A stretch of DNA of 64,000 bases from Haloferula sp. BvORR071 (lineage in GTDB: Bacteria > Verrucomicrobiota > Verrucomicrobiia > Verrucomicrobiales > Akkermansiaceae), in contig NZ_BATP01000004.1 of the NCBI RefSeq assembly GCF_000739615.1, positions 62,001 through 126,000 on the forward strand, written 5' to 3'. This document shows positions 1 through 64,000 of the stretch, in pieces; positions within the stretch are counted from its first letter, which is position 1, and each line of letters starts with the position of its first letter. The notes beneath the pieces were generated by a model that was not told where the DNA came from, searched no databases, and worked only from the letters and a program-made list of their open reading frames with translations. The translations under genes and the position numbers were made by a program.

Positions 1-1
1 G

Positions 2-58
2 GCGCTCGGGCAGATTACCCGTTTCCTCGGGGCCTTGTTGGAGAAGTGCCGGAAGTAA
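2..58 (+). CDS. possible 3' end of an unidentified gene
   Basis: Frame 2 stays open from the window edge to a TAA at 56-58 and would encode a short amphipathic tail ending in LLEKCRK. Only 18 codons are visible, so no family can be named, and an open frame this short can occur by chance. If real, it converges on the ubiE gene. Confidence 0.2.
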   Translation, partial: ALGQITRFLGALLEKCRK

Positions 59-183
59 AACGCAGAATCATCAATCACCCATCTTCCGATCATCAAGCGG
101 AGTGATTGGGAGAGTGAGGCTGTGGCATTTGAACGGCAGCTTCCTCTTGGAGGCGACCCGTGGGCTGCAAAGCCAGATCTCTA

Positions 184-873
184 TCAGACCGCCTCCGCCG
201 TGTAAATGGAGGCCACGCCGCAGCTCAGCGGCTTCGCTTCAGCATCCTTGAAGCCTTGGGCTTCGATCAGATCGCACATGGCCTTGCCCATCGGGAACTC
301 CTCGATCGAGCCGCCGAGGTATTCGTAGGCATCCTTCTGGCCGGTGAGCAGGCCAGCCATCTTCGGCAGGACGTTGTGGAGATACCAGCGGTAGGGCTTT
401 TTCAAGATGCCTTCCGGTAGGGAGAAATCCAGGACCAGCAGGTGGCCACCGGGCTTGAGCACGCGGCGCATCTCGCGGATGGCCTCGCCGTAGTTCACCA
501 TGTTGCGCAGGCCGAAGGCAACAGTGACGACGTCGAATTCGGCGTCCTTGAATGGCAAGGCCATCGCATCGGCCACGAGGGTGCGGGACAGGCCGCGGCG
601 GCTGGCGTGGGCCAGCATCTCCGCGCAGAAGTCGCTACCGGTGACTTCCGCTTGCGGGCAGACGTCCTGCATCTCCAAGGCGAGATCACCGGTGCCGGTG
701 GCGACGTCGAGGATGCGCTGCGGCTTCCATGCCTTGACGATCCGGGCGACCTTGCGCCGCCAGAGGATGTCCGTGCCCATGCTGAGCACGTGGTTGGTGG
801 TCACGTAGCGGTCGGCGATGCGGGCGAAGGCATCGCGGACGTAAGAAGGGTCTTGGATTGTTCCGGCTCCCAT
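184..873 (-). CDS. ubiE: demethylmenaquinone/ubiquinone C-methyltransferase
   Basis: SAM-dependent C-methyltransferase of 229 residues, the usual family length. It methylates the quinone ring in the last steps of menaquinone (or ubiquinone) synthesis and acts in the cytoplasm or at the inner membrane. Seen: UbiE signature 1 near residues 22-40 (RYVTTNHVLSMG...WRR), the SAM-binding motif ILDVATGTGDLA at 54-65, and signature 2 RVLKPGG at 137-143. Start is the ATG at 873. It lies 12 nt downstream of the GNAT gene on the same strand, so the two probably share a transcript. No ubiquinone genes are nearby, so the MenG role is the better guess, by inference only. Confidence 0.93.
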   Translation of the reverse strand: MGAGTIQDPSYVRDAFARIADRYVTTNHVLSMGTDILWRRKVARIVKAWKPQRILDVATGTGDLALEMQDVCPQAEVTGSDFCAEMLAHASRRGLSRTLVADAMALPFKDAEFDVVTVAFGLRNMVNYGEAIREMRRVLKPGGHLLVLDFSLPEGILKKPYRWYLHNVLPKMAGLLTGQKDAYEYLGGSIEEFPMGKAMCDLIEAQGFKDAEAKPLSCGVASIYTAEAV

Positions 874-885
874 CGTCTCGCTTGG

Positions 886-1356
886 TCAGGGAAGAATGTC
901 GCCGTAGATGCCGGGATCACTGCCGGGAACCTCAATGGCTCCGCAGGCCTTTTCATAAAACTCGCGCGGGCCGACACCGCCGATGAAGGCGTAGGCGTAG
1001 CCCTGCTCGCGGAGGGCTTCAAGCGACTTGAAGAGCAGGGCCTTGCCGATGCCAGTGCCGCGGGCAGCTTCCGAGACACCGGTGGGGCCGAAGAAGCCGC
1101 GGGCGGTGGTGTCGTAGCAGGCGAAGCCGAGGACCGCCTTGTCCTTGGTGGCGATGAAGCAGGCGATCGGCTGGCGGCTGAGGGCGACGCCGACCTCGCT
1201 GACCCACTTCGGGGAGAAGTGCGTGCGGGCGAAGTCCTCGACGGTGTGCTTCTCGAAGGCCCGCGCCCGGCGCAACACGATCCCCTGCTCTTCCACCTTC
1301 CGGTAGATTTCCCCGCTCTCCGGCAGGTCGTAGAGCCGCACCAGCATGTCGATCAT
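886..1356 (-). CDS. GNAT-family N-acetyltransferase
   Basis: Predicted cytoplasmic acyltransferase of 156 residues using acetyl-CoA; the acceptor is unknown. Seen: the acetyl-CoA pyrophosphate-binding motif RGTGIGKALL at about residues 99-108, inside a fold order typical of GNAT (strand 'VLGFACYD', motif A, then 'YAFIGGV'). The ATG at 1356 was chosen because a GGGAGAG ribosome-binding site sits just upstream. The frame stays open further upstream, but that stretch reads as low-complexity non-coding DNA. It is first in a two-gene unit with ubiE and diverges from potA. Confidence 0.85.
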   Translation of the reverse strand: MIDMLVRLYDLPESGEIYRKVEEQGIVLRRARAFEKHTVEDFARTHFSPKWVSEVGVALSRQPIACFIATKDKAVLGFACYDTTARGFFGPTGVSEAARGTGIGKALLFKSLEALREQGYAYAFIGGVGPREFYEKACGAIEVPGSDPGIYGDILP

Positions 1357-1470
1357 TGCGCTCTCCCTAGCGCATGGGGACCAGCGGGCAACCCGAAAAG
1401 CCGGGCAGACCATCGTGGGGCCATTTCCCATGGACATTTCCCAGCTGATGGCTGTTGATAGATAGCGGAA

Positions 1471-2610
1471 ATGGCTTCCTATCTGCGCTTCGAGAACGTC
1501 ACCCGGCGCTTCGGCTCCTTTACTGCCGTCAACAATGTCACGCTCGACATCGAGCATGGCGAGACCTTCTCCCTGCTCGGGCCCTCCGGTTGCGGGAAAA
1601 CCACCCTACTGCGGATGGCTGCGGGCTTCGACAAGCCGGACGAGGGCCGGGTGCTTTTGGACGGCAAGGACATCACGCCCCTGCCACCCGAGCAACGGCC
1701 GGTAAACACGGTCTTCCAGAGCTACGCGCTCTTTCCACACCTCTCCATCCGCGACAACATTGCTTTCGGCCCGAAGATCGCCAAGTGGGCGCCGGAAAAG
1801 ATCTCCCGCGGCGTGGACGAGATGTTGGAACTGGTGGACCTCAAGGCCCATGCTGACAAGAAGCCATCGCAGCTCTCCGGCGGCCAGAAACAGCGCGTGG
1901 CTCTTGCCCGTGCCCTGGTCAACAAGCCGAAAGTCCTACTGCTCGACGAACCGCTGGCCGCGCTGGACCTGAAGCTTCGCCAGCGTCTTCTGGTGGAGCT
2001 GGATGCGATCCACGATGAGGTGGGCATCACCTTCATCTACGTGACCCACGATCAGGGCGAGGCGATGTCGATCTCCGACCGGATCGCGGTGATGAACAAG
2101 GGTGTGATCGAGCAAGTCGGCCCGCCGGTGCAGATCTACGAAGCTCCGCGCACCTCTTTCGTCGCGGCCTTCATCGGTGACACGAACTTCCTCGACGGCA
2201 AGATCATCGATTGCATCGACAGCCGCTTCTCGCGCTGCGAGGTGAAGGGCTTCGGCAGCATCGTGATTGATAACGACAAGCCGGTCAGCAAGGGCGATCG
2301 GGTCCATCTATCCCTGAGACCCGAGAAGCTGATCGTTTCGCGAGAACAACCGACGACCAAAGAAACGGACAACGCGATCGCCGGCAAGGTGGAGGATGTG
2401 ATCTACTACGGCTCCCATACGCGCTACTGGGTCCGCTGTGGGGACTGGAAACTGTGCGCGGAAATGCAGCACCGGCAATATCAACTCGATGAGACACCGC
2501 CGAAGTGGGGTGATCAGGTGTGGCTGAAGTGGCACGCGAATGATGGCTTCCTCCTCGAGCAATACCGCGAGGAAGACGAAGGAATGCTCACCTTGCCTGA
2601 CGCCGTCTGA
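1471..2610 (+). CDS. potA: spermidine/putrescine ABC transporter ATP-binding protein
   Basis: ATPase subunit (379 residues) of a polyamine importer, at the cytoplasmic face of the inner membrane. Seen: Walker A GPSGCGKTT at 37-45, Q-loop at 83, signature LSGGQ at 135-139, Walker B VLLLDEP at 155-161, H-loop VTHDQ near 194, and a C-terminal TOBE-like region (PEKLIVSRE near 290-300) that is standard in PotA. First gene of the unit; its TGA overlaps the potB ATG by one base, which implies coupled translation. The family also includes iron and sulfate importers, but the paired PotB/PotC permeases and the downstream potD support polyamines. Confidence 0.93.
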   Translation: MASYLRFENVTRRFGSFTAVNNVTLDIEHGETFSLLGPSGCGKTTLLRMAAGFDKPDEGRVLLDGKDITPLPPEQRPVNTVFQSYALFPHLSIRDNIAFGPKIAKWAPEKISRGVDEMLELVDLKAHADKKPSQLSGGQKQRVALARALVNKPKVLLLDEPLAALDLKLRQRLLVELDAIHDEVGITFIYVTHDQGEAMSISDRIAVMNKGVIEQVGPPVQIYEAPRTSFVAAFIGDTNFLDGKIIDCIDSRFSRCEVKGFGSIVIDNDKPVSKGDRVHLSLRPEKLIVSREQPTTKETDNAIAGKVEDVIYYGSHTRYWVRCGDWKLCAEMQHRQYQLDETPPKWGDQVWLKWHANDGFLLEQYREEDEGMLTLPDAV

Positions 2611-3452
2611 TGAACAAGGAACGCAAAGCAGAGATCCTCTCCACCCTCCCCAGCCTCGGCTGGCTGGTGATGTTCGTGCTGATTCCGGTTATCACCATCT
2701 TCGCCATCGCATTTCGCCCCGCGCTGCCGGCGGGTGGGATTGGTGAAGGCTGGAGCTTGGATGCATTGAAGGCCTTGGGCGATCCGAGCTATCCAGCTTT
2801 GTTCGCACGCACGATCATTATCAGCGGATTGACGACGCTCGCATGTCTCGCCGCAGGATTACCGGCGGCCTATGCGATGGCGCGGCTCACCCCAGCCTGG
2901 CGCTCGCGGATGCTGCTGCTGGTGATTGTCCCGTTTTGGACGAACTTCGTGATCCGCGTCTTCGCCTGGCAGCAGATCCTGCACGCGGAGGGTTACGTGG
3001 CGAAGTTCCTGCGTTCACTGCACATCATCGGGGAAAACGACCGTCTGTTAGGGAATACCTTCGCCGTGGTGCTGGTGAGCTTCTACACCTACCTGCCCTT
3101 CGCGATCCTGCCGCTCTTTGCCGCTGCGGAGAAGTTCGATTTCGGCCTGCTCGACGCGGCCCGTGATTTGGGGGCGAAGGCAGGCAAGGCATTCTTCGCG
3201 GTCTTCGTGCCGGGCATCAAGCAGGGCATCATCACCGCCTTCCTGGTGGTCTTCATCCCCAATCTCGGTTCCTACGTGGTGCCGGACATGGTGGGCGGCA
3301 CTGGCACCCAGATGATCGGCAACAAGATCGCGCAGCGCAACTTTACCGACCGGAACTTGCCTGAAGCCGCAGCGCTCTCCGGGGCTCTCGCCCTGCTGGT
3401 GCTGGCGCCGATGTTCATCCGCCGCCGCGAGAAAACCGCCGCCACCGCCTGA
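2610..3452 (+). CDS. potB: spermidine/putrescine ABC transporter permease PotB
   Basis: Inner-membrane permease of 280 residues with about six hydrophobic segments. The EAA loop that docks to the ATPase is visible near residues 184-204 (DAARDLGAKAGKAFFAVFVP). The 'LGSYVVPDMVGG' stretch soon after is typical of PotB. It starts inside the potA stop codon (TGATG) and is followed 12 nt later by potC. Together the two permeases form the transmembrane channel. Confidence 0.92.
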   Translation: MNKERKAEILSTLPSLGWLVMFVLIPVITIFAIAFRPALPAGGIGEGWSLDALKALGDPSYPALFARTIIISGLTTLACLAAGLPAAYAMARLTPAWRSRMLLLVIVPFWTNFVIRVFAWQQILHAEGYVAKFLRSLHIIGENDRLLGNTFAVVLVSFYTYLPFAILPLFAAAEKFDFGLLDAARDLGAKAGKAFFAVFVPGIKQGIITAFLVVFIPNLGSYVVPDMVGGTGTQMIGNKIAQRNFTDRNLPEAAALSGALALLVLAPMFIRRREKTAATA

Positions 3453-3464
3453 CCACTTCCCGCC

Positions 3465-4247
3465 ATGCGACCGAGCAAAGTTCCTCTCATCACCCTGATC
3501 CTCGTGCTGGTGTTCTTCTACCTGCCGATCGGATTCCTGGTGATGAACTCCTTCAACAAGTCGCGCTATGCGTCGAATTGGGGTGGCTTCAGCACCTATT
3601 GGTATGAGCGCCTCTGGGAGCGCACCGACATTCTGGCCGCGCTTGGCAATTCGGTGAAGATCGCCACCATGGCCAGCCTGCTCTCGATGGTCCTCGGCAC
3701 AGCCGCTGCCTTCGCCTTGGAGCGCTACAAGTCCAAGCTCCAGGATGCGCACCGGCTGCTCGTGACCGTACCGCTGGTGCTACCAGACATCCTGATGGGC
3801 ATGAGCCTGCTGCTGCTCTTCGTCTCCTTCGGCGCGCAACTCAGCCTTTACACAATCACCATCGCTCACGTGACCTTCTGCTTGAGCTACGTCGCGCTGG
3901 TGGTGCAGGCCCGCTTGCAGGACTTCGACTTCAACGTCGTCGAGGCCGCGCGCGACTTGGGAGCGACCAAAACCCAGGCCTTCATCAAAGTCACCTTGCC
4001 CCTGCTGGCCCCGGGCATCTTTGCCGGTGGCTTGCTCGCCTTCACCCTCTCGATCGATGACTACGTCATCACCTATTTCGTCAAGGGCCCGGGCTCGGAT
4101 ACGCTCCCCACGCTGGTGTATTCCATGATCAAGAAGAGCAAGGACCTGCCGGTGATCAACGCGCTCTCCTCCTTGATGCTCTTGGTAACCTTCGCCGTGG
4201 TCGCCGTCTCGCAGCGCCTGACCCGGCCACCTGCGACTCCTTCCTGA
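3465..4247 (+). CDS. potC: spermidine/putrescine ABC transporter permease PotC
   Basis: Second permease subunit (260 residues, usual PotC length), partner of PotB. Seen: N-terminal membrane segment, the characteristic 'MNSFNKSRYASNWGGFS' periplasmic stretch, an EAA loop (EAARDLGATKTQAFIKVTLP) and 'LSIDDYVITYFVKGPG' near the C terminus, typical of PotC. The DUF2164 gene begins 3 nt after its stop. The binding protein that should follow is displaced about 3.5 kb downstream by the AT-rich cassette. Confidence 0.92.
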   Translation: MRPSKVPLITLILVLVFFYLPIGFLVMNSFNKSRYASNWGGFSTYWYERLWERTDILAALGNSVKIATMASLLSMVLGTAAAFALERYKSKLQDAHRLLVTVPLVLPDILMGMSLLLLFVSFGAQLSLYTITIAHVTFCLSYVALVVQARLQDFDFNVVEAARDLGATKTQAFIKVTLPLLAPGIFAGGLLAFTLSIDDYVITYFVKGPGSDTLPTLVYSMIKKSKDLPVINALSSLMLLVTFAVVAVSQRLTRPPATPS

Positions 4248-4250
4248 ACC

Positions 4251-4514
4251 ATGCCCCTGAAACTCTCCAAAGACCAACGCCGCCAAGCAGCCCAATCGCT
4301 CGAGCGCTATCTCAAGGAAGAACTGGACCTCGAGGTCAGCGAACTCCAGGCCGGCTTCCTGCTCGATTTCTTCCAGACCGAGATCGCACCCATCGCCTAC
4401 AATCAGGGGGTGGGCGACGCCCGGCGCTTCCTGGAGGAAAAGATGGAAGACCTGGGCGGGGTCTGCTTCGAGCACGAAATGACCTTCTGGGATAGTGGTA
4501 AAAAGAAACTATAG
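4251..4514 (+). CDS. DUF2164 family protein
   Basis: Small soluble protein of 87 residues. The pattern LKLSKDQRRQAAQSLERYL ... ELSELQ-like ... GFLLDFFQTEIAPIAYNQGV is that of the DUF2164 family, short conserved bacterial proteins of unknown role. It starts 3 nt after potC and is probably the last gene of the potABC transcript on the left of the AT-rich cassette. No catalytic motif is visible. Confidence 0.8.
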   Translation: MPLKLSKDQRRQAAQSLERYLKEELDLEVSELQAGFLLDFFQTEIAPIAYNQGVGDARRFLEEKMEDLGGVCFEHEMTFWDSGKKKL

Positions 4515-4735
4515 CGTGCTCCATAGCCAGCAGACTTACACCGATGCGGACGGCGGACCCGCAGCACTCCCGGGAGCGGCTTGCCGTGCTTTTCGTCACA
4601 CTCCGCGCGATGGGTTCCGCTTATGCTTATGCTTCCAGCTTTGTACCTTCTGGTGCAGCACGACGAAATGCTCTCTCGCGGCAATCCCTACGCAGTGCCT
4701 CCATGATGATACAGCAGCCCGGGCCGCGCGATAAA
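4515..4735. other. gene-free left junction of the AT-rich cassette
   Basis: G+C-rich stretch between DUF2164 and the stop of the first AT-rich gene. Short open frames exist on both strands but have arginine/serine-rich, shadow-like composition. No terminator or mobile-element end was recognised. Confidence 0.4.
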
Positions 4736-5476
4736 CTATTGGGATGGCGGTGAGCTCCCACGTCTGGCCGCATAAAATCGATCGTCAAGAGTCTTCCACC
4801 GGGCTAGATCCTTCATAGCTACTCCTGAATCGCCTTCAATACTGGAATACTCTTCCCCGCGATCATTCACCAGTCTCCACAAAATCGCAGTTTTCCCAGT
4901 TTCCGGAATGGCAACATTTCCTAGCTCTATTGCATCCTTACCTCCATTCCTAAGTTGCTTACTAATTAATACTGTTATCACGGACGCCCGCTCACATCCC
5001 ACAACTGCTTCCAACTCTTTTGATAGACGCAAAAACAAGGATTTCGCAGCCTCCGCGCAGGGATTCACCTTGATATAAAGATCGTCACCATTAGATATCA
5101 ATTGCGAGTGCTCAGCCTCAATTTGAAGAAAATCCCTGATGACACTGGAAACCAGCTCTTCCACCCGCGGCTTTTCCCTGTAATTCAGAGACAACAGGGA
5201 AATTACATCATCACTCAATTGACACGCCTTATCATCAAAGGCTTTAATATTTGACGATTTGATTAAACCTAACGGGATCGCCACGTTATTAATCCCTGTC
5301 TTTTTCGCCTCATCTCCGTTAGCGGCATTAATTTCCGCAGCCCCTAACGAAGAGGAAAAAATCTTCTGATTCCCAGTCGGATCTAGTTGTTTAGGAAACG
5401 AGAATGCAACCCACCCTCCGCCTACAATCAGCACCAAACATACAGCTCTCCAGTATCTTTTTGACATCGCTTTCAT
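4736..5476 (-). CDS. exported protein of unknown function, AT-rich cassette
   Basis: Not recognised as a named family. 246 residues with an N-terminal export or anchor signal (MKAMSKRYWR then a hydrophobic run to about residue 27) and a helical, charged remainder. Its body resembles the neighbouring lipoprotein at low identity: both open with xSKR[FY]W plus a hydrophobic stretch, then an 'I.LP..L..' stretch, an acidic D-C pair and a helix with E-I/V spacing. Third gene of a minus-strand unit, 39 nt after the lipoprotein gene. Codon use is AT-rich, unlike the flanking pot genes, which suggests acquisition. Confidence 0.7.
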   Translation of the reverse strand: MKAMSKRYWRAVCLVLIVGGGWVAFSFPKQLDPTGNQKIFSSSLGAAEINAANGDEAKKTGINNVAIPLGLIKSSNIKAFDDKACQLSDDVISLLSLNYREKPRVEELVSSVIRDFLQIEAEHSQLISNGDDLYIKVNPCAEAAKSLFLRLSKELEAVVGCERASVITVLISKQLRNGGKDAIELGNVAIPETGKTAILWRLVNDRGEEYSSIEGDSGVAMKDLARWKTLDDRFYAARRGSSPPSQ

Positions 5477-5515
5477 TTGGTCGCTCAGCTCTGTGATCCG
5501 CCTTATCCACGGAAT

Positions 5516-6247
5516 TTAGTAGTCTGGAACACCTGGGGCCAAAGTCAAGAAGTTGAATCGCGAATCGCTGTCTTGCTTAAGATTATAAAGAGAACTCTTA
5601 CGTTCACCATTGCTCTCTGTAGACTCAATTAAGAACCGATGCCTTATAGCACCAGGGATGTTTTTTTCTCCAGCGATCTTCATACTACTGGAAACCAGGG
5701 TTACAATAACCGTATCAGAATAGATTCTCTCCAATTGCGATTTCAGCGCAGCATTCACCAATTTTTTTGTATCATCACTCACACTCGGTGAGTATTTTAT
5801 AGAACTCACTGCCGAGGACACTTCAGTTTTTGCTATTGAGGGCAGCATGAAAGGTTTATTCAGCTCAAATTCGTGCTTCGCAACAGAGTCCGCTTGCTTT
5901 TGATGGATTTCATTCTTAACGCGAAGAATTTCCTCAGCCACCCCGCGACGATCCTCACCTTTGATGCCCATTGAGTCTAGGACCGACTCATCGCACCGGC
6001 CACTATCATCTGAAAAAATTGGTGGAATTGTAGCTAGGACGGAGGCTGGGAGCTCAATCCTGTCCGCAAGCTCTTTAGCTTCATCGGTTCGTTCATACTT
6101 TGTGTTAGTCGTCTTTTGAGGCTTTTTTGCTGAAGGCGAATGGCTCGAAGAGCCATTCGCACCCTCTTTTTCCTCGCAAGCCGGAAAGATCGCAATAAAA
6201 GCAATCAGAGCACCTAAACTCCAAAATCTTTTCGAAAGATTCCTCAT
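5516..6247 (-). CDS. predicted lipoprotein of unknown function, AT-rich cassette
   Basis: 243 residues with a lipoprotein signal: MRNLSKRFW, a hydrophobic core, and IFPACEEKEG with the acylatable Cys at about residue 24. A Ser/Lys-rich linker (about 30-55) precedes a mostly helical domain. Its ATG overlaps the stop of the upstream Tat-signal gene by 4 nt (ATGA), so the two are probably translated together. It looks like a diverged paralogue of the next gene (4736-5476). Inferred location is the periplasmic face of a membrane. No enzyme motif is visible. Confidence 0.7.
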   Translation of the reverse strand: MRNLSKRFWSLGALIAFIAIFPACEEKEGANGSSSHSPSAKKPQKTTNTKYERTDEAKELADRIELPASVLATIPPIFSDDSGRCDESVLDSMGIKGEDRRGVAEEILRVKNEIHQKQADSVAKHEFELNKPFMLPSIAKTEVSSAVSSIKYSPSVSDDTKKLVNAALKSQLERIYSDTVIVTLVSSSMKIAGEKNIPGAIRHRFLIESTESNGERKSSLYNLKQDSDSRFNFLTLAPGVPDY

Positions 6248-7362
6248 GGGGTAGGAATAATATATTGCGTAGTATATTTCACTGTCACAGGATCTCCCCC
6301 TCCAATATTTGAGGTTACCACCTCCCTTTTCATTTTATCATCTATTGGCCACCCTGCAATTTTTATGTGGAAATCTTGCGTGAAATTTCCAAATCCATCC
6401 GCTCCAATCGGGTCATCATACCCCCCAGTGCCGATGAAAGCTAGCGAATCAAATGCCCCGTTGATATCCTCCTCTAAAACCGTACCAGCATAAACCCCTG
6501 AAAGGGCCTTTTTATATTGATCCAAGATATTTATTCTAAGCATCGAGAAATTCCAATTGGGGCTACCAGCATCGGAGGTTGCTGGTGGCACAGAACCTTG
6601 AGTTAAAGTTGGATCAACCGGAAGCCCCTCCATTCTAGCGTGGAAGGTATGGGGGACAAATGACACAGTTTCGACCTTGATAACCTTCGGGTCTTTATTG
6701 ATAAATTTCGGCCTTAAAACATAAACATTAGCAGACCCAACCTTTTTCTTGCCTTTCATTGCCACGATTAGGGTACCACCGAGGCGCCTGTCAAATGTCT
6801 TTGGCTTGGGAGTAGACGCATCCAAAGCTCTAATCTGGAGCTCCCATTTCCCTTCTCCTTTATCAGTTGATTTTACGATTTTAATTTTGTCAGGAATATC
6901 ATTTCCTTTTACCAAGAAAGTGATCGCAGGCCAAGGCTCACCTTCCGGTTTCTTAACCGTCGCTGTAATAGTGTAGTGGTTGGGAAATGCTCCACCGCTG
7001 AGGGGATCATGAGGCAATGTTTGGGGCTTTGAGGTTGTAGGCGCACCGTACTTCCAGACCCACCCGGCTTGGGTCGCGGGGGAAGTCACTTCTAAAAAGT
7101 GACATTCTTCCCTATAGCCATTTTTGTCCAAACCGAGTTCCTGTTCAGGGATATCAACAGTTATCTCGCTGGGATTCGGTTCGGCTTCAGCTTTGGAACG
7201 CGCAATAGATGTATTCCAAGCAAGAAAACTTGCTGCCGTCGCCCCACCAGTCCGCTTGAGAAAGCGCCTTCGAGTGATTGACTCTCCTGATGCCTGATGC
7301 TCCCGAGTCTTGGAAGAATCCAAAACTGGCAACGAGAGATCAGAGGAAGGTTTGAGATGCAT
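6244..7362 (-). CDS. Tat-exported protein of unknown function, AT-rich cassette
   Basis: 372 residues from the ATG at 7362. A twin-arginine signal is visible: SITRRRFLKRTGGATAASFL, which matches the S/T-R-R-x-F-L-K consensus, after an unusually long n-region of about 30 residues. The mature part looks rich in beta strands (many T/V/K alternations, 'KWELQIRAL', 'GTLIVAMKG') and resembles an adhesion or surface-layer domain, but no family is recognised. An upstream GTG at 7443 is possible; the ATG at 7362 is preferred because AGAGGA precedes it. First gene of the three-gene cassette. Confidence 0.7.
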   Translation of the reverse strand: MHLKPSSDLSLPVLDSSKTREHQASGESITRRRFLKRTGGATAASFLAWNTSIARSKAEAEPNPSEITVDIPEQELGLDKNGYREECHFLEVTSPATQAGWVWKYGAPTTSKPQTLPHDPLSGGAFPNHYTITATVKKPEGEPWPAITFLVKGNDIPDKIKIVKSTDKGEGKWELQIRALDASTPKPKTFDRRLGGTLIVAMKGKKKVGSANVYVLRPKFINKDPKVIKVETVSFVPHTFHARMEGLPVDPTLTQGSVPPATSDAGSPNWNFSMLRINILDQYKKALSGVYAGTVLEEDINGAFDSLAFIGTGGYDDPIGADGFGNFTQDFHIKIAGWPIDDKMKREVVTSNIGGGDPVTVKYTTQYIIPTP

Positions 7363-7782
7363 CGTCCTCTGATCTCTGTTCAGCGATTCGACGTCAAACA
7401 AAAACACTGGGTAAGTATGTCCATCGCGGACAAATGATCTCACAAACCTTTAATTATTAACGCCTTAGGTCAAATTTAAACCCCTTCTTAATTCCATCTC
7501 GGAAATTTGTCTCCTTCTATTTCAGCTTCTAATTTATTCTTGTTATTGACGTCACGAATCCTACTCGAGCGGTCTTACAAAGTTGTATAATCAAACTAGA
7601 TCAATCCATCGAAGCGGTTCAATCGCTCTGATCTGACATGGCTAAATTCTCTTATCCACAGACCGAAATCCACTAGCCCTCCACTATTATTGATCGAGCT
7701 TAGCCGGCTTAACTGCAATTCCCCGACCAATTTCCTGCTTCCCAGTCCCGAAGGAATCTCCATCGTCTCCAATCTGATCACC
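7363..7782. promoter_or_regulatory. AT-rich divergent intergenic region
   Basis: Gene-free, markedly AT-rich stretch between the divergent Tat-signal gene and potD, so it should hold promoters for both. On the plus strand a perfect -10-like TATAAT lies at 7586-7591 without a convincing -35. No repeats or mobile-element ends were recognised. The return to G+C-rich sequence happens around 7690-7780. Confidence 0.4.
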
Positions 7783-8850
7783 ATGAACCGCCGTCACTTC
7801 ATCACCGCTTCCTCCGCCGCGCTCGCCGCCACTTCCCTGCCCGCCTGCAAGCCCAAGGAATCGGGCGCCGGTGGTAGTGGCGGCAGTGGCAAGACCCTGA
7901 CCGTCTTCACCTGGGCGGACTATCTCAGCAAGGAAGCCAAGGAAGGCTTCGAGAAGGCCCAGGGCTGCAAGGTGGTGATCGATACCTTCGACTCCAACGA
8001 GTCGATGCTCGCCAAGCTCGAATCGGGAGCAAGCGGCTACGACATCCTCGTGCCCTCTTCCTACGCCGTGCAAGCGCTCAAGCGGAAGGGCATGATCCTC
8101 AATCTGGATCACACGAAGATCCCGAATCTCAAGAACATGGACGCGAAGTATCTCGCGATCGCGGCCGACAAAACGATGGAGGTCTCCGTGCCGTATCTGA
8201 TGGCGCCGACCTGCCTATGCTATCTAGCCTCCAAGGTTCCGAATCCCACCGAGTCCTGGGCGATGCTCGATCGCACCGATCTCAAGGGCCGCATCACCCT
8301 GCTAGACGACATGCGCGAAGTGCTGGGCGCCGCGCTCAAGCTGCTCGGCCACTCGCTGAACACCATCGATTCTGCCCAACTCGCAGCAGCCCGTGATGTG
8401 GCGATCCGCTGGAAGAAGAACATCGCGAAGTTCGAGAGCGAGCAGTACAAGAGCGGGATCGCTTCCGGCGAATTCCACCTCGTGCAGGGTTACGCCAGCG
8501 ACCTGATCCAGGCCAGCGCCGAGAACAGCGACATGCACACCTTTGTGCCCAAGGAAGGTGCGGCCTTCTCTTGCGACGACATGTGCATCCCGAAGACCGC
8601 CAAGAACGTCGATCTGGCCCACGCCTTCATCAACCACCTGACCGATCCCGAAGTGGCGGCCAAGAACATGGAGGAGATCGGCTCGCGCTCGCCAAATTCC
8701 GCGGCCTACCCGCACCTCAGCGAGGACTTCCGCGGTAGTCCCCTGCTCTTCCCGCCGGATGAACTCTTCGCCAAGTGCGAACCGATCGGCGACCTCGGCG
8801 ACAAGCTGCCGTTGTGGACCGAGGAGTGGGACAAGGTGAAGACAGCCTAA
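7783..8850 (+). CDS. potD: spermidine/putrescine-binding lipoprotein PotD
   Basis: Extracytoplasmic substrate-binding protein (355 residues) that hands polyamine to PotABC. Start set at the ATG at 7783, which gives an RRHFITASS export signal followed by a lipobox LPAC at about residues 21-24. The mature part begins 'TLTVFTWADYLS' with 'GYDILVPSSYAVQALKRKGM' further on, typical of PotD/PotF. An upstream in-frame ATG at 7690 would bury the signal and is rejected. It is separated from potABC by the AT-rich cassette, so it must now be transcribed from its own promoter. Confidence 0.9.
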   Translation: MNRRHFITASSAALAATSLPACKPKESGAGGSGGSGKTLTVFTWADYLSKEAKEGFEKAQGCKVVIDTFDSNESMLAKLESGASGYDILVPSSYAVQALKRKGMILNLDHTKIPNLKNMDAKYLAIAADKTMEVSVPYLMAPTCLCYLASKVPNPTESWAMLDRTDLKGRITLLDDMREVLGAALKLLGHSLNTIDSAQLAAARDVAIRWKKNIAKFESEQYKSGIASGEFHLVQGYASDLIQASAENSDMHTFVPKEGAAFSCDDMCIPKTAKNVDLAHAFINHLTDPEVAAKNMEEIGSRSPNSAAYPHLSEDFRGSPLLFPPDELFAKCEPIGDLGDKLPLWTEEWDKVKTA

Positions 8851-8863
8851 GCGCCGGAACCCG

Positions 8864-9847
8864 ATGCACTGCGTCTGCCATCCCCTCATGGCGCTGCTGT
8901 TGGCTTCGACGGTGGCTTCGAGCGCCGTCGCGGCCGACTGGTTGCAACCGGACAAGGCGAAGGAGACGCCTGCTTGGGGACTGAAGCACGGACTCCAATT
9001 CGCGCTCTACCCCGCTGGCTTCACGGAAGGTGATGGCGGCCCTCGCGGCTTGATCCGCATCGGCTATCCAAATCTTCCGGACGGCAGCTACGATCTGATT
9101 AATTTCATTGCCGTCGAACCCGTGGTCGGCGGCAAGAAGGGCTACAGCGAGCTTGAAAAGAGCTCCATCGATCGCCGCCAAGGCAAGGTCTTCACCGCTG
9201 AAGCGGACAAGACGGCGGTCACCGCCCTCGCATCCGGAGCTGAGGAGCTGTCCGTGGAGGTTGCGGTGGAGAAATTCGACAACGGCGCCCACGTCCGGCT
9301 CCGCCTGTCGCAGCGCAGCGACTCGCCGGATGAACTGAAAATCACCGTCAACGCCGAGGCCGATAGTGCCCCGATCGAGTCGTGCGTGATCACCGCAACC
9401 ATGGGCAACAGGGCGCGCACGCGGCTACTCTATCTCGCCGACGGCCCCGTATCGAGCCTTACGCTTTATCCGGATTACCGCAGCAGCGAATTCGCTCCCC
9501 ATGTCGTCTACGGCATCGAGAAGCTCGCGAAGACAGCGGGCGGCGACGTGCTCGTTGCAATCGCCAACAACGAGGAGGAGCCGGCGAAGATTGCCACCCA
9601 CGAGCAGCCCTCCTTCTGGGACTTCAAGGGCTCGAAGCTCACCCAGTACTGGCGCAAGCCCGCTCAACAAGTGGGTCCCGGCTTGGAATGTGCCGTGAAC
9701 GGACGCTTCACCTACTGGATGAGCAGGCAGCCCATCCCCGGCGGCGTGGCCTTTGAGAACTTCGAGCTACGGGAGCCTTTCAAGCCGGATCAATCGGTGA
9801 TATTCGGGATCAGTCGCAAAACAGCGCCGCTCTTACTCAAACCATGA
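8864..9847 (+). CDS. secreted protein of unknown function
   Basis: 327 residues with a cleavable signal (hydrophobic core, likely cut after VAA at about residue 24). The mature part looks like a beta-rich, possibly carbohydrate-active or structural domain ('DGSYDLINFIAVEPVVGGKKGYSELE', 'GNRARTRLLYLADGPVSS'), but no family could be named. It lies 13 nt after potD and its stop overlaps the next start by 4 nt, so it is in the potD transcript. A link to polyamine uptake is not evident. Confidence 0.75.
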   Translation: MHCVCHPLMALLLASTVASSAVAADWLQPDKAKETPAWGLKHGLQFALYPAGFTEGDGGPRGLIRIGYPNLPDGSYDLINFIAVEPVVGGKKGYSELEKSSIDRRQGKVFTAEADKTAVTALASGAEELSVEVAVEKFDNGAHVRLRLSQRSDSPDELKITVNAEADSAPIESCVITATMGNRARTRLLYLADGPVSSLTLYPDYRSSEFAPHVVYGIEKLAKTAGGDVLVAIANNEEEPAKIATHEQPSFWDFKGSKLTQYWRKPAQQVGPGLECAVNGRFTYWMSRQPIPGGVAFENFELREPFKPDQSVIFGISRKTAPLLLKP

Positions 9848-10161
9848 AGCTCGTCTTCGACCACATCGACTACACCATCGTCGGGCACTTGCAGGGCCTG
9901 ATGGAGGCAGAGGGCATCAAGACTGAATTGCGCAACCTCGAAGGCTCTTCGGCTGCCGGTGGTGTGCCATTCACCCAAGTCTATCCGGAGATCTGGGTGA
10001 TCCACAATGCTGACGAAGCGCGGGCGAAGGAGATCGTGAGTCAGTTCCGCAATGCCACTGATGCCGAGAAACCTGGGCCGGACTGGACCTGCCCGGTGTG
10101 CAAGGAGCGGATCGAGGGAGTGTTCAGTGAATGCTGGAATTGCGGTGCACCCATGCCCTAG
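9844..10161 (+). CDS. DUF2007-type signal-transducing domain plus zinc ribbon
   Basis: 105 residues. The N-terminal part (about 1-70; 'MKLVFDHIDYTIVGHLQGLMEAEGI ... VYPEIWVIHNADEARAKEIV') has the pattern of the DUF2007 'putative signal transducing' domain. The tail carries two CxxC knuckles (CPVCKE and CWNCGA), a likely zinc ribbon. The start overlaps the previous stop by 4 nt. Function of the family is not established; the zinc ribbon suggests a protein- or nucleic-acid-binding role. Confidence 0.75.
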   Translation: MKLVFDHIDYTIVGHLQGLMEAEGIKTELRNLEGSSAAGGVPFTQVYPEIWVIHNADEARAKEIVSQFRNATDAEKPGPDWTCPVCKERIEGVFSECWNCGAPMP

Positions 10162-10173
10162 GGATCACCCAAG

Positions 10174-10437
10174 ATGGAAGAATCCTCCCGCTGCTGTCCC
10201 GAGTGCAAGAGCGTGAGCTTCGCCGCAGACAATACCCTGCGGGAGCGCCCCAGCATCGTAGCCTTCGCCCTCTTCGGCTGGATCGCACTGCTGTGGTCCC
10301 ATGCCTTCAGGAAGCGGTACTTCAAGTGCAGCGCTTGCGGTTACCGCTTCCAGCTCCGCTCAAGTGGCTCGCTCCTCTGCATGCTTGTTCTGGTGGTCCT
10401 GCTCGCAGGAATCCTGGTCGCAATGTTCAGCAAGTGA
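10174..10437 (+). CDS. small zinc-ribbon membrane protein
   Basis: 87 residues. Two Cys pairs (CCPEC near 7-11 and CSACG near 53-57) flank a first hydrophobic segment ('IVAFALFGWIALLW'), and a second membrane segment ends the protein ('LCMLVLVVLLAGILVAMF'). It starts 12 nt after the DUF2007 gene, so it is the last gene of the potD unit. Function unknown. Confidence 0.65.
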   Translation: MEESSRCCPECKSVSFAADNTLRERPSIVAFALFGWIALLWSHAFRKRYFKCSACGYRFQLRSSGSLLCMLVLVVLLAGILVAMFSK

Positions 10438-10457
10438 GGAGGCCGGGAAAAATGAAA

Positions 10458-10491
10458 CCCGCCGCCCCCGTTTTTCGACGGAGACGGCGGG
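10458..10491 (-). terminator. intrinsic terminator of hsp20
   Basis: Stem CCCGCCG (10458-10464) with CGGCGGG (10485-10491) and an inner CCGT/ACGG stem. Read on the minus strand, the hairpin is followed by TTTCATTTTT. It lies downstream of hsp20 and tail-to-tail with the zinc-ribbon gene. Confidence 0.75.
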
Positions 10492-10528
10492 CCCATGAAT
10501 TCCATCCAAACAGTTCCCTAGAAATCCG

Positions 10529-10993
10529 TTAGTCGATCTTCACCTCGATCTGGCGTGGCTTGGCCTTCTCCTGCTTGCCGAGGTGGACGCGTAGCACGCC
10601 GTCCTTGAACTCGGCCTCGACCTTCTCTGGGTCGGCGTTCTCGGGCAGGTTGAAGCTACGCAGGAAGCTGCCGTAGGAGCGCTCGACGCGGTGATACTTC
10701 GCGCCGTTCTCTTGCTTCTCGAACTTGCGTTCACCACTGATCACGAGGCGGCCGTTCTCGACGACCACGCGGACGTTCTCCTTCGCCACTTCCGGCAGTT
10801 CGGCCTTGATGAGGTATTCCTTCTCGTCCTCGAGGACGTCGACGACGGGCACCCATTCGGCGGTAGCGGTGCTGGTGCCGGTTTCACACTTGCCGCCAGC
10901 GCAGCCAGCGGTGCCGGGGCGCGGGACGGCGTTGAGAGCGCGGTTGAGTTCGTGCAGCTCGCGAAGCGGGTTCCAATGAGTCAGCAGTTTCAT
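10529..10993 (-). CDS. Hsp20/alpha-crystallin small heat-shock protein
   Basis: Cytoplasmic ATP-independent holdase chaperone, 154 residues. Seen: an alpha-crystallin domain from about 48 to the end, with 'PEVAKENVRVVVENGRLVISG', 'YGSFLRSFNLPENAD' and the conserved 'A/EFKDGVLRVHLGK'. The C-terminal I-x-I-like 'RQIEVKID' is present. Start chosen at the ATG at 10993 (MKLLTHWNPL), typical of the family. An insert GCAGGKCETGT near 30-40 contains two Cys, which is unusual. No CIRCE or clear heat-shock promoter was found upstream. Confidence 0.9.
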   Translation of the reverse strand: MKLLTHWNPLRELHELNRALNAVPRPGTAGCAGGKCETGTSTATAEWVPVVDVLEDEKEYLIKAELPEVAKENVRVVVENGRLVISGERKFEKQENGAKYHRVERSYGSFLRSFNLPENADPEKVEAEFKDGVLRVHLGKQEKAKPRQIEVKID

Positions 10994-11186
10994 GGTATGA
11001 TTGTATCTTGAGACGGTTGTTAGAGTTGCTTGGAGGTGCCGCGGTCCGTCTGGCTGCCGCGGCCCATCCGATTGACGGGAACCCTTATCGCAAGCTTGGT
11101 GCCAGCCACTACGTCTCCGCAAATAATTGGAGATCAATACACTACCCGTTCACCCCACTAGCCCGAGCGCGACAGCGTGACCCGGA

Positions 11187-11207
11187 GCGGTGACACTGCG
11201 TCACCGC
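11187..11207. repeat. GCGGTGAC hairpin between hsp20 and the ankyrin gene
   Basis: Perfect 8-bp stem GCGGTGAC / GTCACCGC with loop ACTGC. It lies 33 nt past the ankyrin stop and about 190 nt upstream of hsp20. No T-run follows on either strand, so it may be a weak terminator or an operator. Confidence 0.45.
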
Positions 11208-11239
11208 CCTTGCGACAAACTGTCGGCGTAGTGCAGTGC

Positions 11240-12496
11240 CTAGCCGATCCCGATGCCGTAGCGCAGGAGCACTTCATTCACCGCGGCGCTTCCCTGGCTC
11301 TTCTCCGGCCGTGACGAGCCGGCCTCCAGGAGCATCTCGACACAGCGCGGGAAGTTCCCGTCCTCTCGCCAAGAATTGAGGGATCCGAAAATGCAGGCCC
11401 CGAGCGGGGTGCCGCCGAACTCGTTCTTGATGGTGAGCGAGGGCTGGTAGCGCAGCACAAGCTCCACGACATCGTCAAAGCCGTGAAAGGCTGCGCGGTC
11501 GAGAGCCGAGGAATGATGGACACCGGTGGCATCTGCATCAAAGCCAAGCTCCAGCATCAGCCGCACGACCTCAAGCTTGCGCTCCCAGGCTGCCGCTGGA
11601 AGCAGCGCCTGCTCGCGGGCAGTCAGATCCTTCACGTGCGCTGCCAAGGCCCGGGCTGTGTCGGCATCTCCCGACCAACAGGCGATGAGCAATCTCTGGG
11701 CTGGTGATGAGCGATCGTAGATCGCTTGGCTTGCCAGGCCTTTCCCGTGCTGCAGAGCCACCTGAAATGGCTGCCCCAGACCGATGGTGTAGGTGTAGAT
11801 CGGCAAGCCGGGGGCGCGGTGGATCATGGGATTACCGGGATCAGTCGGCATCCGCGAGAGGCACTCCGGATCTTCATCGATCAAGCGATGGAGAAGCGGG
11901 ATGTCTTCTAACATGACCGCGATGTAGATGTCCGGGCGAGCCCCACGCTCAAGCAGCCTGCGGCAGACCGCGCCATCTTTGATCCGCGTCTGCGCCGCAG
12001 TGCTGACGTGATCAAGGTCCCGGGCTTCCAAGTCCGCACCGGCATCGACCAGTAAATCGACAATCTCCGGAGTGCTGGCGTAGTGCAGCGGAAACTGTCC
12101 GTCGCCGCCCCGCTGCTGCACCGCGCCGGGGTCCGTGCTGAGGATCTCCTTCAGAGCATCGAGCCACCCCAATCTCGCCGCGGCATGGGCTGTTAGATGC
12201 GCTCCCTTGGCGAGCAGGTGCCGGGCGGTTTCCTCTCCCGCGAAATCGAGTGCACCAAAGCCGCCGGCCCACCAGCTGCTCTTGCCATTCACCTCTGCCC
12301 CGTGCCCGAGGAGAAGATCGATCATGGCGCAGTCATTCCGTTCCGCGGCCAAGGCGATGGGAACCGCGCCGAAGCACTCCTCCGCGTGGGCATTTGCAAG
12401 CGCAGGCTCAGCCTCCAAGAGTCGGAGAAGCTCGCCCAGATCCCCGGACTTGATGGCCCGGAAGAAGGCGGCTTGGTTCTCGTTGCGGCTGTTCAT
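11240..12496 (-). CDS. ankyrin-repeat protein
   Basis: 418 residues, no signal peptide, presumably cytoplasmic. Several ankyrin units are visible: 'GDLGELLRLLEAEPALANAHAEECFGAVPIALAAERNDCAMIDLLLGHGAEVN' split across 18-70, then 'GQFPLHYASTPEIVDLLVDAGADLEARD' around 132-160, and 'SSALDRAAFHGFDDVVELVLRYQPSLTIKNEFGGTPLGAC' near 333-372. Ankyrin stacks bind other proteins; the partner is unknown. It follows the 12537-12983 gene by 40 nt on the same strand. Confidence 0.85.
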   Translation of the reverse strand: MNSRNENQAAFFRAIKSGDLGELLRLLEAEPALANAHAEECFGAVPIALAAERNDCAMIDLLLGHGAEVNGKSSWWAGGFGALDFAGEETARHLLAKGAHLTAHAAARLGWLDALKEILSTDPGAVQQRGGDGQFPLHYASTPEIVDLLVDAGADLEARDLDHVSTAAQTRIKDGAVCRRLLERGARPDIYIAVMLEDIPLLHRLIDEDPECLSRMPTDPGNPMIHRAPGLPIYTYTIGLGQPFQVALQHGKGLASQAIYDRSSPAQRLLIACWSGDADTARALAAHVKDLTAREQALLPAAAWERKLEVVRLMLELGFDADATGVHHSSALDRAAFHGFDDVVELVLRYQPSLTIKNEFGGTPLGACIFGSLNSWREDGNFPRCVEMLLEAGSSRPEKSQGSAAVNEVLLRYGIGIG

Positions 12497-12536
12497 CGGG
12501 AAGTGAGCTTGGATTCTCCCCGCAGCGCAGGGGAAA

Positions 12537-12983
12537 TCAATATCCCTGCTTCCGCACCAGATCGGAGAGCTGCTTCTGGAATTCGATCACGTCCTCCTGC
12601 GTCGGGCGGTAGCCCGGGGTATCGGGATCGAGGCCGGGGCGGCCGTGCTGGTCGAGCATCCAGATCCCGGTCTCGCCATCGGAGAACGTCACCTTCCCGG
12701 AGATCAGGGCCCCGGGCAGGGCGAGACTGTCCATGCTGACGCTGACCGCTCCGGTTGGCACCGGCTTGGACAGCATCTCGTCCTCCGGCTTCTTCTCCTC
12801 CTTCGGTGCTTCCTGAAGTTCGATCCCCAGATCCAGCACCAAGAAGCGGGCATCCATGTAGGTGATACCGATGCTAAATTCATCCTTCAGGCGCTTCTGC
12901 AGGTCCGCGATCGAAGCTCCTTCGGCGGCCCAGCGTTTCAGGGCGGACTTCTGGTCGTCGGTGAGCTTGCTGGCGCTGAACAT
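12537..12983 (-). CDS. conserved verrucomicrobial protein of unknown function
   Basis: 148 residues. The N-terminal half reads as a short helical domain ('LTDDQKSALKRWAAEGASI', 'DLQKRLKDEFSIGITYMDAR'), which resembles a pattern I associate with proteins common in Verrucomicrobia. A Pro/Glu/Lys linker follows, then a beta domain ('ISGKVTFSDGETGIWMLDQHGRPGL'). The ATG at 12983 is preferred; a TTG at 13019 would add 12 residues. No signal peptide. Upstream of the ankyrin gene in the same direction. Confidence 0.65.
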   Translation of the reverse strand: MFSASKLTDDQKSALKRWAAEGASIADLQKRLKDEFSIGITYMDARFLVLDLGIELQEAPKEEKKPEDEMLSKPVPTGAVSVSMDSLALPGALISGKVTFSDGETGIWMLDQHGRPGLDPDTPGYRPTQEDVIEFQKQLSDLVRKQGY

Positions 12984-13095
12984 GGCCAGACTTTCGCGGA
13001 AGCTCCCCTCGCCTTCCAAGCCTCAAATCCGGGAATGTCGGCATCTTGATCCGGACAGCTTGCGCCGCGGCTTGGTTCCGGCCTATCCCTGATCA

Positions 13096-13779
13096 GTGTC
13101 CGCTTTCCCGCAGATAAGACGTAGATACCGGTCCCGGGAGGCGTCCTTGGGGGGCAAGTTTGCTCCGTTCATCCTCGTCGCCTGCTCCGCTGGCCTTGCT
13201 GTCGCTTTGGCGTCTTTGAGCGAGGCGCTGCGCTGGACAGAGCCGGGAGGTTTCAAGATCGGGCTGGTATACGGGATGTTTCTCGCAGTTCTGGTGCAGC
13301 TGGTGTTTCTGCCCGTTCAAAGCCTGCTTGCACTGGTCTTGATGTCCCGGGGAAGGCGTGCCGGGTGGAGAATCCTGCTGGTCCTTTGCCCCGCCATGAT
13401 CGTCATGGGCTGGAGCTTGCTGTCGATCGCGGGACTCTATCCCCCCGAAAAGAGAGCACGCCGGGAACTCCCCCATCACCTCGGCGGGTCAATCCCGCCG
13501 TCGGCAGCGGACCTCACGATGAAATTCACGGGTGGCATGGATCCGAGCTGGTCGTTCCGCTTCCACCTGAGCCCACAGGACTACGAAGCCATTTGTCACT
13601 ATCGCGAATACGGGCCCTACGCCTACCGCCCGGACTCTAGTACCAGCTACTCCGAATCGGGCGATATGGTCTGGCTCCAGTCCCCGGAAGATCTCGGCTC
13701 CTCACGGGCTTCTAGCATTTATTACCTTGGCTACGATGTCGGGAAATCGCTCTGCGTGCTCACCTCGGTGAACTTCTGA
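13096..13779 (+). CDS. integral membrane protein of unknown function
   Basis: 227 residues from a GTG at 13096. Three hydrophobic segments are visible (about 22-44, 56-84 and 92-112), then an extracytoplasmic C-terminal domain of about 110 residues rich in Tyr/Ser/Pro ('YEAICHYREYGPYAYRPDSS'). Not a recognised family. No good ribosome-binding site marks the start, so a shorter N terminus is possible. Divergent from 12537-12983 and tail-to-tail with the AP2 gene. Confidence 0.6.
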   Translation: MSAFPQIRRRYRSREASLGGKFAPFILVACSAGLAVALASLSEALRWTEPGGFKIGLVYGMFLAVLVQLVFLPVQSLLALVLMSRGRRAGWRILLVLCPAMIVMGWSLLSIAGLYPPEKRARRELPHHLGGSIPPSAADLTMKFTGGMDPSWSFRFHLSPQDYEAICHYREYGPYAYRPDSSTSYSESGDMVWLQSPEDLGSSRASSIYYLGYDVGKSLCVLTSVNF

Positions 13780-13796
13780 ACCCGGCCTGGAGGTCC

Positions 13797-14228
13797 TTAC
13801 AGCCCCGCACCCGTCTTCCTAGCCTCCACGGCTAGGCGGAAGGCCTGCTTCTCGCCATAGCGCTTCACGGAGAATTTCACACAGCGGCGCTCGCCCCGGG
13901 TGGGGCACCAAGTGGCCTGCCAGAACCAGTAGTTGGCACCATTTGCAGCGATCACGCAGACCTTCGAGACCCCTACCACCCCGGAGGAATTGCGTGGCGA
14001 GCGGCGGCAGACACGGGTGGCATTTTCCTGGGCGGTGATCCGGTTGATCAGCTCATCCCGCCAGCCGCGGGCGGCATCATAGGCTTCGGAGACCCCGCCA
14101 TGGACTCCATCGGCGAAGAACTTGCCATACTTCACCCCGCGCCGCTGGAGGCGCACTTGCCAGCCGTGCGTCCCGGCACGGGGAAGGTCGATCCGCGCGA
14201 TCGCATAGGTGTCCGGAGCGCTCCACAT
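13797..14228 (-). CDS. AP2/ERF-like domain protein
   Basis: 143 residues with two halves of AP2-like pattern: 'YAIARIDLPRAGTHGWQVRL' with 'KYGKFFADGVHGG' (about 8-45) and 'SSGVVGVSKV ... YWFWQATWCPTRGERRCVKFSVKRYGEKQAFRLAVEARK' in pieces across 81-138. AP2 is a small DNA-binding fold; in bacteria it is found in homing endonucleases and in free-standing proteins. No nuclease domain is present. The ATG at 14228 lies one base after the T-run of an intrinsic terminator, leaving no room for a leader. A TTG at 14273 would start inside that hairpin and is less likely. Confidence 0.7.
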   Translation of the reverse strand: MWSAPDTYAIARIDLPRAGTHGWQVRLQRRGVKYGKFFADGVHGGVSEAYDAARGWRDELINRITAQENATRVCRRSPRNSSGVVGVSKVCVIAANGANYWFWQATWCPTRGERRCVKFSVKRYGEKQAFRLAVEARKTGAGL

Positions 14229-14229
14229 G

Positions 14230-14265
14230 AAAAAGCCGCAGGGGACGTTTCGCGCCCCTTGCGGC
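14230..14265 (-). terminator. intrinsic terminator after the helical-repeat gene
   Basis: On the minus strand a stem GCCGCA(A)GGGG / CCCCTGCGGC (14235-14265, one bulge) is followed directly by TTTTT (14234-14230). It ends the 14313-15692 gene and abuts the AP2 start codon. Confidence 0.8.
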
Positions 14266-14312
14266 CTTGTCAAATCGTGTGGGACTAACGGATCGATCGA
14301 TCCGCAGCCGGA

Positions 14313-15692
14313 TTAGCGGCCACCACCGCGACCGCCGCGACCACCACCGCCTCCGCCGCCACCCCAAGGGCCGCGGTTTTCGAGCAGACGGGTCTTGGCT
14401 TCTTCGCTGAGCGAGGTGGAGCTTTGAACGTAAGCGGTCGCGGCCTCGCGATCCTGCTGCATCCAGCGGAAGACCGACATGCCGAGGCTGCGATTGCGGG
14501 TGTTTTCGTCGGAGATCGACTCCGCGAGCTGGATCGAAGCCTGCGGATCGCTCTGACTACGCCAAATATAGGTAGAAGTCGCCTCGTCGCGGAGCTCGCC
14601 CTGCGGCTGGCTCTGGATGAAGGCGAGCGCGGCCGGGCCGTCAGCCGCAGCCCAGGAAGCGATCACTGGACGAATTGCATTGCCGATATTTTCGGAATCC
14701 TGGCCAGCCACGAACTTCGCGGCGGCGGGGGCATCCGTGCGGGCCCAAGGACCGGCGATATCACCGAGAGCTTGGTCACGGCGCTCACCGGCCGGCATGG
14801 TGGCCCATTTCGCGGCGGCACCGGCAGGATCGGTGTTTGCGTAGCTTACGAGCGCGGCGGCCATGGCGCGGTCGCGGGACTCGGCGGGCAGGGTGTTGAT
14901 CCATGCTTCCGCGGAGGCGAAGTCGGTGGCACCCCACTTGCTGGCGATCTCGCCGTAGGCGCGCGGCTGGTCCTCGGCATCGAGGCTAGCGGCCACGGCA
15001 GCAGCGTCAGTCGGATTCTTGGCGGCCATCTGGCCGATCACGGAGTTGAGGGCGGTACCCTTGTCACGACCTTCGAGACCCTTGGCCCACTCGAGGGCGG
15101 CCTTCGGGTCAAGCTTGGCCCATTCCGTGGCGATCACGCCGGCGGCATTGTCGCCACCGCCGCCGAAGCCACCACCACCCGGGCCGCCGCCGAAGCCGCG
15201 CAGCTCATTGGCGTGCTCGCTGTAGTACTTGGCCGCGTTCACGGGATCGCTGGAAGCCCAGCTCTGGAGAATGGTCGGGCGGGCAAAGCCGCCGAAGGGC
15301 GTCGAATTGGCGTAGGCCAAGGCACCTTGCGGATCGACTTCACCCCAGCGGCCGAAAAGGAGGAAGGAGGCCATCATGCGCTCGGCACCTTCAAGCTGGT
15401 CGAGCTTCTCGGCCTGCTCCTTGAGCTGGTCCGCGCTCATGCCATTGTAGAGGTCCATGAGCTTCTGCATCCGCGTGAGCTGGCTCGGTTCGCTGAGAGC
15501 CTGCTTCACATCGCGCGGGGCGCGGCTATTCTCGGAGGCGGCGGGAGCGGAACGCTGGGTCTTGCCAGCGAGCGATTCGGCCTTGGCCTGGGATTGATCT
15601 GGCTTGTCGGGAGACCCCGCCTTACCGGCGAGGAAGCCTCCGGCACCACCCACGAGCAGGGCGGCAATTCCGATGGTGGCAGTGTTTTTCAT
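14313..15692 (-). CDS. exported helical-repeat (DP..AA..WA) protein
   Basis: 459 residues. An N-terminal signal or anchor (MKNTATIGIAALLVGGAGGFLAG) is followed by a low-complexity linker, then about eight degenerate repeats of 30-35 residues with the core 'W...DP..A..WA..LP.G..R..A'. Examples are 'WAKLDPKAALEWAKGLEGRD' and 'WAATDFAS'-like units around 200-400. Such repeats probably form an alpha-solenoid for protein binding. A Gly-rich insert (GGGPGGGGFGGGGD) and an RG-rich tail (GGRGGRGGGR) are unusual. It is a paralogue of 20392-21270. It lies 68 nt downstream of the sulfatase stop, with an 18-bp palindrome between them. Confidence 0.7.
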   Translation of the reverse strand: MKNTATIGIAALLVGGAGGFLAGKAGSPDKPDQSQAKAESLAGKTQRSAPAASENSRAPRDVKQALSEPSQLTRMQKLMDLYNGMSADQLKEQAEKLDQLEGAERMMASFLLFGRWGEVDPQGALAYANSTPFGGFARPTILQSWASSDPVNAAKYYSEHANELRGFGGGPGGGGFGGGGDNAAGVIATEWAKLDPKAALEWAKGLEGRDKGTALNSVIGQMAAKNPTDAAAVAASLDAEDQPRAYGEIASKWGATDFASAEAWINTLPAESRDRAMAAALVSYANTDPAGAAAKWATMPAGERRDQALGDIAGPWARTDAPAAAKFVAGQDSENIGNAIRPVIASWAAADGPAALAFIQSQPQGELRDEATSTYIWRSQSDPQASIQLAESISDENTRNRSLGMSVFRWMQQDREAATAYVQSSTSLSEEAKTRLLENRGPWGGGGGGGGRGGRGGGR

Positions 15693-15729
15693 GGCGGGAT
15701 TGGCGGGAATGATCTCCGCAGCCGTGAAC

Positions 15730-15747
15730 CTTTTCTTGCAAGAAAAG
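15730..15747. promoter_or_regulatory. perfect 18-bp palindrome upstream of the helical-repeat gene
   Basis: CTTTTCTTGCAAGAAAAG is a perfect palindrome and is strikingly AT-rich for this region. It sits 37 nt before the ATG at 15692, between that gene and the sulfatase stop. It could be a dimeric repressor operator. As RNA it has almost no loop, so a terminator is less likely. Confidence 0.5.
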
Positions 15748-15760
15748 TTGCGCCGAATTT

Positions 15761-17575
15761 TTACTTCTTCGGTACAGTTTTCGGTTTGATCTCGATCTTG
15801 GGCGTCTTGCGCTCGCCCTTGTATTCGGCACTGGCGAAGAACGCGCCCAGCAGGCGGTCATTGAGAAGCTGGCCGTCGAACCAGATTTCCAGGTCCGCCG
15901 GCCCGGCCTCGAGATCGATGGGCAGCCGGAACTGGGTCGCGCCCTCCTTGATCTCCACCCGCAGCTCCTCCTGACCGGCGCGGACATGGGCCAGGCCCTT
16001 GTGCAGCTTGGCCAGCGCCGTGCGCTCCTCTGGAGTCGCTTCCGGCGGCAGCAGGCCGAAGATCAGCTCGTAATTCCCCTGACGCGCCACCTCCAGCTTC
16101 CAGTGACCGGTCGTGGAGGGCAGCGTATTGCGGGTGGCGGCGACCTGGGCGGCCTTCAGGAAGTCCCGGATCTGGGCGTGGGTGACACAAGCTTCCGCGC
16201 CGGAGCCATCGGTCTCCTTGGAGGGCCACCAGTCATGGGCGGTCAGCTTCACCAGCGGGCAGGCCTCCGCCCCGATGACCTGGCGCACCGGCTCGCGGAC
16301 GATCGGCAGGACCTCCTCCCACCACTTGCCGTAGATGCCGAGCAGGCGCTGGGCCTCCGCAGGGTTGTCGGTGAAGACATTCTTGGTTTGGCCCGGGTCC
16401 GCCTGCATGTCGAAGAGCTCCAGTCCGACCAGACGCCAGCGGTTGTCCCGCACGGCGAAGTCGCGGGCGCGGAAGCGAGCAGCGGCGTCATCACCCGGCC
16501 AGCGGCCCACCTGGGTGATCAGGGTGCGATCCTTCGGGAACTCCCCCTTCCCTAGCAGCGCGGCGGAGAGATCGAGGCCATCACCTTTCCAGTCCGCCGG
16601 GCGCTTGACCCCGCAGAGCGTGGTGAGCGTCGGCAACAGGTCGAGGTGGGCGGCGAGTTCCTCCACCTTGCGCGGGGCGATCTTCCCCGGCCAGCGGACG
16701 AAGCAGGGCACGTGGGTGCCGCCTTCGTCGGCGCTGCCCTTCTTGCCCTTCATCCCGGCGCTGAACTCGCCCACGGCGGAGCCATTGTCGGTGAGGAAGA
16801 CGATGATGGTGTCCTGCGCGATGCCTGCCTCATCCACCGCAGCGAGCAGCTTGGCGAAATTGCCATCGATGTTCCCGATCATCGCGTAGAAGGCATCCGG
16901 CATCTTGTCCGGGCCGCCGGGTGGCGGGGTGTAGGGCGCGTGCGGGGCATTGGTGGCGAGATGGAGGAGGAAGGGCTGCTTGAGATTCGCCTGCTTCTTC
17001 ATCCAGCCGATCGCCTCGTCGAAGAAGACATCCGTGCAGTAGCCGTGGGTCTTTTCCCAGCCGCCGCGACGCCGGACCATCGGGTCGTTGTAGGTATTTC
17101 CCCAGTAGTCCGGGGTCTGACCGATGCCGCCGCCGCCGTGGACGAAAACCTCATCGAAGCCGCGGTCCTCCGGGCGGCAGGGATAGGCGTCGCCGAGATG
17201 CCACTTCCCGAAAATACCGGTGCGGTAGCCAGAGGCGCGAAACATCTCCGGCAGGGTCGGCAGGCCCGGCTTGAGCAGGCTGCGGCCCATGAAGGTGTGG
17301 CTGATGCCGCAGCGGAACTCGTGCAGGCCGGTCAGGAGGGCGGCACGGGTGGGCGCGCAGGTCGGGCTGACCTGGAAGTGCTCAAAGGCGGCGGACTCAC
17401 CGCGGAACTTGTCCAGCGCGGGCGTCTTCACCTGCGGATTGCCGCTGAAGGAGAAATCGCCGTAGCCCTGGTCATCGGTGATCACCACGATGACGTTCGG
17501 AGGCGTGTCCGCGGCGTGAAGCAGGACCAAGAAGAAGAGATTTGCGATTGCGGCCAGCGCTGAAACCCGGAGCAT
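15761..17575 (-). CDS. exported formylglycine-dependent sulfatase
   Basis: 604 residues. The ATG at 17575 gives a signal peptide (MLRVSALAAIANLFFLVLLHAA). The full sulfatase signature CAPTRAALLTG begins at Cys73, the residue oxidised to formylglycine. Metal-binding 'VVITDDQGYGD' (about 30-40), 'GKWHLG' and 'FLTDNGS' are also present. The extra C-terminal region (about 480-604) includes a beta domain. It should hydrolyse sulfate esters on an unknown glycan or aromatic substrate in the periplasm or outside. Its start is only 19 bp from the divergent phosphatase start. The frame is open to 17740, but that part is antisense to the phosphatase. Confidence 0.9.
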   Translation of the reverse strand: MLRVSALAAIANLFFLVLLHAADTPPNVIVVITDDQGYGDFSFSGNPQVKTPALDKFRGESAAFEHFQVSPTCAPTRAALLTGLHEFRCGISHTFMGRSLLKPGLPTLPEMFRASGYRTGIFGKWHLGDAYPCRPEDRGFDEVFVHGGGGIGQTPDYWGNTYNDPMVRRRGGWEKTHGYCTDVFFDEAIGWMKKQANLKQPFLLHLATNAPHAPYTPPPGGPDKMPDAFYAMIGNIDGNFAKLLAAVDEAGIAQDTIIVFLTDNGSAVGEFSAGMKGKKGSADEGGTHVPCFVRWPGKIAPRKVEELAAHLDLLPTLTTLCGVKRPADWKGDGLDLSAALLGKGEFPKDRTLITQVGRWPGDDAAARFRARDFAVRDNRWRLVGLELFDMQADPGQTKNVFTDNPAEAQRLLGIYGKWWEEVLPIVREPVRQVIGAEACPLVKLTAHDWWPSKETDGSGAEACVTHAQIRDFLKAAQVAATRNTLPSTTGHWKLEVARQGNYELIFGLLPPEATPEERTALAKLHKGLAHVRAGQEELRVEIKEGATQFRLPIDLEAGPADLEIWFDGQLLNDRLLGAFFASAEYKGERKTPKIEIKPKTVPKK

Positions 17576-17594
17576 CCCGGGCGTTCTCCATCCG

Positions 17595-18086
17595 ATGCCT
17601 GCCAACCGCAAGCCGTTCCGTGTCCTGTTTGTCTGCATGGGCAACATCTGTCGTTCGCCGGCGGCCGAAATTGTCTGTAAAAAGATGCTCGGGGAGAGCG
17701 ATTTAGCGGATTCCGTGGAGATCGATTCCGCCGGGACCATCGGCTACCACAGCGGAAACGGGCCCGATCCGCGGATGGCGGCGACCCTCAAGGCGCGCGG
17801 CTACCCGATCTTTGGCCGGGCCCGGCAGATCCGCCGGACGGACCTGGACGACTTCGATCTGATCCTGGTGGCGGACGAGGAGAACCTGGCGGATGTGAAG
17901 CGGCTGGATCCCGAGGGCAGCCGGCATGCGAAGATCCGTTTGCTGGTGGAGTATTGCGAGACGCATGACGCGCCGCGGGTGCCGGATCCTTACTATGGCG
18001 GGCAGCGGGGCTTCGAGGAAGTGGCGGATCTGGTGGAGGATGCTTGCGGGGGATTGCTGCGGGATTTGGGCAAGCGGCTTGCTTGA
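17595..18086 (+). CDS. low-molecular-weight protein-tyrosine phosphatase
   Basis: Cytoplasmic phosphatase of 163 residues, the usual family size. The P-loop CMGNICRSP gives nucleophile Cys14 and Arg20 (C-x5-R-S). The general-acid aspartate is in 'PDPYYGG' (Asp131). Family members dephosphorylate tyrosine kinases of exopolysaccharide export or other targets; no kinase gene is in this window. Start ATG at 17595, leaving 19 bp to the divergent sulfatase. The repeat-filled region follows directly. Confidence 0.92.
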   Translation: MPANRKPFRVLFVCMGNICRSPAAEIVCKKMLGESDLADSVEIDSAGTIGYHSGNGPDPRMAATLKARGYPIFGRARQIRRTDLDDFDLILVADEENLADVKRLDPEGSRHAKIRLLVEYCETHDAPRVPDPYYGGQRGFEEVADLVEDACGGLLRDLGKRLA

Positions 18087-18159
18087 GAAGAGATCGAACC
18101 GCAGAGGCGCAGAGGTCGCGGAGACTAGAAACGGCGTCAGGCGATCGCTTTCTATCCAT

Positions 18160-18174
18160 GATCCCGGAGGGATC
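18160..18174 (+). repeat. GATCCC-GGA-GGGATC palindrome, copy 1
   Basis: 15-bp near-palindrome GATCCCGGAGGGATC. Copies 1 and 2 share the GGA centre and copies 3 and 4 have the reverse complement TTC, so the four form two inverted pairs. Confidence 0.75.
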
Positions 18175-18240
18175 ACAGCAGCAGTAGCCGGGGGTTGAGG
18201 CGAAGCCGACACCCCCGGTTAGATTGCGGCGAACGGCATC

Positions 18241-18255
18241 GATCCCGGAGGGATC
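18241..18255 (+). repeat. GATCCC-GGA-GGGATC palindrome, copy 2
   Basis: Identical to copy 1. Followed by GCAGCGCTGC, itself palindromic. Confidence 0.75.
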
Positions 18256-18355
18256 GCAGCGCTGCTGTAACCACCAACAGACGCACCCCAATTTCGGCTT
18301 TGCCCCGTGTAGATGGCTCACGCGCGAATCTCCCCATTCGCTATCGCCTTGCTGC

Positions 18356-18370
18356 GATCCCTTCGGGATC
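18356..18370 (-). repeat. GATCCC-TTC-GGGATC palindrome, copy 3
   Basis: Reverse complement of copies 1 and 2 (GATCCCTTCGGGATC differs at the centre by one base from the exact complement). Preceded by CTGC as expected for the inverted block. Confidence 0.75.
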
Positions 18371-18440
18371 GAGCATCCTTTGGTGTCGCTTTCCGGGGGT
18401 GTCGCTCGTTCCTCGCTCGACCCCCGGCTACTGTTGCTGT

Positions 18441-18455
18441 GATCCCTTCGGGATC
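18441..18455 (-). repeat. GATCCC-TTC-GGGATC palindrome, copy 4
   Basis: Same sequence as copy 3, preceded by CTACTGTTGCTGT, the inverse of ACAGCAGCAGTAG next to copy 1. Confidence 0.75.
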
Positions 18456-18739
18456 GAGAGAGCGCCGAGACCGGAGGGGAATCCATGCGTGCTAACAATT
18501 TCTCCGCGCTCCATCGGCGGGCTCCGCGTCTCCGCGGTTCGTTTCATTGGAGAACGCCGCAGCTATCGCAGGACATGCCAATGTCCGGAATCCACTCGCG
18601 GTAATATGATATATCCGGGTATCAGGGTTGGCTTTGTGTGAATGCCAGATCCAGCCATCTCTTTGGCAGAATTCTGGGATTGCTTTTAGGTGTTTTCCTT
18701 CCGGGGCGCGCTTAGGGCTGGGAGTGACGCTTTCTGCGG

Positions 18740-18772
18740 ATTGTTCAGCGTAAACCCAATTTTCTGAACAAT
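18740..18772. promoter_or_regulatory. 9-bp inverted repeat upstream of the lectin/HEXXH gene
   Basis: ATTGTTCAG (18740-18748) and CTGAACAAT (18764-18772) are perfectly inverted with a 15-nt loop. It lies about 108 nt upstream of the start at 18880. It could be an operator or a leader hairpin. Confidence 0.5.
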
Positions 18773-18879
18773 TCATGGCACACCGGCCCCTGAGCCGGGT
18801 CGTGTTGCCGTGCCCGATTTCAACAGGATCTCCTATGAGGTCCGTTGAGCACAACCCAAACAAGAACAACCCAAATCGA

Positions 18880-20328
18880 ATGCAAACTCCTCGCAAGAGA
18901 TCGTGTCTGTTATTGAGCATCGGGATCGCCGTGCTATCGATGGCGACATCCCTGGCCCAAGTCATATCCGGAACCACATATACCTTGGTCGCGCGACACT
19001 CGGGACAATTCCTCGATGTGCTCGGGGCGGCAACCGCCAATGGCTCAGCGGTGGGGCAATCCACCGGCCATGGCGGCAGCAACCAGCAGTGGCTCGTTGA
19101 GTCCTTGGGCAGCGGGCAATACCGTCTAACAGGCGTAGGTAGCGGCAGGGCGCTGGACATCAACCAAGCCTCCACCGCTGACAATACCGCCGCGATCATC
19201 TCCGACTGGAACAGCGGCAACAACCAGCGGGTGACGCTGCAGGACCGCGGCAATGGCTACTACAGCCTGGTCTTCGTCCACTCCGGCAAGGCGCTCGGCG
19301 TGTCCGGCGGATCCACCGCCAGCGGTGCGGCCGTGGTGCAACTGCCGAACGATGGCTCGACCTACACGCAGTGGAAGTTCGCGAAGGGACCGGCGGGTTA
19401 TATCTTCGCCGGTGATGAAGGTGCATCGCGGACCTTCTCCGGTGGCAAGGTGGACCTGGCCTATGGCGCGGGCAGCTCCTTCCACTTCGTCAACAAGACG
19501 GATGGCACCTGGACCTTCAACAACGCAACCTTCCGCGATCCGATCTTCAACACGCTGAAGAACGGCTACTACAAGGCGACCAACACCAGCGGCCCGGCGG
19601 GTTATACCTATTGTGCCTCGGAGAATGGTAGCTTCAGCTTCACCCAGCCGGTGGACCTGGCCTATGGTGCGAATGGCAGCTATGCCTACCAGAGCAGCCA
19701 GACCGGTGCGGTGACCTTCAACAACGCGCGCTTCGGTGATCCCGCTGCGGGCGTCGTGAAATCGGGTTGGTTCAAGGCACTGGCTCCCCTGCCCCCGACG
19801 CCGCCCTCGCTGTCGGCGGCGAACTTGAATGACTTCATCGCCAACCACGCGCGCTACGAAGGCGGCTCTGCGGCGGCTTATTCCGCAGAGTTCCAGTCGC
19901 AGCTGACCTACCTCGGTGGGAATGTCTTCTACACGAAGATGTTCGGTCCCGGCCACTGGACGAACTCGATGCTGAGCATCACCTCCAGCTATGGCGGTGC
20001 CGCGGCTTCCAGCGGTGGCAATACCACCTATGGCAAAGCCTTCTGGGATTCGAATGTGAGCCAGCGCGTGCCGGTGCTGATCCACGAATACATGCACCAC
20101 ATGGACAATGGCAGCGGCTTGCAGAACTTCTTCAATGCCGAGGCTGCGGATCCGGCGAAGCGTTGGGACGGCAGCGGCTACGCGAATGTCTCGCCCGCCG
20201 AGTATCTCGCGTCCGGCTTCCAGTGGATCGTGCAGAACACGAGTGGTCGCCAGATCATCTTCGAGAACCATCCGGCCTTCTACCTCTACATGGTGAACAG
20301 CTACGTGCCGACATTCTACACGCCGTGA
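18880..20328 (+). CDS. secreted ricin-B lectin protein with HEXXH metallopeptidase-like domain
   Basis: 482 residues from the ATG at 18880, with a signal peptide ending near SLAQ (residue 27). Residues 30-166 form a ricin-B-type trefoil (QxW-like 'NQQWLV' and 'YTQWKF'). Two tandem repeats of about 60 residues follow (173-232 and 241-300), each ending 'VDLAYGA...F/Y...TFNNA.F.DP...K.G.[YF]KA'. The C-terminal domain (about 312-482) has HEYMH at 402-406, a zinc-peptidase HEXXH motif, with 'SPAEYLASGFQWI' downstream as a possible third-ligand helix. Predicted secreted glycan-directed protease; activity is inference. In-frame ATGs at 18775 and 18835 lie before the signal peptide. Confidence 0.75.
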   Translation: MQTPRKRSCLLLSIGIAVLSMATSLAQVISGTTYTLVARHSGQFLDVLGAATANGSAVGQSTGHGGSNQQWLVESLGSGQYRLTGVGSGRALDINQASTADNTAAIISDWNSGNNQRVTLQDRGNGYYSLVFVHSGKALGVSGGSTASGAAVVQLPNDGSTYTQWKFAKGPAGYIFAGDEGASRTFSGGKVDLAYGAGSSFHFVNKTDGTWTFNNATFRDPIFNTLKNGYYKATNTSGPAGYTYCASENGSFSFTQPVDLAYGANGSYAYQSSQTGAVTFNNARFGDPAAGVVKSGWFKALAPLPPTPPSLSAANLNDFIANHARYEGGSAAAYSAEFQSQLTYLGGNVFYTKMFGPGHWTNSMLSITSSYGGAAASSGGNTTYGKAFWDSNVSQRVPVLIHEYMHHMDNGSGLQNFFNAEAADPAKRWDGSGYANVSPAEYLASGFQWIVQNTSGRQIIFENHPAFYLYMVNSYVPTFYTP

Positions 20329-20348
20329 TTTGTTAGGATACTTGAGCC

Positions 20349-20369
20349 GCGGCGGGAGGGTCTCGCCGC
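20349..20369. repeat. GCGGCG hairpin between genes
   Basis: Stem GCGGCG(GGA) / (TCT)CGCCGC with a 3-nt loop, 20 nt after the lectin/HEXXH stop. No T-run follows. Resembles dispersed intergenic palindromes elsewhere in the window. Confidence 0.5.
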
Positions 20370-20391
20370 GCCTACGACTACCTCCAAAACC

Positions 20392-21270
20392 ATGACTCCA
20401 CGCTTACAGAAGCCTTTGCTCTACGGCTCCATCTTGCTGATCGGAGCTGGTGGCATCTATCATTCCATCCACTCGACCAGTGACCCTGAGCCCAGGAAGC
20501 CATCAAGCGATGTCCCAATGGCAAATGCCAGCGAACGACGTGAGGGCGCAGCGAAGGACGCGGAGACCGAGACCTTGTTCGCCGAGCTCCATTCACTCGC
20601 CACCAGACCTGCGGAAGCACTCGACTTCCAAGCTCTGCAGCGCGCGCTCCAAGCGCTGGTGAGGAAGAACCCGCAGGCCGCGGCAGACTTCGCGAGTTCT
20701 CTAACGGATGGCTCAATGCGTGAGATCGCCCTGCAGCGCGTGGCCCAGGCATGGGCCTCACGTCATGCCGAGGCCGCGGCCCAATGGGCGAACGCGATCC
20801 GCAATCAGGAAGAGCGCGGCGCCTTGCTCAATGGCATCTTCTGCGAAGTCGCCCAGAGCGATCCGGCGAAGGCAGTGCAGATGGCGGAGCGCTACGACAT
20901 GCTCAGCTTCTCGGCCGGCATGAGCGGCAATCTGGTCCAACAGTGGGCGACGCGGGACTACGACGCGGCGCGGCACTGGGTGGATACGCTGGGAGCAGGG
21001 AAGCCGCGGGATGAGATGTTCCAGCAGCTCGCCCTGATCCGTTCCGCGACCGCTCCAGAGGAAGCTGCACGGATGATCTCCGAGCAGATCGCCGACCGCG
21101 GCATCCAGGAGGAAGCCGCCATCACCATCGTCTCACGCTGGGCCGCCAGCGATCCGGAAGCGGCGAAGGAGTGGGCGGGCGGCTTCGACGCCGGGGACTT
21201 CCGCGAGCGGGCCCTGAAGGAAATCAGCATCGCCCAGACCAGCTCATCTGGTGCCGGGCAGAAAGATTGA
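20392..21270 (+). CDS. exported helical-repeat protein, paralogue of 14313-15692
   Basis: 292 residues. One N-terminal membrane segment (about 8-24), a charged linker, then four to six units with the core 'WA..DPEAA..WA' ('AQAWASRHAEAAAQWANAIR', 'WATRDYDAARHWVDTLGAG', 'RWAASDPEAAKEWAGGFDAG'). Same repeat type as the 459-residue protein, but without the Gly/Arg-rich parts. Probably a periplasmic alpha-solenoid anchored in the inner membrane. Partner unknown. Confidence 0.7.
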   Translation: MTPRLQKPLLYGSILLIGAGGIYHSIHSTSDPEPRKPSSDVPMANASERREGAAKDAETETLFAELHSLATRPAEALDFQALQRALQALVRKNPQAAADFASSLTDGSMREIALQRVAQAWASRHAEAAAQWANAIRNQEERGALLNGIFCEVAQSDPAKAVQMAERYDMLSFSAGMSGNLVQQWATRDYDAARHWVDTLGAGKPRDEMFQQLALIRSATAPEEAARMISEQIADRGIQEEAAITIVSRWAASDPEAAKEWAGGFDAGDFRERALKEISIAQTSSSGAGQKD

Positions 21271-21301
21271 GCGCCCCGTTTAGGTCGCGGGAGCGCCATC
21301 C

Positions 21302-21340
21302 GTCCGTCCGCGTGCCCAGGGGTGCCGCGGGCGGACGGAC
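21302..21340. repeat. GTCCGTCCGC hairpin
   Basis: Perfect 10-bp inverted repeat GTCCGTCCGC / GCGGACGGAC with a 19-nt loop, between two plus-strand genes. It has a GTCCG core like the hairpins at 24844, 32245 and 45026. Confidence 0.55.
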
Positions 21341-21479
21341 TCGGCCTGAGTGGCCAAGGCCTGAAAACTTGGACAAAAGTCGTCCGGGGAACCGCTCAAG
21401 CCGCAGAGACGCGAGGCTTCGTATGATCCGCCAGGATAAACGATTCTCAAGCGCTCTGGAACCCTCCAAGCTCGTGCGC

Positions 21480-21962
21480 ATGATCCGACGCTTTCTTACA
21501 TTCCTCGCCGTCCTCGGCCTCGCCTCCGTCATCCACGCAGCTGAGGACGAGACCAAGATCGACCCGAAGGAGGGCGAGTGCTGGTCCTACACCACGCGTC
21601 CGGGCGAGGAGGAATCCTTTGCGGTGATCCGCAAGATCGAAACCCTGCCGAAGGTCGGCGAGGTGATCCACATCTCGCTCTTCGGGCTCAAGGTCAAGAA
21701 CCCCGCCGCCAAGGATGGCTTCACGGCCGAGGTCGGTCACATCCCGATGTCGGGTGCCAGTGCCCGCGCATCCCTGAAGAAAAAACTCGATAAGAAGGTC
21801 CCGGACTTCGAGTGGGAGGAAGGCTACCGCCAATGGCGGAAGTCTTATGAAAGCAGCCAGGGCGGAGTCTTCACCAAATCGATCGCCGAATGCATCGGCT
21901 TCATCGAGGACGTGGTAACGAAGACGCGGCAGCCGAAGGAGGCACCGAAGGAAGAGAAGTGA
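21480..21962 (+). CDS. small secreted protein of unknown function
   Basis: 160 residues with a clear signal peptide (MIRRFLTFLAVLGLASVIHAA). The mature part starts acidic and has a beta-rich core ('ESFAVIRKIETLPKVGEVIHISLFGLKVKNPAAK'-like, in pieces) and a Lys/Glu tail. Not a recognised family. The start is the ATG at 21480; upstream frame extension overlaps the previous gene and is rejected. Confidence 0.65.
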   Translation: MIRRFLTFLAVLGLASVIHAAEDETKIDPKEGECWSYTTRPGEEESFAVIRKIETLPKVGEVIHISLFGLKVKNPAAKDGFTAEVGHIPMSGASARASLKKKLDKKVPDFEWEEGYRQWRKSYESSQGGVFTKSIAECIGFIEDVVTKTRQPKEAPKEEK

Positions 21963-21979
21963 GGTGCAGGCTGGAGCGA

Positions 21980-22123
21980 CCGGGTGCCCACTGGGTGCGT
22001 GGAATCATCCTTCGTATTGCCGCTTGATCGCGGCTGCGCCGCTTTCATTGGGGTACACGTCCAGGCTTGAGATCCGCCTACCGGTGAGGCCGGCTAAAGC
22101 CGGCGCACCCAGTGGGCACCCGG
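21980..22123. repeat. 20-bp perfect inverted repeat enclosing a GCCGGC hairpin
   Basis: CCGGGTGCCCACTGGGTGCG (21980-21999) and its exact reverse complement (22104-22123) enclose about 100 nt. A tight hairpin GCCGGC-TAAA-GCCGGC lies at 22089-22104. It sits between convergent genes (secreted protein and P450), so a bidirectional terminator or a REP-like element is likely. Confidence 0.7.
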
Positions 22124-22127
22124 TTCT

Positions 22128-23282
22128 TCACGCTTTTCCTTTTACCCTTACCAGCAGCTCGCCGTAGCCGGTCCAGCGTTGGTAGGCGGCTTCGCGCTCG
22201 ATGTGCTTGGTCGCGGAGATCACCTCGATCCCCTCCACCATCGCCGCGAGCTTCTCTAACAAGACGCGCACGATCAGGCGGGCATGCGCGGCGCCGAGGC
22301 AGATGTGGGTGCCGAAGCCGAAGGCCAGGTGCGGGTTCGGCTTGCGGTCGAGGCGGATTTCCTGCGGTGCATCGAAGACCGATTCATCGTGGTTCGCAGA
22401 GGCCCAGCAGAGCGAGACGCGGCCGCCGGGCTGCACCGGCACTCCGTGGATCTCACCACCCGCAGGGCAGACGCGGCCGATGTGGGTGAGCGGCATGAAG
22501 ACGCGGAAGAACTCCTCGCTGGCGTGGATGCCGCGCTTCGGGTCCTCGCGCAAGTAGGCCAGCGCTTCGGAATGTTCCGCGATGTAGGCGATGACCGATG
22601 AGACCGTGTGGATCACCGTGTCCCGCCCGCCGGCGAAGGTCAGGTTGGCAAAGCCGAGCGCTTCATCGCGAGTGAGGCGGCGGCCTTGGAACTGCGCCTG
22701 GCTGAGCGCGCTGAAGAAGTCCTCACCGGGCTGCGCTTCGCCGCGGTCGAGCTGGGCATGGATGTAGCGCTCCAGCTCCGCGCCCTTCACCTCGCCATCA
22801 TTGCCGTCCTTGAAGACATGCACGCCCCATCCGATCCAGGTGTCCGCTTCTTGCTCCGGGACATTCAGCAGATAGGTCAGCGCCCGCGATTGCAGCGGCA
22901 GCGCGAAGTCGCGGACGATCTCGATCGAGTCGCGCGACAGCATCCCCTCTAGCAGCTCCGTGATCAGAGCCTCCACCCGCGCGATGAACTCCGGATCCTT
23001 CGGCCGCTTGAAGAAAGGCTCCACGATTTCCCGGTATTCGCCGTGCAGCGGCGGGTCCGTCTCGATCGGCAACTGCCGCACCGTGCGCATCTCCTCCTCG
23101 GATGGGATCGGCACGCGTAAGGGCGCATCCGAGCTGTAGGTCTGCCAATCCTTCGCCGTGGCGCGGACCTCGGCATGGCGCAGGATCATCGGCACCAGCT
23201 CGCCCTGGAACTCGCAGCCGAGCACGCCGCTCGCAACGCGGGCCTCGCGGAAGGGGTCACGGGGGGCAGGCTTCTCAGTCAT
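22128..23282 (-). CDS. cytochrome P450
   Basis: Soluble bacterial P450 of 384 residues. Heme-ligand motif FGFGTHICLG with proximal Cys at about 328; I-helix 'FAGGRDTV' (A-G-x-D/E-T type); K-helix E-x-x-R in 'EEFFR'. It hydroxylates an unknown small substrate and needs ferredoxin and reductase partners, none of which are adjacent. The ATG at 23282 (MTEKPAPRDPF) was chosen over an upstream alternative. It stands alone, convergent with 21480-21962 and divergent from the PEP-CTERM gene. Confidence 0.92.
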   Translation of the reverse strand: MTEKPAPRDPFREARVASGVLGCEFQGELVPMILRHAEVRATAKDWQTYSSDAPLRVPIPSEEEMRTVRQLPIETDPPLHGEYREIVEPFFKRPKDPEFIARVEALITELLEGMLSRDSIEIVRDFALPLQSRALTYLLNVPEQEADTWIGWGVHVFKDGNDGEVKGAELERYIHAQLDRGEAQPGEDFFSALSQAQFQGRRLTRDEALGFANLTFAGGRDTVIHTVSSVIAYIAEHSEALAYLREDPKRGIHASEEFFRVFMPLTHIGRVCPAGGEIHGVPVQPGGRVSLCWASANHDESVFDAPQEIRLDRKPNPHLAFGFGTHICLGAAHARLIVRVLLEKLAAMVEGIEVISATKHIEREAAYQRWTGYGELLVRVKGKA

Positions 23283-23429
23283 GGGTTTCCCGGAAGCCTC
23301 TCCAGCGCGGCCTCCCGGCTCAATCCAAAAACCGGGCCCATCTCCCGTGCTCATCGTGCTCCAATCGTCCGTGAGCTTGCATTCCGGCCCGGTCCATGAG
23401 AAGCGCCATGCATCATCAAGCCCCCCATC

Positions 23430-23993
23430 ATGTTATCTTCTTGTAGCGCCACCGTCTTCACGTTCATCGCCGCCGCCGCTCTCCTGCTCGGCCCGGACGC
23501 GGAAGCCGCCTCCACGATCCCCATTCTCCAAACCTACGCGCTCCATTCGACCGAAGCGGTCACCGGGGCGCAGCTCGATGGCTATGTCACCTTCGATCCC
23601 GCGTTGATGAGCTTCACTGGCAGAAGCTACTTCATCCGCTCCGACAAGATCGCGGACTTCAGCTTCGAGATCACCGGCCACCCCAACCAAACGCTCAATG
23701 GCTTCTACGACGTGCTGCTCGGCGGTGCCGTCTATTTCCGCTCCGCCACTCCGGGTGAAGGCGTGCCGGTGGCCGGCAACAGCCTGGTGATCTATCATGA
23801 GGGGAACACCGGCGTCTATTTTCAAGGGACCGATACCCCTGCAGGCCACTTCATCCGCTACGACCCGGAGGGAGCCACCAACTTCAACGGCACCTGGACC
23901 TATCAGGCCGCGCCGGAACCCGGTGCCGCGGCGATGGTGATGCTGCTGGCCCCGGCAGCGCTCTGGAAGCGCCGGCGCAGGGTCTTGGGCTAG
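23430..23993 (+). CDS. PEP-CTERM sorting-signal protein
   Basis: 187 residues with an N-terminal signal peptide (to about residue 27) and a C-terminal tripartite sorting tail: APEPGAAA, a hydrophobic run, then WKRRRR. This is the PEP-CTERM type, processed by an exosortase, and is often linked to exopolysaccharide or biofilm surfaces. The central part is a beta-rich domain ('GYVTFDPALMSFTGRSYFI', 'GTWTYQAAPEP'). No exosortase gene is in the window. Confidence 0.8.
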   Translation: MLSSCSATVFTFIAAAALLLGPDAEAASTIPILQTYALHSTEAVTGAQLDGYVTFDPALMSFTGRSYFIRSDKIADFSFEITGHPNQTLNGFYDVLLGGAVYFRSATPGEGVPVAGNSLVIYHEGNTGVYFQGTDTPAGHFIRYDPEGATNFNGTWTYQAAPEPGAAAMVMLLAPAALWKRRRRVLG

Positions 23994-24044
23994 CCCTTCT
24001 TCGCCTTGTCCCTGCCTGCCATCCCTGACATATCCGGGGCAAGC

Positions 24045-24665
24045 ATGAGCACTGCCGCGCCACGACTGGAATCCTCGATCCGCCAGCATCTCCAGCCGCT
24101 CTTGAAGGCGGATGGCTTCACTGGCTCCGGTAGGAACTTCCGGAAGCTCGGCGGCGGTTTCATCCAAGCCCTCAATGTCCAGGGCTCTCGATATGGCGGA
24201 CAGTTCGCGATCAACTTGGGCCTGCACCCGGTGGGGCTGCCGATGGTCTTCGGGGAGACGCCGGAGCTCAAGAACTTCAAAGAGGTGAACTGCGAATTCC
24301 GCCGACGCCTGAACGAAACCGGGAGCGATCAGTGGTGGTCCCACGATAACACGGAGGCGAGTATGGATGCTGCGGTCCAGGCCGCCGCCGAGGTCTATCA
24401 GCGGATAGGCCGGCCACACTTGGCGCTCCTGAGCGGAGCAGACTCACCCTTCCACTCGCTGACGCCGGAAGGGATCCCGGGCTTCTTCAAGTCCCACCCG
24501 AACTACATCACGACGAATTTCCGCCTGGCACTTGCTCTCGCCCGCTCCAGGAAGCTTCAAGGCCGGGCTTCCGAGGCCAAGGCCTTCGCCGACTACGCCT
24601 TGGCGAATATGGGCGCTGCCAAGGGCTTCCACGCGGAACTCGAGGCCTTGTCACGGCTGGAGTGA
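24045..24665 (+). CDS. DUF4304-family protein
   Basis: 206 residues, no signal peptide, presumably cytoplasmic. The N-terminal pattern 'LQPLLKADGFTGSGRNFRKLGGGFIQALNVQ' and 'FAINLGLHP' resembles the DUF4304 family, whose function is unknown. ATG at 24045 used; a TTG at 24006 is less likely. The C-terminal part is helical ('NFRLALALARSRKLQGRASEAKAFADYAL' region). Confidence 0.7.
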   Translation: MSTAAPRLESSIRQHLQPLLKADGFTGSGRNFRKLGGGFIQALNVQGSRYGGQFAINLGLHPVGLPMVFGETPELKNFKEVNCEFRRRLNETGSDQWWSHDNTEASMDAAVQAAAEVYQRIGRPHLALLSGADSPFHSLTPEGIPGFFKSHPNYITTNFRLALALARSRKLQGRASEAKAFADYALANMGAAKGFHAELEALSRLE

Positions 24666-24843
24666 GGGGCGAGGCGGCTGGTCATTGGTCAATGATCATT
24701 TCCCCGGCAAGCCCATCGAGGTTTGAGTGGAGAGCGCCGTAGTTGTGCTGCGGACCTCAAGGGCAGCGGGCAGTCAGGGACCATTCTGCGGGGCGGAGCA
24801 CCCGGGGGGGGCACTTGGTTGGGCAAGCTGTTAGAACGGCTTC

Positions 24844-24866
24844 GTCCGCACACGGCGTGTGCGGAC
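24844..24866. repeat. GTCCGCACAC hairpin
   Basis: Perfect 10-bp stem GTCCGCACAC / GTGTGCGGAC with loop GGC, between the convergent DUF4304 and opgH genes. Candidate terminator or dispersed palindrome. The remainder of 24666-24886 holds nothing recognised. Confidence 0.6.
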
Positions 24867-24886
24867 TACCTCTTTGCGGACCACCT

Positions 24887-27037
24887 TTAGACCAGCTCCT
24901 CCGCGAGGCCGCTGTCGAGGCGGCGGCGGTAGCTTTCGACGGCCTGGGTCCAGGTGGCGTGGATGCCTTCCGAGGGGCGCAGCCAGACGGCGCGGTGCAG
25001 GGAGAGCATGCCGGGTGCGAGATACATGAGCTCGATCATCTCCTCCTTGCTCATGGCGCTGGGGCCCATGGTCAGGCAGCGCTCGATGAGGGCTTCCTCA
25101 TGCTCGGTGAGTTCAGCAGGCTCCAGCAGGGAGACGTGGACGCCGTTGACGTAGGGATCGACCACTGCGGCGACGAGGCCGTGGCGGCCAGGCACGGTAG
25201 CATCGAGAGCGGGATCGATGGAGGCTTGGGCGGTGTCCGCGATCTGGAGGACCTGCGGTGGATTGAGCTCTTCCGGAGTGGAGAGGATCTTGTGGCGCGC
25301 GAGGGCCTTGCCGTAGCGGACCCGGCTGGTGAGCACGGAGACCGGGATGCTGAGCACCAGGCCCAGGGTGATCGGCGCCATCCAGGCGGCGAAGGTCGGG
25401 CTGATGTGCCAGGCGAGCAGGCCCCAGGCGATGCCGAGGAAGGTCTGCGGCGCGTGGACAGTGAAGGCCTCGCCCCAGCCGGTGCCATCCGCCTCGCGGT
25501 TCTGGCTACCCCAGCCGACGGCGGTGCCGAGCACGATGCTGGCGACCATCAGGGTGTGAGCGAGCATCACCGCGGGTGCCAGCAGCATGGAGAGCACGGT
25601 CTCGATGCAGACGCCGATGACCAAGGGGAAGAAGCCTCCGAAGGAGCGGCGCACCCGTGGCACCACGATGGCACCGAGCAGGGCGAGGATCTTGGGCAGG
25701 AAGAGCAGAAGGAAGATCGCCGCGGTGAGGATCAGGCTCTGCGTGTTCACGTCGATGTGCAGCCAGCGGTAGACCGGCGTGCCGTCGTAGGGCAGGTTGC
25801 TGAGCTTGCTGGCACCGCGGTCCCAGGCGAGCCAAGTGCCGAAGATCAGGAAGAGGAACCACAGCGGGCTGCCGAGGTAGGCCATGATGCCCATAAAGAG
25901 GTGGGCACGGACGGTGAGCGGCAGCTTGCGGGCAAAGATGAGCCAGAGGTGCTGGAGGTTGCCCTGGCACCAGCGGCGGTCGCGTTTGAGGTGATCGATC
26001 AGGGTTGGCGGGGCTTCCTCGTAGGTGCCCTCGATGTCCCAGGCGAGCCAGACTTCCCAGCCCTGGGAGACCATCAGCGCGGCCTCCACGAAGTCGTGCG
26101 AAAGGATCTTGCCGCCGAAGGGCTCGCGGCCAGGAAGGTCCGGCAGCTCGCAGAAGTCCGAGAAGGGCTTCACGCGGATCAGCGCATTGTGGCCCCAGTA
26201 GCTGCCGCCGCCGAGCTGCCACCAATTCAGCCCGCGGATGAAGAGCGGCCCGTAGAGCCGCATGGCGAACTGCTGCAAGCGGGTGAAGATCGAGGAGCCA
26301 CGGATCAGCTTGGGCGGAGTCTGGAGGATGCCGAGATTCGGATAGGCCTCCATCACGCGGGTCATCTTCACGATGTCGCCGCCGTCCATCAGGCTGTCCG
26401 CATCCAGCACGACCATGGCCTCATAGCCGCCGCCCCAGGTGCGGACGAAGTCGCCGATGTTACCGGCCTTGCGGTTCGAGTTGATCTTACGACGCCTGTA
26501 GTAGATGCGGCCGAAGGCATTCAGCTTGCGGCAGAGATTCGTCCACGCGGTTTCCTCCAGCACCCAGAGATCGAGGTCGCGGGTGTCGCTGAGGATGAAG
26601 AAATCGTAGGAGTCGATGTTGCCGGTGGCCTCGATCGAGCGGTAGATCGCCTCGATGCGGGCGCAGAAGCGGTTGCAGTCCTCATTGTAGACCGGCATGA
26701 CCACCGCGTAGCGATGGCCGAGGGGGCCACTGCCGGCTTCCTCCGCCAGCTTGGTGATGCGGACGGCCTGTTTCTTCCCGAGGAGGATATCCCAAGCGCC
26801 GAAGAGCGCATGGAAGGAGCCCAGCACCAGCAGGCCATTCAGGATGAAGAAGACGCCGAGCAGCAGCACGTGCGCGCGGTGCGGGCTGAGGCGCTGGAAG
26901 AGATCGTAGAGCCAGTAGCAGGCGGCCAGATTGACCAGAATGACGCTCCCGAAGAACACGAAGCGCCGCAGCCATGCACGGACCGGGCTGAAAAAAGGGC
27001 GGACCTGCTTGGGGCCGTCTGAAGCACCTGAACTCAT
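24887..27037 (-). CDS. opgH: osmoregulated periplasmic glucan glucosyltransferase OpgH (MdoH)
   Basis: Inner-membrane GT2-type glucosyltransferase of 716 residues that makes and exports the glucan backbone from UDP-glucose. Seen: two N-terminal membrane segments, 'VVMPVYNED' and 'VVLDADSLMDGGD' (nucleotide/metal aspartates), 'GHNALIRV', and 'RDRRWCQGN' giving Q-x-x-R-W-like acceptor-site residues, then several more membrane segments. Length is somewhat shorter than the proteobacterial protein, which has a longer N-terminal domain. The ATG at 27037 overlaps the stop of the middle opg gene by 4 nt. Confidence 0.92.
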   Translation of the reverse strand: MSSGASDGPKQVRPFFSPVRAWLRRFVFFGSVILVNLAACYWLYDLFQRLSPHRAHVLLLGVFFILNGLLVLGSFHALFGAWDILLGKKQAVRITKLAEEAGSGPLGHRYAVVMPVYNEDCNRFCARIEAIYRSIEATGNIDSYDFFILSDTRDLDLWVLEETAWTNLCRKLNAFGRIYYRRRKINSNRKAGNIGDFVRTWGGGYEAMVVLDADSLMDGGDIVKMTRVMEAYPNLGILQTPPKLIRGSSIFTRLQQFAMRLYGPLFIRGLNWWQLGGGSYWGHNALIRVKPFSDFCELPDLPGREPFGGKILSHDFVEAALMVSQGWEVWLAWDIEGTYEEAPPTLIDHLKRDRRWCQGNLQHLWLIFARKLPLTVRAHLFMGIMAYLGSPLWFLFLIFGTWLAWDRGASKLSNLPYDGTPVYRWLHIDVNTQSLILTAAIFLLLFLPKILALLGAIVVPRVRRSFGGFFPLVIGVCIETVLSMLLAPAVMLAHTLMVASIVLGTAVGWGSQNREADGTGWGEAFTVHAPQTFLGIAWGLLAWHISPTFAAWMAPITLGLVLSIPVSVLTSRVRYGKALARHKILSTPEELNPPQVLQIADTAQASIDPALDATVPGRHGLVAAVVDPYVNGVHVSLLEPAELTEHEEALIERCLTMGPSAMSKEEMIELMYLAPGMLSLHRAVWLRPSEGIHATWTQAVESYRRRLDSGLAEELV

Positions 27038-27627
27038 GGGGCGAAGTAAATGAACCAGAGGATCGCCCCGATCAGCGCGAGCAGAAAGATGGCGAACATC
27101 TTCCGCACGATCGGGCGGCGGTCCATGGTTTCCCACCATTGGGCGGCACCGGTGCCGATGACATTGAACTCAAGCGGCTTCGGCACCATGGTCAGGGTGG
27201 CGAAGCGCGGACCGGCGGCGAGGTAGGACTTCCGCATTGATTCCGTGAAGGCCGGGGGCCAGGGCTGCGGGGTGAGGAAGACGCCCTGCCACTTGCCCGG
27301 CATGTCCGCCAGCAAGAGCGCGAGGCGGCCACGGGCGGCGAGGCGGTTGTGCTCGAGTTCCTCGTGGAGGACCTCCTGGGTCCAGCGGGCGATCTCGGAG
27401 AGGGTCTCCTCCATGGCCAGCACACGGGCAGGCACGCCGGGCTCCTTCGCCCCGCGGGCAGAGGCACGCCAGAGGATGGCGCGGACCAGCTCGGCGACGA
27501 GCAGGCGGTTGCGCAGGCGCAGGGCCTGCAGGTAGGCCTCCACCGCGGCGTAGGCTTCCTCCCACTCGGAAAGCTCGGCTTCGCTGAGCGGCCGAAGTGT
27601 CTCTAGGGGGTGATGCGGTAGGCCCAT
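27034..27627 (-). CDS. unknown membrane protein between opgG and opgH
   Basis: 197 residues with no recognised family. The first 90 or so are strongly helical and charged ('SEAELSEWEEAYAAVEAYLQ', 'LRLRNRLLVAELVRAILWR'), a Trp/Pro-rich part follows ('GVFLTPQPWPPAF'), and one membrane segment ends the protein ('FAIFLLALIGAILWFIYFAP'). The ATG at 27627 lies 25 nt inside opgG, and the stop overlaps the opgH start by 4 nt. That tight overlap with both neighbours is the main evidence it is real and works with OpgG/OpgH. Upstream extension of this frame is an opgG shadow. Confidence 0.75.
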   Translation of the reverse strand: MGLPHHPLETLRPLSEAELSEWEEAYAAVEAYLQALRLRNRLLVAELVRAILWRASARGAKEPGVPARVLAMEETLSEIARWTQEVLHEELEHNRLAARGRLALLLADMPGKWQGVFLTPQPWPPAFTESMRKSYLAAGPRFATLTMVPKPLEFNVIGTGAAQWWETMDRRPIVRKMFAIFLLALIGAILWFIYFAP

Positions 27628-29162
27628 GTCTCGGTAAGGAAATCCTCGCCTTTCTTCAGGCAGCAACGCAACTCCTGCGGGCCGGCATCGGCCAATTTGC
27701 CGCCCTTTTCCGCCGGGGCGATCTGGAAGGCGACGCGGAAGCGGTTGTCCGGCAGTTTTTGTACGGCCACGCCCTGGATATTGATCTTGGAGCCGGCATC
27801 GCCCATCGCGGTGACGACTGCCTGCGGCATGTCGCCTTCCCACTTCTCCAGCGGGCCACCGGCGAACTCGACCACCACGGTGCGCTGCTCCGGCTGCCAA
27901 TCGTGCAGGCCGGTGCGGGTGGCGACCACGCGGCCGCCGGCGCCGGATGGATCGTCCTTGAGGGTCCAGTGCTGCTTGTAGGTGAACTCGATGCGCTCGC
28001 CGGCCTGCGGAGTGTGGGAGGGCTCCCACATCGCCACGATGTTGTCCTTGGTCTCGTTCGTGGTCGGGATCTCCATCAGCATCACCTTGCCGGAGCCCCA
28101 GTCGCTGGTCGGCTCGATCCAGAGGGAGGGGCGCTTGTCGTAGGCGGCCTCGCCATCCTCGTAGGCGGCGAAGCGGCGGTCGCGCTGCAGCAGGCCGAAG
28201 CCCTCGCACTTGTCCATCGGGAAGAAGCTGAACTCGAGCTTGCCGCTGTCGTTCGAGATCGGGCGCCAGATCCGCTCGCCGCTGTTCATGCGGATCGCCA
28301 AGCCGTCGGAATCGTGGACCTCCGGGCGGATGTCGTCGAAGCGCTTGCGGGAGTTCTCGCCGAACCAATACATGCTCGACATGGGGGCCAGGCCGATGCG
28401 CTTGACCTCCTTGCGGGCGTAGAGCGCGGCGCGGACGGTCATCACGGTATCCTCGCCCGGCTGGACGATGAAGCCGTAGACGCCGGTGTAGGAGGGCCCA
28501 TCGAGCAGGGCGAAGAGCATGGCCGCCTTGTCCTCCGGGACCGGCTTGCGCAGCCACATCTCGCGGAAGACGGGGAACTCCTCGGAGACGCCCTCCGCGC
28601 CGGTATCCACCGCGATGCCGCGGGCGGAGATACCGTAGTGCTGGCCCTTGCCGAGGGCGCGCCAGTAGCTGGCCCCCTGGAAGGCGACCAGCTCGTCGAA
28701 ATAGTCGGGGCGATTGAGCGGGGCATGCAGGCGCACGCCGCCGAAGCCGGCCTCCGGCGGCACATCGCCGCGCTGGCCGATCAGGCCGCCGTAGCTGAAA
28801 AAGGCATCCGAGAGGCGGATCCGCTGCTGGTGGGTCTCGGTGAATTCATTCACCAGCACCTGCTCGCGCTCGCGCGGGTGGAAGAGCATGGCGCGGAAGG
28901 GCAGCTTCTCCGCGGCCCACAGCGCACGCTCCGGCACGAAACGGATGTCCCGGTACTGGTCGTAGTTCAGGTTCTTCATCCAGTCCGGCAGCGGCTCCAC
29001 ATCGGAGGGTGCGTAGGGCTGGGCAGCGAGCTCCTTGGCGCGCTGGTCGATCTTCTCGAAGGTCACGTCTTCCCGCTTCCAGATCTGAGCCTGGGAGGGG
29101 AGCGACAGTGCCAGAGCGGCCGCGGTTAGAGGCGCGAAACGGTGAACCACAAGCGAGCGCAT
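27603..29162 (-). CDS. opgG: periplasmic glucan biosynthesis protein OpgG (MdoG)
   Basis: 519 residues, the usual length, with a signal peptide (cut near SQAQ, residue 26). Seen: 'YDQYRDIRFVPERALW' and 'GFGGVRLHAPLNRPDYFDE' stretches, 'EFPVFREMWL', 'DDIRPEVHDSDGLAI' and 'MDKCEGFGLLQRDR', all typical of the OpgG/OpgD family. The protein acts in the periplasm on nascent beta-glucan. First gene of a three-gene unit with 27034-27627 and opgH. Confidence 0.93.
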   Translation of the reverse strand: MRSLVVHRFAPLTAAALALSLPSQAQIWKREDVTFEKIDQRAKELAAQPYAPSDVEPLPDWMKNLNYDQYRDIRFVPERALWAAEKLPFRAMLFHPREREQVLVNEFTETHQQRIRLSDAFFSYGGLIGQRGDVPPEAGFGGVRLHAPLNRPDYFDELVAFQGASYWRALGKGQHYGISARGIAVDTGAEGVSEEFPVFREMWLRKPVPEDKAAMLFALLDGPSYTGVYGFIVQPGEDTVMTVRAALYARKEVKRIGLAPMSSMYWFGENSRKRFDDIRPEVHDSDGLAIRMNSGERIWRPISNDSGKLEFSFFPMDKCEGFGLLQRDRRFAAYEDGEAAYDKRPSLWIEPTSDWGSGKVMLMEIPTTNETKDNIVAMWEPSHTPQAGERIEFTYKQHWTLKDDPSGAGGRVVATRTGLHDWQPEQRTVVVEFAGGPLEKWEGDMPQAVVTAMGDAGSKINIQGVAVQKLPDNRFRVAFQIAPAEKGGKLADAGPQELRCCLKKGEDFLTETWAYRITP

Positions 29163-29513
29163 ATCCGGTCAAGCGATACTGTCAATCCGCGGTAACAAAG
29201 AAAGCTGTAAGATTTTGCCATCGCGGTCGTTGGGTAACCCGGTGGGGTGGGCGCCGTGGCCGGTTTTGGCGGTGGCAGGGTGGTAGGTTTCCGTGCTTGG
29301 CGTCGCCGGGTGGGTGGGTCGTCTGGAGACGGGGAGATAGGGTGTGGAGGGGCGGGATTTTTGGGGTCATCCGGGATGGGCTGAAGCGTGGTGGCCAAGG
29401 GATGAGAGAGGGTGGAGAGGAGGTAATTCCGGGGATTTCCAAGGGCGGGTGGGTTTTTCCCAAGACAGCTGGAGCCATGCCTGCCCACTGGGAGCGCGGA
29501 GGCTGTAAAGGCC
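29163..29513. other. gene-free G-rich stretch upstream of opgG
   Basis: No convincing gene. The plus strand is strongly G/T-rich over about 29235-29460 with many GGG runs, including GGGTGGGTGGG at 29308-29318 followed by GGGG at 29331. The opgG promoter should lie at its left edge. The right edge meets the IS481 remnant. Confidence 0.5.
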
Positions 29514-29547
29514 GGAGACATCGTTTACACCTGTTCGGGGACATCGT

Positions 29548-30310
29548 TTACGCTTTCCGGACCGCAGGCATGAGCCGCCCGCGGGCGGCCCATGCCTGCG
29601 GCGGCCGGCCTACCCGGCGATTCTCCAGCGGCGCGTAACCCTTTTCCCCGCTGGCCCGGTACCGGGCGAAATCCGCCACTCCGATCCGCTTCCAACAGTA
29701 GTAGCCCTCGAAGCGTTCTTCTCCGACCCGCCGCAACGCCACATCCTGGCCCTTGAACGCTTCCCCGATGCTCCATAGCACGCTGTGGAAGCAAATGATC
29801 CCCTTGTTGAGCACCTTCCGCACCACGTCGTTACCGCCATACCATTCCCCGGCTTCCTGGAGCTTGGCCGGCAACTGACGCGCCGAGATCTCGTGGCGGC
29901 TCGCCGGCACCGCGTCGTCCAGTGAGTCGTGCGGACGCTCGTGGTTGTAGATCTCGCGCCATTTCACAAACTCGCGGCGGCAATGGCCGTGGTCCTGCCA
30001 CACCATCGTGCGCGACAGCACCTCGGCACCGAAGGTGCGGTGGAAGCGCTCCTCCTTGCCTTGTGTCTGGGGATGCCGCGGCCGCCCGTGATAGACCGCC
30101 ACACCGAGCCGCAGCAGCCATGCCTCGCATTGCGTGAAATGCCCCGAGCTGTCGCCCCACGGCTTGCCGTTGTCGCAGAGGATCGCCTGCGGCAGGCCGT
30201 AGGTCCGGAAGGTGCTCTCCAGCAGCGGCTGCAGCTCGGCGAAGGTCTCACCGGCACAAGGCTCAAGCAGCAGGTTGAAGCGCCTGTGGTCGTCGAGCCT
30301 CGCCTCAGCC
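29548..30310 (-). pseudogene. IS481-type transposase, N-terminally truncated
   Basis: About 250 residues remain of a DDE (rve-type) transposase. Seen: 'LDDHRRFNLLLEPCAGETF', 'ILCDNGKPWG' (second catalytic Asp), 'HPQTQGKEERFHRTFGAEVL' (catalytic Glu) and 'EIYNHERPHDSLDDAVPASR'. The helix-turn-helix region and the first catalytic Asp are missing, so it is almost certainly inactive. The reading frame continues upstream into unrelated sequence. The C-terminal end reads into a 40-bp palindrome. Confidence 0.75.
29562..29601. repeat. 40-bp near-perfect palindrome in the IS remnant
   Basis: CCGCAGGCATG (29562-29572) pairs with CATGCCTGCGG (29591-29601), and the centre GCCGCCC-GC-GGGCGGC pairs as well. 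Only single unpaired bases separate the two stems. It overlaps the 3' end of the transposase frame. Confidence 0.75.
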
Positions 30311-30982
30311 CAGATAGCGCGCACGCTTGATCGCGGCCAGCGCCACTTTCGCCGGACGGGCCACCTGCCCATAGCTCTCAGCCGCCAAATGCTCCGCAAG
30401 CGCGAGGTCGTCCTGTGAGGGATTCCTCACCAAGAAATCCGCGAATGACTCCCGGATCAGGAAATCCTCGTGATGCGCAAGTCGTGACTTCAGCTCTGGA
30501 GACAAGCCGACGGCAGCTTTCAGATACAGAATGATCAGGAAGTCTGCATCCGCGCTGCCCTCCTCCAGCAGCTCCTCCAAGACGGGCCCAAGCGGCATCG
30601 CGATCTCTTCCCCTTCAAGTTCCGACAGGTCACCACCGCACTGCCCGAGCTGGTTCAACGCCTTCACGAAAGCATTCAGCGAAGCGAACTTGATACACTG
30701 CTCATCGTCGTGGGCAAAGTGGACGATCATCCCCTTGCAGAGGCCCTTGCTGATGTAGGCAAAGGGATTCGAATCATTGGCATCGTCCAGCACCCACAGC
30801 CCAAGCCTCGCGGCAACTTCGATCCCGCTGAATGCGCGATTGTATTCCAGCGCCGCATCAAATTCCAAGCAGTAGACCCGTGAGCCCGGAAACACCGGCA
30901 ACTCTCCTGCTTGGTAGAAGCTCACCAAATCCTCCGGAGCCTCACCGAGGATGGGCCGTGTCCCGGACAGAATCTCGTGCAT
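30305..30982 (-). CDS. soluble protein of unknown function
   Basis: 225 residues from the ATG at 30982, no signal peptide. Acidic and helical ('LGPVLEELLEEGSADADFLIILYLKAAVGL'-type stretches), with a middle part 'NPFAYISKGLCKGMIVHFAHDDE' that resembles SMI1/KNR4 (SUKH)-like proteins, but the match is weak. Its last codons (ARYLG, stop) touch the truncated IS481 element, so the C terminus may have been changed by the insertion. Confidence 0.6.
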   Translation of the reverse strand: MHEILSGTRPILGEAPEDLVSFYQAGELPVFPGSRVYCLEFDAALEYNRAFSGIEVAARLGLWVLDDANDSNPFAYISKGLCKGMIVHFAHDDEQCIKFASLNAFVKALNQLGQCGGDLSELEGEEIAMPLGPVLEELLEEGSADADFLIILYLKAAVGLSPELKSRLAHHEDFLIRESFADFLVRNPSQDDLALAEHLAAESYGQVARPAKVALAAIKRARYLG

Positions 30983-31105
30983 GGACCGCCGACAACTAGG
31001 CCAAGCCTGCAAGCTCTGTCAATTCAGGCACCTCCCTCTTGATGCCGATTCCGTAGCGAAAACCCGCTTGCCTCCCCGCCCAAATCCGATCCCCTTTTCC
31101 CAGCC

Positions 31106-32230
31106 ATGGCACCCACCACTCTCGCCACCATCCTTGCCCTCGCCTCCGCCCTCCTCCCCCTCACCGCAACTGCGGAGGAAGCGGAAACCCAAACCGACTT
31201 CCCCCTCACCATCGATGCCGGCGCCTGGCCCGCCGGCCACGTCCAAGGCATCGCCGTCGACCGCCAGCGCTCCTGCGTCTACTTCTCCTTCACCCGCCTG
31301 CTGGTGAAGACCGACCTCGAAGGCAAGGTCCTCGGCACCATCGAGGGCTTCACAGGCCACCTCGGCGACCTCGATATCGATGAGACCGACGGCCGCGTCT
31401 ACGGCTCGCTCGAATACAAGGCCAAGAACGCCTTCTACATCGCCATCATCAATGGCCCGGAGATCGACCACAGCGGCATGCAGGCGCAGGGCAGCGACAT
31501 CTTCCAGACCGTCTACCTCCCCGAGGTGGTCAGCGACTACAGCGCCGACCTCAACAACGACGGCAAGTTCGACGGCGATACCGCGGACACGCCCGACCAC
31601 CGCTACGGTTGCAGCGGCATCGATGGCGTCAGCTTCGGCCCGCGCCCCGGCCAGCCCGGCAGCAAGGACTACCTCACCGTCGCCTACGGCATTTATAGTA
31701 ACTTGGACCGCAGTGACAACGACCACCAGGTCCTGCTCCAATACGACAGCAGCGACTGGCTCACCAAATACGCCCGCCCCCTCCATGAAGCCGAGCCCCA
31801 CCACAGCGGCCCCGACAAGGTGGACGGCAAGTTCTTCATCCGCACCGGCAATACAACCTACGGCGTGCAAAACCTCGCCTACGACGAAGCCGGCCAGCGC
31901 TGGCTGCTGGGCGTTTACCCCGGCAAGAAGCCAGCCTTCCCCAACTACACCCTCTTCGCCGTCGAGGAATCCGCCCAACCCGTCTCCGGCAAAATCACCG
32001 GCACCGAGGACACCGGCCTCCTGCTCCCCCTCGCCCCACTGGGCCAGCAGGACAAGAACACCGGCATCCGCGGCTGGAAGGAGAAGGCCGACGTCGGCAT
32101 CCAATCCCTCGGTGACGGCCTCTTCTACCTCGCCGAGAACGGCAAGACCGATGACGGCAAACAGACAGCCACCCTCACCCTCTACCACTGGACCGGGGAC
32201 GAGACGACGCCCTTCACGAAGGAGAAGTAG
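31106..32230 (+). CDS. secreted protein, possible beta-propeller
   Basis: 374 residues with a signal peptide (cut near TATAE, residue 23). Repeated 'G.V.GIAVD...VYFSFT..LVKTDLEGKVLG' and 'GHLGDLDIDETDGRVYGSLEYK' units suggest a beta-propeller of the type that binds or lyses glycans or lipids. A calcium-loop-like 'DLNNDGKFDGDTAD' occurs near 151-164. Function unknown. It stands alone between a minus-strand gene and a convergent minus-strand pseudogene. Confidence 0.7.
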   Translation: MAPTTLATILALASALLPLTATAEEAETQTDFPLTIDAGAWPAGHVQGIAVDRQRSCVYFSFTRLLVKTDLEGKVLGTIEGFTGHLGDLDIDETDGRVYGSLEYKAKNAFYIAIINGPEIDHSGMQAQGSDIFQTVYLPEVVSDYSADLNNDGKFDGDTADTPDHRYGCSGIDGVSFGPRPGQPGSKDYLTVAYGIYSNLDRSDNDHQVLLQYDSSDWLTKYARPLHEAEPHHSGPDKVDGKFFIRTGNTTYGVQNLAYDEAGQRWLLGVYPGKKPAFPNYTLFAVEESAQPVSGKITGTEDTGLLLPLAPLGQQDKNTGIRGWKEKADVGIQSLGDGLFYLAENGKTDDGKQTATLTLYHWTGDETTPFTKEK

Positions 32231-32244
32231 TCCGCCCAAAGGTA

Positions 32245-32268
32245 GTCCGCACAGTCCTCTGTGCGGGC
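32245..32268. repeat. GTCCGCACAG hairpin
   Basis: Stem (GT)CCGCACAG / CTGTGCGG(GC) with loop TCCT, between convergent genes. Nearly the same arm as the hairpin at 24844-24866. Confidence 0.6.
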
Positions 32269-32344
32269 GAAGCAGTTATCGTGGCCCACCTCACCGAGTG
32301 CCCCCGTAGCGTCCCTACCACACTCCCTTCAGCTACAATGACGC

Positions 32345-33339
32345 TCAATTCAGCACCAAAGTCCCCACGATCGTCCGATAGGTAGGAAAATAGGCCTTCT
32401 GTGCGGCATCGAAATCCATCCCCTTCTTCAAAGACGGCTCCAAGATCGAAAACGAGATCGTGATCAGGTGCTTCTTGTGAAAGACATAGAACGCGGTCAT
32501 CCGCTGCCTCACCTTAATGTCCAGAGTCTCTTCTTCACTATCATAGACCATCATCCAGCCGGGCTGATTGGCGATCTTCATGGCGCGGGATTCGATCTCT
32601 TTCGCACCCGGAGGCAGCAGTTCTTTGAAAAATGCCGGCACAAATACCTCCTTCAATTCTTCCGGAGTAGGGCCCGCTTCTCCATCTCCGAGTGCCTTTT
32701 TGCAGGAGATGATGGACATCAGCGGCCCGTGCCCCGCGCCACTTCGGAATACCTGCACGAAGTTTGGCCTGCTGCTCTCACGCTTGGTCCAGCACAAGGG
32801 GAAGCCGATGGTGATATCGGCACCGTCAGCTTTGGGATGCTTCACCGTCTTGAAGTCTTGGCGCCAACCGGCAGCCAGTTCCGCACCGGGTGAATCGACG
32901 AATGCCGGATTGCTTGCCAGGAGCGTGTTGCGGATTCCCTCCGCCATTTGCCCCTTCGCCTGATCCTTCACCCCCTGAAGCCACTCCCGGGCCGTTTCGC
33001 GATTGAAGTCTCCCGGATCGCCGACCGTCTCCTCGGCTTTCTTGCGCAGCCCGATACTGACCTTTTCCCAGTCCGCGGCGCTCAGCATCCCTTTCAGCTC
33101 ACCTTCGAGGGTGGCCGCTCCTTTCCCCAGATCCGAAGATTGGAACGCAAAGCGCGCGCTTCGGATCTCATTGAGCATGTCTGGAAATTTGGTCTCGATG
33201 AGCGACGCCGTTCGCTCCTGCACCAGCATATAGCCATAGGCTTGGGCCGCCTGCTCCCAGCGGGGTTGGCGGGTGCGGCCGGCAGCAGGCAGGCGAGCAT
33301 AAGCAAAAGCGCGGCAGAGGACTTGAGGAGGAATTTCAT
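32345..33339 (-). pseudogene. exported protein, frameshifted within the signal region
   Basis: The body (32345 to about 33256, 300 residues) lacks a good start, but one base out of frame immediately upstream is a perfect signal peptide, MKFLLKSSAALLLMLACLLP, starting at the ATG at 33339 behind GGAGGTGA. Joining the two near 33256-33264 gives a normal exported protein ('...APANPA' then 'WEQAAQAYGYMLVQERTASL'). So there is a one-base frameshift, from mutation or sequencing error. If no error, translation could begin at the internal ATG at 33229 and yield an unexported protein. The family is not recognised. Confidence 0.65.
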
Positions 33340-33445
33340 GGAGAAGGTCACCTCCACTACATCAGACCCGCGAATCTCACAATTCAGATCGTCCTCTCTT
33401 CCTGCTTCCTCGCCCTCGAAGCTATCGCCTAACCGCCCGAACCTC

Positions 33446-34870
33446 TCACCCCACCGCCTTCGCCGTAAACACAACCTTCACCTTCCCCTCCGCCTTCTCC
33501 GGCAGCGGCACCAGCATGAAGTCATCCGTGATCACCGGATTCAGCTCCGCTCCCTCCGTGATCTTCACACTCGCCGGGTCGATCCGCGACTCGAAGAACT
33601 GCACGATCGGCCGGCCACCGCGCTGCGAGCCGTTCTTGTTCACCGGCTTGAAGCTATCCGCGCCAGCCTGGGGATCGATCGCCAGACTGCCGCCCTCCGC
33701 CGTCTGCGCCCATGTCATATTCCACTGCAGCGCACCCGGGGCCATCTTCGCCTCCCAAGCCGGATCGCCATAGAAGGCCACCACATCGCGATCGAAGAGT
33801 AGGCCCTGCGCATCCTGCGCGTCGAGCTTCTCGGCCTTCGCCTTCTCACCCACCGGGATCGGCTGGGAGATCTGGCCCATCGGGCTGTCGCTATCCTCAT
33901 TCGCCACCTCAGGGAAGAGCGTCTGCAAGCGATACACCAACGCCGCCTGGTTCGCGTGGAAGGCCTCTGTTAGAGTGTAGCGCCCCGGCTGCTCGAAGAA
34001 GTAATCCAGCATCCCCCAGCCCTGATAGCCATACCATGTCGGCAAGCAGTAGCCCGCCATCTGCCGCACGCCCGCGCTCTTGAAGTAGGCCAGCGCCATC
34101 GCATCCTGGCCATCGATGTGGCCCATCAGGCAATTCCCCACCGGCAGATAAACCTTCGGCGTCGGGCTCTTGATCGCATGTTCCTCGCCCTTCAGGTTCA
34201 CGGCCAGCAGGCTGCCATTCTTGCTCTTCCAGTAGCCGTTCTTGTAAGCGAAGCCGGGCTGCCAATTGCGCTCCGTGGCATGGCCGGAGGTCACGAAGAG
34301 CGTGGTCTCCGGATTCTCCAGTTCCTTCGCGATCTCCCATGAGGAATCCGCCTCGCCCTTCTCCTGCACCACCTTGCCACCTGCCTCGCGGTGATTGCGC
34401 TCACCCGCCACCAGCTCGCTGAAGGTGTTCGCGCTCTCGCAGCGATCCAAGGCCAGCTCGGTGCCCGACACCGCATGGCGGATCACCAGCGGCTTGCTCT
34501 CCTTCGCGATCTCCAGCGCATTTGCCGCATCGTAGCCGGTCAGGATGCCCCAGCGGCAGTCCGTGTAGGGATCGCTATCCAGCTTGCGCGTCAGGCGATG
34601 CACCGCGCGCACAAACTCTAGCCCAGCCTCCGCCGGCGGCGCGACGAAGCAAGCGTAGCGCGGGTGCTGCTTGGCCAGCTCCGGCAGGCACTCCTTCACG
34701 TCCTTGTCCCACACGACCTTCTTCGCCTCCGGATACTTCGCCGCCAGCGCCGCCGCCACTTCCTTCCAACCCGCATCCGCCTCCGCAGCCTTGGAGATGA
34801 CGATCGTGTAAGACGGCGCAGCCGCATTGGCGGAAGCAATGGCGAGAATGGGAACGAGGGCCTTGATCAT
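33446..34870 (-). CDS. exported protein, possible clan-CD (C25/caspase-like) cysteine peptidase
   Basis: 474 residues from the ATG at 34870, with a signal peptide (MIKALVPILAIASANAAA). Two motifs fit the clan-CD catalytic dyad: 'TLFVTSGHATE' with His197 and 'VYLPVGNCLMG' with Cys247, each after a hydrophobic strand, spaced as in gingipain-type C25 enzymes. The early 'YACFVAPPAEAGLEFVRAVHRL' and 'WGILTGYDAANAL' also recall C25 proteins. A beta-sandwich-like C-terminal end ('ITDDFMLVPLPEKAEGKVKVVFTAKA') follows. Peptidase activity is inference; no pro-domain is obvious. Confidence 0.55.
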   Translation of the reverse strand: MIKALVPILAIASANAAAPSYTIVISKAAEADAGWKEVAAALAAKYPEAKKVVWDKDVKECLPELAKQHPRYACFVAPPAEAGLEFVRAVHRLTRKLDSDPYTDCRWGILTGYDAANALEIAKESKPLVIRHAVSGTELALDRCESANTFSELVAGERNHREAGGKVVQEKGEADSSWEIAKELENPETTLFVTSGHATERNWQPGFAYKNGYWKSKNGSLLAVNLKGEEHAIKSPTPKVYLPVGNCLMGHIDGQDAMALAYFKSAGVRQMAGYCLPTWYGYQGWGMLDYFFEQPGRYTLTEAFHANQAALVYRLQTLFPEVANEDSDSPMGQISQPIPVGEKAKAEKLDAQDAQGLLFDRDVVAFYGDPAWEAKMAPGALQWNMTWAQTAEGGSLAIDPQAGADSFKPVNKNGSQRGGRPIVQFFESRIDPASVKITEGAELNPVITDDFMLVPLPEKAEGKVKVVFTAKAVG

Positions 34871-34916
34871 GCCCCACGATGGGATCTCGGCGGCAGGGGT
34901 CAAGCGGGCATCCGCT

Positions 34917-35105
34917 TCAGGCTTGGGTGATCCCCCAGACCCAGGCCCCCCTCGGGATCTCCACTCCTGCAAATTCCTCGCTGATCAAAAGCGCCAGAGC
35001 GCGCGGCCGGTGCGGAGACCAACAATTCCGCATCCGCTCCCAATCGACCAGGGTAGTCCTGAGGAGCTCCACCTCACCGTGGCGGATGCTCACGAGCCCA
35101 GCCAA
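34917..35105 (-). CDS. possible small protein of unknown function
   Basis: 62 codons from a TTG at 35105 (a GTG lies four codons later). The sequence ('LVDWERMRNCWSPHRPRALA', '...FAGVEIPRGAWVWGITQA') has protein-like composition and follows the zinc-ribbon gene by 18 nt on the same strand. No family is recognised and the start is weak. It may be a remnant or chance. Confidence 0.3.
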   Translation of the reverse strand: MAGLVSIRHGEVELLRTTLVDWERMRNCWSPHRPRALALLISEEFAGVEIPRGAWVWGITQA

Positions 35106-35123
35106 AGGCGGTTCGCGGTCCTT

Positions 35124-35531
35124 CTACTTCTGCAAGGGAACCCCCGTCAGAACGACTCCTTTGCCCAGCAGCACGAAATGATCAAGAACCTCGACGATCC
35201 GAACCATGCCGCACTCTTCTCCATCGGGAATCATGCCCGGCTTGGTGGGATCCACCACCACTCCGGTGATGAGGTCCTCGCGCACCAACACCCGCAGGAA
35301 GGAGTCTTTCCCACAGCGCTCGCACTCCATGTAGCCCTCGCCATCCGTGGATCCCTGCTCGGGTCTCCCACCGTTCTGCGGCTGCCTCTCGGGAACCCAT
35401 GGATAGCTGTCGCCGATCCGCAAGCGGCTCATTTCCGAGCGGTCCCCGAAATAGCAATTCACTTCCACCTGACCGCACTCGCCGCAGCGAGGGCAGCTCA
35501 GCTCAGTGTGGATGATGTTGTAGGTTCCCAT
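35124..35531 (-). CDS. zinc-ribbon protein of unknown function
   Basis: 135 residues from the ATG at 35531. Two Cys pairs at each knuckle: 'CPRCGECGQ' near 13-21 and 'CERCG' near 69-73, which suggests a zinc-bound ribbon. The rest is acidic with a valine-rich end ('VRIVEVLDHFVLLGKGVVL'). No signal peptide. Divergent from gluQ. Confidence 0.6.
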   Translation of the reverse strand: MGTYNIIHTELSCPRCGECGQVEVNCYFGDRSEMSRLRIGDSYPWVPERQPQNGGRPEQGSTDGEGYMECERCGKDSFLRVLVREDLITGVVVDPTKPGMIPDGEECGMVRIVEVLDHFVLLGKGVVLTGVPLQK

Positions 35532-35637
35532 AGATGGTGGACTCTCTGAAGCGGGATAGCCCACAGGCCGGATCTTGGGAAGTCCTGCCAACTTCCCGCT
35601 TCCTCCTCGCGGTGCCAGGCTTTAGCCATGGCACGCG

Positions 35638-36489
35638 ATGCCCGCGCCCGTGATCACCCGCTTCGCCCCCAGCCCCACCGGGCTGCTCCACCTCGGCCAC
35701 GCCTATGCGGCCAAGGTCGCGCGGGATCTCGCGAAGGCTCAGGGCGGACAGTTCCTCCTGCGCTTCGAGGACATCGACCACACCCGCGTCCGCCCCGAAT
35801 ACTACGCCGGCATCGAGGAAGACCTCCACTGGCTCGGCCTCGATTGGGATGGCCCGGCGCTCCGCCAGTCCGCCCGCGCGGATGCCTATGCCGCCGCCCT
35901 GACACGCCTCCAGGAAATCGGCGCGGTCTATCCCTGCTTCTGCACCCGCCGCGAGATCGAGGAAGAGATCGCCCGCATGGTCAGCGCCCCGCACGGCCCG
36001 GAAGGCGCGCTCTACCCCGGCATCTGCCGCCGCATCTCCCTGGAGGAAGGCGCCCAACGCCTCACCGCCGGCGACCAACCGGCATGGCGACTCGACGCCA
36101 GCAAGGCCATCGAAATGGCCGGGGAACTGACCTTCACCGACCTCCGCCACGGCCGCATCCGCGTCGATCCCGGGCTATTGGGCGACGTCGTCCTCGCCCG
36201 CAAGGACATCGGCACCTCCTACCACCTCGCCGTGGTCGTGGACGATGCCTTCCAAGGCGTGACCCACATCACCCGCGGCGAGGACCTGCTGCCCTCCACC
36301 CACGTCCACCGCGTGCTCCAGACCCTTCTCGGCCTGCCTGAGCCGCAATACCTCCACCACCATCTGATCACTGATAACCAAGGAGTCCGTCTCGCCAAGC
36401 GCGCGGACGCGATGGCGATTCGGCGCTTCCGGGAATGCGGCAGGGACGCGAAGGACGTGCTGGAAGACTTGAATCCGGTGGATCCATAG
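35638..36489 (+). CDS. gluQ: glutamyl-Q tRNA(Asp) synthetase
   Basis: 283 residues, a truncated class I glutamyl-tRNA synthetase without the anticodon-binding domain. It attaches glutamate to queuosine at position 34 of tRNA(Asp). Seen: 'RFAPSPTGLLHLGHAYAAK' (HIGH-type GHAY), 'FLLRFEDIDHTRVRPEY', the Cys cluster 'CFCTRREI', 'LYPGICR' that is specific to GluQ-RS, and the KMSKS equivalent 'RLAKR'. Its presence implies queuosine in tRNA; no other queuosine gene is nearby. ATG at 35638. Confidence 0.93.
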   Translation: MPAPVITRFAPSPTGLLHLGHAYAAKVARDLAKAQGGQFLLRFEDIDHTRVRPEYYAGIEEDLHWLGLDWDGPALRQSARADAYAAALTRLQEIGAVYPCFCTRREIEEEIARMVSAPHGPEGALYPGICRRISLEEGAQRLTAGDQPAWRLDASKAIEMAGELTFTDLRHGRIRVDPGLLGDVVLARKDIGTSYHLAVVVDDAFQGVTHITRGEDLLPSTHVHRVLQTLLGLPEPQYLHHHLITDNQGVRLAKRADAMAIRRFRECGRDAKDVLEDLNPVDP

Positions 36490-36555
36490 CTTGCCCGGCT
36501 TCTCCCAATCCCGCTTGCAAACGCCCGTTTCCGTGGGACAATTCAACTACCTTAA

Positions 36556-36777
36556 ATGCTCGCTGCCTACTTCACCGCATCCAATATCATTGGCGGTTTG
36601 TTCTTCAGCATCGTGGGAATCGGGGCATGGCGCTATGGCAGCCAGCTTGATCTCTGGAAGCCCAAGGCCCTCGGGGCACTTCTGATGATCTACCCCCTCT
36701 TCACTTTCACCGCGTGGGCAACGTGGGCTGTCGGCACCGCCCTCTGCACCGTGTTGTGGTTCCATCACGACGAGTGA
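36556..36777 (+). CDS. small membrane protein
   Basis: 73 residues with two membrane segments ('TASNIIGGLFFSIVGIGAW' and 'ALGALLMIYPLFTFTAWATW') and a short His/Asp tail (FHHDE). Conserved-looking, but I could not assign a family. It lies 66 nt after gluQ on the same strand. Confidence 0.6.
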   Translation: MLAAYFTASNIIGGLFFSIVGIGAWRYGSQLDLWKPKALGALLMIYPLFTFTAWATWAVGTALCTVLWFHHDE

Positions 36778-36787
36778 GGCGCGGCCA

Positions 36788-36899
36788 AATGACGAATGTC
36801 GAATTCCCTCCGGCTTCATTCGTCATTCGAAAATTCTGAATTCGTCATTTCGGCGGCACACACCGATTGGTGATTGGAAGATTGGTGATTGGTGATTTC
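36788..36899. repeat. simple intergenic repeats before the cyclophilin gene
   Basis: AATGACGAATG (36788-36798) is inverted at 36817-36827, with a further AATTCGTCATTT near 36839-36850. GATTGGTGATTGG then occurs twice (36865-36877 and 36880-36892). This 'attcgtcattcg' and 'gattggtgattgg' vocabulary is, to my knowledge, common intergenic repeat DNA in Verrucomicrobia and Planctomycetes. Confidence 0.65.
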
Positions 36900-36910
36900 C
36901 TCTCCCCACC

Positions 36911-37414
36911 ATGTCCTCCGACATCCGCATCACCATCCACACCGACAAGGGCGATATCGACGGCACCATCTTCGCCTCGAAGGTGCCCATCACCTCGGCC
37001 AACTTCCTCAATCTCGCCAAGACCGGCTACTACGACGGCGTCAGCTTCCACCGCGTGATCGCCAACTTCATGATCCAGGGCGGCGATCCTACCGGCACCG
37101 GCCGCGGTGGCCCGGGCTACAAGTTCGCCGATGAGATCGACCGCTCGCTCAAGCACACCAAGGCGGGCATCTTCTCGATGGCAAATGCCGGCCCGAACAC
37201 AAACGGCAGCCAGTTCTTCATCACCCACGGGGCCACCCCGCACCTTGATGGCAAGCACGCCGTCTTCGGCGAAGTCACCCAAGGCCAGGACGTGGTGAAC
37301 AAGATCGCACAGGGCGACAAGATCAAGTCGATCACCCTCCACGACGACGTGGGCCCGCTCCTCGAGGAGCAGAAGGACCACGTCGAGCACTGGAACTCGA
37401 TCCTCGCCAAGTGA
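36911..37414 (+). CDS. cyclophilin-type peptidyl-prolyl isomerase
   Basis: 167 residues, cytoplasmic (no signal peptide). Catalyses cis-trans isomerisation of proline bonds. Seen: '[20 protein letters not shown]', '[15 protein letters not shown]', 'GSQFFIT' and '[11 protein letters not shown]', in family order, including the catalytic Arg of FHRVI. ATG at 36911. The downstream side holds several hairpins and a T-run. Confidence 0.92.
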
Positions 37415-37427
37415 CCAAAATCGGACG

Positions 37428-37516
37428 CGATTCGCAGAATCGTTAAGTTCCCTTAACTATTAGCGGCCCTCGCTTATCGCCTCATAAGGCAGACGAGCGA
37501 GGGCATTTTATTGCAC
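37428..37516 (+). terminator. three consecutive hairpins ending in a T-run
   Basis: Hairpin 1: CGATTC-GCA-GAATCG (37428-37442). Hairpin 2: GTTAAG-TTCC-CTTAAC (37442-37457). Hairpin 3: GCCCTCGCT / AGCGAGGGC (37466-37504) with an inner GCCT-CATA-AGGC. The T-rich tail ATTTTATTGCACTTTTTT follows. It surely ends the cyclophilin transcript; the extra structure could also be a small RNA. Positions 37517-37696 hold nothing else recognised. Confidence 0.75.
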
Positions 37517-37696
37517 TTTTTTAGCCTATTAGGTGACTTTCCCGATCTAACAGCTCATCCAGGGGCCCCCGACTTCGCCTTCCGTGATCACGTAGATCGT
37601 CCGGAGCTTCTTGAATTTCGGATGGGTTGACCGCTTCATGAGCCCGTTCGCAGCCCCTTCCTGCGAACACTGTCATCCCCCAGACATTCCCCCCAC

Positions 37697-38413
37697 ATGA
37701 AGACCCCCCTGCTGACCGGCAGTGGGCGACTGATGGCCGGCATCTTCGCATGCCTGCTCACCATCGGTAGCTCGCCCGCCGCTGATACCAACGTGCCCAC
37801 CGGCACCCTCACCGTGGATCGCGATCTCCTGCGGATCGGAACCAAGTCCCAGGTCACCTGGAACATCACCTACCCCACTCCCAACGTGACCAGCGTGATC
37901 GACATCGTGACCCCGAACACCGTCAAGCCGAAGCAAGACCTCACCATGAAGGTCCGTGTGCTTGGGGCCTCCTTCCAAGAGTCCGTCACCTCCTTCCTCC
38001 CGGTGGAAGTGATGATGAGCAAGAACAACAGCGCTTGGAGCCGCGTCTTCTACGGCCTGCAGAGCTCCGTGCTGCCAAACTTGGTCCTGACCTCCCAGAC
38101 CGTGAAGAAGGGCGACCTGCTCAACTTCGGCGGCCGCGGCTACCGCGATAACAAGTGGCTGCCCCTCTACAACACCTCCCAGAACACCGACAACCTGGTG
38201 ATGCTCAAGAACGGCGACCGCGTACCCTCCACAGTCCCGGCGCTGAATGGCAACACCATCGAGAGCTTCCTCAAGCCCTACATGGATACCTCCACCAAGG
38301 AGGTGAAGATCGGCGACCGCGACCTGATCCTGCTCATGGAACTTGGCCAGACCGACCCGAACAACTCGGGATTCGACCTTCAGGACCTCGTGGTTCTGGT
38401 GACCTTCGAGTGA
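37697..38413 (+). CDS. secreted protein A of a three-gene unit, unknown function
   Basis: 238 residues with a signal peptide (cut near PAAD, residue 30). The mature part looks beta-rich with an early Ig/fibronectin-like stretch ('LLRIGTKSQVTWNITYPTPN'), then 'FYGLQSSVLPNLVLTSQTVKKGDLLNFGGRGY'-type text in pieces, and an end 'FDLQDLVVLVTFE' typical of secreted structural proteins. Not a known family. Followed after 19 nt by protein B. Confidence 0.7.
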   Translation: MKTPLLTGSGRLMAGIFACLLTIGSSPAADTNVPTGTLTVDRDLLRIGTKSQVTWNITYPTPNVTSVIDIVTPNTVKPKQDLTMKVRVLGASFQESVTSFLPVEVMMSKNNSAWSRVFYGLQSSVLPNLVLTSQTVKKGDLLNFGGRGYRDNKWLPLYNTSQNTDNLVMLKNGDRVPSTVPALNGNTIESFLKPYMDTSTKEVKIGDRDLILLMELGQTDPNNSGFDLQDLVVLVTFE

Positions 38414-38432
38414 ACACCTCTTCCCCCAGCCG

Positions 38433-38963
38433 ATGAAAAGTACTCTCTCCCTTCTCGCCGTCCTGACCGGGGCCGCACTCGCCGCACCGCCGATGACGGA
38501 CCGCATCTCCCCGGAGCAAATGGCCCAGCGCCAGTCCTCTAACAACGCCTTCGCCGAGCTCCAGAAGCAGGCGCAGGCCGCGGAAAAGGAAGCCACGGTG
38601 GTCCGCCCCGGCGAACAATCCATCATCAATCAATCCGAAATCCTCCACGACGGCCAGCACTGGACCCTCGTTCCGAGGGGCGCGGTCCTCAATGTGCCGG
38701 CCCAGATGAAGCCGCGCGTCGGCACCAAGCCGCTCGGCACCTTGCTGTCCTGGACTGACTTCCTCACCGCCAACCGCGCGTGGATCTCCACCGAAGAAGT
38801 CAGCTACGACCAAGCCTGCGGCAAGAAGCCCCTGCCCGAAGCCCGCGTCGAATATTGGAAGAATCAAACCAGCGTGATCGTGGCCGTCTATCAGGGCGGG
38901 CCGATCTCCGTGAAACAAGTCGAACCCGCCCCCGCAACCACCCCAGCTGTCACCGCCAAATGA
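38433..38963 (+). CDS. secreted protein B of the three-gene unit, unknown function
   Basis: 176 residues with a signal peptide (MKSTLSLLAVLTGAALAA). A coiled, Gln/Glu-rich segment ('NAFAELQKQAQAAEKEA') is followed by a compact domain ('GQHWTLVPRGAVLNVPAQMK', 'PLGTLLSWTDFLTANRAWI') and a Pro/Ala-rich tail. Not a known family. Its stop overlaps the next start by 4 nt. Confidence 0.7.
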   Translation: MKSTLSLLAVLTGAALAAPPMTDRISPEQMAQRQSSNNAFAELQKQAQAAEKEATVVRPGEQSIINQSEILHDGQHWTLVPRGAVLNVPAQMKPRVGTKPLGTLLSWTDFLTANRAWISTEEVSYDQACGKKPLPEARVEYWKNQTSVIVAVYQGGPISVKQVEPAPATTPAVTAK

Positions 38964-39982
38964 AAACATACCTTCTCCTCGGCGCAGTCCTTTGCACCCG
39001 TCTCCTTGCCGCGGGAGAAGGATACATGAACTTCGTGCGCCAAACCCAACAAGGCACCGGCGTAGTCTACTCGGTAAACGTGAGCCCCACCGGCAATGCG
39101 GCCTCCCAAGGTCTGCTGGAAACCGGCGGGGCCCTGTTCCAGCTCTGGACGATCGAGTCCGCTACCGCCAAGGAGTACCTGCTCGATCAGAAGCTGGTGG
39201 GTGCCTACATGCCCTCCGCCGCGATCACGATCAAGACTCAGGACCCCTACACCCTGCGTCCCCGGACCCGCGCCGACAAGCCCTTCACGGTGAGCATCAA
39301 TGTCGCGGGCCTGGTCACCACCGGCAGCAATCTGCCGGATGCCGCCAAGCGCGTGCTGCTGGAGCAGCATGTGAAGAACTACACGGCAGCCAAGACATCC
39401 TACACCCTCGCCGAGGCCACCTCCGGCACCCCGAAGGCGAGTTCATCGATCTATACCAACGGCACCACCACCCTCAACTTCGCCTCCACCAACCTGACTG
39501 GTGCCGACCCGACCAAGGTCAGCGGTGAAGAATGGTTCGTGGTCCATGCATTGGCTGACGGCACCGTCGCCCAATCGCAGATCGCCAATGCCAACGTCCA
39601 GGTCTGGCCTGTGGCATCCGGCAGCATCGCCGGCATCACGAATGGCGCCAGCCTGCGTGCCAAGCCGCCGCAGCTCACGGTGACCATGAACGACCTCTAT
39701 CCGCGGAGCTTCACCTATCTCCAGGTCTATCCCGGTGCACCGGTGCTCGGCACCACCGGCACCCGCATCCTCACCTCGCAGAAGGTGATGGACCAAGCCC
39801 GCAGCGAAAGCATGGTGCTCACGATCCCCGACTACGAGGAAGTCTTCACCAAAGACGGTGCCTACACCATGGAACTCGTGACCGAGACACCCTTTGGCAC
39901 GGATCGCCTTGCCTACGTCACCTTCACGGTGAGCCGCCAAATCGAAGTCCGTGCCATGCTCGGCGATCTCGAAGGCACCTGA
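38960..39982 (+). CDS. secreted protein C of the three-gene unit, unknown function
   Basis: 340 residues from the ATG at 38960 with a signal peptide (MKTYLLLGAVLCTRLLAA). The mature part is beta-rich with a Thr/Ser-rich centre ('TTLNFASTNLTGADPTKVSG'). It ends with 'DRLAYVTFTVSRQIEVRAML', the same style of strand-rich end as protein A. The start overlaps protein B by 4 nt (ATGA), so A-B-C are one operon. Possibly subunits of an extracellular fibre or surface structure; this is inference from co-secretion only. Confidence 0.7.
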   Translation: MKTYLLLGAVLCTRLLAAGEGYMNFVRQTQQGTGVVYSVNVSPTGNAASQGLLETGGALFQLWTIESATAKEYLLDQKLVGAYMPSAAITIKTQDPYTLRPRTRADKPFTVSINVAGLVTTGSNLPDAAKRVLLEQHVKNYTAAKTSYTLAEATSGTPKASSSIYTNGTTTLNFASTNLTGADPTKVSGEEWFVVHALADGTVAQSQIANANVQVWPVASGSIAGITNGASLRAKPPQLTVTMNDLYPRSFTYLQVYPGAPVLGTTGTRILTSQKVMDQARSESMVLTIPDYEEVFTKDGAYTMELVTETPFGTDRLAYVTFTVSRQIEVRAMLGDLEGT

Positions 39983-40117
39983 CCCATCTGGAAGCACTGC
40001 TGCTTCATCCCTACAATTCCCCCCAATAACAACCGGACCGGCCGATGGTCCCCGGAGGATGTGGTGCTCCCCCCAACGCGTCCTTCCGACTGTCGGCCGG
40101 TTCCGATTGTACCAAGG

Positions 40118-40146
40118 CTCCCACGGCTGAACCGCCGGGAGTTTTT
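40118..40146 (+). terminator. terminator of the three-gene secreted operon
   Basis: Stem CTCCC (40118-40122) / GGGAG (40137-40141) with an inner GGC/GCC pair, followed by TTTTTGATTTTG. A longer imperfect stem (CGGACCGGCCGA / TCGGCCGGTTCCG) lies just upstream in the same gap. Confidence 0.65.
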
Positions 40147-40203
40147 GATTTTGTCACCAGGCTCTGCTTGCTTTGAGGCGCTCCAAGTCGCCCTCAGATC
40201 CAA

Positions 40204-41535
40204 GTGACAAACGATTCACCGCAAGCTCCAGAAAGTCCCTCCAGCCAAGCCCCTTCGTTCTCGGAGGCGCTGCGATTCTGGATCAAGCTCGGCTGGATCA
40301 GCTTCGGCGGTCCGGCCGGGCAGATCGCGATCATGCACAAGGAGATCGTCGAGCGCCGCCGCTGGCTGAGCGAAGACCACTTCCTGCACGCGCTGAATTT
40401 CTGCATGCTCTTGCCCGGCCCGGAGGCCCAGCAGCTCGCCACCTACCTCGGCTGGCGCTTGCACGGGGCACGCGGTGGGATCGCCGCGGGCGCGCTCTTC
40501 GTACTGCCCTCCATCTTCATCCTCTGGTCCCTGAGCTGGCTCTACATGGCGGGTGGCGACGTGAAAGCCATCCAAGGGCTCTTCTATGGACTGATGCCCG
40601 CGGTGATCGCGATCGTCATCTCCGCCGTGAAGCGCATCGGATCGAAGGCCCTGCGGACCCCTGCCCTTTGGGCACTGGCAGTCTGCTCCTTCGTGGCGAT
40701 CTTCCACTTCAAGATCTCCTTCGTCATCATCATCATCAGTGCGGGATTGATCGGCCTGGTCGGCGGCAAGCTCTTCCCCAAACACTTCCCCGCAGCCAAG
40801 GGACATGCAAAAGCCGACAGCGGCGAGGGCCCGGTAATCGAGCTCCCGCCAGCGCACCCGGCCAGCTTCCGGCGCAGCGCCAAGATCCTCGTGCTCTGCC
40901 TGAGCTTGTGGTGGCTGCCGCTACTGCTTTGCGGCTGGCGGCTTGGCTGGCACAGCGTCCATTTCCAGGAGGGCCTCTTCTTCAGCAAGGCCGCACTCGT
41001 CACCGTCGGTGGTGCCTACGCAGTGCTGCCTTACGTTTCCCAGATGGCGGTCGATCACTTCGGCTGGCTGTCGCAGGAGCAAATGATCTCCGGACTCGGC
41101 CTTGCCGAGACCACCCCGGGCCCGCTGATCATGGTCCTGCAATTCGTCGGCTTCGTCGCCGGCTGGCAGCATCCGGGCGGCCTCTCTCCACTGCTATCCG
41201 CCACCCTCGGTGCACTTATCACCACCTGGGTGACCTTCCTGCCCTGCTTCCTTTTCGTCTTCCTCGGCGCGCCCCACGTCGAAGGCCTCCGCGAGCGCCC
41301 CACCATCGCCTCCATTCTAACAGCCATCACCGCCGCCGTGGTAGGCGTCATCCTGAATCTCGCCATCTGGTTCGCCTGGCACGCCCTTCGCCCCACGCCT
41401 CACAGCTTCGATTGGTTCGTCCTAGTCGTCGCCATCGCCGCCCTCATCGCCATGGAGCGCTTCAAGGCCGGCGTCGTCCCCACCCTGACAGCCTGCGCCG
41501 CCCTCGGTATGGTCTGGCACCTCATCGTCCGCTGA
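40204..41535 (+). CDS. chrA: chromate transporter ChrA
   Basis: Inner-membrane protein of 443 residues with two CHR halves. The N half has 'KLGWISFGGPAGQIAIM' and 'FCMLLPGPEAQQLATYLG'; the C half has 'KAALVTVGGAYAVLPYV' and 'AETTPGPLIMVLQFVGFVAG', the duplicated motif of long-chain ChrA. It exports chromate in known members; physiological substrate here is inference. Start is a GTG at 40204. The stop is one base from the stop of the convergent cytochrome-like gene. Confidence 0.92.
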   Translation: MTNDSPQAPESPSSQAPSFSEALRFWIKLGWISFGGPAGQIAIMHKEIVERRRWLSEDHFLHALNFCMLLPGPEAQQLATYLGWRLHGARGGIAAGALFVLPSIFILWSLSWLYMAGGDVKAIQGLFYGLMPAVIAIVISAVKRIGSKALRTPALWALAVCSFVAIFHFKISFVIIIISAGLIGLVGGKLFPKHFPAAKGHAKADSGEGPVIELPPAHPASFRRSAKILVLCLSLWWLPLLLCGWRLGWHSVHFQEGLFFSKAALVTVGGAYAVLPYVSQMAVDHFGWLSQEQMISGLGLAETTPGPLIMVLQFVGFVAGWQHPGGLSPLLSATLGALITTWVTFLPCFLFVFLGAPHVEGLRERPTIASILTAITAAVVGVILNLAIWFAWHALRPTPHSFDWFVLVVAIAALIAMERFKAGVVPTLTACAALGMVWHLIVR

Positions 41536-41536
41536 C

Positions 41537-42784
41537 CTACCACCCATCAAGCGTTTCCTTCAAAATCGCATCCACCCTCTTCCGCTCCGACTCCTTCAAA
41601 TAACTGAAGCTCGAGTCCTCCCCCGAGATCACCGCCTTCATCCCTGCAAATACCGCCTGCTTCACCCGCGGCGGCAGATCGCGGAAGGCCTGCGAGTAGA
41701 CCATGTAGGAGCACCGGTTCTTGAAGATCCGATCGTAGAGATGGAACTCCACCAGCGAATCACCCGCCTTCGTCTTCGGGTAGCGCGCGGTGAATGCTTT
41801 CTGGAACTCCTCGCCGCCCACCAAGTCATCGCCGGGCTTCGCCTCGTCCTTGTAGAAGAGGCACTCCACGATCTTCGCGGCCATCCCATCCGCCACCCGA
41901 CCCGCCGAACCTTGATCAGGATCAGCCTCGGGATCGATCGTCTTGCCGATGAAGCAGGCCCGCCGGTACTGCAGCGTCGCGGCATTCAGCAGGTTGTGCA
42001 TCCGGCATTGGTGCTCCAGCACCATCAGCGCCACGATGTCGCTCGTCGGCCGCGGATACTTGCTCACATCGATGACCCCGCGCAGGTCGAGCAGGTCGCT
42101 CGGCTTAGGCTGGGCGTCGGCCCCTTCGGTGAAAGTACGGTTGCCTAGATGCCCCTGCGAACTCCGGCCGGTCACATAGTAGCCGCCCCAGCGCTCGGCC
42201 AGCGGCGTGTCGTGATTCACGTGCGAAGTCCCCATCGCGAGCAGCGGATGCCCCTCGGAATTCGGAAAGACAGAGCGCACCTGCACGCCCGGGATCCCCT
42301 CCGTCCGCGCGGTCCCGTGGCAGGACATGCACAGCGAGGTATCGCGCTCGACCTTCAGCTTCCCGTTCTCCTCGGTCTCAATGACGTAGAAGATGTCACC
42401 CAGCACCGGATCCTGCACGATCACCTCGATCGAGCCGCCCGGCACGTAGCCAACATAGGCATCATTCGAGAAAAACAGCGCCCGTGGGTTCTTCGGCTGG
42501 ATCAGCGCGACCTGCAGGCTGGTCTTGGAGAATACCAGAATTTGGGATTCCTCAGGCACATCCAGCTCCTTGAGCACGAAGCGCAAACGCTCCAAGCCGG
42601 TCTTCCCCTCCACCTTCTTCTCCCCGGAGGCCAGCGCCGCCGCCAGCTTGGTCACGGAGTCGTTCGGCTTGGTGTCGGAGTAGCGGATCGGCGGCAAATC
42701 CCAGAAATCCGCGTCCCCTGACGCCACTTGCGCCAGCAGCACGGGAACCAAAAGCAGCCACTTCACGGAGAAATCAAACGGCAT
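41537..42784 (-). CDS. exported mono-heme cytochrome-c-like protein
   Basis: 415 residues with a signal peptide (cut near ASGDAD, residue 22). One heme-c motif CMSCH at 152-156, preceded by 'LGDIFYVIETE'. Otherwise the sequence ('YPRPTSDIVALMVLEHQCRMHNLLNAAT') is of an unassigned family often found in Planctomycetes and Verrucomicrobia. Probably a periplasmic redox protein. A TTGAC-CTAA-GTCAA palindrome lies upstream at 42820-42833, near the expected promoter. Confidence 0.7.
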   Translation of the reverse strand: MPFDFSVKWLLLVPVLLAQVASGDADFWDLPPIRYSDTKPNDSVTKLAAALASGEKKVEGKTGLERLRFVLKELDVPEESQILVFSKTSLQVALIQPKNPRALFFSNDAYVGYVPGGSIEVIVQDPVLGDIFYVIETEENGKLKVERDTSLCMSCHGTARTEGIPGVQVRSVFPNSEGHPLLAMGTSHVNHDTPLAERWGGYYVTGRSSQGHLGNRTFTEGADAQPKPSDLLDLRGVIDVSKYPRPTSDIVALMVLEHQCRMHNLLNAATLQYRRACFIGKTIDPEADPDQGSAGRVADGMAAKIVECLFYKDEAKPGDDLVGGEEFQKAFTARYPKTKAGDSLVEFHLYDRIFKNRCSYMVYSQAFRDLPPRVKQAVFAGMKAVISGEDSSFSYLKESERKRVDAILKETLDGW

Positions 42785-42819
42785 CGAAAGGCGGTTTCCT
42801 ACGCGTATTTTTGCGAAGT

Positions 42820-42833
42820 TTGACCTAAGTCAA
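42820..42833. promoter_or_regulatory. TTGAC-N4-GTCAA palindrome in a divergent promoter region
   Basis: Perfect inverted repeat TTGAC / GTCAA with CTAA spacer, 36-49 nt before the start of the cytochrome-like gene. Read on the minus strand TTGACT could serve as a -35 box, but no clear -10 box follows. Confidence 0.4.
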
Positions 42834-43014
42834 TTCTCCCCCTCGGCGATTGAATTTCAGCAAGATACGCCACCCAACCCTGGGAAAGTCGTTCGGCCTC
42901 AGACGGGTGCGCTTGGATTTCGATGACCCGAGTGGGAAGTTTCATGTTCGGGCTCCGACTTATGCCTCCCACCCTTGACCCGGAGCCTTCTCCCCGCAAG
43001 TCTCCGCCCGCCTC

Positions 43015-44997
<1,983 letters not shown>

Positions 44998-45025
44998 CAG
45001 CGAATCGCCCCCAGATGCCCTGTGG

Positions 45026-45049
45026 AGAGCGGACACTCTTGTCCGCTCT
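45026..45049 (+). terminator. AGAGCGGACA hairpin after the ABC-F gene
   Basis: Perfect 10-bp stem AGAGCGGACA / TGTCCGCTCT with loop CTCT, followed by TCTTTTGG. It lies 28 nt after the stop and could act as a terminator. The same core (GTCCGC) recurs in other intergenic hairpins. Confidence 0.6.
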
Positions 45050-45118
45050 TCTTTTGGGCCCCATCAGCTTCACGGATGGGGAACCCAAGAAAACCCGGTT
45101 GGGCTCGTTATCACCATC

Positions 45119-45772
45119 ATGAAGCGACTGCCGCGAAAGGTCTGGGGTTATCTGCTCCTTTGCTTGGCAGTAGTTGCAGTCCTCGGCTGGGCAAGCCTAC
45201 CGCCCAAGCCGCCTTACTCTGATGAGGCTGTCGACTTCAAAGCAGAACTGCTGCGGGCCATCTCCGAGTCCGAGCAGATCGAGGTAGTTGAGCACTCGTG
45301 GCCCTTCGACTTTGAGCATGCGGAAGGTGAGTTCATGGAAAACCCACCCAATACCGAATACCGCCGGGTTTCACTCGACGCAAATCAAAGGCAAGAGTTG
45401 CTCCATGTCTTCGATACCATGGCAGACGCCCCCAAGAATTCGTTCTCTGTCTGCCCTTTCGATCCCCATCATCGACTGGACCTTCAGACAAGGAGTGGCA
45501 AGAGGATTGCCATTCTCGTTTGCTTCAGTTGTGGGGACACGGAGTGGTATTCAGCACCAGCAGACGCGCCCGGGGAATTCCATGAGGTGAAAAAATTCCG
45601 GATTCCTCCCGAAGCATTCCAAGGGGTCTTGAAGCGCTACATCAAAGAGCTTGGATTCGAGGCTACCCGTGACTGGCACCAGCTTGCGAAAAGCGGAGCA
45701 GGGCAGATCGTAACTCCCGTCCCCTCGTATCGTCCGATCCTCGTCAGGAGTCTCCCAGAGGCGCCCCCATGA
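45119..45772 (+). CDS. membrane-anchored protein of unknown function
   Basis: 217 residues with one N-terminal membrane segment (about 9-27) and a soluble remainder. A CxxC-like 'CFSCGDTEWY' and another Cys ('FSVCPFDPHH') occur in the middle. No family recognised. ATG at 45119. A putative ribosome-binding site is not evident. Confidence 0.6.
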   Translation: MKRLPRKVWGYLLLCLAVVAVLGWASLPPKPPYSDEAVDFKAELLRAISESEQIEVVEHSWPFDFEHAEGEFMENPPNTEYRRVSLDANQRQELLHVFDTMADAPKNSFSVCPFDPHHRLDLQTRSGKRIAILVCFSCGDTEWYSAPADAPGEFHEVKKFRIPPEAFQGVLKRYIKELGFEATRDWHQLAKSGAGQIVTPVPSYRPILVRSLPEAPP

Positions 45773-45871
45773 GGGCCGCTTCCTTCGTTGTCAGGTGGTC
45801 TTTCCCAAGGTTGACAGCCTCGCCCGTCATCGTCTTGGGGCTACGAAGAACAAGGCGGTCACCCCTAGGCT

Positions 45872-46357
45872 TCAAGAGGTGACCTCTTCCAGGTCTTGGG
45901 AGTTTGGAAGTGCACCGGGATTCACCTTCTCCCGAATCCTCCGGCACAGCTCGGTCAATTCCGCCCAACTCTCCGGCGGCATGGAGTCAGCCTCGGCCGT
46001 AAACTCATTCCCCATTTGCCCCGGACGATACACGCGAATCCGGATCATGTGGTCTTGGATGATCACCGAGTCCACATCCGCCAATCGCCATGCACCTCCG
46101 CTATTCCCGCTGAAGTCCAGTCGCTCGCCATCAAACGCGACGTATCCCGAACGGAAGGGGAACTTGAGCCGCTTGGATATCACCAAGCATCCCAAGACAA
46201 AGACGACTTGGAATCCGCCGACGCCCCACAATTCGGGCCGCCGCGCGATATGCGCGATGTATAAGGGCAAGGCCAAGGCCCAGAAACCGTACATCCACCG
46301 CGGAGTCGGCGGGCCTGTGATCTTCCACTCAACCCTCACTCCCCCACGCTGCCACAA
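45872..46357 (-). CDS. small membrane protein of unknown function
   Basis: 161 residues with two membrane segments ('WMYGFWALALPLYIAHIA' and 'FQVVFVLGCLVIS') followed by a soluble domain of PH-like layout ('LKFPFRSGYVAFDGERLDF ... VDSVIIQDHMIRIRVYRPG'). The frame begins at a TTG at 46357; a GTG six codons later is equally possible. Convergent with 45119-45772. Confidence 0.55.
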   Translation of the reverse strand: MWQRGGVRVEWKITGPPTPRWMYGFWALALPLYIAHIARRPELWGVGGFQVVFVLGCLVISKRLKFPFRSGYVAFDGERLDFSGNSGGAWRLADVDSVIIQDHMIRIRVYRPGQMGNEFTAEADSMPPESWAELTELCRRIREKVNPGALPNSQDLEEVTS

Positions 46358-46477
46358 TCGCCGCGCCCTCGCGAGCGGATTTCAAGAGCTCCGCCCATCT
46401 AGGACAATGCCTAGGTAGGCAGGAGCCAATCGATCATCTAGTGTGCATGAGACCCGTTCCTCTCGGCCTAACCCAAG

Positions 46478-47800
46478 ATGATCCAAGCCCCCTCACCGTC
46501 CCCGGCGAAGCCGTCGCTGCCTGCCAAGCCCAAGCGCTCGGTCTGGAAACGCATGGGCGGCGGTGCCCTGTCTATCTCCATCATCTTCCACATCATCCTT
46601 CTGGTCATCGGAATCTTTTGGGTGCTGAGAGTGATTAAGCCTCCGGACAAGGTCGTGGACTTCATGCCGCCGTCAGGCGGTGGCGGCGCACCCGATGCCC
46701 AGAAGGAAGCCAAGCAACGGCGGGTGCAGATAATGAAGCCGGACTTGGCCCGCATCGCAGCAGTCGGTACCAACTCCCAGCTGACCCTACCCGAGCCGGA
46801 TCCCAGCGTGGAAATGAGCTCACTCCAAAGCCTGAGCTCAAGCCTCTCCTCCGGTATGGGTGGACACGGTAGCGGCGGTGGCCGGGGCGATGGCAATGGT
46901 AAAGGAGTAGGTAACGGCAGCGGCCTCGGGAATGGCATGGGCAGTGGCATGCAGAATCCCTTCGGCATGATCGGAGCCGCGGGCAATGCCCTCGTCGGAA
47001 ACTTCTACGACCTGAAGCAGACCAAGGACGGCAAGCCCACCGGCGTCGACGAAGCGGGAGCCCTGAAGATCCTCTCCGAGTTCGTCAACTCCAGCCGCTG
47101 GAACGCCAAAGTCCTGGAGGAATACTACAAGGCTCCGAATACCCTCTATCAGACCAAGATCTACATCCCCATCATCAGCGCCGCGCTGGCACCGGAAGCT
47201 TTCGGCTGCGGCAAGGAAGTCCAGCCGGTCAACTGGGTGGCCCACTATCGCGGCATGGTCTCACCGCCGAAGTCGGGAAGGTTCCGCCTGGTCGGCCGTG
47301 CCGACAACGTGATGGTCGTGCGCTTCAACGGCAAGGTGGTGCTCGATGGCGGCGACTACTCGGCCGCGCTCGGCAGGATCATCTGGGACCCCACTTCCAT
47401 CGCAACGCTAGCCGGCGGCTCTAACAACCGCGACATGGAAAAGGAGATGCGCCGCGGCGGATACGACATCCCGGTGAAGAGCTACCAATATCCGGACACC
47501 GGCCAATACAACGAGCGCGGCGGCGTGATGGTCGGCAAGGAGTTCACGGTGCGGGCAGGCCAGAGGTATCCCGTGGAGATCATCCTCAGCGAGCTGGGCG
47601 GCCTCTTCGGCGCATCACTCTTGATCGAAGAATCCGGCGCGAAGTACGAGAAGGCACCAAGCGGCGATCCCATCCTGCCGCTGTTTCAGTTCGACTCGAA
47701 CCTTCCCAACGTTCCCAAGGAGGTCCGCGGGTCCCCGCCCTTCGATCCGAATGGACCGGTATGGAAAGTGGTGCTGGGAGAGGCACCTAACAGCATTTGA
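46478..47800 (+). CDS. TonB-like membrane protein with PA14-like domain
   Basis: 440 residues. A Pro/Lys-rich cytoplasmic start is followed by one membrane segment (about 30-52). A periplasmic linker rich in Gly (about 122-160, GGHGSGGGRGDGNGKG) leads to a C-terminal domain. The core 'NWVAHYRGMVSPPKSGRFRL' with 'GRADNVMVVRFNGKVVLDGG' resembles PA14, a carbohydrate-binding beta barrel. Start of the domain is about 235. The arrangement (anchor, flexible linker, periplasmic domain) recalls TonB. A role in glycan sensing or energy transfer is inference. Confidence 0.65.
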   Translation: MIQAPSPSPAKPSLPAKPKRSVWKRMGGGALSISIIFHIILLVIGIFWVLRVIKPPDKVVDFMPPSGGGGAPDAQKEAKQRRVQIMKPDLARIAAVGTNSQLTLPEPDPSVEMSSLQSLSSSLSSGMGGHGSGGGRGDGNGKGVGNGSGLGNGMGSGMQNPFGMIGAAGNALVGNFYDLKQTKDGKPTGVDEAGALKILSEFVNSSRWNAKVLEEYYKAPNTLYQTKIYIPIISAALAPEAFGCGKEVQPVNWVAHYRGMVSPPKSGRFRLVGRADNVMVVRFNGKVVLDGGDYSAALGRIIWDPTSIATLAGGSNNRDMEKEMRRGGYDIPVKSYQYPDTGQYNERGGVMVGKEFTVRAGQRYPVEIILSELGGLFGASLLIEESGAKYEKAPSGDPILPLFQFDSNLPNVPKEVRGSPPFDPNGPVWKVVLGEAPNSI

Positions 47801-47833
47801 TGAACTGTTAGACTGCAGGTCGGCATCAATGGC

Positions 47834-48193
47834 TCACCTTCCGTGCAAGGCAGCGCATTCGCGCCAACCCACTGACTGATCATTTTTCACCACCAGATTC
47901 CGACCAGCCGCTGATTCGGTGCAGATGAATTTGAGATCGCTCCCGGCTGCCTCAGCCTTGATCCAACGGGATTGAATTCTCAAACCCTGCTGCGCTTCGA
48001 TCTCAGCGCATAGAGTGTCCAACTCAGGGCTGACTTTTTCTCCCCCGCTATATCGGGCCAGCCAGGTGCCTTCCATTTCGATCCGGCCTTCGAGCGCCTT
48101 CCGCTCGATGTGCCTGCCGGCCACGTAACCCATCGCGAGGAAAGCAAGCGCTCCCAAAAGCAATAACAGGAAACGGAGAAGGCCCCGCTTCAC
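47834..48193 (-). CDS. small membrane-anchored protein of unknown function
   Basis: 119 residues from the GTG at 48193, which overlaps the SDR stop by 4 nt (GTGA). One membrane segment (about 5-28, 'LLRFLLLLLGALAFLAMGY') and a soluble remainder with two or three Cys. Upstream codons in the frame are an SDR shadow. Function unknown. Confidence 0.6.
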   Translation of the reverse strand: MKRGLLRFLLLLLGALAFLAMGYVAGRHIERKALEGRIEMEGTWLARYSGGEKVSPELDTLCAEIEAQQGLRIQSRWIKAEAAGSDLKFICTESAAGRNLVVKNDQSVGWRECAALHGR

Positions 48194-48993
48194 TTCCGCG
48201 GCCGCATCCCCATCACCAATCGCATCAAGCAAATCGGTACCAAGGAAATCCCCACCGCAGCCAAGGCGATCTTCAAGCCGGGATAAACCCGCGGCTTGTC
48301 GCACAGCAATCCTTCAAGAGCTTCCGCCACCACCTGCTCCTGCGGCACGAAGAACCATTCCCGCGCGCCGAAATTTTCGTCCTTGTTAGGATCGCGCCGC
48401 GCCACTTCACCGAACTCGGTATGCACCGGTCCGGGGCAAAGCGCCGTCACGGTGATCCCGTGCTCCTTGGCCTCAATCCGCAGCGCCTCGGAGAAGCTGG
48501 TCACATAAGCCTTGGTCGCCGCATAGACCGCGAAGTCCGGCATCGGCAACAAGCTCGCCAGCGAACTCACGTTGAGGATCGCGCCGCGCTTCTGCTCGAT
48601 CATTGTCGGCAGGATCGCGTGGCTCAGGTGCGTCAACGCCTCGATGTTCAGGCGCAGCATCGCTTCCACCTTCATCCAGTCGGAGGTCGCGAATTCACCG
48701 TAATCCCCGAGACCGGCATTGTTCACCAGCAGATCTGGAACGAGCCCCTTTGAAAGCAAATGTCCCACCGCCTGCAAGCGTGCGGAGGGATCGGTGAGAT
48801 CCGCCTCAAGCGGCATCACCCGCAGGCCGGGATGAGCCTTCTCCAGCTCACCGGCCAATTCGACCATGCGTGCCGAACGCCGCGCCACCAGTACCAGCAC
48901 CGCACAATGCGGCGCCAGTTGGCGGGCAAACTCGGCTCCGATGCCGGCGGAAGCGCCGGTCACCAGAGCACAGGAATAGCGGACGTCAGGCAC
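48190..48993 (-). CDS. short-chain dehydrogenase/reductase
   Basis: 267 residues, NAD(P)H-dependent. Classical SDR features: T-G-x3-G-x-G as TGASAGIG at 12-19, 'NNAG' near 91-94, catalytic Ser in 'LNVSSLAS' and Y-x3-K in 'YAATK'. A C-terminal hydrophobic stretch ('IALAAVGISLVPICLMRLVMG') suggests membrane association, as in some lipid-metabolism SDRs. Substrate unknown. Start is a GTG at 48993. Co-translated with the next small gene. Confidence 0.9.
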   Translation of the reverse strand: MPDVRYSCALVTGASAGIGAEFARQLAPHCAVLVLVARRSARMVELAGELEKAHPGLRVMPLEADLTDPSARLQAVGHLLSKGLVPDLLVNNAGLGDYGEFATSDWMKVEAMLRLNIEALTHLSHAILPTMIEQKRGAILNVSSLASLLPMPDFAVYAATKAYVTSFSEALRIEAKEHGITVTALCPGPVHTEFGEVARRDPNKDENFGAREWFFVPQEQVVAEALEGLLCDKPRVYPGLKIALAAVGISLVPICLMRLVMGMRPRK

Positions 48994-49026
48994 GCGTCAG
49001 TCAGTCAGTCAAACAGACACTAAGTC

Positions 49027-49452
49027 TCAGGCGACAGGCTCGGCCTGGGGCTGCTGGACCTGCACGATGCGCAGCGGCAAGCGCATCAGCAGCTCGCCAT
49101 CGCAGCCGAGGTCGATCGAGTAGATGCCGCCCTTCGGGAAGCGCAGGCCCTGCAGGTTCATGATCACGTTGCGGGTCAGGAAGGGCGTGCCCGGCGGCAG
49201 TTGCACTTCGAACTCCGGCTCGATCGGCATGTTCTGCGGGTCGAGGGACTCGCCGTCTTCGTTGATGATGTTGATGGAAAGCTTGTGACGGCCGGCGTCT
49301 TCCTGCGTGAAGCAGAAGCGCAGGGCGAGGCTGCACATGGGGTGCACCACCGGGAGAGCGCGGGCGGCCAGCGTGTCGAAGGTTCCGGAAACCACGAGCT
49401 TGCCGTTGTAGTCAGCGGCGAAGTCGCAAAGGGTGGCGATTTGAATGTCCAT
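49027..49452 (-). CDS. DUF6941-type protein
   Basis: 141 residues, soluble. The pattern 'DIQIATLCDFAADYNGKLVV ... TFDTLAARALPVVHPMCSL', with 'FPKGGIYSIDLGCDGELL' near the end, matches a small conserved family (DUF6941) found in several bacterial groups, function unknown. ATG at 49452. Probably monocistronic. Confidence 0.7.
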   Translation of the reverse strand: MDIQIATLCDFAADYNGKLVVSGTFDTLAARALPVVHPMCSLALRFCFTQEDAGRHKLSINIINEDGESLDPQNMPIEPEFEVQLPPGTPFLTRNVIMNLQGLRFPKGGIYSIDLGCDGELLMRLPLRIVQVQQPQAEPVA

Positions 49453-49569
49453 GATCGGAAGGCTTGGGTCGTTTTGAATTTGCCCCCGTCATCGAGGGCA
49501 GGGGCTATGTGCCGCCAAAGTGACCTCGCGTCCAGTCCTGAAAAGGCGGGGACCGCTGAATTAGATGAG

Positions 49570-51732
49570 TTAGTCGTCCACCGGGACGGACTCGGTGGAA
49601 TCCTCCATCTCCTCCTCATCCACCGGCAGGGCCTTCGGGGCGACCTTTCCTTCGCCTTCGTCAACGGGCTCCACCTTCTTGGGCTTCTTCTCCTCCTTCT
49701 TGTCGGCCTTTTGGGTACCCTCGGATTTCTCGTCGGAGTGCAGCGGTTTGACTTCCTGAGCCTTCAGGACACCGTCCTCGTTGACCTCCAGCGCCTTGCC
49801 TTCGCCTTCAGCGGGCGCGCCATCTTCCTCAACCACTTCCACCGCCTTGGGTGCCGGGGCCAGGATGTCCTTGAACTCATCCTTGAGAGGCTCAAAGAAG
49901 GATTTCACGATCGGCGCGGCGTTCTTGCCGCCGCTCGGCTTCTCGCCCTTGCTGCCTTCATACACGGCGGCGAAGGCGAAGCGCGGTTCATCGTAGGGCA
50001 GGAAGCCCGCGAACCACGCGAGGTTGCGATCGTTGTTCCACTGCGCCGTGCCAGTTTTGCCACAGAGCTCGGCGAAGCTCAGTTCCGCTGCCTTGCCCGT
50101 GCCGCCATCGACCACCGCGCGCATCCCCTTGCGAACGACAAGGATATCTTCGAGCTTGATGCCAAGCCAGTTGCGCTTGTCAGGAACCGCCTGATTGATC
50201 ACCCGGCCATAGGGATCCTGAACCTGCATCACGAGGTGCAGTTTCGGCAGCACGCCGCCGTTCGCGATCCCCGCCATCGCTTGCGCGACTTGCAGCGGTG
50301 AGACTTCCAGTGAGCCTTGGCCGATCGAAAGGTTGAAGTCGTCGCCGTCCTTGAAGGGGCGCTTGTGGACCTTCATCATCCACTCGTTGGTCGGCACCGT
50401 GCCCTCGGTCTCGCCGATCAGGTCCAGGCCGGTCTTCGTGCCGAAGCCGAAGCGCCGCGCCGTGCCGAGGAAGGCATTGGCCCCTAGGTTCATCCCCACC
50501 TTGCCGAACCAAATGTTGTTCGATGAGGCCAGCGCCTGGATCACATTGATCGACCCCGCCGCCCTCTTGTTGTGGTTGTGGAAGGTGTGGTTCCCGAGCG
50601 TGATCGCCGCCGGACAGTCGATGGTCGTATCCTCGTCGATCTTCCCACTGTTGAGCGCGGTAAGCGCCACCATCGGCTTGAAGCAGGAGCCCGGCGGATA
50701 CTTCGACTGGAAGGCACGGCCGAAGCGCGGTGCCGAGGGATCCTCGTCGAGAGCCTTCAACTCCTTGTCGGAAATGCTCGGGATGAACTGATTCAGGTCG
50801 AAGGACGGCCTCGACGCCATCACCAGCACCTCGCCGGTGTTCACGTCGATCAGCACGAAGGCACCGCGCTTGGACTTCTCCTTCAGCACCTGCTCCGCGT
50901 GCTTCTGCCACGCCATGTTCAGGGTGGAGACCACGGTGCCACCCGGCCGGGGGCGTCTCGGTTGTTCCTCCGGGAATTTCCGCCCGAACTCGTCGTAGAG
51001 CAGCTTCTTGATCCCGGGCTGGCCGGTCAGGTTCTTGTTGTAGAGTTCCTCCAGGCCACCGCGGCCCTCGGTCTCCTCCCACATCGGCTCCTCGAAATTG
51101 ATCGGGCCGGTGGGCAGCTTGCCCATGCTCCCGGCGTAGCCGATGATGTGCGCAGCGGAATCACCGCCCGGATAGTAGCGTTGATAAACCGGATGCAGGA
51201 TCAGGCCCTTCGGCAGCCCCGGCTCGATCTTTTTCTTCTCCGCTTCGTGAAGATGGGTGCTGATCAGCAGCGGCAGCCAGCGGCGGTCGTTGTAGTGATT
51301 CCAGAGCTCGTCATCGGTGGGCTCCTTGATGTCTTTCACCAGCAGTTTCGCCTTTGCCAGACGCTGGCGCGCCCAATCGATCACAAAGGGCCGGTCGGCC
51401 TTTTCAAACTGCTCGAACTGTAGGCCCAGCTGCCACGCGATCCGGTTGCTCGCGATCACACTGCCGTTGCGGTCAAGGATCGCTCCCCGCGGTGCGGGAA
51501 TCGACAGCGTGATGGTCCGCGCGTTCTTGCGGTTGGTGATCGCGGAATCACTCGCCAAGCCTCCGTGCGTCAATGGATTGTCCGGCAAGGCGGCAATCTG
51601 TTGGGCGGAAGCGGCGGAGGCCAGGATGGCCCCACAGAAAAGGTGGGCGACGGATCTTCTCACTGGGCCGGAATGGCTGAATCTAGGCCGCTTCCTGCCC
51701 AAGGGCAACGCCCAAAACGCGGTTGGCCGCAT
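49570..51732 (-). CDS. mrdA: penicillin-binding protein 2 (peptidoglycan transpeptidase)
   Basis: 720 residues, periplasmic transpeptidase of the elongation machinery. Active-site motifs: S-x-x-K as SCFK (Ser349, Lys352), SxN as SSN (403-405), KTG at 559-561. The N-terminal PBP dimer domain includes 'RGAILDRNG' and 'HIIGYAG'. Its single N-terminal hydrophobic segment (about 28-44, ending ASAQQ) looks like a cleavable signal, which is unusual for PBP2. An acidic tail of about 90 residues (630-720, Glu/Lys-rich) is extra. It follows birA after 6 nt; no rodA or mreBCD lies in the window. Confidence 0.9.
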   Translation of the reverse strand: MRPTAFWALPLGRKRPRFSHSGPVRRSVAHLFCGAILASAASAQQIAALPDNPLTHGGLASDSAITNRKNARTITLSIPAPRGAILDRNGSVIASNRIAWQLGLQFEQFEKADRPFVIDWARQRLAKAKLLVKDIKEPTDDELWNHYNDRRWLPLLISTHLHEAEKKKIEPGLPKGLILHPVYQRYYPGGDSAAHIIGYAGSMGKLPTGPINFEEPMWEETEGRGGLEELYNKNLTGQPGIKKLLYDEFGRKFPEEQPRRPRPGGTVVSTLNMAWQKHAEQVLKEKSKRGAFVLIDVNTGEVLVMASRPSFDLNQFIPSISDKELKALDEDPSAPRFGRAFQSKYPPGSCFKPMVALTALNSGKIDEDTTIDCPAAITLGNHTFHNHNKRAAGSINVIQALASSNNIWFGKVGMNLGANAFLGTARRFGFGTKTGLDLIGETEGTVPTNEWMMKVHKRPFKDGDDFNLSIGQGSLEVSPLQVAQAMAGIANGGVLPKLHLVMQVQDPYGRVINQAVPDKRNWLGIKLEDILVVRKGMRAVVDGGTGKAAELSFAELCGKTGTAQWNNDRNLAWFAGFLPYDEPRFAFAAVYEGSKGEKPSGGKNAAPIVKSFFEPLKDEFKDILAPAPKAVEVVEEDGAPAEGEGKALEVNEDGVLKAQEVKPLHSDEKSEGTQKADKKEEKKPKKVEPVDEGEGKVAPKALPVDEEEMEDSTESVPVDD

Positions 51733-51738
51733 TTTATG

Positions 51739-52488
51739 CTAGTTTTCCAGCACCCGAACCTCGTCGGCCTGCACCAGCTTGCGTATCCCCTCCGGCGTTT
51801 CGAGCAGGAGTTCCCCGCCATCGCCGATCCCAGCGACCCGGCCGCTCAGCGCACCATCTGCCGCCAGCAGCCGCACCTCCTTGCCACTCAGGGCACAACG
51901 CACGCGGAAATGCCGCAGCAGTTCACCGAACCCCGCCCCAATCTTGCCCTGCCAGACTTGCAACCGCTCCAGCACTGTCGCCAGCACCGCCGGCAGCGGC
52001 GGAGCCTCGCCACATTCCAAGAGCAGGGAGGTCGCGCTATCGCCCAAGGCTGGGGGAAAGCCCCGCACCCCGACATTGATCCCGATTCCCACGGCCACGT
52101 GATCGTCTCCGGCCTCGACCAGAATCCCCGCGACCTTTTTGCCGCTGATCCAGACGTCGTTCGGCCACTTCACCTCCGCCAGCATCCCGAAGCGCTCCAG
52201 CCCCTCGGCCACCGCGAGGCCCGCGGCCAGGGAGAGCCGCGGCCACAGCGCCTTGGCCTCACCCGGTCGCGACAGGACCGTGAAGGCCAAGCCTTCGCCC
52301 GGGGGACAGACCCAAGCGGCCCCTCTACGCCCTCTGCCAGCCTCCTGTTTGCCCGCCACGATCACCAGGCCCGCCGCGGCACCGGCCCGCGCCGCCTCAC
52401 GGGCGTCGTCATTGGTCGATCCCGTGCTATCGCGGTAATCCAGCCGGAAGCCATCCGGCAGCTCCACCCCCTGCCAAAGCTGACTCAT
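51739..52488 (-). CDS. birA: biotin-[acetyl-CoA-carboxylase] ligase
   Basis: 249 residues, cytoplasmic. It attaches biotin to acetyl-CoA carboxylase. Seen: 'GRGRRG' biotin/ATP loop near 50-55, 'KWPNDVWISGKKVAGILVE' and 'VGIGINVG', the family core. The N-terminal winged-helix repressor domain of E. coli BirA is absent, so it is a mono-functional enzyme. Second gene of the nadC-birA-mrdA unit; its start overlaps nadC by 4 nt. Confidence 0.92.
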   Translation of the reverse strand: MSQLWQGVELPDGFRLDYRDSTGSTNDDAREAARAGAAAGLVIVAGKQEAGRGRRGAAWVCPPGEGLAFTVLSRPGEAKALWPRLSLAAGLAVAEGLERFGMLAEVKWPNDVWISGKKVAGILVEAGDDHVAVGIGINVGVRGFPPALGDSATSLLLECGEAPPLPAVLATVLERLQVWQGKIGAGFGELLRHFRVRCALSGKEVRLLAADGALSGRVAGIGDGGELLLETPEGIRKLVQADEVRVLEN

Positions 52489-53336
52489 TCGCGTTTGATG
52501 AAATCGAGTGCCAGATCCAGCGCCTTCACCGAGTGGGTGATGGCACCGACCGAAATGAAATCCACGCCGCTTTCCGCAATCCCGGCAACCGTCGCCAGGG
52601 TCACGCCGCCACTGGCCTCCAGCGTCGGTGTCCTGCGCTCGCCTCGCATTTCCACCGCCTTGGCCATGTCTATCGTGCTCATGTTGTCCAAAAGGATGTA
52701 GTCCACCCCTTCCATCGCCAGGAAGCTCTCCACCTGCTCCAGACGGTCGGCCTCAAGCTCCACCTCCACCTCCGGGTGTTCCGCCTTCAGGCTATGAATT
52801 GCAGCCTGCAACTCCGCCGGATCACCACTGCTCATCAGGTGATTATCCTTCACCATCACGCGGTCGTAGAGCCCCATGCGGTGATTGGTGCCGCCGCCAT
52901 CGAGCACCGCCTGTTTGTCCAGCAGGCGCCAGCCCGGGATCGTCTTGCGGGTGTCCAGAATCTCTGCCGCAGTGCCCTTCACCGCATCGACATATTGGCG
53001 GGTGGCACTGGCCACGCCGCTCATCCGTTGCATGAAATTCAGCACCGTGCGTTCCGCCGTCAGGATCGAGCGCGCCGGACCCTCCACCTTGATCAGGTAG
53101 GCCCCTTCAGCGATCCGGTCACCGTCGGAAACCAGCAGGGCGGCATGGACTGCGGGATCAACCTTGCGGAAGACCTCCACTCCAATTTCTCCTCCTGACA
53201 ACACCCCTGCTTCCCGTGCCACGATGAAGCCGGTGGCCTGCCGGTCCTCCGGCACGAAGTAGCGGGAGGTGAGGTCCCCTGCCCCGATGTCTTCTTTCAG
53301 CGCGGCTTCAATCAGGCGTTCGACGGTCTCGTCCAC
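52485..53336 (-). CDS. nadC: nicotinate-nucleotide pyrophosphorylase (quinolinate phosphoribosyltransferase)
   Basis: 283 residues, cytoplasmic. It converts quinolinate and PRPP to nicotinate mononucleotide in NAD synthesis. Seen: 'EDIGAGDLTS', 'AERTVLNFMQRMSGVA', 'LDTRKTIPGWR', 'GGGTNHRMGLYD', 'VEVEL' and 'LLDNMS', with the usual order. First gene of the unit, divergent from the second sulfatase with 89 bp between starts. nadA and nadB are not in the window. Confidence 0.94.
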   Translation of the reverse strand: MDETVERLIEAALKEDIGAGDLTSRYFVPEDRQATGFIVAREAGVLSGGEIGVEVFRKVDPAVHAALLVSDGDRIAEGAYLIKVEGPARSILTAERTVLNFMQRMSGVASATRQYVDAVKGTAAEILDTRKTIPGWRLLDKQAVLDGGGTNHRMGLYDRVMVKDNHLMSSGDPAELQAAIHSLKAEHPEVEVELEADRLEQVESFLAMEGVDYILLDNMSTIDMAKAVEMRGERRTPTLEASGGVTLATVAGIAESGVDFISVGAITHSVKALDLALDFIKRE

Positions 53337-53425
53337 GGCCGGAGGCTAGGACGCGATCGGCAGAGCAAGCAAGCCCTCCGGAAATCAGCGTGACAGAAGC
53401 AGGCACGCCGGGGAGTTATGGCGCG

Positions 53426-55033
53426 ATGAGACTGCTGCTGGCCGGCCTAGCCATCTTTTCCGCTTTTGCTACGCTTTCGCAGGCAGCCGAGAAGCCCAAT
53501 ATTCTCTTCATCTTCGCCGACGATTGGGGGCGCTACGCCAGCATCTATCACCGGAACAGCCAGCCGGGTTCGCCTCTGTCCGCCTTGAACGAATTCGCGA
53601 AAACGCCGGTTTTCGACGAGGTGGCGAGCAAGGGCGTGCTGTTCCGGAATGCCCACGTGAACGCCCCCTCCTGCACGCCTTGCCGGAGCTCGCTCCTTTC
53701 CGGCCAGTATTTCTGGCGGACAGGCCGGGGCGCGATCCTCTCCGGCGCGCAGTGGGATCCCAGCATTCCCTCCTATCCCTTGCTTCTACGCGACTCCGGC
53801 TACAGCATCGGGCAAACTTACAAGGTCTGGAGCCCGGGCACGCCGGTCGATGCACCCTTTGGCGGAAAACGCTACGCCTATGAGAGTGCTGGAGGCCGCT
53901 TCAACAACTTCTCCGTCCACGTCACGAAACTCGCGGCGCAAGGACGACCGGTGGAGGAGTCCAAGCAGGAAATCTACGCCGAAGTGAGGGCAAACTTCCA
54001 CAGCTTCCTAACAGAGCGCGATCCTTCGAAGCCCTTCCACTATTGGTTCGGTCCGACCAACACTCACCGCAAATGGCAGCGGGGCAGCGGCAAGGCGCTC
54101 TGGGGGATCGATCCGGAGGCGATGAAGGGGAAGCTTCCACCCTTCCTCCCCGACGAGCCCGAGGTCCGGGAAGATCTCGCGGATTATCTCGGCGAGGTCG
54201 CCGCATTGGATGTTTCGATAGGGGTGATCCTGGACGAGCTCAAGAAGAGCGGCCAATACGACAACACCCTGATCGTCATCAGCGGCGATCACGGCGCGCC
54301 GGGCTTCCCGAATGGAAAATGCAATCTCTACACCTTCGGCACCGGGGTCAGTCTCGCGATTGCCGGTCCGGGTGTGAAAGGCGGACGTGTGGTCGATGAT
54401 TTCGTGAACCTTGTCGATCTGGCTCCCACCTTCCTGGAAGCTGCAGAGGTCGCGATTCCCGCGGTGGTCACGGGCAAAAGCCTGTGGGGAATCTTGAAGT
54501 CGGAGAAGTCCGGCCAGGTCGATCCCACGCGTACATGGACGGTGACCGGGCGCGAGCGTCATGTGGACCGGGCGAGGAAGGACTTCCTACCCTACCCCCA
54601 GCGGGCAATCCACTCCGGAAACTACCTCTACATCATCAACTTCAAGCCGGATCGCGATCCACTTGGAGACTACTCGATCCTCAATGACAAGGAGCACCTA
54701 CCAAGCAGCGATCAGGTCCGGGAGGAGACCTATGCCGTGCTCCCGGACGTGGATGCGAGCCCGACCAAGGCATGGATGGTCGCGAACCACGACACGGAAT
54801 TCGGGAAGCCCTTTTTCGACGCGGCCTTCGGCAAGCGCCCGCGCGAAGAACTCTACGATCTGTCCAAGGACCCCTACGAAACGAAGAACGTCGCGCAGGA
54901 TCCTGCCTACGCAGAACTCCGCTCGGAACTGGAAGCCAAGCTTCTCGCCGAACTGAAACGCACCGGTGATCCCCGCCTCGAAAATGACGGGGCCTACTTC
55001 GAGAATCCGCCACTCTCTGGTCCCGCCCGCTGA
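53426..55033 (+). CDS. exported sulfatase, CxPCR type
   Basis: 535 residues from the ATG at 53426, with GGGGAG 10 nt upstream and a signal peptide (MRLLLAGLAIFSAF...SQA). Formylglycine site CTPCRSSLLSG starts at Cys83. Metal/sulfate site 'ILFIFADDWGRY' and 'VISGDHGAPGF' are present. The 'HYWFGPTNTHRKW' and 'RDPLGDYSILNDKEHLPSSD' parts recall N-sulfoglucosamine (heparan) sulfohydrolases; substrate is not proven. It stands alone, and ends convergently with yjbQ 13 nt away. Confidence 0.9.
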   Translation: MRLLLAGLAIFSAFATLSQAAEKPNILFIFADDWGRYASIYHRNSQPGSPLSALNEFAKTPVFDEVASKGVLFRNAHVNAPSCTPCRSSLLSGQYFWRTGRGAILSGAQWDPSIPSYPLLLRDSGYSIGQTYKVWSPGTPVDAPFGGKRYAYESAGGRFNNFSVHVTKLAAQGRPVEESKQEIYAEVRANFHSFLTERDPSKPFHYWFGPTNTHRKWQRGSGKALWGIDPEAMKGKLPPFLPDEPEVREDLADYLGEVAALDVSIGVILDELKKSGQYDNTLIVISGDHGAPGFPNGKCNLYTFGTGVSLAIAGPGVKGGRVVDDFVNLVDLAPTFLEAAEVAIPAVVTGKSLWGILKSEKSGQVDPTRTWTVTGRERHVDRARKDFLPYPQRAIHSGNYLYIINFKPDRDPLGDYSILNDKEHLPSSDQVREETYAVLPDVDASPTKAWMVANHDTEFGKPFFDAAFGKRPREELYDLSKDPYETKNVAQDPAYAELRSELEAKLLAELKRTGDPRLENDGAYFENPPLSGPAR

Positions 55034-55046
55034 AGGATATCCTCCT

Positions 55047-55466
55047 TCACTCCCCCACCACGCTCACCACGATCTCCCGCTGGTGCGGGTCGCGGCGGTG
55101 CTCGAAGAGGAAAATTCCCTGCCAGGTTCCGAGGGTCATGCGCCCTCCCATCACCGGGATGACCTCGCTGGTGCGGGTGAGAGCCATGCGGATGTGGCTC
55201 GGCATATCGTCCGGCCCTTCGGCGGTATGGATGAAGTAGGGCGTATTCTCCGGCACAAGGTGATCGAAGAAAACCTCAAGGTCGCGGCGGGCGTCCGGAT
55301 CGGCATTTTCCATGATCACCAGACTGGCCGAGGTGTGACGGACGAAGACGGTCACGGTGCCGGTCTTGATCCCACTGCGCTGGACGATGGCGGCCACTTC
55401 CGCGGTGATCTCGAAGGTGCCTTTTCCGCGGGTGCGGACCCGAAAGCTTTCAGCGTGAGCGGCCAT
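55047..55466 (-). CDS. YjbQ/UPF0047 family protein
   Basis: 139 residues, small cytoplasmic enzyme-like protein. Seen: 'VTVFVRHTSASLVIMENADP' (conserved His), 'DLEVFFDHLVPEN', 'IRMALTRTSEVIPV' and 'TWQGIFLFEHR', all typical of the family. Members have been reported with weak thiamin-phosphate synthase activity. The ATG at 55466 (MAAHAESF) was chosen; upstream extension reads as non-coding. Confidence 0.9.
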   Translation of the reverse strand: MAAHAESFRVRTRGKGTFEITAEVAAIVQRSGIKTGTVTVFVRHTSASLVIMENADPDARRDLEVFFDHLVPENTPYFIHTAEGPDDMPSHIRMALTRTSEVIPVMGGRMTLGTWQGIFLFEHRRDPHQREIVVSVVGE

Positions 55467-55627
55467 GGCGGAGCTAAGCTTAGCGATCACCGGCCGGGCA
55501 AGCCCGTCACTCCGCCGGCACATATCTTCTAACCTGAGGAGGAAATGTTACAGTTCGTGGATTTGCGTAGTCTGGACTTGGCTAATATCAGGCTCCCTGC
55601 TAGGAAGCCCGCCTTCTCCCACACCCC

Positions 55628-58600
55628 ATGTTCCCCAAGACCTCGTTCTTGGGCAGGCGCGTGACTAGCCCTGTCCAAGCCCTCACCCAAGTCATCCTCC
55701 TGCTCTGCCTTTTCGTGGCGGGCAGTCTTCAGGCCCAGAATATCGCCGGCAGCGTTTCCCCGAACTCGGGCGGCAGCGACTATTCCGTGGACATCCAGAA
55801 CAACAGCGGCGGCAACTGGTATTTCTATTCGAATCCCTCCCCGGCAGCCGCACGCATGTCCAAGGTCGACAGCTCGGGCATCTCCGAGAGTCCGTGGGGC
55901 ACCGCAGGACAATTCGCAGCGGATCCCGGCAGCCAAGTACAGAGCCGGCTTTACCCAGGCCAGTTCCTGCGCATTTACCCGAAGACTGTGCCGGTCAATT
56001 CGACCATCACGGTGGAGTTCGCCTACGGCCCTGCCGGCACGCACTATCAGTTCCAGATCCTCGTGACCAACGGGGTGCCGGTGACCTCGCTGAATATCCT
56101 CGATCCGAATCCCACCGGCTCGTCGTCGGTGCGCTGGCGCGCGACCTTCGGCAGCCCGGTGAGCGGTGTGACCGCTGCCAACTTCGCCTTCAACAATCCG
56201 GCCAACATCAGCGGCCTTTCGATCGCCAGTGTGACGGCAGATTCCGCACAGCCATCGAGCAACTGGACGATCACCGCAAATACCGGTACCGGCAACGGGA
56301 TCCTCGGCCTGAAATGGGTGGGCCACGTTTCGGAAGTGCCCACGGTTCCCAACAGCTTCACCGGCCAAAGCTACGACTTCACCTTCGGCCCGGTGGTGAA
56401 TACCCAGCCGGTGGGTGGCGGCATCAACCGCAATAGCACCAAGACCCTGACCGTAGGAGCGAGCATCCGCGGCGGAGGCACGCCGAGCTACCAATGGTAT
56501 GCCGGTGCTACCTTCGCCACCGCGACCGCAATCAACGGCGCAACCTCCGCCAGCTACACGCCGCCTAACTTCGCGCAGCTCGGCAGCTTCTCTTATTTCT
56601 GCAAGGTCTACAACAGCACGACCTTCACCTGGAGTGATACCGCTACCATCGTGGTCGTGGATCCACCGGCGATCACGGTCCAGCCTGCGAATCTCTTCAT
56701 CGCTTCCAATAATGTGGCCTCGCCCTCAGTCACCGCGACTGGCACTTCGCTCAACTACCAGTGGTATCGCGGCACTGCTCCGGATACTACCAATCCGGTG
56801 GGCATCGGCGGCGCCAGCTATACCAGCAACGCGCTGACGGCGAATACCGCCTACTGGGTGCGGATCAGCAACGCCGGTCCGACGGTGGTGAACAGCAATA
56901 CCGCCACCGTGACGGTGGTCTCCAGTCTCACCGCCGGAGCCGCCAGCTACAGCAGCACGGTGGGCACCACGCTTGGAACTGCCTTCTCGGTCACCGCCCG
57001 CGATTCCGCCAATCAGGTGGTGCCCAACATTTCGATCGTCTTCACCGCCCCCGCTTCGGGAGCCAAGGGCTCCTTCCCAAGCAACGCCGCCACTGCGACG
57101 GTGACGACGAATGCCAGCGGTGTGGCCACTGCGCCGACCTTCACCGTCGGTACCGTGGCAGGAAACTATAACGTGGTGGCCAGCTTCGGCACTCTCACGA
57201 AGAACCTTCCGATGACCAACGTGCCGGGGGCTCCTACCTCGCTGGCAATGGCCCTGCAGCCGCCAGCCTCGGTCCCAGCCGGCCAAGCCTTCTCGCCTGC
57301 GCCGGCGCTGAGCGTGAAGGACACCTACGGCAACATCTGCACCAACAACTCCTCGCTCCAGGTGACGGCCAGTCGCTCCGGTGGCGCGGGCACGCTCAAA
57401 GGCACGCTCACCGCAACCGCCTCGGCGGGAGCCGTTGTGTTCAGCGACCTGAAGCATGAGACGGCGGGCACAATGACTGTTGGCTTCGTGGCAGGGGGTA
57501 TGAACATGACTTCCTCCAATGTGGCGATCACTCCCGGCGCGGCCTCTACCGTGACGGCCAGTGCGGGCTCCAGTCAGACCGTGGCCCCGGGAGCCAGCTT
57601 CCCCGTCACGCTGGAAGCCACCGTGCGCGATGTCTTCGACAATCTGGTGCCTTCCACCAACGTGACCTTCACACCGCCCGCAAGCGGAGCCTCCGCCAAG
57701 CTGGGAGGCTCGGTGGTAGCGACGGACAGCTCGGGCAAGGCCACCGTGACCGCCCAGGCAAACGGAATCCCCGGTGCTTATAGCGTTACTGCCTCGGTCG
57801 CTGGCACGCCGGGCACCTCCTATGCGCTGAAGAACGAGGGTGCGTGGGATGCCTGGCGACTCGCGGGTCTCGGCAGCTATGCCAATAGCGGCAACTCCGG
57901 CGACTTCGCCAGCCCTCAGGGTGATGGTGTGAGCAACTTCCAGAAGTATGCTTTCAACCTCAATACTGGAGCGGCAGATGGTGGCCTGATTTCCTTCGGC
58001 GGGACCAAGGGCCTGCCTGCGATCATCCGGAATGGCAGCGGCCAATTGTTCTACCAGTTCGTCCGCCGCAAGGCCTCGACCAATCCTGGCTTCGCCTACT
58101 GGGTCGAAAGCAGCAGCGAGCTGCCGGTCTTCAGCAGTCAGGATCTCGCAACCGCAACCCTGGAGTCGATCGATGCCACCTGGGAGCGGGTCAGCCTGCC
58201 CCTGAACCCAAGCGTGACGGATAAAAACCGCTACCTGCGCACGGACTTGGCCTACTCTGCCGACTTCAACAACGGCCAAGGCGCGAGCACGCTCTTGGGC
58301 AACGCGGTGGCGATTGGTCAGGCGATCCGCCTGACGGATTCGGTCAATTCTCAGAGCGGAGCAGTCATCCTGGAGAATGTGACCAACCCCGCCACACCGA
58401 AGGGCTTCACCGCCCGCTTCAAGGTCAAGATGGGGCCGACGACCAACAATGCGGCGGACGGGATGTCCTTCGCGGTGGGCGATCTCGGCACCACCTCTTG
58501 GGGTGAGGCTGGCCCGCAGACGGCACAGAACCTTGCCGTGGGCTTCGACACCTACGAGAACAACGCGGGGCAGACCAGCGCCACCGGTATCCATCTCTTC

Positions 58601-58846
58601 GTGAATGGCACCCACCTCCAGTTCAACGCGACGAATCCCTACACCAACGGCAACTTCGTGGATGCCGAAGTGAGCTACGACCTCGCCTCAGGAGTGACCG
58701 TCAAGTTCAACGGGGCCACGATCTTCGACAAGGTGGCGGTGCCCACATTCACGCTGACGCAAGGCGCGAAGTATGGCTTCGGCGGCCGCACCGGCGGAGC
58801 GAACGAGGTGAACGTGGTGGACGAGGTATTCATCGCGCCACGCTGA
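55628..58846 (+). CDS. large secreted Ig-like and L-type-lectin protein
   Basis: 1072 residues with a signal peptide (cut near LQAQ, residue 37). Residues about 260-440 hold two immunoglobulin-like domains ('YQWYAGATF...', 'YQWYRGTAPD...'). About 440-745 contains Big1/invasin-like units ('AFSVTARDSANQVVPNISIVF', 'ASSTVTASAGSSQT'). The last ~210 residues form an L-type (legume-like) lectin domain ('GFTARFKVKMGPTTNNAADG', 'VGFDTYEN', 'GVTVKFNGATIF'). Likely an adhesin or glycan-binding surface protein. An intrinsic terminator lies 27 nt after the stop. Confidence 0.75.
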   Translation: MFPKTSFLGRRVTSPVQALTQVILLLCLFVAGSLQAQNIAGSVSPNSGGSDYSVDIQNNSGGNWYFYSNPSPAAARMSKVDSSGISESPWGTAGQFAADPGSQVQSRLYPGQFLRIYPKTVPVNSTITVEFAYGPAGTHYQFQILVTNGVPVTSLNILDPNPTGSSSVRWRATFGSPVSGVTAANFAFNNPANISGLSIASVTADSAQPSSNWTITANTGTGNGILGLKWVGHVSEVPTVPNSFTGQSYDFTFGPVVNTQPVGGGINRNSTKTLTVGASIRGGGTPSYQWYAGATFATATAINGATSASYTPPNFAQLGSFSYFCKVYNSTTFTWSDTATIVVVDPPAITVQPANLFIASNNVASPSVTATGTSLNYQWYRGTAPDTTNPVGIGGASYTSNALTANTAYWVRISNAGPTVVNSNTATVTVVSSLTAGAASYSSTVGTTLGTAFSVTARDSANQVVPNISIVFTAPASGAKGSFPSNAATATVTTNASGVATAPTFTVGTVAGNYNVVASFGTLTKNLPMTNVPGAPTSLAMALQPPASVPAGQAFSPAPALSVKDTYGNICTNNSSLQVTASRSGGAGTLKGTLTATASAGAVVFSDLKHETAGTMTVGFVAGGMNMTSSNVAITPGAASTVTASAGSSQTVAPGASFPVTLEATVRDVFDNLVPSTNVTFTPPASGASAKLGGSVVATDSSGKATVTAQANGIPGAYSVTASVAGTPGTSYALKNEGAWDAWRLAGLGSYANSGNSGDFASPQGDGVSNFQKYAFNLNTGAADGGLISFGGTKGLPAIIRNGSGQLFYQFVRRKASTNPGFAYWVESSSELPVFSSQDLATATLESIDATWERVSLPLNPSVTDKNRYLRTDLAYSADFNNGQGASTLLGNAVAIGQAIRLTDSVNSQSGAVILENVTNPATPKGFTARFKVKMGPTTNNAADGMSFAVGDLGTTSWGEAGPQTAQNLAVGFDTYENNAGQTSATGIHLFVNGTHLQFNATNPYTNGNFVDAEVSYDLASGVTVKFNGATIFDKVAVPTFTLTQGAKYGFGGRTGGANEVNVVDEVFIAPR

Positions 58847-58873
58847 TCCGCAGCTTCGAGTGCGAATCCTTCC

Positions 58874-58906
58874 AGCCGCCGTTCCCTCGCGGGACGGCGG
58901 CTTTTT
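58874..58906 (+). terminator. intrinsic terminator after the lectin-domain gene
   Basis: AGCCGCCG (58874-58881) pairs with CGGCGGCT (58895-58902), with an inner TCCC/GGGA and loop TCGC, then TTTTT. Strong, and it also lies downstream of the convergent 58912-59238 gene. Confidence 0.85.
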
Positions 58907-58911
58907 CGCGG

Positions 58912-59238
58912 CTATGGGGAACCACCACTGCGCTTCAAATTCGCCATCCGCAGCGGGATGGTGATAAGCCAGACCAGACAGGCAAAGGCGAGCAATAGCG
59001 TGAGCGGTGGAAGCCACTCGAAGAGGACTCGCTCCCAAAGGGCCTTGGGAGGCGGAGGCCATGAGCCCAGCGGTTTCGGGTTATAGATCAGGGAGAAGCA
59101 ACCGAAGATGCAGGTGCCTGCCGAACTGATGACAAGCTCGGTCAAGAATCCACGAAGGCGCTGGTGATCCTCCGGCGCGATAGGAAGGGTCTCCGCCCGC
59201 TGAGGCATGTCCCACTCTTCCGGTTCCTGATCGTTCAT
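58912..59238 (-). CDS. small membrane protein of unknown function
   Basis: 108 residues. Acidic N-terminal part, then two membrane segments ('ELVISSAGTCIFGCFSLIY' and 'WLPPLTLLLAFACLVWLITI') joined by a Pro-rich loop. Start ATG at 59238. No family recognised. Confidence 0.6.
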   Translation of the reverse strand: MNDQEPEEWDMPQRAETLPIAPEDHQRLRGFLTELVISSAGTCIFGCFSLIYNPKPLGSWPPPPKALWERVLFEWLPPLTLLLAFACLVWLITIPLRMANLKRSGGSP

Positions 59239-59396
59239 CGGCTACCGCCTATCACAAGCGGACCGGTGCCAACAACTTCGATTCACTAAGTTTGCCGGCC
59301 ACACGAAACCATCCGATCATTTTCTCATTCGATTCATGACCGTTCACGCAGGATTCCTTGCCTCCTGACGGCTTTCATGCTGAGTCAGGCGGAATC

Positions 59397-60341
59397 ATGA
59401 AACGCCGTCACTTCCTCGCCACCGGTAGTCTCGCCGCTCTCCCCGTCCCGCTTGCGGCCCAGGATGAAGTGGATCTCGTCGTCCCCCCGGGGACCGGGCG
59501 GCCGAACCGAATCGGAGTCTCGTCCTACTCCTTCTGGGGCTTCCAGCGCGAGAACCTGCGCGACATCCCGACTTGCCTCGATCACGCCGCAAGGATGGGC
59601 TTCGATGGTTTCGAGGTGCTGCAGCGCCAGTTGGTGGACAAAGACCAGATCCCCGACAACGCCACGCTGCAGAAGATCAAGCGCCATGCGTTTCTGTTAG
59701 GCTTGGACCTGATGGGCTACTCGACCCACCAAGGCTTCCTCTCGCCGGACCAAGCGAAGCGTGACGCGCAGATCAAGCATACCATTGACTGCATCGAGCA
59801 GGCCTACGCGATGGGCATTCCCACCATGCGGGTAAATTCCGGGACTTGGGGCACATCGAAGGACTTCGACGACCTAATGGCCAAACGCGGGGTCGAGAAG
59901 CCGATCGAAGGCTACACCGAGGAGGACGCCTACGGCTGGGTGATCGAGTCCTACCGCAAGATCCTGCCGGTGGCGGAGAAGTGCGGGGTAGTGCTGGGAC
60001 TGGAGAACCACTGGGGACTCGGTGTGACGCCGGAAGGCGTGAAGCGCGTGGTCGACACGATCAACTCGCCGTGGCTGAAGGTGACGCTGGATACCGGCAA
60101 CTTCCTGGAAGATCCCTACGACCGACTCGCGAAGCTGGCCAAGGACACAGTGCTCTTGCAGACCAAGACTTACTTTGGCGGCGGTGTGTGGTATACGCTC
60201 GAACTCGACTACCCGCGGATCGCGAAGATCATGAAGAACGCCGGCTACACCGGCTACGTCTCGCTGGAATTCGAGGGCAAGGAGGATCCACTCACCGCAA
60301 TCCCGAAGAGTCTCGACTTGCTGCGGAAGGCATTTGCGTGA
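59397..60341 (+). CDS. exported sugar-phosphate-isomerase/epimerase-like TIM barrel
   Basis: 314 residues. An export signal with twin Arg (MKRRHFLATGSLAALPVPLA) is followed by a xylose-isomerase-like TIM barrel: 'GVSSYSFWGF', 'GFDGFEVLQRQ', 'GLENHWGLG' (metal-binding Glu and His), 'TLDTGNF' and 'YVSLEFEGKEDP'. Members isomerise or epimerise sugars. Probably periplasmic. Next to DUF2905 and DUF1080 genes, which fits a role in keto-sugar catabolism. ATG at 59397; upstream in-frame start at 59358 is less likely. Confidence 0.85.
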   Translation: MKRRHFLATGSLAALPVPLAAQDEVDLVVPPGTGRPNRIGVSSYSFWGFQRENLRDIPTCLDHAARMGFDGFEVLQRQLVDKDQIPDNATLQKIKRHAFLLGLDLMGYSTHQGFLSPDQAKRDAQIKHTIDCIEQAYAMGIPTMRVNSGTWGTSKDFDDLMAKRGVEKPIEGYTEEDAYGWVIESYRKILPVAEKCGVVLGLENHWGLGVTPEGVKRVVDTINSPWLKVTLDTGNFLEDPYDRLAKLAKDTVLLQTKTYFGGGVWYTLELDYPRIAKIMKNAGYTGYVSLEFEGKEDPLTAIPKSLDLLRKAFA

Positions 60342-60357
60342 TCCTTTCCCCATCGCC

Positions 60358-60588
60358 ATGGAGAATGCGGGCAAGCTCCTCGTCTTCGCCGGGATCGGCA
60401 TCGCGATCCTCGGTGCCGTGCTGTGGTTTGCCGGTGGCAAGGGCTGGCTGTCATGGATCGGGCGGCTGCCGGGAGATATCCGGGTGGAGGGAGACAAGGG
60501 CGGGTTCTACTTTCCGGTGGTGACTTGCATCATCGCGAGCGTGGTGCTCAGTGGATTGCTGGCGCTAGTGAGAAAGTTTTTCGGATAA
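60358..60588 (+). CDS. DUF2905 family small membrane protein
   Basis: 76 residues with two membrane segments ('GKLLVFAGIGIAILGAVLWF' and 'VVTCIIASVVLSGLLAL') and the conserved 'IGRLPGDIRVEG' between them, which marks DUF2905. Function unknown. It starts 16 nt after the isomerase stop. Confidence 0.85.
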   Translation: MENAGKLLVFAGIGIAILGAVLWFAGGKGWLSWIGRLPGDIRVEGDKGGFYFPVVTCIIASVVLSGLLALVRKFFG

Positions 60589-60676
60589 GGGTCCGACCCT
60601 CCCACGAGGCATCAAACCATTTTGATCTATTTTCGTGCAATTTCCTGCGGTTTACTCAGGTATTCTGACGACCCGC

Positions 60677-61846
60677 ATGAAACAGTTCCTCCTCCTCGCG
60701 CTTCTTCCCTTTGCTCCCGCATCCGCCGCCGAGGAAGGATTCAAGGACCTGTTCAACGGCAAGGACCTCAGTGGTTGGGTGCCCAAGAATGTGGCGGCTG
60801 ACACTTTCTCGGTGAAGGACGGGATGATCGTCACGACCGGCCTGCCGATCGGCTTCCTCAGCACGGAGCGGATGTATGAGAACTTCATCATGGAGCTGGA
60901 TTGGCGGCATATGAAGGAGGCGGGCAATAGCGGCGTCTTCATCTGGGGTGAGGGTTTGCCAGCGCCAGGGGTGCCGTATGCGCGCGGGATCGAAGTGCAG
61001 ATCCTCGACCTCGGCTATGCGAAGAACAAAGGAGCCAACGAGTGGTTCACGACCCATGGCGATATCTTCGCGATCTGGGGTGCGAAGATGACTCCCACCG
61101 GCAAGGTCTCGGCTAACGGCGCGCGCTCGTTCCCTATGAAGGAGACAACCCTGCCCTCACCGCAGTGGAACCACTACCGAATTGAGTGCAACAATGGTGA
61201 GATCAAGCTCTCGGTGAACGGCGAGCTGACGACCACTGGCAAGGACTGCAATCCGAAGAAGGGCTTCCTCTGCCTGGAGAGCGAGGGCAGCGAGGCGCAC
61301 TTCAAGAACATCCGCATCAAGGAGCTGCCTTCCACCGGCGCGAGCGAGGCACAGACGGCACGTGGCTACGAAGGCTTCAAGCAGCTCTTCAACGGCAAGG
61401 ACATGGGCGGCTGGAGCACGGATAAGCCGCAGGCGTGGAGTAGCGATGGAGTGGGCTACACCGCGGCCGCCGGCGAAGAATTCCGCGGCAGCAAGCTTGT
61501 CTCCGACGGCGAGTATGGCGATTGCGTGCTCTGCGTGGATTGGCGCAGCCCCGACAAGAAGGCGGGCGGCAAGGCTGCCGTCTCGGTGAGGGGCCTTTCG
61601 ATTCCCATCGGCGGCGAGGCGGGATCCGGAGCCGCACAGCCAAGTGAAAAAGCCGATCTCAAGCCGGGCGAGTGGAACCGCTTCTTCATTACGGTGCAGG
61701 GAAAGTCGGCCACGGTGGAACTGAACGAGAAGATCGTTGCCAAGGACATTCCTCTAACAGACTTGCCTGCGAAGGGGAAGATCGCCTTCGAGCACGCTGG
61801 CGATGGCGTTGAATTCACAAATGTCTTCCTGAAGCCCCTGAACTGA
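60677..61846 (+). CDS. exported protein with two DUF1080 (3-keto-disaccharide hydrolase) domains
   Basis: 389 residues with a signal peptide (MKQFLLLALLPFAPASAA). Two related LamG-like beta-sandwich domains, each opening with 'GF/YKxLFNGKDxxGW': first about 18-215 and second about 232-389. DUF1080 family enzymes hydrolyse 3-keto-glycosides. The first domain looks complete ('NSGVFIWGEGLPAPGVPYARG', 'GIEVQILD'); the second is shorter and may be a binding module. It is followed 18 nt later by a second TIM-barrel isomerase. Confidence 0.88.
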   Translation: MKQFLLLALLPFAPASAAEEGFKDLFNGKDLSGWVPKNVAADTFSVKDGMIVTTGLPIGFLSTERMYENFIMELDWRHMKEAGNSGVFIWGEGLPAPGVPYARGIEVQILDLGYAKNKGANEWFTTHGDIFAIWGAKMTPTGKVSANGARSFPMKETTLPSPQWNHYRIECNNGEIKLSVNGELTTTGKDCNPKKGFLCLESEGSEAHFKNIRIKELPSTGASEAQTARGYEGFKQLFNGKDMGGWSTDKPQAWSSDGVGYTAAAGEEFRGSKLVSDGEYGDCVLCVDWRSPDKKAGGKAAVSVRGLSIPIGGEAGSGAAQPSEKADLKPGEWNRFFITVQGKSATVELNEKIVAKDIPLTDLPAKGKIAFEHAGDGVEFTNVFLKPLN

Positions 61847-61864
61847 TTTCTCCCTTTCCAACCC

Positions 61865-62746
61865 ATGCACCGCCGCCATTTCCTCGCCACGCTTGCCGCA
61901 GCCTCGGCCCCCCTCTCCCTCCGCGCCCAATCGGCTGAAGCCGTTCTGCCGATCAAGCTCGCGCTGAAATGCGGCATGGCCAGCTTCGGTGCGAACTTGG
62001 AAGAGAAATTCCGCGGCCTCAAGGAGATCGGCTACGACGGCGTGGAACTCGACTCTCCCGGGGGCCAGAACAAGGCGGAGGCGCTCGCCGCATCAAAGGC
62101 GACCGGCCTGCCGATCCACGGGGTGGTGGACTCGATTCACTGGAAAACCCGCCTTTCCGATCCGGACGTCGCGGTGCGCGAGCAGGCCCTGCTGGGACTG
62201 CTCACCGCAATCCGCGAGAGCCATTCGGTGGGAGGTTCGGCGGTGCTGCTGGTGCCGGGCGTAGTCGACGGCAAAACGAATCACGACGAAGCCTGGGCTC
62301 GCTCGATTGAGGGCATTCGCAAAGCCCTGCCACTGGCAGCCGAGCTTGGGATCCGCATCCTGATCGAGAACGTCTGGAACCGGATGTTCTACAAGGAGGA
62401 CGGTGGCAATGCGCAATCCGCGGAGCTGCTCGCGAAGTACATCGACGAGATCAACTCGCCCTGGGTCGGCTCCTACTTCGACATCGGCAATCACCAGCGC
62501 TTCGGCAAGCCGGCGGACTGGATCCGCACGCTCGGCAAGCGGATCGTAAAGCTCGATTGCAAAGATTGGAGTGTGAAGGGTGGCTTCGGGAAGATCGGCG
62601 AAGGCGAGATCGATTGGCCCGATGTCCGCAAGGCGCTCCGCGAGATCGGCTACACCGGCTGGGCCACCGCCGAGGTGGAAGGCGGGGATCAGGCCAAGTG
62701 CGGCGAGATCCTCGGACAGATGCGGAAGTATTTGTTAGGAGCGTGA
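61865..62746 (+). CDS. exported sugar-phosphate-isomerase/epimerase-like TIM barrel, second copy
   Basis: 293 residues. Export signal MHRRHFLATLAAASAPLSLRA, then a barrel with 'GYDGVELDSPGG', 'AELGIRILIENVWNRMFY' (metal Glu), 'YFDIGNH' and 'GYTGWATAEVEGGD'. It follows the DUF1080 gene by 18 nt, so the two form a transcript. It shares only fold-level likeness with the first isomerase. Likely acts with DUF1080 on keto-sugars in the periplasm. Confidence 0.87.
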   Translation: MHRRHFLATLAAASAPLSLRAQSAEAVLPIKLALKCGMASFGANLEEKFRGLKEIGYDGVELDSPGGQNKAEALAASKATGLPIHGVVDSIHWKTRLSDPDVAVREQALLGLLTAIRESHSVGGSAVLLVPGVVDGKTNHDEAWARSIEGIRKALPLAAELGIRILIENVWNRMFYKEDGGNAQSAELLAKYIDEINSPWVGSYFDIGNHQRFGKPADWIRTLGKRIVKLDCKDWSVKGGFGKIGEGEIDWPDVRKALREIGYTGWATAEVEGGDQAKCGEILGQMRKYLLGA

Positions 62747-62751
62747 GTAGC

Positions 62752-62770
62752 GGAACGGTTGCGCCGTTCC
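62752..62770. repeat. GGAACGG hairpin between convergent genes
   Basis: Stem GGAACGG / CCGTTCC with loop TTGCG, 6 nt after the isomerase stop and tail-to-tail with the GH32 gene. No clear T-run. The rest of 62747-62864 holds nothing recognised. Confidence 0.5.
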
Positions 62771-62864
62771 CGCAGGGCGAGTCTTCCCTGAAATCGGCAC
62801 GGTCTTCTCGAAAGAAGATCCTCCCAGCCGGAATGACGCAGCCATCCCGCTACAGAAATGCTCC

Positions 62865-64000
62865 CTACTTCCAGACCGACTTCAAGGTGTGGACCTTGAG
62901 CGAGTCGAACTTCACCTGTCCACCATTCGCGACCAGGCGCAGCGGCTTGGCGCCCGGGGTCTGGCGCAGATACTTGCTGGTGAAGGTGCCGTTCACGAAA
63001 ACTTCCATCGAGACGGTGTCCACGAAGATCCGAACCTTGAGCTTGCCATCCACCGCAGCCTGCGGGCCCTCGGTGCCGCTGAAGGTCTTGTCGGAGGGTT
63101 TCCAAAGTGCGGCGTGCTCATCGAAGATGCGGAAGCCGAGTTCTGAGGCATTGGAGTTAGCATCGATCACGGCCTCCACTTCGAACTGACCGCCCTTGAA
63201 ATCATTGAGTGGATCAGTCTGACCGGATTCGAAGACCAAGTCCTTCCACTCCTTGGTGTCGGCGCGCAGGGCCTCCACTTCCTTCACCGGTTCCGCCCAG
63301 AGACGGAGTCCGTCGCCTTGGCGGCGCAGGGTGAAGTCCATCGGGATTGTCATCTGCAGATTGAAGGGCGCGCCATTCAGGCCCGGGCCGCCATCACGCA
63401 TCCAGCCGATGTGGACGCGGCGGTGCTCCGGGGCATTGTCATAGGTCTGCCCGGCATAGGCCGCGCCGAAGTAGTGGTGGTGCGGCCCGCTCTCCGCCTT
63501 GAACTGCCGGCCATCGAAGCTGCCCAGCATGTATTTCCCCTGGGCACCCCATGCGATCCAGCGGGTCTCCTTCGGGCTGCCGCCCACTGGCAGCTCGTAG
63601 AGATCCGGGCACTCGCCATCGGTCGGGATCTTGTAGTCCCCGGTCTTCTCCCACTTCACCATATCCGGCGAGGAATAGATGCCGTAGTCACTACGGTCAT
63701 AGTAGAGCGGCATGATCCAGTGCTTGGTCGGAGCGTGCCAGAAGACCTTGGGGTCACGGTTCTCCGCCTCCACGTGAGGCAGCACTGGGTTACCGGCGAA
63801 CTTGGTCAGAGTCTTGCCACCGTCTTCGCTGTAGGCGACCGACTGCACGACTTTGTGATCCGGCGCGTAGCTGTGGTTGCCGTTCGCGGTGTAAGTGAAT
63901 ACCAGAGCATCTCCCTTCACCGGCAGGCCGGTGCTACCCTTCGGCGCGAAGATCCCGGAACCGGAATACATGTAGCCCTCCGCATCCGGGAAGAGCCCGC
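62865..64000 (-). CDS. GH32 fructan hydrolase (levanase/inulinase-type), partial
   Basis: About 378 residues visible; the N terminus, including the WMNDPNG nucleophile motif, lies beyond the window end. Seen: 'ENRDPKVFWHAPT' (RDP, transition-state Asp) and 'GECPDLYELPV' (EC, acid/base Glu), then a C-terminal beta-sandwich ('MEVFVNGTFTSKYLRQTPG'). Such enzymes hydrolyse fructose chains of levan, inulin or sucrose. The first in-frame ATG at 63971 is internal, not the start. Confidence 0.9.
   Translation of the reverse strand, partial: GLFPDAEGYMYSGSGIFAPKGSTGLPVKGDALVFTYTANGNHSYAPDHKVVQSVAYSEDGGKTLTKFAGNPVLPHVEAENRDPKVFWHAPTKHWIMPLYYDRSDYGIYSSPDMVKWEKTGDYKIPTDGECPDLYELPVGGSPKETRWIAWGAQGKYMLGSFDGRQFKAESGPHHHYFGAAYAGQTYDNAPEHRRVHIGWMRDGGPGLNGAPFNLQMTIPMDFTLRRQGDGLRLWAEPVKEVEALRADTKEWKDLVFESGQTDPLNDFKGGQFEVEAVIDANSNASELGFRIFDEHAALWKPSDKTFSGTEGPQAAVDGKLKVRIFVDTVSMEVFVNGTFTSKYLRQTPGAKPLRLVANGGQVKFDSLKVHTLKSVWK

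What the first reader, a model, noticed from the sequence alone, without database searches (positions are those of the whole stretch)
4736..7782. AT-rich exported-protein cassette splits the polyamine transporter locus
potA-potB-potC-DUF2164 and potD normally sit together, but here a three-gene minus-strand block about 2.7 kb long lies between them. Its G+C content is visibly lower than the flanks (by eye roughly 40-45 versus over 60 percent). All three proteins carry export signals (Tat, lipoprotein, hydrophobic), the first two genes overlap by 4 nt, and none belongs to a family I recognise. No integrase or IS end is visible. This suggests a horizontally acquired, self-contained periplasmic or surface system that has left potABC and potD on separate transcripts.
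Basis: partly seen in the sequence, partly recalled or inferred. Interest (0 to 1): 0.65.

Follow-up and report, generated by a model that had tools for sequence, protein, structure and literature searches.

The report
Imported Tat-exported protein gene trio
A foreign-looking three-gene block sits between two parts of a transporter operon; it belongs to a scattered family of exported proteins that share one export tag and a membrane-tethered partner, and that in related bacteria often lie beside sugar-adding enzymes, which hints at a way of making variable surface glycoproteins.

Summary
Window 4736-7443 (-) is a three-gene block of GC 0.45 against 0.627 +/- 0.017 elsewhere; GC3 is 0.43-0.45 against 0.75-0.85 in the pot genes. 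Of 10 genus relatives with potD, 6 have no insert between potC(-DUF2164) and potD, 2 carry other inserts, 2 have potD away from potABC. The genome holds a paralogous trio in the same order on contig C32. Both belong to a larger set: a conserved Tat leader, a passenger otherwise unrelated, and a protein with one N-terminal anchor (next gene anchored in 16 of 20 cases, control 9 of 88). In relatives the set often lies beside soluble glycosyltransferases: 11 of 15 places of the marker enzyme GTa have a Tat gene and an anchored gene within 3 kb, one more has a leader remnant. The window cassette has none; the only GTa place found in this genome is on C45. Best reading: an imported cassette for a Tat-exported, membrane-held protein, probably glycosylated in the cytoplasm. 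The glycosylation is inferred; shared islands explain the linkage almost as well.

The parts
6244..7443 (-). Tat-leader gene: conserved twin-arginine leader and a passenger of about 310 aa; probable start ATG at 7362
   Evidence: ORF; Tat model; leader alignments; paralogue on C32, 38%; AF2 model of the passenger (all strands) too weak to use, pLDDT 37.7
5516..6247 (-). first partner: one hydrophobic N-terminus ending in a cysteine (possible lipoprotein), 243 aa
   Evidence: 20% to the C32 homologue, E 1e-5 in a two-sequence run, 4e-4 in the all-against-all run; relative in G012
4736..5476 (-). second partner: N-terminal helix (residues 6-25), low-confidence linker, alpha/beta domain at about 81-210; 246 aa
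   Evidence: 28% to the C32 homologue, E 3e-22; AF2 ten-residue blocks from 81 to 210 at pLDDT 75-95; no confident fold match
7335..7377 (-). perfect 13-nt inverted repeat; in the mRNA its stem holds the purine-rich ribosome site and its loop the ATG of the Tat gene
   Evidence: z -3.1; 0 of 200 shuffles as stable
7444..7782 (.). AT-rich gap between the cassette and potD, right edge of the insert
   Evidence: GC 0.35-0.53 in 100-base steps
4515..4735 (.). about 220 bases of near-host GC between DUF2164 and the cassette, left edge
   Evidence: GC 0.57-0.59 in 100-base steps
1471..4514 (+). flank: potA, potB, potC, DUF2164
7783..8850 (+). flank: potD

Best explanation
The block is an imported cassette of a dispersed family in this bacterial family: a shared Tat leader carries a fast-changing passenger, followed by one or two partners tethered to the envelope by their N-terminus. 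Shown: gene order, leader, predicted anchors, composition break, paralogous trio, uninterrupted site in relatives, and physical linkage of many relatives to soluble glycosyltransferases. Inferred: the passenger folds in the cytoplasm, is glycosylated there by such enzymes (in this genome perhaps by the unlinked cluster on C45), leaves by Tat, and is held or handled outside by the tethered partners, giving a variable surface or periplasmic glycoprotein.
For: Composition and uninterrupted site. Paralogous trio in the same order. Leader shared by passengers that are otherwise unrelated: among 17 mature sequences only window and C32 match well (E 3e-33), besides one 35-residue match at E 0.04. First downstream gene anchored in 16 of 20 by a strict rule, two more with a lipobox, against 9 of 88 control ORFs. 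Of 15 GTa places, 11 have a Tat-type gene and an anchored gene within 3 kb and one (G007) a leader in a 58-aa frame with no anchored gene seen. Leader places with these enzymes nearby: 10 of the 19 whose surroundings I fetched. Co-occurrence in 195 genomes: 8 genomes have both GTa and leader; Fisher 1e-7 on all 16 leader genomes, 5e-9 on 12 stricter ones, not corrected for kinship; within the genus alone 5 of 6, p 0.004. The enzymes recall protein glycosylation: GT90 to protein O-glucosyltransferase 1, E 2.5e-16; GTa profile to the Skp1 galactosyltransferase, E 7e-4, and glycogenin, 0.0065. None of 20 cluster proteins scanned passes a membrane-segment threshold. One G010 cluster has a radical SAM/SPASM enzyme 20 bases from a Cys-rich Tat protein, again a cytoplasmic modifier. 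TatC is present.
Against: No homologue of these glycosyltransferases was found in the 64-kb window or near the other three leader genes of this genome (E 1e-5; C32 and part of C53 also at 1e-2). Ser+Thr of the window passenger is 13.5%, within one sd of the window ORFs (11.1%, sd 4.9); the 17 passengers average 17.9%. The C45 cluster has no Tat-type gene beside it, nor has G152 or G024. GTb gave no match to solved structures and the GTa match is weak. Clusters may hold surface-polysaccharide genes that merely share islands with the cassettes. No fold was obtained for the passenger.
Confidence: 0.4

Rival explanations
1. Hitchhiking: the cassettes make exported proteins that are not glycosylated; they sit near glycosyltransferases only because both are exchanged at surface-polysaccharide islands.
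For: The own-genome C32 trio lies between two copies of a gene that reads like an exopolysaccharide sugar transferase, one cut short; none of the four leader genes of this genome has GTa nearby; neighbouring enzymes elsewhere include UDP-galactopyranose mutase, a pyruvyl transferase and a GT11 domain, as in surface glycans.
Against: The same GTa, often with GTb, recurs within 3 kb of a Tat-type gene in several genera, 11 of 15 GTa places plus one remnant (with 38, 43, 50); none of the 20 cluster proteins scanned looks membrane-bound.
Confidence: 0.33
2. A secreted antagonist with its immunity protein: the hypervariable passenger is bacteriocin-like or toxin-like and the tethered partner protects the producer.
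For: Fast-changing secreted protein with an adjacent, often overlapping, anchored partner; tandem copies; one G129 relative of the second partner follows an RHS-repeat ORF.
Against: No toxin or defence family matched the window proteins. Whether passengers and partners change together was not tested; 20 of 33 partners match another partner at E 0.01, some only at the N-terminus.
Confidence: 0.15
3. Old native genes with odd composition that relatives have lost.
For: A paralogous trio exists in the same genome, with GC nearer to the host (0.56-0.57 for two of its genes; 0.61 for the third).
Against: GC3 0.43-0.45, the lowest in the window; site uninterrupted in 6 of 10 relatives; no match beyond the leader region in 96 other genomes.
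Confidence: 0.05

Closest known systems
Serine-rich repeat glycoproteins with accessory Sec and dedicated glycosyltransferases (recalled)
   Same: a surface protein glycosylated in the cytoplasm by enzymes encoded beside it, then exported by a special route
   Different: export here would be by Tat, passengers are short and unrelated to each other, and tethered partners accompany them; the window copy has no enzyme beside it
Protein O-glucosyltransferase 1 (GT90) and Skp1 galactosyltransferase / glycogenin
   Same: sequence relation of the cluster's GT90 (E 2.5e-16) and, weakly, GTa (E 7e-4)
   Different: those are single eukaryotic enzymes (recalled); here they lie in bacterial clusters with a Tat protein
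Radical SAM/SPASM RiPP maturases of the PapB ranthipeptide type
   Same: one G010 cluster has such an enzyme beside a Cys-rich Tat protein
   Different: 243.8 bits, under the PapB cut-off of 340; none was sought beside the window cassette
PEP-CTERM/exosortase and similar sorting-tag families (recalled)
   Same: one short shared tag on unrelated passengers at dispersed places
   Different: the tag is N-terminal and a Tat leader; no sorting enzyme identified

Membership tests
Tat pathway substrate | twin-arginine leader | tested here: met
   TIGR01409 17.3 bits, cut-off 16.7; Pfam PF10518 under its cut-off
Tat pathway substrate | TatC in the genome | tested here: met
   C59:733-1689, E 2e-62
Tat pathway substrate | Tat-dependent export | not testable with these tools
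   needs an experiment
Horizontally acquired cassette | composition break at both ends | tested here: met
Horizontally acquired cassette | uninterrupted site in relatives | tested here: met
   6 of 10 relatives; 2 other inserts, 2 unlinked
Horizontally acquired cassette | bracketing direct repeats | tested here: not met
   none found in 4300-7900 brackets the block
Horizontally acquired cassette | integrase or transposase beside it | not tested
   only the ORF list up to 12 kb was read by eye
Dedicated protein-glycosylation and export locus | glycosyltransferase of the recurring group beside the window cassette | tested here: not met
   no hit in the window at E 1e-5
Dedicated protein-glycosylation and export locus | such enzymes beside related cassettes | tested here: met
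   11 of 15 GTa places, plus one leader remnant; 10 of 19 leader places
Dedicated protein-glycosylation and export locus | such enzymes somewhere in this genome | tested here: met
   C45:212980-215175
Dedicated protein-glycosylation and export locus | glycan on the passenger | not testable with these tools
   needs mass spectrometry
Polymorphic toxin with immunity protein | toxin domain in the secreted protein | tested here: inconclusive
   no family match; absence of a match excludes nothing
Formate dehydrogenase region TAT target (TIGR02811) | score over the curated cut-off | tested here: not met
   16.1 against 48.45 bits

The most novel reading that the evidence does not exclude
A Tat-coupled cytoplasmic protein-modification system of Verrucomicrobiota: one shared leader both marks unrelated passengers for modification by soluble glycosyltransferases (in one case a radical SAM enzyme) and sends them folded through Tat, with tethered partners receiving them; in this genome one enzyme cluster would serve four dispersed passengers in trans.
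Probability: 0.27. Interest if true: 0.82.

Novelty: new variant of a known kind. Interest (0 to 1): 0.56.

Why it matters
If the reading holds, Tat would serve a dedicated route for proteins that are folded and glycosylated in the cytoplasm, with a leader that stays constant while passengers change. That would explain why a Tat leader is used at all, and it would give a bacterial model for GT90-like and GT8-like protein glycosylation. For the window itself it turns an unexplained insertion into a member of a recognisable, testable family.

Tried and rejected
Structure of the passenger: AF2 on two sequences gave pLDDT 37.7 and was not searched further. Second partner: Foldseek best E 0.15 and VIA-align best Z 3.9, no usable match; that is no proof of a new fold. 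That the two partners are one family: profile comparison gave probability 0.8%, not supported. Other copies of the cassette DNA in the genome: none besides itself. Viral contigs: 10 stretches matched a pattern, none a relative. Leader outside the family: in 387 genomes of the phylum, at E 1e-6, matches in G000, G010, G029 and two class members of another family (G494, G549), whose open frames of 442 and 485 aa I took for generic Tat proteins without reading them (at most 19 candidates were scored per genome). One archaeal contig (L068) matches 14 residues only and was set aside.

Rows dropped before counts. Leader places: one search lists 24; five (G011:C152, G173, G189, G225, G029:C44) were weak and their wider surroundings were not fetched, leaving 19. 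Next-gene count: the 20 are 16 of those 19 leader genes and 4 genes with divergent leaders beside GTa; the second copies in G209 and G010 and the broken one in G007 were not scored. By the strict rule the 16 gave 15, the 4 gave 1. The 33 partners were picked by me from the listings. The control ORFs come from a greedy caller and may include false ones.

Hairpin at the start of the Tat gene: of 15 other Tat genes 14 show no perfect arms of 9 nt or more and one has 9-nt arms, so it is not part of the family design. Papers: searches (listings only) showed no description of such a system; most subscription journals are not held. My potD query was out of frame; it still placed potD because the DNA is similar, in the right frame, gives the identities (67-83%).

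Full report
WHAT IS THERE. The window is G000:C63:62001-126000 of a 7.8-Mb genome. Between DUF2164 (ends 4514) and potD (ATG at 7783) lie three minus-strand genes, 4736-5476, 5516-6247 and 6244-7443. The first-transcribed gene has an upstream GTG and an ATG at 7362 with a better ribosome site, so the protein is probably 372 aa. GC falls to 0.449 in 2.7-kb windows; clear of the block the mean is 0.627 (sd 0.017) and the minimum 0.595. GC3 is 0.43-0.45 against 0.75-0.85 for potA, potB, potC, DUF2164 and potD.

THE SITE IN RELATIVES. Of 17 other genus genomes searched, ten have potD at E 1e-60. In six (G003, G007, G009, G012, G013, G016) potC or DUF2164 is followed by potD within about 100 bases. 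G010 has a 225-aa ORF there and G011 a 607-aa minus-strand ORF with Ig-like and cadherin-like matches. In G006 and G008 no potABC was found within about 7 kb of potD. DUF2164 itself was found in G003 and G010 only. So the insertion is real, and this junction has been opened more than once.

THE TRIO HAS A PARALOGUE. On contig C32 of the same genome the same three genes occur in the same order: Tat protein 38% (E 1.8e-40), first partner 20% (E 1e-5; 4e-4), second partner 28% (E 3e-22). Their GC is nearer to the host. The second-partner family occurs in 3 of 260 family genomes: G000, G012 (two anchored genes, no Tat gene seen) and G129 (after an RHS-repeat ORF). The first-partner family occurs in 2 of 254: G000 and G012.

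A WIDER SET. Beyond the trio, the leader is shared: T-R-R-x-F-[LI]-K-R-[TS]-G-G-A-T followed by a hydrophobic run. A profile finds it in 16 of 195 family genomes at E 1e-3, 24 places, four of them in this genome (at most 37 candidates scored per genome); the weakest rows are probably ordinary Tat proteins. In the named genome collection, 8 loci were returned: seven from records titled as Verrucomicrobiota (among them Haloferula luteola and Roseibacillus ishigakijimensis; one is titled Akkermansia muciniphila) and one archaeal, a 14-residue match. I take G016 and G048 to be the two named species from equal contig lengths. The passengers behind the leader are unrelated to each other except window and C32 (17 compared). 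The first downstream gene is anchored by one N-terminal hydrophobic stretch in 16 of 20 cases by a strict rule; two more (G014, G003b) have a lipobox; in the last two (G010c, G003a) the next gene is an enzyme and anchored genes lie on the other side. The control is 9 of 88 ORFs of 200-450 aa.

GLYCOSYLTRANSFERASES. In relatives the set lies beside a recurring group: GTa (no full Pfam match; four of ten members match Nucleotid_trans and three Glyco_transf_8, best E 3e-4 and 6e-4), GTb (Branch domain, with a weak GT25 match), GT90 and DUF707. A GTa profile finds 15 places in 13 of 254 genomes. Eleven have a Tat-type gene and an anchored gene within 3 kb (G029, G014, G048, G016, G003 twice, G010 twice, G170, G115, G108). 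In both G003 places, the G010 place at 3.49 Mb and G170 the leader is divergent and was recognised by reading the ORFs; a motif script flagged all of these but G170. G007 has the leader in a 58-aa frame and no anchored gene that I saw. Three have none: G152, G000:C45 and G024, where the contig starts beside the enzyme. Seen from the other side, 10 of 19 leader places had enzymes of the group nearby; G006 has GTb fragments only. None of the 20 cluster proteins scanned, one of them the radical SAM enzyme, passes a membrane-segment threshold. GT90 matches protein O-glucosyltransferase 1, the GTa profile weakly Skp1 galactosyltransferase and glycogenin, GTb nothing solved. In one G010 cluster a radical SAM/SPASM enzyme, PapB-like but under the cut-off, lies directly beside a passenger with 10 cysteines in 164 residues.

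READING. The simplest account of a Tat leader, soluble modifying enzymes and tethered partners is a protein that is finished in the cytoplasm, exported folded, and received at the envelope. For the window copy the enzyme part is missing. The only GTa place found in this genome is on C45, with no Tat-type gene near it, and its four leader genes have no such enzymes near them, which would fit service in trans. That is inference. The alternative that both simply travel in surface-polysaccharide islands is nearly as likely, and the C32 trio, sitting between two copies (72% over 372 bases) of a gene that reads like a sugar transferase, fits it.

LIMITS. No fold for the passenger; no confident fold match for the second partner, although its core is well predicted. 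Fisher values ignore kinship, though the excess also shows within the genus (5 of 6, p 0.004). GTa was defined from linked examples (8 of 10 rows of its alignment), which may favour linked relatives. The label of the C32 neighbours as exopolysaccharide genes is from reading the sequence, not from a family search.

Noticed in passing
window 7335-7377: A perfect 13-nt inverted repeat places the ribosome site of the Tat gene in a stem and its ATG in the loop; it could control translation.
   Followed up: partly
L122 10276-15393 (G010:C1, about 3.494-3.499 Mb): A radical SAM/SPASM enzyme beside a Cys-rich Tat-leader protein with two anchored proteins and GTa/GTb: a possible Tat-exported crosslinked protein.
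   Followed up: partly
L030 6148-10968 (G000:C32): The paralogous trio lies between a short 5' copy and a full copy of a gene that reads like an exopolysaccharide sugar transferase, 72% identical over 372 bases.
   Followed up: partly
L137 7300-10063 (G129): An RHS-repeat ORF is followed by two anchored proteins, the second related to the window's 4736-5476 protein.
   Followed up: partly
L071 102-958 (G140) and L069 12939-14243 (G108): ORFs that read like insertion-sequence transposases lie by Tat cassettes; recognised from memory, not tested.
   Followed up: no
L070 7226-7639 (G209): A leader of this family has R-W where the twin arginine should be, so it may no longer be a Tat signal.
   Followed up: no
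window 40173-41603: The ORF with the next lowest GC3 in the window (0.488) after the trio.
   Followed up: no
L035 4187-7900 (G029): A 1237-aa ORF combines GT11, galactosyltransferase and other glycosyltransferase matches beside a Tat cassette.
   Followed up: no
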